Source: a virus
Direction: 5' to 3' (one strand)
IMG/VR virus record: IMGVR_UViG_3300030099_001377
Span: 1 to 28,885 of that record
Length of the DNA: 28,885 nucleotides
Shown: piece after piece, positions 1 through 28,885 of the stretch
Position numbering within the stretch: position 1 is the first letter of the stretch
How the letters are laid out: each line of letters starts with the position of its first letter
The notes under the pieces: model-generated
What the model was told of the DNA's origin: nothing
What the model saw: the letters and a program-made list of their open reading frames with translations, nothing else
Databases searched by the model: none
Translations under genes and position numbers: made by a program

Positions 1-164
1 AAGAAAATTTCATCCTCTATAACCTCTTCTTCTAAAGGCGGATTTTCTATTTCTTCCAACTGACCTGTAGCCACAAGCAATCCAAAGTCGTCTCCAAATT
101 TTTCTCTTAAATAAGGTTCATCAAATGTTTTACCATTTGGTGTTTTGTATAATTTATTATCCAT
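1..164 (-). CDS. Partial putative internal virion protein (N-terminus only)
   Basis: An open frame starts with ATG at 164 and runs off the left edge, so only 54 codons are visible. It begins MDNKLYKTPNGKTFDEPYL and continues with an acidic stretch rich in Glu and Asp. The ATG lies 6 nt after the stop of the 636-residue gene and is preceded by AATTAATT, the same AT-rich leader used by several genes here. By position, after two putative ejection proteins, it may be the start of a large internal virion or cell-wall-degrading protein, but the visible part carries no catalytic motif. The function is inferred from context only. Confidence 0.7.
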   Translation of the reverse strand, partial: MDNKLYKTPNGKTFDEPYLREKFGDDFGLLVATGQLEEIENPPLEEEVIEDEIF

Positions 165-170
165 AATTAA

Positions 171-2081
171 TTACTTGCCTTTACCACACGTTCCCTTTAC
201 TATACCTGTTTCTTTGTCAATTAGTTTTCCTTCTATACATTCCACCTGACCTGCTGCCGCCCCTAAACTATCTAAGTCATTATTTTTTCTTCTACCCGAC
301 ACCTTTTTAATTTGACTAATTACTCCTTTATTAATTAGGTCGTCAATGGTTTCTGTTGGCACTACACCTTTTATCCATTCTAATAAAGCTGCTCTTCCTT
401 TAGTTTCACTATCAGGGTTATCAACGTCATAAGTAAATTCTATTGCAGTTGCATCTTTAGTAGGTTTATATGATACCACAATATCATTAAACGGACCGCC
501 TGCTCCTCTAGTAGTCAAACCTAGAGTACTAAAGAACGGTGATGCTGCAGCCTGAAAGTCATCTTCATCCGACTGCATTAATGTTTCTTCAAACTCCTCA
601 GGGAATGCTTCTTCAAAGTAAGCATCTAAACTTCTCTCTCTACTTACTGTTGATGTTACAGTTTGTGTGAACCCTGTAGAATCCGGTGCAAAAGCTTTAT
701 CCTTTTTGTAACCTGAGTTGTTTAATAGACCTTTAATATCTTTAATGTCGGTTAATTCAGTTGCTATACTAGTAATCCATTCATCTTGTGGTATTAATAC
801 ACCATTGTCATCTTTAAATTTCTTGGTTATTACGTTGCCGTTACCTTTAGTTATTATCACTGCATCAGTAGTACGCTCTAATGAAACTATATCATCGTCT
901 AATCCTTTTAAGAATCCAAGTGCGGCATCTACATCTCCTGAGTCTCCATAATAAAGTTTACCTAAATTATTCAATGCGTTAAGATTAGCTTTTTCAGTTT
1001 TACCTAAAGCAATACTTGTTGATGAAGGTTCTTTCTTGGTTTCTTTTCTACCGAATCTTATTTCAACTTGTGTGTCTAAATAATCATATGCTGCTTTTCT
1101 TTGTTTTTCATCAAGCTTAGGAACTAATCTTCCTGAACCCGGTTGTCTTGGGTCTTCTTCAAGTAATATAACATTTTCTCCTGCTTCATCGGGGTTTCTA
1201 GTAAAGGTGTATGTTTTACCATTTTTAGCCACACCCACAAAGTCAGTAAGAATACTACCTGCTTGTCTCGGGTCAACTAATTGACCTTCTATCAAATCAT
1301 TTTTAGCTTGTTTAAATGCAGGGTTTTGCCTAACATCATCAATGGAATAATTAGCACTTATAGCATCTGTGTAGGAGCTTGCCCATTGGTCTATTGAAGC
1401 ATCAAACTCCTCCATATTATATCGATTGACTTGGTCAGATACTGCGAAGTTTAATTGTTGTACAGTGGTATAAGAATCAGGGTTAGTGTCAAGCCTATAA
1501 ACACCATCAGGAACTGTTTCTCCTTCTATTTCATATCCTTGTTTGTCTGTCTTTGGCTTTGTACCTTGAATAAATTTACCTACACTAACTTGACCGTTGG
1601 TTGGATTTATAATTGCAGAATGATTACTAAAGTTAGCAAACCCTTCAAGTTCGGCCATCATCCATTGTTCTTGTTCTGCTGACTCGAGATTTGCCATTCT
1701 CTCCATTTTGGTTGTGTACTCTTTTTGATATTTTCTACTTAAATCAAATAATTGAGTTGTTCCTTGTGTTAAGTTGGCTCTACCAATATTGTAGTCTTTC
1801 AAAGATATTTGCCCGGACTTTAATAATTTATCTTGCATCAATCTCATCTCTTGAGCATTGTTTGCAAATGTCAAAGCAAACTCGTTTAATCCTTGATGTT
1901 CCCCTTGAGGCGCATCTGCCAAAGTCTCTCCTAGTACATTGGTAGCTGCGTCAATTGCTGCCTTTTTTTCTTCTCTAATTCTTACGGCCTCGTTTAGAGT
2001 ATTGACCATATTAGAGCTTATTTCAGACCAATTTACTTCGTCTGTAGCTTTTCTTTCTGCGTATTTAAAATAGGTGCTCAT
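171..2081 (-). CDS. Putative internal virion / ejection protein, 636 aa
   Basis: A 636-residue soluble protein with no signal peptide or membrane segment. The first 170 residues are predominantly helix-forming (rich in Ala, Glu, Lys, Met) and look coiled-coil prone. The middle has a globular section around DGVYRLDTNPDSY, and the C-terminal third is acidic and ends in a small Cys-containing tail (VECIEGK, GTCGKGK). It follows the 310-residue helical protein by 10 nt and precedes the truncated gene at the edge. In podoviruses this place, downstream of the tail genes, usually holds proteins packaged in the head and ejected with the DNA (T7 gp14-16 and P22 gp7/16/20 type). I recognise no catalytic motif. 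The role is inferred from position and composition. Confidence 0.8.
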   Translation of the reverse strand: MSTYFKYAERKATDEVNWSEISSNMVNTLNEAVRIREEKKAAIDAATNVLGETLADAPQGEHQGLNEFALTFANNAQEMRLMQDKLLKSGQISLKDYNIGRANLTQGTTQLFDLSRKYQKEYTTKMERMANLESAEQEQWMMAELEGFANFSNHSAIINPTNGQVSVGKFIQGTKPKTDKQGYEIEGETVPDGVYRLDTNPDSYTTVQQLNFAVSDQVNRYNMEEFDASIDQWASSYTDAISANYSIDDVRQNPAFKQAKNDLIEGQLVDPRQAGSILTDFVGVAKNGKTYTFTRNPDEAGENVILLEEDPRQPGSGRLVPKLDEKQRKAAYDYLDTQVEIRFGRKETKKEPSSTSIALGKTEKANLNALNNLGKLYYGDSGDVDAALGFLKGLDDDIVSLERTTDAVIITKGNGNVITKKFKDDNGVLIPQDEWITSIATELTDIKDIKGLLNNSGYKKDKAFAPDSTGFTQTVTSTVSRERSLDAYFEEAFPEEFEETLMQSDEDDFQAAASPFFSTLGLTTRGAGGPFNDIVVSYKPTKDATAIEFTYDVDNPDSETKGRAALLEWIKGVVPTETIDDLINKGVISQIKKVSGRRKNNDLDSLGAAAGQVECIEGKLIDKETGIVKGTCGKGK

Positions 2082-2091
2082 ATAATATTAA

Positions 2092-3024
2092 TTAAAATCC
2101 AAGTAATCCCGTCTCTGACCCACCAATCAAACCAAGTTTTTGAAGTATCATATTTCTCTGTGCCGGAGCTAAACTATTCATATACGACTTAAACTCTGCT
2201 GCACTCATACCTGCTATAGCACTACTATCAAATTGGTCTACACCAATTACTTTATCACCTTGCATTCCTGCGTCAAGAAAATTTTGCTTACCTGTTCCAA
2301 AATCTATACCCGCAACTTGTTGTTGAACAAAAGAATCCGCTGCTATATCTCGTGCTCCTGTTTTTCTAAACCCTGTGCCAATTCCCAAAAAACCTTTACC
2401 TTGACCTGCTCCTTGCATATAGTCTTGCTTGGCTTGACGAATAGAAGCTCCTTGAGCTTTATCAAAGGCTTTAGCTCCTTCTGACTTTCCATACAGTTTA
2501 CTTGCTGATATTGCTCCTGCACCTAAATTTGCTAGTCCTTGAAATCCTTGAGTTAGTGCGGCAGTTTCTGCAGCTTTTGAATCAGCCATAGCTTGTTGTG
2601 CACCTGCTACTTCTCCTAAATCTAACTGTACATTTACGTCTCTAAGTCTTGAGTCTTCTGCTGCTACCGCTTTGTCTAAGGCAAAAGATTCTGCTCGTTG
2701 TGCTTTTGTTATTCCTTCTTGTGCAGCCGTCATATTTGCTCCTAATCTTCCTGCGCCTGCCGCAATACCTCTTTCGGACTCTGCCAAAGCTTCAGAAGTT
2801 TGAGCTCCGGAAACTAAAGCAGCTTCTCTCATTTCTTCATACGCTTCTTTATCTATACCTAATTGTTCAAGATAATTTACCTCTAATCTTTTACGTGCTG
2901 CTTCCATAGATTCAGCAGCTTTTCTTTCGGCATCTTTAAATCTTTTTCTTTGCTCTCCCGCTTGAAAAAAAGACAACCCTGTGCCTAATGCAGTAAATCC
3001 TAATCCTATACCTATACCTGACAT
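2092..3024 (-). CDS. Putative internal virion (ejection) protein, 310 aa, Ala/Gly-rich helical
   Basis: The protein starts with a Gly-rich hydrophobic segment (MSGIGIGLGFTALGTGLSFF) and then has a long Ala/Glu/Lys/Arg helical region to about residue 150, followed by Gly-rich loops. A small membrane-active N-terminus followed by a long helix resembles T7 gp14-like or P22 gp7-like ejection proteins, which form a channel across the envelope. This is analogy in architecture, not a sequence match I can verify. Its ATG lies inside the end of the cupin gene (13-bp overlap), so the two are probably translated together. The next gene follows after 10 nt. An alternative is a scaffold or cargo protein. 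Confidence 0.8.
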   Translation of the reverse strand: MSGIGIGLGFTALGTGLSFFQAGEQRKRFKDAERKAAESMEAARKRLEVNYLEQLGIDKEAYEEMREAALVSGAQTSEALAESERGIAAGAGRLGANMTAAQEGITKAQRAESFALDKAVAAEDSRLRDVNVQLDLGEVAGAQQAMADSKAAETAALTQGFQGLANLGAGAISASKLYGKSEGAKAFDKAQGASIRQAKQDYMQGAGQGKGFLGIGTGFRKTGARDIAADSFVQQQVAGIDFGTGKQNFLDAGMQGDKVIGVDQFDSSAIAGMSAAEFKSYMNSLAPAQRNMILQKLGLIGGSETGLLGF

Positions 3025-3524
3025 TTTATTCTTTTATTAATTATTTCTTGAGGCAACTCTTTGTAATTGTTAGTGTATACATCAGCTTCTGCCTCGGTAA
3101 AAGTTTTTTTATCTGTTCTATATACACAACACCATTCCGTGTCTTCATGTATAAATAAAACCCTTTGTGTTCCGGTATTTGTATGTATTAAATGAGGAGC
3201 AGTAATTGTTTGTACTGTTCCCTCATCTGTAAGATACGATACCTTTCCTTTTAACAAAAATGAAGGATGGTCTTGTTTATGAACCATAGAAATAATTATA
3301 TGACCTTTTGGCATAAATAACTCTCTAGTGTATAAACCACCCCTTAAAGTTTGTTTTAAAGGGTATACATCTGCCATTTCTTCAGATTGTTTTGTTCCCG
3401 CCTTATGTTCTAATACCCCTTCTATTTCAAGAAGTTGATTTTTAAATACTTCAATGTGCTCCCATAACACCCCTTTTCCCTGTGGAATATTACTTAATAT
3501 CTTAATAGGTAATAAATTATCCAT
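3012..3524 (-). CDS. Cupin-like fold phage protein, 170 aa
   Basis: The start is taken at the ATG at 3524 (MDNLLPIKIL). An upstream in-frame ATG at 3536 would lie inside the promoter-like octamer at 3534-3541. Residues 65-140 look like one cupin (double-stranded beta-helix) domain: GGLYTRELFMPKGHI, then VHKQDHPSFLLKGKVSYLTD, then APHLIHTNTGTQRV and HEDTEW. Several His residues could bind metal, but the exact HxH(x)nE...H cupin pattern is not clear. The gene begins the internal-virion block and overlaps the next gene by 13 bp. Function unknown; it could be a virion component, a small-molecule sensor or an isomerase-like enzyme. The fold call is moderate, any activity is unsupported. Confidence 0.75.
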   Translation of the reverse strand: MDNLLPIKILSNIPQGKGVLWEHIEVFKNQLLEIEGVLEHKAGTKQSEEMADVYPLKQTLRGGLYTRELFMPKGHIIISMVHKQDHPSFLLKGKVSYLTDEGTVQTITAPHLIHTNTGTQRVLFIHEDTEWCCVYRTDKKTFTEAEADVYTNNYKELPQEIINKRIKCQV

Positions 3525-3533
3525 TATTACAAG

Positions 3534-3541
3534 CAAAGATA
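3534..3541 (-). promoter_or_regulatory. Promoter-like TATCTTTG octamer for the internal-virion block
   Basis: On the minus strand the 10 nt upstream of the ATG at 3524 are preceded by TATCTTTG, matching the Bacteroidota -7 element TAnnTTTG. It lies 8 nt after the stop codon of the preceding gene. No TTG is visible at the -33 position. The distance to the ATG is so short that the mRNA would have almost no leader. Confidence 0.5.
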
Positions 3542-3548
3542 CTAAAAT

Positions 3549-4346
3549 TTACGGGAATGATTTCATTACTTCGCTTCGTACCGCAAAGAGTTCAGTAGGT
3601 GTCGTATTAAAGTTTCTTAGTATAAATACGTTGTAATGACCCAAAATACCGTGTGATTCAGCAGTTTGATTTTTTGCGGTGAAAAAATAATTAACATTCA
3701 ATACCGGTGCGGTAGCAGCAGCCACTGTAGTGTCAACCACAATATAATTGTCACCATTGGGATAATCTCGTACAATATCTTGCACTACTCCGGCATATAT
3801 TCTTGGGTTGGTGTTGAAATATAAATCATCACCAATGCTTACTATACTGCTTATTTCAACCAATGGTGTAATAGAAAAGTTAATAATAGCAGCAGCCGGA
3901 ACAGTAGTATCAATTGTTGTACTACGACCTATACCATTAACTGAACGCAAAGGGAAATCTGCTGCCGATAAAGGCACAGTGTTTGGTGACCTTAAAAATG
4001 CATACCAATCTCCTTCTTTTTGTTCATACCAATTTGCGTCTATGAAATCTCCTGATTGTTGGTCGGTAAAAGTTTCTTGTAACTCCCAAGGGTCATCAGA
4101 TTCTAAAGCTAAAGTTTTAAATATTTTGTTTTGAAGTGGTAGCTCGTTAAAAACTGACTTCATAATTGAAGGTGAAAATGAGTTATAATAAGTGTTTCTG
4201 AGTTGGTTTACATTATGTCTCCATAAATCCCCTTGATAATAAGTATAAAAATAATTATTCATACCTATCATCCAATCAGGAAAAAATGTGTAGAATGAAG
4301 GCCAACCTTTGACTCCCTCGTCATATGTTAAAGTATATAGTGGCAT
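3549..4346 (-). CDS. Virion structural protein, probable tail/ring component, 265 aa
   Basis: A 265-residue protein with an aromatic-rich N-terminus (YDEGVKGWPSFYTFFPDWM, then NNYFYTYYQGDLWRHN) followed by a beta-rich C-terminal half. In my memory this N-terminal pattern recurs in structural proteins of crAss-like and flavobacterial podoviruses; I cannot verify it here. It is the last gene of the tail block, 11 nt after the 311-residue gene, and its stop is 8 nt before the next promoter-like octamer. There is no signal peptide or enzymatic motif. Tail hub, ring or muzzle-associated protein is the best guess from context. Confidence 0.8.
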   Translation of the reverse strand: MPLYTLTYDEGVKGWPSFYTFFPDWMIGMNNYFYTYYQGDLWRHNVNQLRNTYYNSFSPSIMKSVFNELPLQNKIFKTLALESDDPWELQETFTDQQSGDFIDANWYEQKEGDWYAFLRSPNTVPLSAADFPLRSVNGIGRSTTIDTTVPAAAIINFSITPLVEISSIVSIGDDLYFNTNPRIYAGVVQDIVRDYPNGDNYIVVDTTVAAATAPVLNVNYFFTAKNQTAESHGILGHYNVFILRNFNTTPTELFAVRSEVMKSFP

Positions 4347-4357
4347 AATTATTTATT

Positions 4358-5293
4358 TTATGGACAGGCAGCTATGGCTACTATTACACCATTAGCATCT
4401 ATCGTTATTCTACTTTTTCCGCAAGTTGGATTAATTGTGTATAATCCTGCGGGATATTTAGTTACTCCATTTGAATCCGCAAAAGCAAACTCATTAATTT
4501 CAGGACAACCATCAGTACCGTTACGGTTTGGCGCAACATAAACAGTGTCCGGGAAAACCGTTTCCGTACAATCACTTGTGCCTACTGTCGTTATAGGTGT
4601 CCCTGTTAATTCTCTTGCACAATTAACTTCCAAGTCCCAACCCGTAGCACCGCATAATCCTGCTACCTCAACTAATACTGTAGTAAAATCATTATTAATC
4701 TTTGGAACTACTAAAGTTGCATAATTTGGATTAGTACCGCTAGACAAAGATACATCAGTACCTGTTCCTGAAACTACTCCTGTATTGGAATCCGGCAATG
4801 CAGGAAAGCCGGTTTGTGTGTATATAAATACATCTAAATTAGTTATAGGACTAGCATTTAATTGAGCAGCTAGACCACAATCATTCAAACTGTTACCAAT
4901 AAATGTATAGTTTCCTGCAGTAGCAGAAGCGTGATAACCATCTGTTATTGCAGTTAATTCATTAACAGTAGCTGAACCTAGAGTAGCTCTGATTCCATCC
5001 GGTATAGATTGTGCGTTAAAATATATTATAATTGCACCCAAATCGGTTGCCGAGTCAAAACTGACCTCATATAATCCTGTGCTGCCTGACGCAGTTATTG
5101 TTTGGTTACAAGGCAGTAAACAATTTGGACACGTTTGAATAGCCGTTAATAGACAATTTATCTGTTGACGTGCAATAACACCATCAGAATAAAATCCATC
5201 TGCCGCACATATAGTTAAAGCAGGGTCATCAAATACTGCGGTTGCAGTTTCTAAATTTGGTCCATTTAAGTAATAAGTTCCGGGTACTGACAT
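4358..5293 (-). CDS. Cys-containing modular virion protein, 311 aa
   Basis: The protein begins MSVPGTYYLNGPNLETATAV and carries Cys clusters at about residues 55-62 (CPNCLLPC) and scattered pairs to the C-terminus. The centre (about 65-230) is Thr/Ser/Gly-rich beta and resembles an immunoglobulin-like module, ending with DLEVNC. The upstream 1988-residue tail protein has a very similar module ending with DLEVSC. It follows that gene after 16 nt. The N-terminal 'YYLNGP...ALTICAADGFYSDG' block and the C-terminal 'GLYTINPTCGKSRITI' block look like short attachment modules. It is probably an exposed appendage or tail protein. No signal peptide and no catalytic motif are seen. Confidence 0.8.
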   Translation of the reverse strand: MSVPGTYYLNGPNLETATAVFDDPALTICAADGFYSDGVIARQQINCLLTAIQTCPNCLLPCNQTITASGSTGLYEVSFDSATDLGAIIIYFNAQSIPDGIRATLGSATVNELTAITDGYHASATAGNYTFIGNSLNDCGLAAQLNASPITNLDVFIYTQTGFPALPDSNTGVVSGTGTDVSLSSGTNPNYATLVVPKINNDFTTVLVEVAGLCGATGWDLEVNCARELTGTPITTVGTSDCTETVFPDTVYVAPNRNGTDGCPEINEFAFADSNGVTKYPAGLYTINPTCGKSRITIDANGVIVAIAACP

Positions 5294-5309
5294 AATTAAT
5301 TAATTTTAT

Positions 5310-8300
5310 TTAAACTTGGCATCCGCAAAATGATTTAACAATATCTACATCTACAGGTGGTCCTAAAAACAGTGTAGCACAAGCTGATTGAACTCCTGTT
5401 GGTGAAATGGTTACTGATTGTTGAACGCCTGCACAATCCAAATAATTTACTGTATACGTAGTTGTTGTGCTTAAATTTTCTAAAGTATACGTATCACAAC
5501 TATCTTCACAATTCGTTATATCACCTCTTATTTGTGTTATAATATCTGTAGCAGCGTCTTGTGTTTCAGCTATTACTTCCCATATACATATGCTTCCTGA
5601 TATTTCTACATAATCTCCTACTTGAACGTTACCAAATCCACTAAACGATGCAACTAATTCATTAATAGTTCCGTCTTGTGTGCATTCTCTCAATCTAAAA
5701 TTAGAATCAGGTAAGTCACAATCGCAGGCTTGCCATACTACTGTGTTCGGAGCAGTAATTGATGTAATAAACTCTCTAGTACAAATTATTGTTGAGTCAC
5801 CTTGAGGTATTACAACAGTATCAGTTATATTCTTACCACACTCTCTGTACTCAACACTTAAGTCTCCTATTCCATTATTAGTTACTTCGTATGTGTTACA
5901 CGCATCTGTACAATCTAACGATGAATTAACAGAATTTACAGTGGCATCTACAATTTGGTTATATAAACCTATTTGTGTAATTATGTATTGACAAGTAGGG
6001 TCTTCATCTATAAACACTACATCACTTACATTATAAGTTAAATTATCATTCGCATATCTAATTAAATCCCCACCTGTACTTTGTTGGTCGACACATCGTT
6101 TAATTTCAATATATTGGTCTTCACACGCACAATTTTTTAAGTCTAATACTAAATCAACTCCTATACTTACTATTTCTTTAGCGCAAATAGCATCAAGAGT
6201 AGTTCCGGGTTGTACAGTAGCCGTTTCATTAACTCCTCCACAATTTAAATACTCCACATCTTGAGCTACACCTCCCGTGTTTTCTACTGTATATTTTTGA
6301 CATAAGTCAGTGCAATCAGTTATAGCACTTAATCCTGTTACTAATGCCGTAGCTATATCAGTGGTGTTAGCAGTTAACTCGTATATACAAGTTTCAATTT
6401 TAATGCCATCTAACGAAGTATCTATTTCAACAAACTCACCTATTGCGTAAGGACCTTCAACAACCTCTGTATTAACTACACCATCTAATCTACATTGTGT
6501 AGCAACAAATCTTTCAGGAGCTTCACATAAACAACACACATCAAATATATCAATGTTACCATAACATAATTCTACTAGCGTAGGTTGTCTATAATCGTAT
6601 ATTAAAAACACGTTGCTACCTGTAGGAGGCATTACAAATGATGAGCTAAATTGCGTTGGTGCTAATGATGAGTCTACTACTCCTACATTGGCGTTAGTCA
6701 ATAATGTAGCCACTGAAGCAGGAGTGTTTGCATAAACATCATTTGTTCTCAAAAATCTAAATGTCATAGGTGGTGTTACAAAATCAAAATTATCTGCCGG
6801 TGCTATCTTATTACTTCTTATTGTAACAAGTGCTCCGTCTGCAGGAATAACACCTGCTCCTTGCTGACCTGTAATACCGTCAAATTGTGAAATTAATGGG
6901 TTGTCTGTTCCGCTTGCTAATTCTACCTCTGTTGAGTGTAAAGGTGAAATAAATGTTCCATCTTGCCATCTATATTCATTATGTATGAATTCACCTGCAT
7001 TTGAATCTGAACTAACACACACTTGGTATATTGTAATTTCCTCTGCTTCAGGACAACTAACCTCAAGGTCTATTCGAGCAGAAGGTGTGCCTGTAATTAA
7101 TAAATCAATAGTGTCTTGTACTACAGAGTTTTTAGGTATGGTAACAATATATGTCCCGTTAGCAAATACATCTTGAATGAATACGAGACCATTATATGTG
7201 AATCTAAAAGTTATAGGGTCTACACCACTGCCTGAAAAATTATCTACTCTGATAGTAACTGTTACATCTCCAACTAACTGACCAACATTATAGCAGAAAT
7301 TTACAGGACCTCTATATTCGAATTGTTGTTGAACACCACAATCTACACAAGGTATTTCTAATGGCAATAATCTATTATTAAAAGATAACACATATTCATC
7401 CATATAAGGGTCATAACCTCCAAGCTTTTGTGTGTTAGGAGTTTCTATAAATGTATCTCTAAACCATGAGCGCATTCCTGCTTCTGATATAACCATTAAT
7501 TGCTCATTCGTGTAGGCTGAACCCTTTAACATTAATACCGCTCCTCTTTTTTGGTCAGTAAAAAATTTATTGTAACCATATTTATAATAGCTTTCAGGAT
7601 TTGCACTGATACCATATTCTTCTAGTCTTGCTATCTGAGTTCCTAATACTTCAGGCACTGATGTTATAGCTCCTCCTACGGCAGCGTCAGATAATAAGTT
7701 TTTACCTGCTAACACATAAGAAATTTTATCTTCTTGTAATGTAAGTATGTCTGTGCTACGAGCATCCAATTTTTGTATTGGACCGTAAGCCTCTTCCAAG
7801 GTCTTGAAGTTCAATAAAGCTATATTAAATTCGTTTAGTTTATTAATGTTGCTTTCATCATTAAATATTCCGCTATATGTTATATCCGAAAACCTATTAG
7901 CTTCTTTATAATCAATGTTAGCAACTGAAGTAAATCTATCACCAAGAGCCAACTCTCTACCTTTGATAGAATCTCTCACTCGTATGGTCTCAACACCATT
8001 CCCAAAAGAAAAACAATTAAAGAAATCTAAATCTATAATGGCAGGTGTATTGGTTGCAATAACCTGACTTTGTACGTTTCCTGTGTGAGCAGGAGGTAAA
8101 ACATTAGTTTCGATAACTACTGTTGTACCCGGTGCAGTTGGAGTAGCGGGTGATTCTTGTGCAGTCCCACAAGTAATTAATATATTGTCTATTGTTGTGT
8201 TTGCAGGAATTACTATAGTCTTGTCAAACCCGTCTAATTCATATAAATATTCAATATCAAATGCATTATTGTTTTCTACAGATAAATAACATTGACCTAC

Positions 8301-11276
8301 GCTAGTTACTCTAAAAGATTGTGAACCTTCAAACCATAAAGATGGACTAGCATCCGATGGTTCTGTTTCCCAAACAATCTCGGTAGTTGACCTAACAATT
8401 TCCCATTCAACTGTAATAAAAGATTTGTTTCTCGCAGTTCCACCACCCGCACATTGTTTTGCTCCTGTACAGAAAAAATAAATTTCATTAGTTGCTGCGT
8501 CTCTAGCCCAAGCTATTTTATTAGTTTCAAACTCAGCAGTGACTTGGTTTGCCATTGCAGTTAAACTAGCATATACTGTACTATCAAATACATTTGTTAT
8601 TGGCGGCTCATTTCCTGCAGTTTCATCTTCACCTGTATTTATTAGTTGGTCAACGTTATCTCCGTTAAACCAATCAATAATATTATCATAGCTTTGTGAA
8701 GCTATCAAATCTAAATCTAAAGTATACCTTCTTCTTCCACAATCTGTACCACCCCTACCACGTCTATTCCAATAAATAAACAATTTAATTCTACTACCAA
8801 CAGGAATATCAATATCTATAAAATTATTCGGATTTGCACTATCTTCTCTACTAAAAGCCTCATTATAAAATATTCTTGCAAACCTCCTTTGAGCAGGACT
8901 CACCGGAACAGGCTGATTTTCTTGACTTACTGTTTTTGCTCCCGGTGCAATTACTTGATTGGCATCATTGTTTACATTAAAGTTGGCTTTCATCTTCATA
9001 TACACTCCTGCCGGAACAGTAATAGGCTCTCCCTCTGCATCAACTAAGTTCTCAAGAAAGTCTCGTTCTTGTGCCTGTTTTTCTAATACTGTTGCAAATA
9101 AACATCTGTCAACCGGCCCACTAGCATCTCTTTTTACTTTTAATCTATCGCCTTCCTCAACTTTTTGGGAGTTTTCACCTTCAAGCAAAAAGTATTGATA
9201 GTTAGTTACAGGGTCGGTAAAAAATACCCTGCTGAACACGGTTAAGAAACCTGCTGCACTAGGTTTTATACAAAATTTAAAACGTGAAGCCCAAAAGGGA
9301 GGACGTTGCGTAGCGGGTATTGTAACTCTTAAACTATTTTGATTGTCAGAAAATTCACAAGGAATATGAACAGTATTGTTTGGACTAACCAAGGCAGTAC
9401 TAGCTCTATTATACTCGTCCATATATATTATACCAACCTCATAATCTCTATCGCTATGAAGACTTTGAGTGTTTCCAACTTCTTGATAAGTCGCTTCAGC
9501 AGTAACAATATCAAAGTATTCTACTACTCTATCAATAGGAGCAGCTACATCATCTACTCTCTCCATTGCTAAAAATTCAAAACCTATTTCACTACTACCC
9601 GGTGATGTAACTATTGTTATTGGTTGCCCGTAAGCAGAAATACCACTTTGAAACTTGGTCCAACTAGGTGTTAATGTTGCATCTAGAACTTCGGGTACTG
9701 CACAATTAAAAACATCAGTTAATGTTACTCCTTCACAAGAAGTAGGGTTTGCAGGGTTTGCATCAAAAACAGGTAGGATTTCAGCAGGAACTCCAATGGC
9801 TTCTTGGAAGTCTATGTTTGTTGCTAAATCAAAAACTGTAGCAAAGTCTTGTTGCAATGTATATTGAAAGGCAATTGTAAAATTTGAAGAAGTTTCAACG
9901 GGATTTGGTGGCCCTCCACTAAATGTGTCGTGTTGAAAAGTTACACTAAAAGTTAGAAGAGCACCTGCAGTTAGATTAGCATTAGCTAAGTTTATGAGAA
10001 GCTGACCATTATTAACCGTAATAGGTACATCTACCGTATAATCTACACTATCCGTTCTATCAGTAATTTCAGTTAATCCTATTTGTTGTGTGATTAATTC
10101 ATTAATATATTCTAATCTTATAGGTCCATTATTTATATCAACTAAATCATATCCATCTACATAATTACCAAACATCAATCTATTTCCCATTAAGGTTTGT
10201 GCTTGAGCTAAACGAGGGACGTTATCATATAATCTTAATAATTCTGATTCAGGTAGTACTGTAAATATTTTAGCATTTCTAAATACATATTCATATTCAG
10301 TATCACTTGCTAGCCCCAAAGTGTCTTTATCTAAAGTTTCTATTACTTTAATAACATTACTAACACTTTCTTTAAACAATAAATCTATCGCAACCACTAA
10401 TGGACTACCTGAATTATAAGTGATAGTGGCGGTATTAAATCTATTTATTGCACCTTCATTTACTTTAGAGTTTGGACTAAAATCAAAACTTTGTGTTTGA
10501 AATGCAACTTCAGTAAATTGAGAAATTGCTGAATATTCATTGTCTTGGTATTTATACCTGTATGCAAATGAAATAAATCTGTCTTCTAAATAATTTTCTT
10601 CTCCCGGTGCAAGAGATAATTCTAATCCCGGACAAGCCACAGGAGGTCTTTTAATTACCAAAATACTTTCTTGTAACAACAAAGCTCCTTCAGGCTCTCC
10701 TGTTCCTCCATCTATATTGGGGTCAGCAACTCCTTGAGCAGCAGGGTCAGGGTAATTTCTATTTACATTTATTTTTCTAGGCGGGTTAAAATCATCTGTC
10801 CAAAATAATAATCCATCTATGATATTTACTCCTGTAATTAAAAATGTAGGATTAAAATTTAATGTCGTTCCATTGTCAGGGTTTCCATCAATACTAACAC
10901 TTATAATATGATAAGTAATTGCACTTGTATTTGTATTATACGAAACCACTAAATCTAGTATACCTGTTGGAGTTTCTTCAGGTCCATCAGACGGAGTATC
11001 AAAAGTGGGGTCGTGTACAAACCAATAAAGCTCTTCATTAGCCCCATCTTCTAATGCACCAATTACTAGAGCATTAGGGGAAAGAAATCTACCACCATAA
11101 GATAGTCTTGTAAGTTGTAAATTACCTCTAGAGTTTTCTACTGCTCCTATTTCTGTTAGTTCAGTAGAACCAAGCCTTACATTTTCTGCATGAATATATT
11201 CACCGTTGGGAACTAATCGTTCGTCAACGCCTTTATTCATTCGTCCTTTAATAAAATTTCTTTGAAAATCTGCCAT
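5310..11276 (-). CDS. Giant tail 'stabilization'-like protein, 1988 aa, with C-terminal Cys-rich repeats
   Basis: The N-terminus (FIKGRMNKGVDERLVPNGEY, then HAENVRLGS) matches the pattern I associate with crAss-like 'stabilization' proteins and P22 gp10-like tail proteins: 'mNkd.DeRlvPnGeY.dA.Nv'. This fits a protein closing the tail knob or forming the muzzle. The first 800 or so residues are beta-rich and probably hold propeller or sandwich domains. Around residues 996-1040 there is an Ig-like module (QCYLSVENN ... VIPANTTIDN ... TC). Another beta module ends with DLEVSC. From residue 1584 to 1986 come three tandem 134-residue Cys-rich repeats ending at the very C-terminus (CGCQV). It is preceded by a neck/ring gene (1 nt gap) and followed by other virion genes. 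The 1988-residue length suggests host-range-related expansion by module addition. Confidence 0.85.
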   Translation of the reverse strand: MADFQRNFIKGRMNKGVDERLVPNGEYIHAENVRLGSTELTEIGAVENSRGNLQLTRLSYGGRFLSPNALVIGALEDGANEELYWFVHDPTFDTPSDGPEETPTGILDLVVSYNTNTSAITYHIISVSIDGNPDNGTTLNFNPTFLITGVNIIDGLLFWTDDFNPPRKINVNRNYPDPAAQGVADPNIDGGTGEPEGALLLQESILVIKRPPVACPGLELSLAPGEENYLEDRFISFAYRYKYQDNEYSAISQFTEVAFQTQSFDFSPNSKVNEGAINRFNTATITYNSGSPLVVAIDLLFKESVSNVIKVIETLDKDTLGLASDTEYEYVFRNAKIFTVLPESELLRLYDNVPRLAQAQTLMGNRLMFGNYVDGYDLVDINNGPIRLEYINELITQQIGLTEITDRTDSVDYTVDVPITVNNGQLLINLANANLTAGALLTFSVTFQHDTFSGGPPNPVETSSNFTIAFQYTLQQDFATVFDLATNIDFQEAIGVPAEILPVFDANPANPTSCEGVTLTDVFNCAVPEVLDATLTPSWTKFQSGISAYGQPITIVTSPGSSEIGFEFLAMERVDDVAAPIDRVVEYFDIVTAEATYQEVGNTQSLHSDRDYEVGIIYMDEYNRASTALVSPNNTVHIPCEFSDNQNSLRVTIPATQRPPFWASRFKFCIKPSAAGFLTVFSRVFFTDPVTNYQYFLLEGENSQKVEEGDRLKVKRDASGPVDRCLFATVLEKQAQERDFLENLVDAEGEPITVPAGVYMKMKANFNVNNDANQVIAPGAKTVSQENQPVPVSPAQRRFARIFYNEAFSREDSANPNNFIDIDIPVGSRIKLFIYWNRRGRGGTDCGRRRYTLDLDLIASQSYDNIIDWFNGDNVDQLINTGEDETAGNEPPITNVFDSTVYASLTAMANQVTAEFETNKIAWARDAATNEIYFFCTGAKQCAGGGTARNKSFITVEWEIVRSTTEIVWETEPSDASPSLWFEGSQSFRVTSVGQCYLSVENNNAFDIEYLYELDGFDKTIVIPANTTIDNILITCGTAQESPATPTAPGTTVVIETNVLPPAHTGNVQSQVIATNTPAIIDLDFFNCFSFGNGVETIRVRDSIKGRELALGDRFTSVANIDYKEANRFSDITYSGIFNDESNINKLNEFNIALLNFKTLEEAYGPIQKLDARSTDILTLQEDKISYVLAGKNLLSDAAVGGAITSVPEVLGTQIARLEEYGISANPESYYKYGYNKFFTDQKRGAVLMLKGSAYTNEQLMVISEAGMRSWFRDTFIETPNTQKLGGYDPYMDEYVLSFNNRLLPLEIPCVDCGVQQQFEYRGPVNFCYNVGQLVGDVTVTIRVDNFSGSGVDPITFRFTYNGLVFIQDVFANGTYIVTIPKNSVVQDTIDLLITGTPSARIDLEVSCPEAEEITIYQVCVSSDSNAGEFIHNEYRWQDGTFISPLHSTEVELASGTDNPLISQFDGITGQQGAGVIPADGALVTIRSNKIAPADNFDFVTPPMTFRFLRTNDVYANTPASVATLLTNANVGVVDSSLAPTQFSSSFVMPPTGSNVFLIYDYRQPTLVELCYGNIDIFDVCCLCEAPERFVATQCRLDGVVNTEVVEGPYAIGEFVEIDTSLDGIKIETCIYELTANTTDIATALVTGLSAITDCTDLCQKYTVENTGGVAQDVEYLNCGGVNETATVQPGTTLDAICAKEIVSIGVDLVLDLKNCACEDQYIEIKRCVDQQSTGGDLIRYANDNLTYNVSDVVFIDEDPTCQYIITQIGLYNQIVDATVNSVNSSLDCTDACNTYEVTNNGIGDLSVEYRECGKNITDTVVIPQGDSTIICTREFITSITAPNTVVWQACDCDLPDSNFRLRECTQDGTINELVASFSGFGNVQVGDYVEISGSICIWEVIAETQDAATDIITQIRGDITNCEDSCDTYTLENLSTTTTYTVNYLDCAGVQQSVTISPTGVQSACATLFLGPPVDVDIVKSFCGCQV
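5313..6527 (-). repeat. Three tandem 134-codon repeats in the giant tail protein
   Basis: CxC motifs at residues 1582-1584, 1716-1718, 1851-1853 and 1984-1986 divide the C-terminus into three units of 134, 135 and 133 residues. Inside each unit a second anchor recurs at almost the same offset: C1659 (CQKYTVENTGG), C1793 (CNTYEVTNNG) and C1927 (CDTYTLENLS), exactly 134 apart. Each unit therefore has two submodules: about 74 residues rich in acidic and Cys positions, then about 60 residues of Ig-like beta sequence with the pattern VxYxxCxG. At DNA level the copies have diverged, so the duplication is old or the copies are under diversifying pressure. Confidence 0.85.
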
Positions 11277-11277
11277 A

Positions 11278-12201
11278 TTATTTTATCCACTTATCCCTGC
11301 CTCTTAAATTCATTAAGAGTCTTCCCGGATGTATATTGCTTAATCTTATTTTTGCGTTACGTAACAAAGCTGATTTTGCTTTTTTAGCTCTATTGACTAC
11401 ATATTCTTGAACTCCTAATTTTGAATTTAATATTGCATAAGTGATATATGCATACACATATTCTTCAAATAATTTGTTTACGGTAATTAAAGAGTTGTCT
11501 CCATTTTCCATACCATCAGAAACATATTCAAGTATGCAGCTATTATTAGCCATAGTAGAATCAAAGTTAATTACACCTGCTTTGTTATCTATTCTAAATG
11601 TAGGATTTGCATTAGCAGTTTCAGTATTCAACCCGTATCTCGCTCCAACTTCATATGTAAAATACCAATACCCTCCAAACTCATAACCTTCCATACCAAA
11701 AAAGGGACTTAATCTATTTAAATATATACTAGGTTTTTGACCTGTAATTCTATCAAAGTCTAAATCCGAATACTCAGGTGATAAGGCATTACCATCTTGG
11801 TCAAACAATATTCTACAATCTTGAGCCTGTAAATATGCTTTAGAAGAATTTACTTGTATATTTTCTACCATAGGTCTAAGCACTCCATCTTGGTAATACG
11901 AGATTCTAACCCAATTAACATAATCCGATGGTAAAACAAAACGTAAGTTTTCACAAACAGTAAGTTGTAAAACTTTTATTTCTTTAAATGCATCATAGTT
12001 TAATTCTTGAATTGCCCTTTTTGCGTGAAATAATATTTTATATCTCTCCTCATTATTAACCAATGAGTGATTGCCTGAATACATTAACAAATAGTTTGTG
12101 ACTATATCTTGCAATGAAACATACTGATATGAGCCCCAATTTTCATTTTCAGGTGCATTCCCATTATTTTCGTAATAATCAAATTGATTTATATATGGCA
12201 T
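11278..12201 (-). CDS. Neck/ring (head-tail adaptor-like) protein, 307 aa
   Basis: A 307-residue protein whose central region (KILFHAKRAIQELNYDAFKE, then FVLPSDYVNWVRISYYQDG) resembles the adaptor/tail-tubular class (T7 gp11 / P22 gp4-like functional analogues) found next to 'stabilization' proteins in crAss-like phages. A helical bundle N-terminus is followed by beta segments and a basic C-terminal helix (EYVVNRAKKAKSALLRNAKI). It sits between another ring-type gene (2-nt gap) and the giant tail protein (1-nt gap), in the usual order for portal-proximal tail rings. There is no signal peptide. I am confident it is structural; which ring it is cannot be settled here. Confidence 0.85.
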   Translation of the reverse strand: MPYINQFDYYENNGNAPENENWGSYQYVSLQDIVTNYLLMYSGNHSLVNNEERYKILFHAKRAIQELNYDAFKEIKVLQLTVCENLRFVLPSDYVNWVRISYYQDGVLRPMVENIQVNSSKAYLQAQDCRILFDQDGNALSPEYSDLDFDRITGQKPSIYLNRLSPFFGMEGYEFGGYWYFTYEVGARYGLNTETANANPTFRIDNKAGVINFDSTMANNSCILEYVSDGMENGDNSLITVNKLFEEYVYAYITYAILNSKLGVQEYVVNRAKKAKSALLRNAKIRLSNIHPGRLLMNLRGRDKWIK

Positions 12202-12203
12202 AG

Positions 12204-12932
12204 TTATAGTTTTTCTTGTTGTTCTTCAGTGTTTTCTTGTGCACCTGCGTATTGTACTACTGAAGACTCTCTAATAGAGACACCTGCGTATTGTAATATT
12301 TTCATTATCAAATCATTCGTGTCATCTTCAAATAATTCAAAGTCTTGATAATCCGGTTGTGTTTGGTCAAATACAGGTTCACCTGCAGAACCTAGGTCAA
12401 CAAAGGTCCATTTTGGAGGTCTCGGATATCTTATGTATTGACAAACAACATCACCCGGCTGATTGAATGTGCTAGGAAATACTGTCATATTTTCTCCTTC
12501 GGATGTGTATGCAGGAAACATTGTCGAAGGTGCAGTAAGCAAAGATTGATTAAGTAATGTAATTTTACTATGACTTACTCTTTCTGCTTCTCTTGAATCA
12601 GCTCCTACTAACATCTTATTTATCAAATAATAATCGCTTCCTGTGGTAAGTTCAGACGGCATAAAAAACACATTAGATGCGTTTTGTGTTAAAGGCAAAG
12701 TAACAGAAAAGAAATCAATTACTTCTTCATAACCTTTTTTGATATCAGCATATCCTGTGCCTGAAGTTCTTTGGTTTTCTTTATTGTTTTGATAGTTATA
12801 TGCATAGAAATAATCTTCAAACAAATCTAGTTGTGCTTGTTCGGCATATAAATTAAAATCACCCGGTGAAATATAACCGTAATTATTTTTATTCAGTATT
12901 GCTAAAACTGTTTGTCTAACCTCGTTTATCAT
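12204..12932 (-). CDS. Neck/ring structural protein, 242 aa (start corrected)
   Basis: The longest open frame would begin at 13001, but its first 23 codons run through the intrinsic terminator (12961-12989) and the promoter octamer (12950-12957). The true start is therefore the ATG at 12932 (MINEVRQTVLAILNKNNYGY). The N-terminal 'ILNKNN.GYISPGDFNLYAEQAQLDLFE' style pattern is one I associate with conserved structural proteins of crAss-like and other Bacteroidota podoviruses. The C-terminus is acidic and Gln-rich. It is the first gene of the tail block and is followed at 2 nt by the 307-residue adaptor-like gene. Probable role: ring or connector below the portal. No enzymatic motif. Confidence 0.85.
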   Translation of the reverse strand: MINEVRQTVLAILNKNNYGYISPGDFNLYAEQAQLDLFEDYFYAYNYQNNKENQRTSGTGYADIKKGYEEVIDFFSVTLPLTQNASNVFFMPSELTTGSDYYLINKMLVGADSREAERVSHSKITLLNQSLLTAPSTMFPAYTSEGENMTVFPSTFNQPGDVVCQYIRYPRPPKWTFVDLGSAGEPVFDQTQPDYQDFELFEDDTNDLIMKILQYAGVSIRESSVVQYAGAQENTEEQQEKL

Positions 12933-12949
12933 CCTAATTATAGTTTTTA

Positions 12950-12957
12950 CAAAGATA
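12950..12957 (-). promoter_or_regulatory. Promoter-like TATCTTTG octamer for the tail block
   Basis: TATCTTTG on the minus strand lies 17 nt upstream of the ATG at 12932, only a few bases downstream of the U-tract of the preceding terminator. It matches the Bacteroidota -7 element. The region where a -33 TTG would be expected is occupied by the terminator stem, so a conventional two-part promoter is not possible here. Confidence 0.6.
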
Positions 12958-12960
12958 ATC

Positions 12961-12989
12961 AAAAAAAAAAGAGGCTCTATCTGAGCCTC
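12961..12989 (-). terminator. Intrinsic terminator after the capsid block
   Basis: On the minus strand, a 7-bp perfect stem (GAGGCTC at both arms in opposite sense, 12971-12977 with 12983-12989) closes a 5-nt loop and is followed by ten consecutive T residues (12970-12961). It lies 28 nt past the stop of the 249-residue gene. This is the clearest rho-independent terminator in the window. Confidence 0.9.
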
Positions 12990-13017
12990 CTTCTTAGTCA
13001 AAACTTTATTGTCGATA

Positions 13018-13767
13018 TTAACTATCTAAAAGTTTCTCTAAATGTTTCAATGCTTCTACTCCATCATCCGATTGAAAATAAGAGGCGACAATATAAATAG
13101 GGTCTTCACCGAAAGGTATAGTACATAGCTTTGCTTTATTTGATTTAGTGTTAAACCATACTTCTTTGTTTTTATTTCTGTATTTAATTAGACCTGCATC
13201 AAAAAACTTATGTACAGTTGCGTGTAATTTTAATACAGGGTCATTAACAGTAGACATAAATTCTTCAGGCTCTACTTTAGCAAACACAAGAACATCTCTA
13301 CGCATTTCTTCGGTGCTGACTGTTGATGGGTCTTTACCAAATAAAACACGTGTAAGAGTTTCTAATTGTGTAATACTTAAACTACGAGCTTCAACTAATG
13401 CATCTACTTGTACATTTATATTAGCAACTTCTTTTTGAGCTAATTTTGAATGGTCTAATTCTACAAAGCGTGTTCCGTTTTGAGGGTGTAAAGCTAAAAA
13501 CTTTTGTAATACTTGATTTGTTTTTGGAACTCTTAAAAAGCCATCTTCAAAAATAATTGGCTCAAGTATTGCGTTGCCGTCTTGCTCATCTTCAAAAGGA
13601 GATTTTTGATTTCTAGCATAACGCAAAGCTCTTTGTGCTCCTAACTCTTCATCAAAATGTAATAATGGATATCTTTTAGTGTGTCTTGTTGGCAGCATAA
13701 AGGATAAAGGCGCTGCATTCCTTGTAAGTTTGTAGACCTTGTCTACTAATTCGGTTTTCTTTTTCAT
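13018..13767 (-). CDS. Conserved-looking phage protein of unknown function, 249 aa
   Basis: A soluble 249-residue protein lying between the major capsid gene and the terminator. It has a basic N-terminus, then a central block (ALRYARNQKSPFEDEQD, ILEPIIFEDGFLRVPKTN) that looks globular, and a helical C-terminal part around LKLHATVHKFFDAGLIKYRN that could form a winged-helix-like fold. The hairpin at 13804-13825 separates it from the capsid gene, which would lower its expression relative to capsid. The position suggests a head-completion, capsid-auxiliary or regulatory role, but I recognise no family with confidence. The ATG at 13767 has an AT-rich leader and no Shine-Dalgarno site. Confidence 0.8.
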   Translation of the reverse strand: MKKKTELVDKVYKLTRNAAPLSFMLPTRHTKRYPLLHFDEELGAQRALRYARNQKSPFEDEQDGNAILEPIIFEDGFLRVPKTNQVLQKFLALHPQNGTRFVELDHSKLAQKEVANINVQVDALVEARSLSITQLETLTRVLFGKDPSTVSTEEMRRDVLVFAKVEPEEFMSTVNDPVLKLHATVHKFFDAGLIKYRNKNKEVWFNTKSNKAKLCTIPFGEDPIYIVASYFQSDDGVEALKHLEKLLDS

Positions 13768-13803
13768 TGGATATAATTTAAAATTTAATTAAAATAATAG
13801 ATA

Positions 13804-13825
13804 GGAGTCTCTTTGAAGAGACTCC
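13804..13825 (-). terminator. Hairpin directly after the major capsid gene
   Basis: GGAGTCTCT (13804-13812) pairs perfectly with AGAGACTCC (13817-13825) around a 4-nt loop, giving a 9-bp stem 17 nt after the capsid stop codon. On the minus strand it is followed by an A/T-rich but not pure T tract (TATCTATTATTTTAATT). It may be a partial terminator or a 3'-end stabilising/processing hairpin that raises capsid mRNA relative to the next gene. Confidence 0.65.
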
Positions 13826-13842
13826 CTCTATATTACATATTC

Positions 13843-15306
13843 TTAATCTTGGAAGATAAAGAAGTTGTTCGCACCTAAAGTACAAACTGCTCTCTCTGAT
13901 AAGAAGTTGACTTCCATCGCATCTAAGTCAGATGTTCTTGCACCACCGGCTGAACCTGTAATCCAAGTTTTGTAACGTCTGTCTTCAGTTTCAGAAGCTC
14001 TATATCTTACGTGTAAGAAAGGTCTCTTAGCGTTTTTACCAAGGATTTGGTCATACACTGTAGTAGAACCTGCAGGAACTAATAATCCGTTCACTGTTCC
14101 TACTCCTGTTAAACCACCTCTCATTGTTGGGTCGTTTAAGTATTTCCAATCTGACTTATAAAAGTCATAACCTCTTCTAAATCCTGTAAATCCAAGATTT
14201 AACGCCATCTCTGAATCATTGTCGAATAGACCATAAGAAGAACCACCCGCTCCATAAGAGTTTTGAGCAGCTAACATATCGTCAATGTCAAATCCGAAAT
14301 CTCTGTCCACAAAGATTACGTTTTCTTCAATTGAACCTTGCTTGTCTAATCTACTGATAATGTTATCAAAGTCTAATAAAGCGTCAGGGTTTCCACCTGC
14401 CCACACATTACCTCTCTGTTGTACAACGTAGAAGATACCTTCAGAACCTTTATTACCTACTTGGTCAGATACTACTTGAGTAGCAACACCTGAACCTGCT
14501 TCAGCAGGAACTGCTTCAATCATTGCAGTTTCAAGATAGTCGTCAAACCTTAATCTTGTTTCGTGCTCTGATTTAAGATACCATAGGTATCCTGTAGCTC
14601 CGTCTTCTGTAGTAACTTCAATCCATCCAATCTGTGCCATATCTGAACCACTTACCTCATACTTATCTTTAATGATAATTGGTGTGTTTTCAAAAATGAA
14701 ATCGTCAGCTTCTAAAGAACCTTGCATTCCAAGTGTTCCTTTTCTGAATTCTGAACCGTAAATGAAAATAGTAACGTCAGGATTACCTGCGCCTGTACCA
14801 CCTGTATAACCTGCTGCATCATACAATGCAACGTCAAATTGGTTGTTAGCAACGTCTACAGAAACAATAATTCCTTTGAATTCTGCAGTACCGTTATTGT
14901 TGGTTATAACAATAGTTTGTCCAACTCTAACTGCAATCTGTACAGTAGCACCTGAACCCGGTTGAACTGTAGAGTTTACAGGGTTAAGTACGTCATTTAC
15001 TTGTAGCGTAATTTGAGCTGCACCTGCTTGTGCACCACCGACAACACCACAATCTACATATTTAGTGTGTAACCTTCCTTGCTCTGCCCACTTAATGAGG
15101 TCTGAGTTTGAAGGCATCTCTGCTCCTACCATTCTTAAGAATGAGGAGATTGTTCTATTCCCGTATCTTTCGAATTCTTTTTCGTAAGTATCAGGAAGAT
15201 ACTGATTTAAAAAATTAAAATCAGTAATATAATTTGAAGCTAATGGGGTTTGATGCGAACTTGGTTGTAACGCAACACCCGGTATAGCTTGTAATGAACC
15301 TGCCAT
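13843..15306 (-). CDS. Major capsid protein (HK97-fold, crAss-like type), 487 aa
   Basis: The 487-residue length, position after the scaffold-like gene and central place between portal and neck genes fit the major capsid protein. The N-terminal block (NQYLPDTYEKEFERYGNRTI, then SSFLRMVGAEMPSNSDLIKW) resembles capsid proteins of crAss-like and flavobacterial podoviruses as I remember them. The rest alternates beta-rich and Gly-rich segments, with the kind of insertion (about residues 90-190, rich in Val/Thr/Gly) seen as extra surface domains in HK97-type capsids. It starts with ATG at 15306 after an AT-rich leader, 22 nt from the scaffold-like gene. It is likely the most strongly expressed gene here, and a hairpin follows its stop. 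Confidence 0.9.
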   Translation of the reverse strand: MAGSLQAIPGVALQPSSHQTPLASNYITDFNFLNQYLPDTYEKEFERYGNRTISSFLRMVGAEMPSNSDLIKWAEQGRLHTKYVDCGVVGGAQAGAAQITLQVNDVLNPVNSTVQPGSGATVQIAVRVGQTIVITNNNGTAEFKGIIVSVDVANNQFDVALYDAAGYTGGTGAGNPDVTIFIYGSEFRKGTLGMQGSLEADDFIFENTPIIIKDKYEVSGSDMAQIGWIEVTTEDGATGYLWYLKSEHETRLRFDDYLETAMIEAVPAEAGSGVATQVVSDQVGNKGSEGIFYVVQQRGNVWAGGNPDALLDFDNIISRLDKQGSIEENVIFVDRDFGFDIDDMLAAQNSYGAGGSSYGLFDNDSEMALNLGFTGFRRGYDFYKSDWKYLNDPTMRGGLTGVGTVNGLLVPAGSTTVYDQILGKNAKRPFLHVRYRASETEDRRYKTWITGSAGGARTSDLDAMEVNFLSERAVCTLGANNFFIFQD

Positions 15307-15328
15307 AATTATTAATTTTTAAATGTTT

Positions 15329-16420
15329 TTATTTCTTTTTTATACTTCTAATTTTCAAACCTCTTCCACTATCCGTGTTAATAGATTTGAATTGTGTTCC
15401 GCCCTTACGTGTAACTTCAGGTGTATTACGAGTCGTCATATTTATATTTTTAATTTTCTTCGTAACATCTTCAGTGGCTTCCGCCTTGCCTTGCTCATAA
15501 AAGAACTTAGCAAACTTGTCAGGGTCTTGTGCAACTGCTATAACTTTATGAAAATCTTTTGCATTTTTTAATAACCCGCTTTCATCTAAATATTTATCTG
15601 CCCACCCTCCCGGGTTTTGTGCGTGTTTTTTCAATTCAGCAACTGAAGCAGGATTATAAGTAACTGTACTTTCACCTATATTAAATTCAAAACCTTTGAA
15701 CTCAGGCGCATATACTTCGTTGGTTTTTTCATCATACCAACTTCTTTTTCTTTCTACTTCTTCATCTCTAGTTTTAGCATTCGCTACGTACTGCTTATAT
15801 GCCTCATACTCCTCATCAGGTACATCGGAAGTGGCAGGTCCTCTTGACTCAAGCGGATGCTTATACTTCTCTTGCATTTCCTTAAAGTAGGATTTAGCTT
15901 TTGCAATAGCTTTTTTCTTCTTTAGCTTAATTTTTTTCTGCGTGGTTTCATCATCTATATCTTCATCTATATGAAAATCTTCAAGTAAAACACTGATATC
16001 GTCTTCGTCTAGACCGTCTTCAGTTGCACGATAATATTCTTTAAGTAAAGAGTCAGGATTGGCATTATCATAGTCTTTTTGTAATTGAACATAATCATCT
16101 AGACCTCTCCCGGTTTCTTTTTTGTATTTAAAATAAGCCGCAACATCTTCAGGTAAATCATCTGAAGCTTCACGCTCTTGCATTAAATCGTCAAAAGAAT
16201 TAATTTCTTTTCCGTATCGTTTTCCAATATATGAAAGAACTTGTTCATCATTTAATTCTAATGACTCACTTTTTTCTTCTTTTACCTCTTCAGTTTGATT
16301 TTGTGGTTGCTCTACATTAGATTCTTCAATTTTTTCTTGATGCTCATCTAATAGTTTTTCTTCAACTTGTGCGACAGATTTTTCTTCAGTTCCGTCAACT
16401 GCTCTTACTTTTAATTCCAT
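15329..16420 (-). CDS. Scaffold-like protein, 363 aa
   Basis: Highly charged and mostly helical. Residues 1-60 are very acidic (EKSVAQVEEKLLDEHQEKIE), the middle (about 100-200) alternates acid and Lys-rich stretches (KKIKLKKKKAIAKAKSYFKE), and the C-terminus is basic (GRGLKIRSIKKK). A charged helical protein coded just upstream of the major capsid gene, with a basic C-terminal tail, is typical of phage scaffolding proteins, whose basic end binds the capsid shell. No protease motif is visible. It is the first gene after a TATCTTTG octamer and is 22 nt from the capsid gene. An alternative is a head cargo protein. Confidence 0.8.
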   Translation of the reverse strand: MELKVRAVDGTEEKSVAQVEEKLLDEHQEKIEESNVEQPQNQTEEVKEEKSESLELNDEQVLSYIGKRYGKEINSFDDLMQEREASDDLPEDVAAYFKYKKETGRGLDDYVQLQKDYDNANPDSLLKEYYRATEDGLDEDDISVLLEDFHIDEDIDDETTQKKIKLKKKKAIAKAKSYFKEMQEKYKHPLESRGPATSDVPDEEYEAYKQYVANAKTRDEEVERKRSWYDEKTNEVYAPEFKGFEFNIGESTVTYNPASVAELKKHAQNPGGWADKYLDESGLLKNAKDFHKVIAVAQDPDKFAKFFYEQGKAEATEDVTKKIKNINMTTRNTPEVTRKGGTQFKSINTDSGRGLKIRSIKKK

Positions 16421-16440
16421 ATGATTATAATTTAATGTTA

Positions 16441-16448
16441 CAAAGATA
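16441..16448 (-). promoter_or_regulatory. Promoter-like TATCTTTG octamer for the scaffold-capsid block
   Basis: TATCTTTG on the minus strand lies 20 nt upstream of the ATG at 16420, in the 55-nt gap after the portal gene. It matches the Bacteroidota -7 element. I see no TTG at a -33 distance. The gap also holds AT-rich sequence only, and no terminator for the portal transcript is visible. Confidence 0.55.
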
Positions 16449-16475
16449 AGTAAAAATAAATACTAGTTTTAGACA

Positions 16476-18911
16476 CTACCTAGGCTCAAACTCTGCTAGG
16501 TCAAATCCATCCAAACTATCCTCATTAGATTCAAATCTTTGAGGTGGTAGATTATTTTTACGTTGATTTATTAATCTCGATTGCTCCGTATTTGCTTGGC
16601 TAATTCTTTGTGATTTAGCGTCTTCTCTCTGCAATTCTCTTTCAGCTAAAGCTTTCTCACTAATATTTCTTAACTGTTGATTATAATTAAACTCTTCAGC
16701 CATTAACTGAGATTTTAATTTTGCTTCATTGTTTTGCTTCTCAATTTCAAAAGCTATCTCAGCTTGCTTCAATTGCATTTTACCCTGTATCTCAGTTTGC
16801 ATTTTTTGCATCTCCATTTGAGATTTCATTTGTTGGGTTTGCATAGCCTGTTGAGCCGCCATTGCTTGCTTTTGCATTTGTAGCCTTTCTTCTCTTTCTT
16901 CTTGAGCTTTACGCTTTACTTTCAATAATTGATTAGCAAGTTTGATATTTTTTATTTCTCTAATGTCAATAGCGTCCTCAAGATTTATATCACCTTTAGA
17001 TAATGCCATTTGAATGTTTTGTTCAAGTTTAGCTTTTTGTTCTTCATCCGGTGCTACCTCTATAAATATGCCAAAGTCATATATGTATAAATCCTTGATT
17101 TGATTTAAAATACTAACATTGTATTTTCCAATGGCATTTGCAAAATCATCTTTGAAATCTGAGTATTCTAGTATATCAGCTACTCTATAAGTTAATGCTT
17201 CAGCCAAAGTTCTGTAGATATATAATGACCCATCTAAAATGTGTCTAGTGGCTACGTTTGAATTTAAAGCTGCAAGTTTTTGTAACCCTACAAGAGAGTT
17301 AGGGTCAGGAGTAGAAGCATCTCTAGCTTCATTCAATCCTGTTACTTGTCTAATCATATTAAGATAATGGTTATAATTAGCAATTAACATTTGTGTTTTA
17401 CTTGCGCCTGAGCTCGATTGTAATTCTTTAATTGGAACTTTTCCTTGATTGAAATCACCATCCTGTGTGTAACTTCTACCAATCACACTACCTGTTTGAA
17501 AATATAATCTCAATGCATCTTCAGGGTTATAAGCATTACCTGTTCCTAAATCCACTTCGTTTAATCCGTCTGCGTCTATATATACACCATCCGGTACAAC
17601 TCTTGAAATAACTTGTTGTAGTTTTAAATGAGTTATCTGTATTAAATCAGCAAAAGGAATCATTCTTCTACATAAAGACTCTATTACTCCTTTATACATT
17701 CTAGGTGCTACCGCTACATAATTTGGTAAAGCGTGTTGTTGAGCCGACTGTGGTCTTACCATATTCTTAGCCAACTCCCATTTTAATATAATATTTGTTC
17801 CCATAACCATCACACCTTCATACCAAACATCGATAGTTTTCTCCATCTTCTCAAACTTACCATCTTCCATCATTTCTTGTGGTGGATTAAATTGGTCGTC
17901 TTTCTCAATAACTTTTGTACCACCGTTTTCTAATTTCTTTTTCTTATAGACCATTTTTTTAGTAGTCTTATAATTAAAGTACATTAAGGTACAAGTGTCT
18001 CTATAAAAAATATCATTTTCATAATACTGAGCAGTGTTAAAATAATTATACCAACTTTGACTGTATTGACTTATTTCTTCTAAATCTTCTCTTGTTAAGC
18101 TTTGGTCTATTTTTAATAGCTCAGTAATTGGTACTGTTTTAATTTCACCCCAATAAAAACAATCTTTAAAATGTGGGTCTTCTGTATAACTATAAACTAT
18201 ATTGGCAGGGTCAACGTATTTTACTTCGACACCCGCCCCTTGCAAAAACTCGTGTTTTGCACAAGCTATTCCTAAAACCGTCAAATCATAGTCTAATCTT
18301 TTTCTAATATCATCGTAATGATTTTCTTCAAATATTGTATTAATTGCTTCTTCTTCTGCTATCTCAATAGCAGGTTTATAATTAAGCTGCATATATAAAT
18401 TGAGTTCTTCATCAGTAGCGGGAAGTTCGTCAGGATTCATAGAGAAGGGGTCTACACCTGTTTTTTTCTGTATAAGCTCAAGCACATCTTTAGCAGCCAT
18501 TTGACCCTCAATCATATCTTGATATTTAGAGCGCTTTGCTGATGACATAGCGTCTTGAGCATAAGCTTTTACCTCAAACATTCTGTCGTTCATACCATTG
18601 ACCACAATATCTACAAACTTGGGAATTATTGGAACAGGTGTCCAATCTAAATTTAAGTAGCTTAAATCTCCATCTACTGCTAATTCATTTTTATATTTAC
18701 CTATTGGTTGTTCACCTCTTGCATATAAACGGAGTCGATAAAAATCTCTCCACTGATTGTAATATCTGCATTGATTTCCATCTTTCTTAAACCATTCGTA
18801 TTGAATTGCTTGTCCAATTTGTAGTCCAAATTCTTCTGTCGCTTTTTCGGCATCAGAAACGAATTGACTTGGAAAACCTACAGATGAAATGTCTATTTTT
18901 ATATCTTTCAT
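16476..18911 (-). CDS. Portal protein, 811 aa
   Basis: The 811-residue length and the position directly after the large terminase gene fit the large portal proteins of crAss-like and similar podoviruses. The N-terminal half contains YKNELAVDGDLSYLNLDWTP and a helical core; the central part has typical portal-like segments (PRMYKGVIESLCRRMIPFAD, then LKLQQVISRVVPDGVYIDAD) followed by a 'TGLNEARDAS' stretch also familiar from portals. From about residue 663 to 790 it is a long Gln/Met/Lys/Glu coiled coil (QAMQTQQMKSQMEMQKMQ), matching the barrel/crown helices that extend into the head. It ends with TAG. Its ATG directly abuts the terminase stop codon. Confidence 0.9.
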   Translation of the reverse strand: MKDIKIDISSVGFPSQFVSDAEKATEEFGLQIGQAIQYEWFKKDGNQCRYYNQWRDFYRLRLYARGEQPIGKYKNELAVDGDLSYLNLDWTPVPIIPKFVDIVVNGMNDRMFEVKAYAQDAMSSAKRSKYQDMIEGQMAAKDVLELIQKKTGVDPFSMNPDELPATDEELNLYMQLNYKPAIEIAEEEAINTIFEENHYDDIRKRLDYDLTVLGIACAKHEFLQGAGVEVKYVDPANIVYSYTEDPHFKDCFYWGEIKTVPITELLKIDQSLTREDLEEISQYSQSWYNYFNTAQYYENDIFYRDTCTLMYFNYKTTKKMVYKKKKLENGGTKVIEKDDQFNPPQEMMEDGKFEKMEKTIDVWYEGVMVMGTNIILKWELAKNMVRPQSAQQHALPNYVAVAPRMYKGVIESLCRRMIPFADLIQITHLKLQQVISRVVPDGVYIDADGLNEVDLGTGNAYNPEDALRLYFQTGSVIGRSYTQDGDFNQGKVPIKELQSSSGASKTQMLIANYNHYLNMIRQVTGLNEARDASTPDPNSLVGLQKLAALNSNVATRHILDGSLYIYRTLAEALTYRVADILEYSDFKDDFANAIGKYNVSILNQIKDLYIYDFGIFIEVAPDEEQKAKLEQNIQMALSKGDINLEDAIDIREIKNIKLANQLLKVKRKAQEEREERLQMQKQAMAAQQAMQTQQMKSQMEMQKMQTEIQGKMQLKQAEIAFEIEKQNNEAKLKSQLMAEEFNYNQQLRNISEKALAERELQREDAKSQRISQANTEQSRLINQRKNNLPPQRFESNEDSLDGFDLAEFEPR

Positions 18912-21074
18912 CTATCTTATTATTTCGCTTAAATTTCCCTTATTATTATACCTTGCAAAGTTAATAATTATATTTGATTGTTTTTTTTCCGGCTGATACT
19001 TGTGTTTTTGAGTTGCCATAATGGCTAACCCTGAGCTTATACTAGCATCAAACCTTGTTCTATTACTTATATCAAACTTTGCCCAATCTTCTAAAGTTCT
19101 GTTAAATGGCATATATCCCATCTCGTCTTCTTTAACTAAACCCACATGAGTTTCTATGTATGACTCTATAGCTGCAGCGTGAGCTTGCTTTACATCTTCA
19201 CTTGAGTTTGGTATACCTCCTAACTCTCGTTCTGTTTTTGATAATCTATTAAATGCTTTGTCGGGTCTATTGATACTAAAACCTCTATAACCTCTATTCT
19301 TAAAATGGTATAATAACCTTGGTTTATTGTTTTCTACCAATATAGGCATACCATAAAAAATACACGCCATTAAAACTTCTTCAAAGAATATCTCAGCAGT
19401 CTGTGGTCTTGCCACATACTCTAAGAAAAACTGATTACTTGGCGCATCGTCTACATTAAACTTAGTTAAGCCGTGCAATGCTCCATTAGATGCACCACCA
19501 CCCACAGTCCCTGAAATATCATATGAGTCGCATCCAAATGCACCAATGTGCTCATTAGCCGGATACTTAGTCCCTTTTTTATTTACAATTCTATTTTGCA
19601 AATGTTTTGGTGGAAGCCAACTCACTTTAAACCTACCTCTTAAATCAGGCCTCCAAACTACTTCAGAATCTACGACTCCTCCTTTCCAATAAAAGCTGCC
19701 TTGAGTAATATGATGTTCTTGAATTAAAGAATCATTATAATCTATTTGTTGATATAGTTTGTTTAAATTAAAAAGTGCTTGTTTGCTTTCATCTCTAAAT
19801 GCGTGAGACTCAGTTCTAGGAAATTGTCTATAGAATTCGTTTAATGCGTCAGGGTCGTTTTTTAAAGACTCCACTTCTGCTTCCCAATATTCAACTACAT
19901 CTTCAATAGGCATTCCATATTTATCTATGTAACCTTCAAAGTTCCACTCCATAGGAATAAACAAACTGTATAACCCTGATTTAGTTTGTCCATTTTTGCT
20001 TCGGTTGTGGGGATTAGAATCATTAAATAATTTTTTAAATTCTTTACCTCCTTTGTTCAATGCATTAGATGTAGAACCCATCATACATTTTCCGATAATT
20101 CTACTACCCAATCGCAAACAAGTTTTAGTTACACGCCAATTATTTAAAATATTATTTGGTTTCAACCATTTTCCACTTTCATCGTGAACTAGTAATAAAA
20201 GCTTTTCACCATCATATGAGTTGTCATCTGTGTTCTTCCAATCTATTGTTGTGTCTAGCCCATACAACTCTTCGTCAGCAATATCATACATATTTTTCTT
20301 TGTAATTTTTGCAGCAGGAATTCTAAATGCAAGTTCTGTTTTTGGTTTATCCATTCCATCTTGAATAGGTTTAAAGAAAAATGGTAGTCGATTAGAAATA
20401 GGTACAACCTTATCGGTAAACATTTTTTTAGCATCCGAACCTGTTTTTGAAAGTATACCGACTCTTGAGTCTTTAGCTAATGTACCTGTGTTTACACACT
20501 CGGAAGAGCCCATATATGAAAAACCTGAACGTCTTATTTTTAAATAAATCATTCCAAAACATCTATGGTCAGCCCTACAAGCTTCCCAATAAATATAAAA
20601 AATTCTGTTAGCTTCTCTAAACTCAGGATAACCAACATCAATGGATGTCCATTGAAGATACATATAATGAGCTCCGGTAATATAGGTTGGAACTTTATCA
20701 TTAACAAACCAATAACCTAACTCTCTTTTATCGAACTCATCTTCTATAAAATCCACCCACCTTGATTTAAAACTATCAGGCATTGTATTCCATTGAAATA
20801 TGGAGTTTATTTGGCTAAGTGGTTTTGGTAATTGTTTTCTTTCCCAATAATCTTTGTCTCTTTGAAGAGACTTTGGAGCTTTCGGTAAAGCTATTAATAA
20901 TCCATTTACTTCTATTACCTGTTCAATCTGCCCTGTTTTAGAAATAACTACTAAGTCATATTTTTCATTGTAGCCATACAACCAACTTCTATTTCTATTT
21001 TTATTTGAAATAACGTTTTTAGGTATAGCGTTCTCTATAACTCTATATAGTTTATTTAGACCTTCTCTCTGCAA
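18912..21074 (-). CDS. terL: Terminase large subunit, 720 aa
   Basis: The DNA-packaging motor, with an N-terminal ATPase and a C-terminal RNase H-like nuclease. The ATPase has a Walker A-like segment at 178-190 (LKIRRSGFSYMGS) that lacks the canonical GKT/S, a Walker B/catalytic motif at 296-302 (VHDESGK) and a coupling motif GSTSNA at 333-338. Nuclease residues are expected at D516 (GCDSYD), E581 (PILVENNK) and D677 (RFDASIS). The region 556-582 (RPQTAEIFFEEVL, then PILVENNK) is typical of crAss-like/Bacteroidota phage terminases. The only good start is TTG at 21074, inside the end of the upstream 93-residue gene (23-bp overlap). The next Met is near residue 98, too far inside the conserved part. 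Confidence 0.92.
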   Translation of the reverse strand: MQREGLNKLYRVIENAIPKNVISNKNRNRSWLYGYNEKYDLVVISKTGQIEQVIEVNGLLIALPKAPKSLQRDKDYWERKQLPKPLSQINSIFQWNTMPDSFKSRWVDFIEDEFDKRELGYWFVNDKVPTYITGAHYMYLQWTSIDVGYPEFREANRIFYIYWEACRADHRCFGMIYLKIRRSGFSYMGSSECVNTGTLAKDSRVGILSKTGSDAKKMFTDKVVPISNRLPFFFKPIQDGMDKPKTELAFRIPAAKITKKNMYDIADEELYGLDTTIDWKNTDDNSYDGEKLLLLVHDESGKWLKPNNILNNWRVTKTCLRLGSRIIGKCMMGSTSNALNKGGKEFKKLFNDSNPHNRSKNGQTKSGLYSLFIPMEWNFEGYIDKYGMPIEDVVEYWEAEVESLKNDPDALNEFYRQFPRTESHAFRDESKQALFNLNKLYQQIDYNDSLIQEHHITQGSFYWKGGVVDSEVVWRPDLRGRFKVSWLPPKHLQNRIVNKKGTKYPANEHIGAFGCDSYDISGTVGGGASNGALHGLTKFNVDDAPSNQFFLEYVARPQTAEIFFEEVLMACIFYGMPILVENNKPRLLYHFKNRGYRGFSINRPDKAFNRLSKTERELGGIPNSSEDVKQAHAAAIESYIETHVGLVKEDEMGYMPFNRTLEDWAKFDISNRTRFDASISSGLAIMATQKHKYQPEKKQSNIIINFARYNNKGNLSEIIR

Positions 21075-21333
21075 ATCCTTGTTTTGTATCTATTTTACTT
21101 GGCCCTTTTTCTTCGGCATCAATTATATTTTTCTCCGCTTCTATTCTAGCTAATATATCAAATGCATCCATAATGCAAAGTTTTTTTGTGGCTGCTGCAT
21201 TTTTTAATCTGTCTGCTGCTAACTCATCTTCAGGGTCAGGCTTTATAATATCTTCTTTTGCAACTTTAATTAATTGTTCTACGGCTCTCATTCCGGCCTG
21301 TATAATATTTTTTTTTAAAGTTTTTGAGTCCAT
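21052..21333 (-). CDS. Putative terminase small subunit, 93 aa
   Basis: A small, highly charged, all-helical protein (MDSKTLKKNIIQAGMRAVEQ, later DAFDILARIEAEKN) ending in a basic tail. It overlaps the start of the large terminase gene by 23 bp. Small helical proteins in this place commonly act as small terminase subunits that recognise packaging DNA. I see no clear helix-turn-helix, so the assignment rests on position, size and coupling. It starts with ATG at 21333 after an AT-rich leader. Confidence 0.75.
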   Translation of the reverse strand: MDSKTLKKNIIQAGMRAVEQLIKVAKEDIIKPDPEDELAADRLKNAAATKKLCIMDAFDILARIEAEKNIIDAEEKGPSKIDTKQGFAERRSK

Positions 21334-21334
21334 A

Positions 21335-21898
21335 TTATAATTTAATTGTTATTTGGTGGTCATACATTCTGTATAGTTTTTCACCCTCTATTTCAAACTC
21401 ATACTCAGTATCGGGTTTAAAACAAACTTTATCTCCTTCGTTAACATCTTTAGACCTAAGATAATCATTGCTATATTTTATTTCACCCATTAATGGTTCT
21501 TCACTAAATGGTTTATAAATATACGAATCTTCTACCGGAATTGGTTTAGTAAAACAATATCTACCGTGTGTGTTCCATTTTTCTCCGTTATGAAACATAT
21601 AAAATTGGTCAGGCTCAATAAAAAACAAATCGTCTTTGAAATAACTTCTACCGCTTTTTCTTCTCCCATACATATCGTTATAAAACTTAAACACATTATG
21701 ATGTACAACTAAAGTGTCACCCACCTTAACAGGCCCTGTATATTTGATGGGTGTAGATATTACTGTGGCAAATCTGTTGGATGCTTTATGGTTTTCTTCT
21801 GAAGTATTGACAATAAAATCTATGCCACCAATTTTTTTAGTGTTATTATATCTTTTACCATCTATGGCTTTTGCAATAAATAAATAAGGAGATTTCAA
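21335..21898 (-). CDS. Tandem GroES-like (co-chaperonin-like) protein, 187 aa
   Basis: Two GroES-type halves can be read. Half 1 (about 4-102) has a mobile-loop-like segment NTKKIGGIDFIVN at 19-31, then GPVKVGDTLVVHHN around 55-68 (GroES: VKvGDxVlf) and YFKDDLFFIEPDQFY near 86-100 (GroES: y.i..eddIla). Half 2 (about 113-187) repeats the pattern: FTKPIPVED, GEIKYSND, VNEGDKVCFKP at 152-162, and a terminal LYRMYDHQITI. Half 2 has no obvious mobile loop. The protein would help host GroEL fold phage capsid or tail proteins, as T4 gp31 does. The start is TTG at 21898, overlapping the TGA of the preceding gene (TTGA). Co-transcribed with terminase and portal. Fold call is good; the tandem interpretation is inference. 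Confidence 0.75.
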   Translation of the reverse strand: MKSPYLFIAKAIDGKRYNNTKKIGGIDFIVNTSEENHKASNRFATVISTPIKYTGPVKVGDTLVVHHNVFKFYNDMYGRRKSGRSYFKDDLFFIEPDQFYMFHNGEKWNTHGRYCFTKPIPVEDSYIYKPFSEEPLMGEIKYSNDYLRSKDVNEGDKVCFKPDTEYEFEIEGEKLYRMYDHQITIKL

Positions 21899-22125
21899 AA
21901 ATTTATATTATATTCTATTGACACAGGCATATCAGTAAACTCTTTCCATAGCACAACCTCATCTTTATTATTAGATGCTATCCATATTTTAAAAGAATCC
22001 ATTGATGTATCATATTTTATAAGATGAATATGATGCGTTCCATTTAGAACGTCTTGTCCTACTATGTAGTGCATTGCTCCTGATTTATAGTCAGGACCGA
22101 CTGCAATTTTTCTTATGTCGTTCAT
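21895..22125 (-). CDS. Small phage protein of unknown function, 76 aa
   Basis: A 76-residue beta-rich protein containing KIAVGPDYKSGAMHYIVGQD and ending with PVSIEYNINF. The pattern is familiar to me from Bacteroidota phage genomes, where it is also upstream of terminase genes, but I know no function. There are no signal peptide, membrane segment or catalytic motif. It overlaps the GroES-like gene by 4 bp and follows the 156-residue gene after 6 nt, so it is in the same operon. Confidence 0.75.
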   Translation of the reverse strand: MNDIRKIAVGPDYKSGAMHYIVGQDVLNGTHHIHLIKYDTSMDSFKIWIASNNKDEVVLWKEFTDMPVSIEYNINF

Positions 22126-22131
22126 TTAATT

Positions 22132-22602
22132 TTATTTATAAATACGAATCTCAAAAGGAGCAAGAGTTAATAAATCATCTTCTAAAACACCTGTTTCATC
22201 TTGAGTTTTAATTATGATTGTATCAAATGCAGTAACTTCAACTTTTGGAGGTAACCCGTCTGAAGCGGGGCTTCCGTAATTAAGCCATACTTGAATTTTT
22301 TCTATTGGGTCAAATATATTAGCCGATGCCGTTACCTCATACTCTCCTGCTCCGAGTCTTTTATAGGTCATTGTTGCACCTGTTGTGTTGTTTAGTTCAT
22401 CTGCCGTAGGGTCGTCTGTAGTTTTTTGTTTTAGATTCGCAGTATACACATCATAACCTAATTGTATTTGTGCCGCAAATTGTGCTATCGAACCAACTGT
22501 AACATTTTTAGTTGCATTTGATGGAGTAGCATTAGGAGCAGTAACAATAACTAAATCGTCTGCTGCAGCTTGAACAACGGGGTATTGACTAATTTTTGAC
22601 AT
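22132..22602 (-). CDS. Small virion-associated-like protein, 156 aa
   Basis: The N-terminus MSKISQYPVVQAAADDLVIV followed by TPSNATKNVTVGSIAQFA is a pattern common at the start of phage appendage, head-fibre and tail-fibre-like proteins. The rest is a beta-rich domain (TYKRLGAGEYEVTASANIFD) that would suit a small decoration or fibre head. It starts within the end of the coiled-coil gene (14-bp overlap). No catalytic motif. Structural role is inferred from the N-terminal pattern. Confidence 0.75.
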   Translation of the reverse strand: MSKISQYPVVQAAADDLVIVTAPNATPSNATKNVTVGSIAQFAAQIQLGYDVYTANLKQKTTDDPTADELNNTTGATMTYKRLGAGEYEVTASANIFDPIEKIQVWLNYGSPASDGLPPKVEVTAFDTIIIKTQDETGVLEDDLLTLAPFEIRIYK

Positions 22603-22834
22603 CTTGTTTTTCTTTTTGTGTTACTTCACCTGTCTCCATATTAATAATAGAATCAGCTCCGTATTTATTTGCTAAATCTTTTTCGTTTTGTAAAAACACT
22701 TTCTCTATTGCTTCTACTTCTTTTAATATCTTAACCTTATGCAATTCTAAATCACCTAAAGCTAATTTTTTTGTAATGAAATCTTTTTTGATTTCGTGAA
22801 TGAGATTAAGCTCATCCTTAGTTAAATTTGGCAT
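22589..22834 (-). CDS. Small coiled-coil phage protein, 81 aa (start corrected)
   Basis: The start is taken at the ATG at 22834 (MPNLTKDELNLIHEIKKDFI). A longer frame to 22900 would read through the promoter-like octamer at 22852-22859 and the end of the holin gene. The protein is one helical coiled coil (LHKVKILKEVEAIEKVFLQ) followed by a conserved-looking tail (KYGADSIINMETGEV) and a Lys-rich end. Proteins with this plan are frequent in Bacteroidota phages as far as I remember, without known function. It is the first gene after the octamer and overlaps the next gene by 14 bp. Confidence 0.8.
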   Translation of the reverse strand: MPNLTKDELNLIHEIKKDFITKKLALGDLELHKVKILKEVEAIEKVFLQNEKDLANKYGADSIINMETGEVTQKEKQDVKN

Positions 22835-22851
22835 CGTATTAAATTTTAATA

Positions 22852-22859
22852 CAAAGATA
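22852..22859 (-). promoter_or_regulatory. Promoter-like TATCTTTG octamer for the packaging block
   Basis: TATCTTTG on the minus strand lies 17 nt before the ATG at 22834, directly after the holin stop codon. This is the only one of the five octamers with a possible -33 element: TTTG at 22883-22886, separated by 23 nt, within the range known for Flavobacterium promoters. That TTTG is inside the holin coding sequence, so it could be coincidental. Confidence 0.6.
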
Positions 22860-23258
22860 CTATTTTTTATTTTTAATCTTCTCAAATGACCTTCCGCCAA
22901 AATAAGCTGAAATCACGGTAATCAAAGTAAGCTGCAAAAGGTCTGTCCATTTATCTTCAACTTCAAATGTAATCATACCTGCGTCAATAAAAATCATTAT
23001 CACCGTTGAAACCACTAGAAATAATAAAACTATTGGTCTTATGTTTTGTGTTAGTTTAGACGCACTGTTATCCGATGTCCATCTGTCTGTTATATTTTTC
23101 TCCATATCGGCTTCGTGCTTCATAAATAATTGGGTCATTTCTTTTTCGAATGCTGCCTTTTCTTCTTTGGTTTGCACAAATTTATCTACTATTCCTGAAA
23201 GTTTTTCTGCAACTCCCCCTCCTGCTGCTCCAAATATTTTATTTAATATATCTTTCAT
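22860..23258 (-). CDS. Holin (3TM/DUF3154-like), 132 aa
   Basis: A short protein with a charged helical N-terminus (FVQTKEEKAAFEKEMTQ) followed by two clear hydrophobic segments, about 75-91 (PIVLLFLVVSTVIMIFI) and 107-122 (LLQLTLITVISAYFGG), and a Lys-rich C-terminus (FEKIKNKK). The N-terminal IFGAAGGGVAEKL may form a third amphipathic segment. The Trp-containing linker 'DRWTSDN' before the first TM and 'SFEKIK' after the last are typical of the Holin_3TMs (formerly DUF3154) family. It would make inner-membrane lesions that release or activate the amidase. Its ATG overlaps the amidase stop (ATGA), so the two are translated together. Assignment is good from topology and neighbour. Confidence 0.88.
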   Translation of the reverse strand: MKDILNKIFGAAGGGVAEKLSGIVDKFVQTKEEKAAFEKEMTQLFMKHEADMEKNITDRWTSDNSASKLTQNIRPIVLLFLVVSTVIMIFIDAGMITFEVEDKWTDLLQLTLITVISAYFGGRSFEKIKNKK

Positions 23259-23668
23259 AATTCTTTATATTCTGTTTTTGCGTCATAGCTTGGACAAGCT
23301 TTAGGTGAAAAATCCCTATGTCCATAGATATTTGCTTCAGGATGAAACTTTTTTAACACCTTAAGCAAATCTACTAAACTATCTTTTTGTTCTTGTGTTC
23401 TAGTGTCTTCCCATTCTTCCATCTTTTCATCCATACCACCGATATAACAAATTCCGATACTAGATTTATTTTCCCCCCTGCAATGAGCTCCGGGGACTTG
23501 CACAGGGCGACCATACTCTAATGAACCATCTAATCTAACTACGTAATGATACCCTATGTCGTCCCACCCATTACCTTTAACGTGCCAATCTCTTATGGTC
23601 TCAGCACTAAAATCTTTATGTTTTGGTGTAGCCGAACAATGAATAATTATTTTATTTATTTTTCTCAT
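23255..23668 (-). CDS. N-acetylmuramoyl-L-alanine amidase endolysin, T7-lysozyme type, 137 aa
   Basis: A single Amidase_2/PGRP domain that cleaves the amide bond between muramic acid and the peptide stem. The expected T7-lysozyme residues are present with matching spacing: H10 (IIIHCSAT), Y40 (IGYHYVV), H117 (YGHRDFSP), K123 and C125 (KACPSYDA). H10, H117 and C125 would bind zinc, and Y40 and K123 would assist catalysis. There is no signal peptide, so release by the neighbouring holin is expected. It overlaps the 40-residue gene upstream (ATGA) and the holin downstream (ATGA). The length equals a catalytic domain alone, with no cell-wall-binding module. Confidence 0.95.
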   Translation of the reverse strand: MRKINKIIIHCSATPKHKDFSAETIRDWHVKGNGWDDIGYHYVVRLDGSLEYGRPVQVPGAHCRGENKSSIGICYIGGMDEKMEEWEDTRTQEQKDSLVDLLKVLKKFHPEANIYGHRDFSPKACPSYDAKTEYKEL

Positions 23669-23787
23669 CTACCTTGTCCTATATATTTTTTAACATAACC
23701 TGTCTGTCCTTTACTTGCGTTTTTGCTATGAGGATGTGACTTTCTTTTTCTTTTTCTAAATTGAACTACGTTTGCTCTTCTTGCCAT
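23665..23787 (-). CDS. Small basic protein, 40 aa
   Basis: ATG at 23787 to TGA at 23665 gives 40 residues, starting MARRANVVQFRKRKRKSHPH and ending KYIGQGR. More than a third of the residues are Arg, Lys or His. Its ATG shares one base with the stop of the beta-barrel gene (TAATG), and its TGA overlaps the amidase ATG (ATGA), so it is locked into the lysis operon. I recall similar short basic proteins ending in 'YRGQGR' in Bacteroidota phage genomes. It might bind nucleic acid, the ribosome or the envelope; nothing in the sequence decides. Confidence 0.8.
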   Translation of the reverse strand: MARRANVVQFRKRKRKSHPHSKNASKGQTGYVKKYIGQGR

Positions 23788-25019
23788 TATAATCTTAAAT
23801 TAATTCCTACTGAGCTATTATATATTTTAGAATCCCAAAACTTTGTGTACTCAGCTTCTACAAAAAAACCAAGTGTCCTTGAAATTTTCCATCCAAATAT
23901 TAGGCCTGCCTGATAGTCGTCCCACTGCTCAGGCTCTGCGTCTTGTCTCAACCCTCCTAGACCCCAATTGTCTCTATTCAAATATGAGAAATCTTCGTTT
24001 CCTTGAATGTATTTGTGATAAGGTAATATCCAATTTCCATACATATGAATCCAAAAGTTTTTCTTATAGTCGTAAAAGTCAAAGCCTACTACAGGTGCGA
24101 TTTCACCAAACACATCTAGCTCTGCCCATTTTTCTTGATTGAATCTATTCATTAATCTACCAAATACCAAGTCACGAAACTGTACGTCTGTATGAGCAAC
24201 TATTACTCCCTGAGAGTTCACCCAATACCAATCGTATATTTCATTTCCGTAATCATCTATTTGAGTATATCCTATGTCTTGAAACCCATATTGGTATCCT
24301 AGACTGTACCACGGGTTTACCGGGAATCCAAATTCATCTATCTCATTTAACCATATTTCAATCGGGTTATATCCGTAAGGACGCTGATGGGTACGATAAA
24401 TTGCGCCACCCGATATACTAAGCTTTTTACCAATAGGAAGCCGAGCTCTTACTTCTCCTGACATATATTTAAAACCTACATTACCTTGTTCTCTTTGTTC
24501 AAACTTAATTATATGATAATCTCCTGTATGTCTAACAAAGTATCGGGAATTATTAAACTCAACCCCTCTTTCTCTTTCTTTTTCATAATGCAATAGGTAC
24601 TCTAATCCTTTTACTGCTGACGTTGGAGAAGATAGAGCGATGTTATTTTCTTTTCCGTCATAATAATTTTTTGCTTTTATTTCATAGTCAAATCTAGCTA
24701 GCTTACGAAATCCTACTCCAACTCGATAATCAAAAGGATGATATACTGTATTATCTATTACTTGTGGTACATCATAAAGATTGTTGGGATTTGTTCTTAC
24801 AAAATAACTTGGACTTTGTGTTTCAAATGAGTTTCGCATATCTCCTGCTACATACACAGTTCCATACTTAAACAACTCGTCATATACTTTATCAAATATA
24901 TTATCCTTTTTATTTTCTTGCCCCAATGCAACACTAGACACTAATAAGAATGCTACTAATACTAGCAAAAATATTACACCATTGATTGCATACTCTTCTG
25001 TTTTTTCTTTTCTTTTCAT
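23787..25019 (-). CDS. Outer-membrane beta-barrel-like protein, phage-encoded, 410 aa
   Basis: It has a long charged n-region (MKRKEKTEEYAING) and a hydrophobic segment (VIFLLVLVAFLLVSSVALG) with a likely signal peptidase I site before QENKK. The mature part alternates aromatic/hydrophobic residues in beta strands (FDYRVGVGFRKLARFDYEIK) and ends with the strand SVGINLRL, a typical outer-membrane barrel C-terminus although the last residue is Leu rather than Phe. Aromatic girdle residues (Trp, Tyr) are frequent. It would enter the host outer membrane. Roles could be disrupting that membrane at lysis, blocking superinfection, or changing receptor exposure. It sits one nt after the thioredoxin-like gene. 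Barrel call is good; role is inference. Confidence 0.82.
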   Translation of the reverse strand: MKRKEKTEEYAINGVIFLLVLVAFLLVSSVALGQENKKDNIFDKVYDELFKYGTVYVAGDMRNSFETQSPSYFVRTNPNNLYDVPQVIDNTVYHPFDYRVGVGFRKLARFDYEIKAKNYYDGKENNIALSSPTSAVKGLEYLLHYEKERERGVEFNNSRYFVRHTGDYHIIKFEQREQGNVGFKYMSGEVRARLPIGKKLSISGGAIYRTHQRPYGYNPIEIWLNEIDEFGFPVNPWYSLGYQYGFQDIGYTQIDDYGNEIYDWYWVNSQGVIVAHTDVQFRDLVFGRLMNRFNQEKWAELDVFGEIAPVVGFDFYDYKKNFWIHMYGNWILPYHKYIQGNEDFSYLNRDNWGLGGLRQDAEPEQWDDYQAGLIFGWKISRTLGFFVEAEYTKFWDSKIYNSSVGINLRL

Positions 25020-25020
25020 T

Positions 25021-25347
25021 TTAAAATTTGCTTTCTATTATTTCATCAATATACTCTTGTATCTCTTCTAACGCATTTTCAGGTAGTTTTAAGGAGATAT
25101 CACTCTCAATACGTAAAACCACCTCATCGTTATTTAAAAGCAACAGGGTAGGTATATAAACTATCTCATGTTTTGTAAACAAAGCTTGTTCTTTACTTAA
25201 ATAAATAGTCTCTGTATTAGCGTCTTTAATTGCTTTTAATGATATCTCATTATCTTTTAGAAACTCAGCACTAAACTGTATTACAGTTATAGATTGGGAA
25301 TATAATAATTGTGTTGTGAAAAATAATATAAGTGCGAGATATCTCAT
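25021..25347 (-). CDS. Secreted thioredoxin-fold-like protein without CxxC, 108 aa
   Basis: Residues 1-18 are a signal peptide (MRYLALILFFTTQLLYSQS). The rest follows the thioredoxin order: ITVIQFSAEFLKDNEISL aligns with the 'VDFWAEWCGPCKM' strand-helix, with the two Cys replaced by Leu and Asn; then a helix; then the cis-proline strand VYIPTLLLLNNDEVVLRIE (thioredoxin: IPTLLLF.nGe.v.r..G). No Cys is present in the whole protein, so it cannot be a redox enzyme. It may be a periplasmic binding or chaperone-like subunit, perhaps for the adjacent beta-barrel or membrane coiled-coil protein. Its ATG overlaps the upstream stop (ATGA). Confidence 0.8.
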   Translation of the reverse strand: MRYLALILFFTTQLLYSQSITVIQFSAEFLKDNEISLKAIKDANTETIYLSKEQALFTKHEIVYIPTLLLLNNDEVVLRIESDISLKLPENALEEIQEYIDEIIESKF

Positions 25348-25652
25348 TTTTTTCTGCTCATCTCGTAGAGCCTCTCGTCCATCTTTGCTAAAGATTCTTT
25401 AATCTCGTTTACATCTTCCTTTACAGTGGTAACATCTGCATCGATTTTCTCAATGGTCGACCTAATTAATTTATCTTTATAATCGAATTCAATTTTTTGA
25501 ACCTCCGGTTGAGGTAGTTCCATTGCTCTTGCAATGTCTGCTTGTAAGGTAAAATACATTCCAATCAAGGAACTAAACCCAATTGCAGCAGCAATTAATT
25601 CTTTTATACTTAAACTAAATTTACTTTCTGACGTTAACTGTTTTTCTGCCAT
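25344..25652 (-). CDS. Single-span membrane protein with C-terminal coiled coil, 102 aa (spanin/holin-like)
   Basis: One N-terminal hydrophobic segment (IKELIAAAIGFSSLIGMYFT, about 15-36) is followed by a charged coiled coil from about 46 to 100 (KIDADVTTVKEDVNEIKESL). This is the topology of i-spanins and of XhlA-like lysis accessory proteins, which link the inner membrane with the cell wall or outer envelope. Its place directly before a secreted protein and an outer-membrane barrel supports an envelope-spanning complex. The first possible gene start is the ATG at 25652, after an AT-rich leader of about 80 nt from a TATCTTTG octamer. A small overlapping frame (25621-25728) is described separately. 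Confidence 0.8.
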   Translation of the reverse strand: MAEKQLTSESKFSLSIKELIAAAIGFSSLIGMYFTLQADIARAMELPQPEVQKIEFDYKDKLIRSTIEKIDADVTTVKEDVNEIKESLAKMDERLYEMSRKK

Positions 25653-25728
25653 CTCTTTCTGAGGTTTCTACATATTCATAATTTACTTCAATGTCGATTA
25701 GATAAGAGTTAGATTGATAATAATTCAT
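25621..25728 (-). CDS. Possible small leader protein, 35 aa, overlapping the membrane protein start
   Basis: In the leader after the TATCTTTG octamer an ATG at 25728 opens a 35-codon frame ending with TAA at 25621. It begins MNYYQSNSYLIDIEVNYEYV and overlaps the next gene by 32 bp in another frame. The ATG is only 4 nt after the octamer, so a transcript from there would be leaderless for this frame. It could be translated, could act as an upstream frame controlling the lysis operon, or could be chance. No homolog is known to me. Confidence 0.3.
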   Translation of the reverse strand: MNYYQSNSYLIDIEVNYEYVETSERDGRKTVNVRK

Positions 25729-25732
25729 TAGG

Positions 25733-25740
25733 CAAAGATA
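25733..25740 (-). promoter_or_regulatory. Promoter-like TATCTTTG octamer for the lysis block
   Basis: TATCTTTG on the minus strand, 80 nt upstream of the ATG at 25652 and 5 nt after the stop of the 71-residue gene. It matches the Bacteroidota -7 element; no TTG lies at a -33 distance. It is the only octamer with a long leader to its recognised first gene. Confidence 0.5.
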
Positions 25741-25745
25741 AAGAA

Positions 25746-25961
25746 TTATTTTTTTGGAATATCGTCTGTGTCAACACCATAAGCTTCAAGTGCTGCAATC
25801 CATTCTTCTCTGTCGGTATATTCTTCTACATCTGCATATTTAAAATCAGCAACTTGTGTAGGCCCAACTCCTCCAAGAAGTCTAAACTCACCATTTTCTG
25901 TTGCAATCCAATAAGTGAATTCAGAAGGTTTTGATATGCTATATTTTATTGTTGTGCTCAT
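25746..25961 (-). CDS. Small acidic protein downstream of the fibre gene, 71 aa
   Basis: A 71-residue acidic protein (MSTTIKYSISKPSEFTYWIA, later DREEWIAALEAYGVDTDD) with a beta-rich N-terminus and a helical C-terminus. It follows the large BspA-repeat gene by 9 nt and is the last gene before the lysis block. Small genes directly after fibre genes often encode fibre-assembly chaperones or fibre partners, so that is a reasonable but untested role. No motif is recognised. Confidence 0.7.
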   Translation of the reverse strand: MSTTIKYSISKPSEFTYWIATENGEFRLLGGVGPTQVADFKYADVEEYTDREEWIAALEAYGVDTDDIPKK

Positions 25962-25970
25962 AATTATTTA

Positions 25971-28885
25971 TTAAGGTGTGCAATTAGTAAAGTTAGGTTT
26001 TGGGTCTGTCCAAGAAGGAGTATTATCAAATACACCTGTACAGAATTGTACTCCTGTTACATTCCAAGAGCTTAAATCTTGATTGAATGAAGAAGCACCT
26101 TTAAACATATTTATCATATTAAATCCTGAAGATGTGTCCCAACCCGATATATCAATATCGAAGTTAGTTGCATTCTCAAACATCCTATGGAATTGTGATA
26201 CGTGTCCTACGCTCCACGTGCTTATGTCTCCATTAAATGCAGTTGCATCTCTAAACATTCGTGCAATTGTTCCATTTGATACATCCCAATTATTTAAATT
26301 TTGATTGAATACCGTAGCTCCATCAAACATTTCTTGGAATTGATTTCCTGTACTTGTATTCCAACTATTCAGAGGTTGATTAAATGAACTAGCACCTTGA
26401 AACATACGTTGGAACTGTGTAACATTGCTTACATCCCAATTGTCTATTTGACCATTAAAAGCAGTTGCACCATTGAACATATCAGATATACCTTCAAGAC
26501 TCGCAGTATTCCAAGAGTTTAAATTTTGATTAAAAGCAGTATTATCTTCAAACATACCGAACGCATCTTCTAAACTTGAAACATCCCAAGCATCTATGCT
26601 TTGGTTAAATCCCATATCGTAGAACATCTCAGCCATATTCAGAACATTGCCTGTGTTCCAATTATTTAAAGGTTGATTAAATGAAGTAGCTTCTCTAAAC
26701 ATTCGATACATAGTATCTACATTAGATGTGTCCCAATTATTTAAATTTTGATTGAAAGCAGTTGCTTTATAGAACATACGTCCCATTTTAATTGCACTAC
26801 TTGTATCCCAACCACTTATGTCTTGGTTAAATGCTATTGCAAACTCAAACAAGCTAAAAAAGTTATCTACATTAGATACATCCCAATTACCAATATCTTG
26901 ATTGAATATTGAGCAACTATCGAACATATTTGCCATATTAGTAACACTTGACGTGTCCCAATTACTAATGTCACCATTGAACGTATTTCTAAGTTGGAAA
27001 GCATCTTCCATAGTAGTCACTTGTGAAGTATCCCAATTTTGAATTTTACCATAAGGTACAAGGTTAAAGTCACCATTAGGGTCTTGTGCTAGAATATCGT
27101 TAATTGCAGTTTGGAATGTAGCATCTGTTAATGGAGTACCGGGTACAGGGCCTCCATCTATTATAGCACCTAAGTCTAATATTAATTGATTTCTAGCCGA
27201 AACTACATTTGTTAGGTTTGGGTCAAATTGACTGTTACCAAAATTAAAATAGTTAGTTCCTCCTGATGACCAAAAGCTACAATTAGCTGCTCTTGAATAA
27301 TTTCCTAAAGCTGAAAAGTTTACTAATACATCATTATATATAGAAGTGTCTAGTGTAGGGTCACTAGGTAAGGGGTGTGGAGGGAAGTTAGGACCCATTA
27401 ACCCGTTCATTCCACCTACTCCTGTTAAATCCCAATTACTAATATCTTGATTGAATGACGTTGCACCTCTTAACATAAATATCATTTGTGATGAATTACA
27501 ACTACCCACTGCTAATCCTGAAAAATCCCAATTTGTAATATCCCCATTGAATACCGTATTGCCTTCAAACAAAAACGAAAAATTTTTACATTGACTTACA
27601 TCCCAATTATTTAGGTCTCCATTAAACTGAGTCTGCCTAAAGACATTGCTTAAATTATATAACTCACCCGGAAAAGGAGTGGCGTTTCCGATACCCCATC
27701 CATTCAATCCTTGTGGATTTCCTCCGTTGTCAAAACTAGTGCAACCATCAAACAGTGAAGCTAAGTTAAACGCATTATCCATATTCCAAGCAGTGTCTGT
27801 AAACTCCTTATAGTTCCCTGACCTACCTGAATTATAAACCGCTTTACGAGTTACAGTTTTTGTACTACAATCACTATTAAAATTAGTGCAACCTGAAAAC
27901 AACGTAAACATCATACCTAGGTTATCAGTATTCCACTTAGACACATCACCCTGAAAATCCGTATCGTCAAACATTGCCGTCATTCTTTCCATATTAGGCG
28001 TATACCAATTTTCAACGTTTCCATTAAAGGTATCACAGAATCTAAACAGACCCTCAAATCTTACTAAAGTTCTCAAATCCCAATCGTTTAATCTAGCTAT
28101 ATTTTGGTCTTTAGGTAAACCTAAATTAAAACTTCTACTAAAACCCCAATTGATTTGTGGGCTTCGAACTATATTTCCTACTATCATAGGAGTATCAGGG
28201 GCATTTATAGGCCCTAGATTAATACATTCATACCAATATCTTGTCGCATTAAAACCTGCATTTGGAGAGCCACTAGGGACACCAAACACCATATCCCCCC
28301 ACTGTTTTATTTCTATTAATTTAGTAGAGCCTATCGTTTTTGCATTTGTTTGATTAGCGGTAAAACTCCAACCTTCTATTCCTCTTCCATTAGGAGTGAT
28401 AATCACATCATATGTTCCCGGAGTAGCATATACATGCATAGGAACATCTGCAGGAAAATTAACAGGGTTAGTATTGTAAACATCTGTAGTCCCATCTCCC
28501 CAATTAACAGTAATATCTAAATTAAAATTAGGAGTTTCGGTATATGTTATTGGTGCAAATGGTAAACGTATAACGTTGGGTGCATTTATAGGAGAAGGAA
28601 GTCCTTGAGTAAGAGTAGTATCAAATGTTACAATCATATCTAATTCAGGAGTGACTAGTTGAACTGCAGCAGTTTGAGCTACACACTTTCCATTATAAGC
28701 TATGATTCCATAATAGTATGTTGTACCGGGTGTTAATCCTGTGAAGATGGTAGATTGAGGTGTGTTGTTTATAACAGGATAAGAAAAAGGAACTTGAGGA
28801 TTAGAGATTAAGTTAGGACTTGTTCCAAACGCAAACTGACAATACGTTCCATTTGTACCATCTATAGTGAATCCTTTATCATCAA
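25971..28885 (-). CDS. Large fibre/adhesin-like protein with FN3-like, PKD-like and BspA/DUF285 repeats (5' end outside window)
   Basis: The frame stays open from the right edge to TAA at 25971, at least 970 residues. The Met at 28637 is internal: the 82 codons before it encode an FN3-like end (FTGLTPGTTYYYGIIAYNG) in the same frame. Next comes a PKD-like domain (VNWGDGTTDVYN, then HVYATPGTYDVII). Two arrays of 25-residue BspA-type leucine-rich/DUF285 repeats follow (NWDTSSVTNMANMF, FNQDISGWDTS), separated by a linker with a typical capping motif (YGKIQNWDTSQVTTMEDAF). BspA-type repeats bind host or surface partners in bacteria; here they would suit a receptor-binding fibre. No signal peptide is visible, but the N-terminus is outside the window. 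An attached bacterial adhesin gene is less likely given the phage context. Confidence 0.85.
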   Translation of the reverse strand, partial: DDKGFTIDGTNGTYCQFAFGTSPNLISNPQVPFSYPVINNTPQSTIFTGLTPGTTYYYGIIAYNGKCVAQTAAVQLVTPELDMIVTFDTTLTQGLPSPINAPNVIRLPFAPITYTETPNFNLDITVNWGDGTTDVYNTNPVNFPADVPMHVYATPGTYDVIITPNGRGIEGWSFTANQTNAKTIGSTKLIEIKQWGDMVFGVPSGSPNAGFNATRYWYECINLGPINAPDTPMIVGNIVRSPQINWGFSRSFNLGLPKDQNIARLNDWDLRTLVRFEGLFRFCDTFNGNVENWYTPNMERMTAMFDDTDFQGDVSKWNTDNLGMMFTLFSGCTNFNSDCSTKTVTRKAVYNSGRSGNYKEFTDTAWNMDNAFNLASLFDGCTSFDNGGNPQGLNGWGIGNATPFPGELYNLSNVFRQTQFNGDLNNWDVSQCKNFSFLFEGNTVFNGDITNWDFSGLAVGSCNSSQMIFMLRGATSFNQDISNWDLTGVGGMNGLMGPNFPPHPLPSDPTLDTSIYNDVLVNFSALGNYSRAANCSFWSSGGTNYFNFGNSQFDPNLTNVVSARNQLILDLGAIIDGGPVPGTPLTDATFQTAINDILAQDPNGDFNLVPYGKIQNWDTSQVTTMEDAFQLRNTFNGDISNWDTSSVTNMANMFDSCSIFNQDIGNWDVSNVDNFFSLFEFAIAFNQDISGWDTSSAIKMGRMFYKATAFNQNLNNWDTSNVDTMYRMFREATSFNQPLNNWNTGNVLNMAEMFYDMGFNQSIDAWDVSSLEDAFGMFEDNTAFNQNLNSWNTASLEGISDMFNGATAFNGQIDNWDVSNVTQFQRMFQGASSFNQPLNSWNTSTGNQFQEMFDGATVFNQNLNNWDVSNGTIARMFRDATAFNGDISTWSVGHVSQFHRMFENATNFDIDISGWDTSSGFNMINMFKGASSFNQDLSSWNVTGVQFCTGVFDNTPSWTDPKPNFTNCTP
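26010..27060 (-). repeat. BspA/DUF285 repeat array 2, about 14 units of 25 codons
   Basis: The C-terminal array has about 14 copies with consensus W-[DN]-x-S-x-x-x-x-[MF]-x-x-M-F-x-x-A-x-x-F-N-Q. Units start at roughly 75-bp intervals, and short strings such as catcccaattatttaaat recur at DNA level. The copies are similar but not identical. The array begins after a cap segment with YGKIQNWDTS and ends near the C-terminus with a Cys-containing tail (FCTGVFDNTPSW). Confidence 0.85.
27390..28110 (-). repeat. BspA/DUF285 repeat array 1, about 7 degenerate units
   Basis: An upstream array of about 7 more degenerate units (LNDWDLRTLVR, VENWYTPNMER, VSKWNTDNLGM, LNGWGIGNATP, LNNWDVSQCKN, ITNWDFSGLAV, ISNWDLTGVGG). 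It contains insertions of variable length between units, unlike array 2, and lies directly after the PKD-like domain. Confidence 0.7.

Follow-up and report, generated by a model that had tools for sequence, protein, structure and literature searches.

A tandem GroES-like protein encoded beside the terminase in phages of flavobacteria

The window analyzed here, a virus record of 28,885 bases that represents an incomplete genome, encodes a protein of 187 amino acids that structure models identify, with little room for doubt, as two consecutive GroES-like domains arranged head to tail. GroES rings cap GroEL via mobile loops. The explanation we favor, with a probability of roughly 0.6, is that the protein is a tandem co-chaperonin acting as a lid on GroEL for virion proteins, a mixed ring of seven domains being the likeliest form of that lid. 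The protein family is known and partly annotated; its tandem architecture appears to be new as far as the literature found goes, our literature search having recovered no description of a tandem GroES in phages.

The closest named phages to the window infect flavobacteria, and one window protein matches the crAssvirus muzzle domain. A sequence-only reading had pointed to a frame with two sets of GroES-like motifs, and both sets are present on the minus strand at the position given in Table 1: IGGIDFIV at residues 23-30, VKVGD at 57-61, and VNEGDKV at 152-158. The TTG start codon overlaps the TGA stop of the 76-amino-acid gene directly upstream.

Table 1. The tandem GroES gene, its predicted domains and loops, and neighboring genes (positions in the window)
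Feature	Position	Strand	Details
Tandem GroES protein	21335..21898	-	187 aa, TTG start; phrog_13932 E 2.9e-18
N-terminal GroES-like domain (predicted)	21581..21898	-	residues 1-106; AlphaFold2 alone pLDDT 88.4
C-terminal GroES-like domain (predicted)	21335..21580	-	residues 107-187 and stop; profile, Pfam, VIA
Mobile-loop-like segment, N-domain	21776..21847	-	residues 18-41, NNTKKIGGIDFIVNTSEENHKASN; aligned to GroES loop
Shortened loop, C-domain	21488..21538	-	residues 121-137, PVEDSYIYKPFSEEPLM; pLDDT 57 over 121-130
76-aa companion ORF, directly upstream, overlaps tandem start	21895..22125	-	present in 185/185 loci with room
93-aa ORF between tandem and TerL, candidate small terminase piece	21052..21333	-	TerL-extension alignment
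Terminase large subunit (TerL)	18912..21074	-	phrog_6681 E 9.7e-167
Portal protein	16476..18911	-	phrog_6547 E 7.8e-136
Virion structural protein in major-capsid position	13843..15306	-	487 aa; phrog_13704 E 1.4e-99

Predicted fold of the two halves

An AlphaFold2 model of the full-length protein, built from a 61-sequence alignment, reached a pLDDT of 84 and a pTM of 0.77. Confidence is lowest at residues 121-130 (57) and 31-40 (68), where the loops of the C-half and the N-half lie, and residues 31-40 are the least confident stretch of the N-half whether it is modeled within the full-length protein or alone. Foldseek and VIA-align agree on the top PDB match, which spans the full length of the model: chain R of 7ekq (Foldseek E 6.7e-6; VIA Z 11.1 with 161 residues aligned and an rmsd of 4.3), named "Cpn20 co-chaperonin subunit" in an entry that also contains a chain named "Chaperonin 11". 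The other strong matches of the full model, to GroES, Cpn10, and gp31, cover residues 101-187 only. Because one domain alone can fill a match list, the N-half was also folded separately, and the first 16 VIA entries for it are all GroES, Cpn10, gp31, or Cpn20 (Z 5.1-7.5), with GroES-like domains of alcohol dehydrogenases below them; the top Z of 7.5 lies in the range where a mere shared arrangement is possible, and every top row is a co-chaperonin. VIA matches of the C-half to GroES have Z scores of 7-9. Although these Z values are moderate, the consistency of the matches, taken together with the full-length match to Cpn20, makes a GroES fold of both halves the clear reading. The earlier proposal of two GroES-like halves in a Cpn20-like tandem therefore stands, since each half matches GroES first when modeled, and structure prediction gave the GroES fold for both halves rather than for one or neither.

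Profile comparison with GroES, which had also been suggested as a check, is clear for the C-half and weak for the N-half. With the C-half profile, GroES chains are recovered from the PDB at E 1.1e-5, and the best Pfam Cpn10 E-value among 33 C-halves is 3e-8. N-half profiles gave no significant GroES match in Pfam or the PDB, and their direct comparison with a GroES profile yielded a 61% hhalign probability. Against Pfam Cpn10 (PF00166), the window protein itself scores 14.3 bits, under the cut-off of 21.1, which is passed by C-halves from Calle, L118, and the phi13:2 group, at 24-34 bits. When the profiles of the two halves were compared with each other, the probability was 2.3%, and because they do not match beyond the GD motif, an internal duplication is not demonstrable from sequence.

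The phage family

The match of the window protein to phrog_13932, "co-chaperonin GroES", spans residues 1-179, and all 61 aligned family members match this profile; an NCBIfam search of the window protein returned no match. Identity to the window protein is 61% for MW202828, 37% for the Flavobacterium elemo phages, 32% for Maribacter phage Panino, and 28% for Cellulophaga Calle/phi38:1. L118 links the elemo, Panino, Calle/phi38:1, and phi13:2 groups directly over the full length; MW202828 is not linked in this way. At least 592 stretches in IMG/VR encode a family member. The fetched loci encode proteins of 180-200 amino acids, with no three-domain or longer versions among them. BFVD lists a viral protein of 304 amino acids (A0A516L046) that aligns along its length with the tandem model and may hold extra domains. 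Members of phrog_13932 from Cellulophaga phages, elemo, and Panino belong to the same family over the full length and occupy the same place before TerL, but they are annotated only as co-chaperonin GroES/cpn10 or as hypothetical, and the distribution of loops between their halves depends on the clade.

We also looked for a bacterial or prophage origin. The 10 matches to genome contigs all fall in metagenome bins of mixed taxonomy, labeled Aliivibrio, Nitrosomonadaceae, Pseudomonadales, and others, and probably represent free phage contigs that were misassigned during binning.

The packaging operon

The tandem gene is followed by the 93-amino-acid ORF, TerL, the portal gene, a gene for a 363-amino-acid protein, and the structural protein of 487 amino acids in the capsid position, whose counterpart at the homologous position in Calle_1 is annotated as the major capsid protein. 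PHROG matches for terminase, portal, and structural protein (Table 1) confirm the suspected location of the gene ahead of packaging and capsid genes. The tandem gene is syntenic with TerL in every one of the 190 loci with room for both, a count that includes contig duplicates. Its position next to the terminase, portal, and capsid genes suggests that the protein is expressed late and acts on virion proteins, and the conservation of the place in the packaging operon makes capsid folding like that assisted by T4 gp31 plausible.

The 93-amino-acid ORF is helical. In elemo, Panino, and Calle, the sequence that aligns with it is an N-terminal extension of TerL; MW202828, phi13:2, and, by position, Gundel_1 have a separate ORF of 94-103 amino acids there. 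The ORF is likely a small terminase, split or fused depending on the phage. We considered the tandem protein itself as the small terminase and rejected this assignment, as the 93-amino-acid ORF or the TerL N-terminal extension fits that place better. The 76-amino-acid companion ORF has neither a Pfam match over the cut-off nor a PHROG match; it shows a pattern R-K-I ... MHY, and its product is possibly a partner of the co-chaperonin. Elsewhere in the window, an 888-amino-acid protein (25971-28637, minus strand) contains many repeats of the type WDxSxVxxMxxMFxxxxxFN, resembling BspA/DUF285, and is a possible adhesion protein; the elemo tail region also encodes a DUF285 protein.

Mobile loops in the two halves

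The window protein retains a mobile loop of GroES type, IGGIDFI, in its N-half, where GGIDF places a hydrophobic tripeptide after glycine. Within the N-loop segment, 50 of 61 members contain the pattern G[ILVM]x[ILVFM], versus 7% of shuffled segments, a count that is not to be read as a probability since the members are related. The N-half motif is GGIDF in the window clade, GLIL in elemo, GGVEF in Panino, and GLEL in phi13:2. In Calle, the motif is absent from the N-half, and the C-half has NGLRVI.

The C-half loop is 21 residues long in the window clade (19-21 residues across the window and elemo clades together) and carries no motif in either of these clades, whereas it has the full length of 29-30 residues in Callevirus/Calle, Pachyviridae/phi13:2, and L118. 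The sequence-only reading had described the second half as having no mobile loop, which is right for the window clade. To judge from these sequences, clades seem to differ in how many usable loops each chain carries.

Co-occurrence with single-domain GroES and GroEL

Among the 40 records of related phages that we examined, 20 are of at least 55 kb, or 18 once two that repeat a phage across collections are discounted. All 20 contain a separate single-domain GroES over the Pfam cut-off, and 14 contain GroEL. Records under 55 kb often have neither GroES nor GroEL, as expected of fragments, and the window, itself a fragment, holds no second GroES and no GroEL. The genomes of phi13:2, phi18:3, phi19:3, phi46:3, and L118 contain both single and tandem GroES and no GroEL; these phages presumably rely on the GroEL of the host. 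The tandem gene is present in 85 of 87 named phage records with a related TerL. One of the two records without it is the complete genome of Tenacibaculum phage Gundel_1, which has a related terminase and in which no tandem gene, GroES, or GroEL was found. The pattern of the three genes in complete relatives, combined with their absence from Gundel_1, suggests that they form one pathway in which the two GroES types appear as a constant pair, although the data on co-occurrence come from roughly five groups of related phages, and shared descent may account for part of the pattern. The gene for the single GroES sits in a different operon from the tandem gene, beside GroEL where GroEL is present, and because of this location gene order does not imply co-assembly. 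The single-domain GroES of related phages lacks the roof-loop stretch of E. coli GroES, and a lid built with it may have an open top.

Comparison with known co-chaperonins

The predicted protein shares with GroES/Cpn10 a beta-barrel in both halves, a mobile-loop motif, the GD motif, and a C-terminal strand, and differs in having two domains per chain and in falling below the Pfam threshold. Like T4 gp31, it is a phage protein with a co-chaperonin fold (1g31, Z 6.6 for the N-half and 7.5 for the C-half) and a likely role in virion protein folding; unlike single-domain gp31, it is a tandem, and its relatives carry a single GroES as well. Cpn20 of chloroplasts and apicoplasts (Cpn20/Cpn23) also consists of two head-to-tail GroES domains, over both of which the model aligns, and is also accompanied by a single-domain co-chaperonin, as the tandem is in the related phages. 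The phage tandem differs from Cpn20 in being phage-encoded, in having no transit peptide, and in its low sequence identity (14%). Both domains of plastid Cpn20 have retained their mobile and roof loops (PMC3542282), whereas in the window clade the C-half loop is shortened and lacks the motif.

Possible roles of the tandem protein

That the tandem works as a co-chaperonin with a GroEL we consider quite probable. Late in infection, it would shut virion proteins inside GroEL, whether that of the phage or that of the host. The likeliest client, guessed from gene position, would be the capsid protein of about 53 kDa, which would fit the GroEL cage; the portal protein, at about 92 kDa, would not.

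Cpn10 and plastid Cpn20 form functional hetero-oligomers of seven domains (PMC4242682, PMC5780408, PMC3542282), and the separate single-domain GroES of the relatives would allow a similar seven-domain mixed ring, simpler than one of tandems alone. By analogy, the lid could consist of three tandem molecules and one single GroES, as in chloroplast Cpn10/20. Binding to GroEL reportedly takes no fewer than four functional loops out of seven (PMC4242682), and by arithmetic and this analogy a 3+1 ring in the window clade would present four active loops, the reported minimum. We put forward such a mixed ring only tentatively. A stricter version, in which phages arrived independently at the chloroplast solution, with an obligate lid of three tandems and one single, a loopless second domain, exactly four alternating loops on the seven-fold GroEL, and an asymmetric cage for the capsid protein, strikes us as doubtful.

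Alternatively, the tandem could cap GroEL alone as a trimer of six domains or a tetramer of eight, with the single GroES serving different clients or acting at a different time in infection. Homo-oligomers of plastid Cpn20 are functional with GroEL (PMC3542282), GroES concatamers of six or eight domains function (PMC5780408), and the placement of the two GroES genes in different operons is consistent with separate roles. A tandem-only ring with one loop per two domains, as first envisaged, is conceivable. With one loop per molecule, however, a trimer would offer three loops and a tetramer four, which is below or just at the reported minimum (PMC4242682), and the constant pairing of the two GroES types in the large records, together with the absence of both from Gundel_1, also argues against it. 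We consider a solo cap unlikely.

A former co-chaperonin might instead have become an assembly or packaging factor, acting on portal, terminase, or procapsid and no longer working with GroEL. The fixed position beside TerL in all loci would suit such a factor, as would the loss of the C-loop in the window and elemo clades, the presence of another GroES in the genomes, and a conserved HHN motif at residues 66-68 that is unexpected for GroES. Against it, the N-half still has a GroES-type loop in the window, elemo, Panino, and phi13:2 groups, as does the C-half in Calle, and Gundel_1, the sole complete genome examined without GroES and GroEL, is also without the tandem, which fits a shared pathway; we regard this reading as improbable.

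Far less credible still is a role at a host protease such as ClpP, as a cap or a block. The best structural match of the tandem is a chain of 7EKQ, the Chlamydomonas Cpn11/20/23 complex, described as a heterotetramer of CPN11/20/23 that sits on the chloroplast Clp core (PMC8889267), but that match reflects the common tandem GroES fold, and nothing in the sequence or neighborhood points to ClpP.

Significance

So far, most known tandem co-chaperonins come from chloroplasts and related plastids, and they have been studied as a peculiarity of these organelles; their fit onto seven-fold GroEL has been debated. With a co-chaperonin lid on GroEL as the preferred reading, this family of phages, whose hosts are aquatic flavobacteria, would offer a small genetic system that combines a tandem with a single GroES and sometimes the phage's own GroEL. 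Natural variation within the family, which places a loop in the first half, the second, or both, makes it possible to test how the ring is composed and how many loops it requires. The finding also suggests that some large virion proteins require a lid of special geometry, and that the story of gp31 reaches beyond T4.
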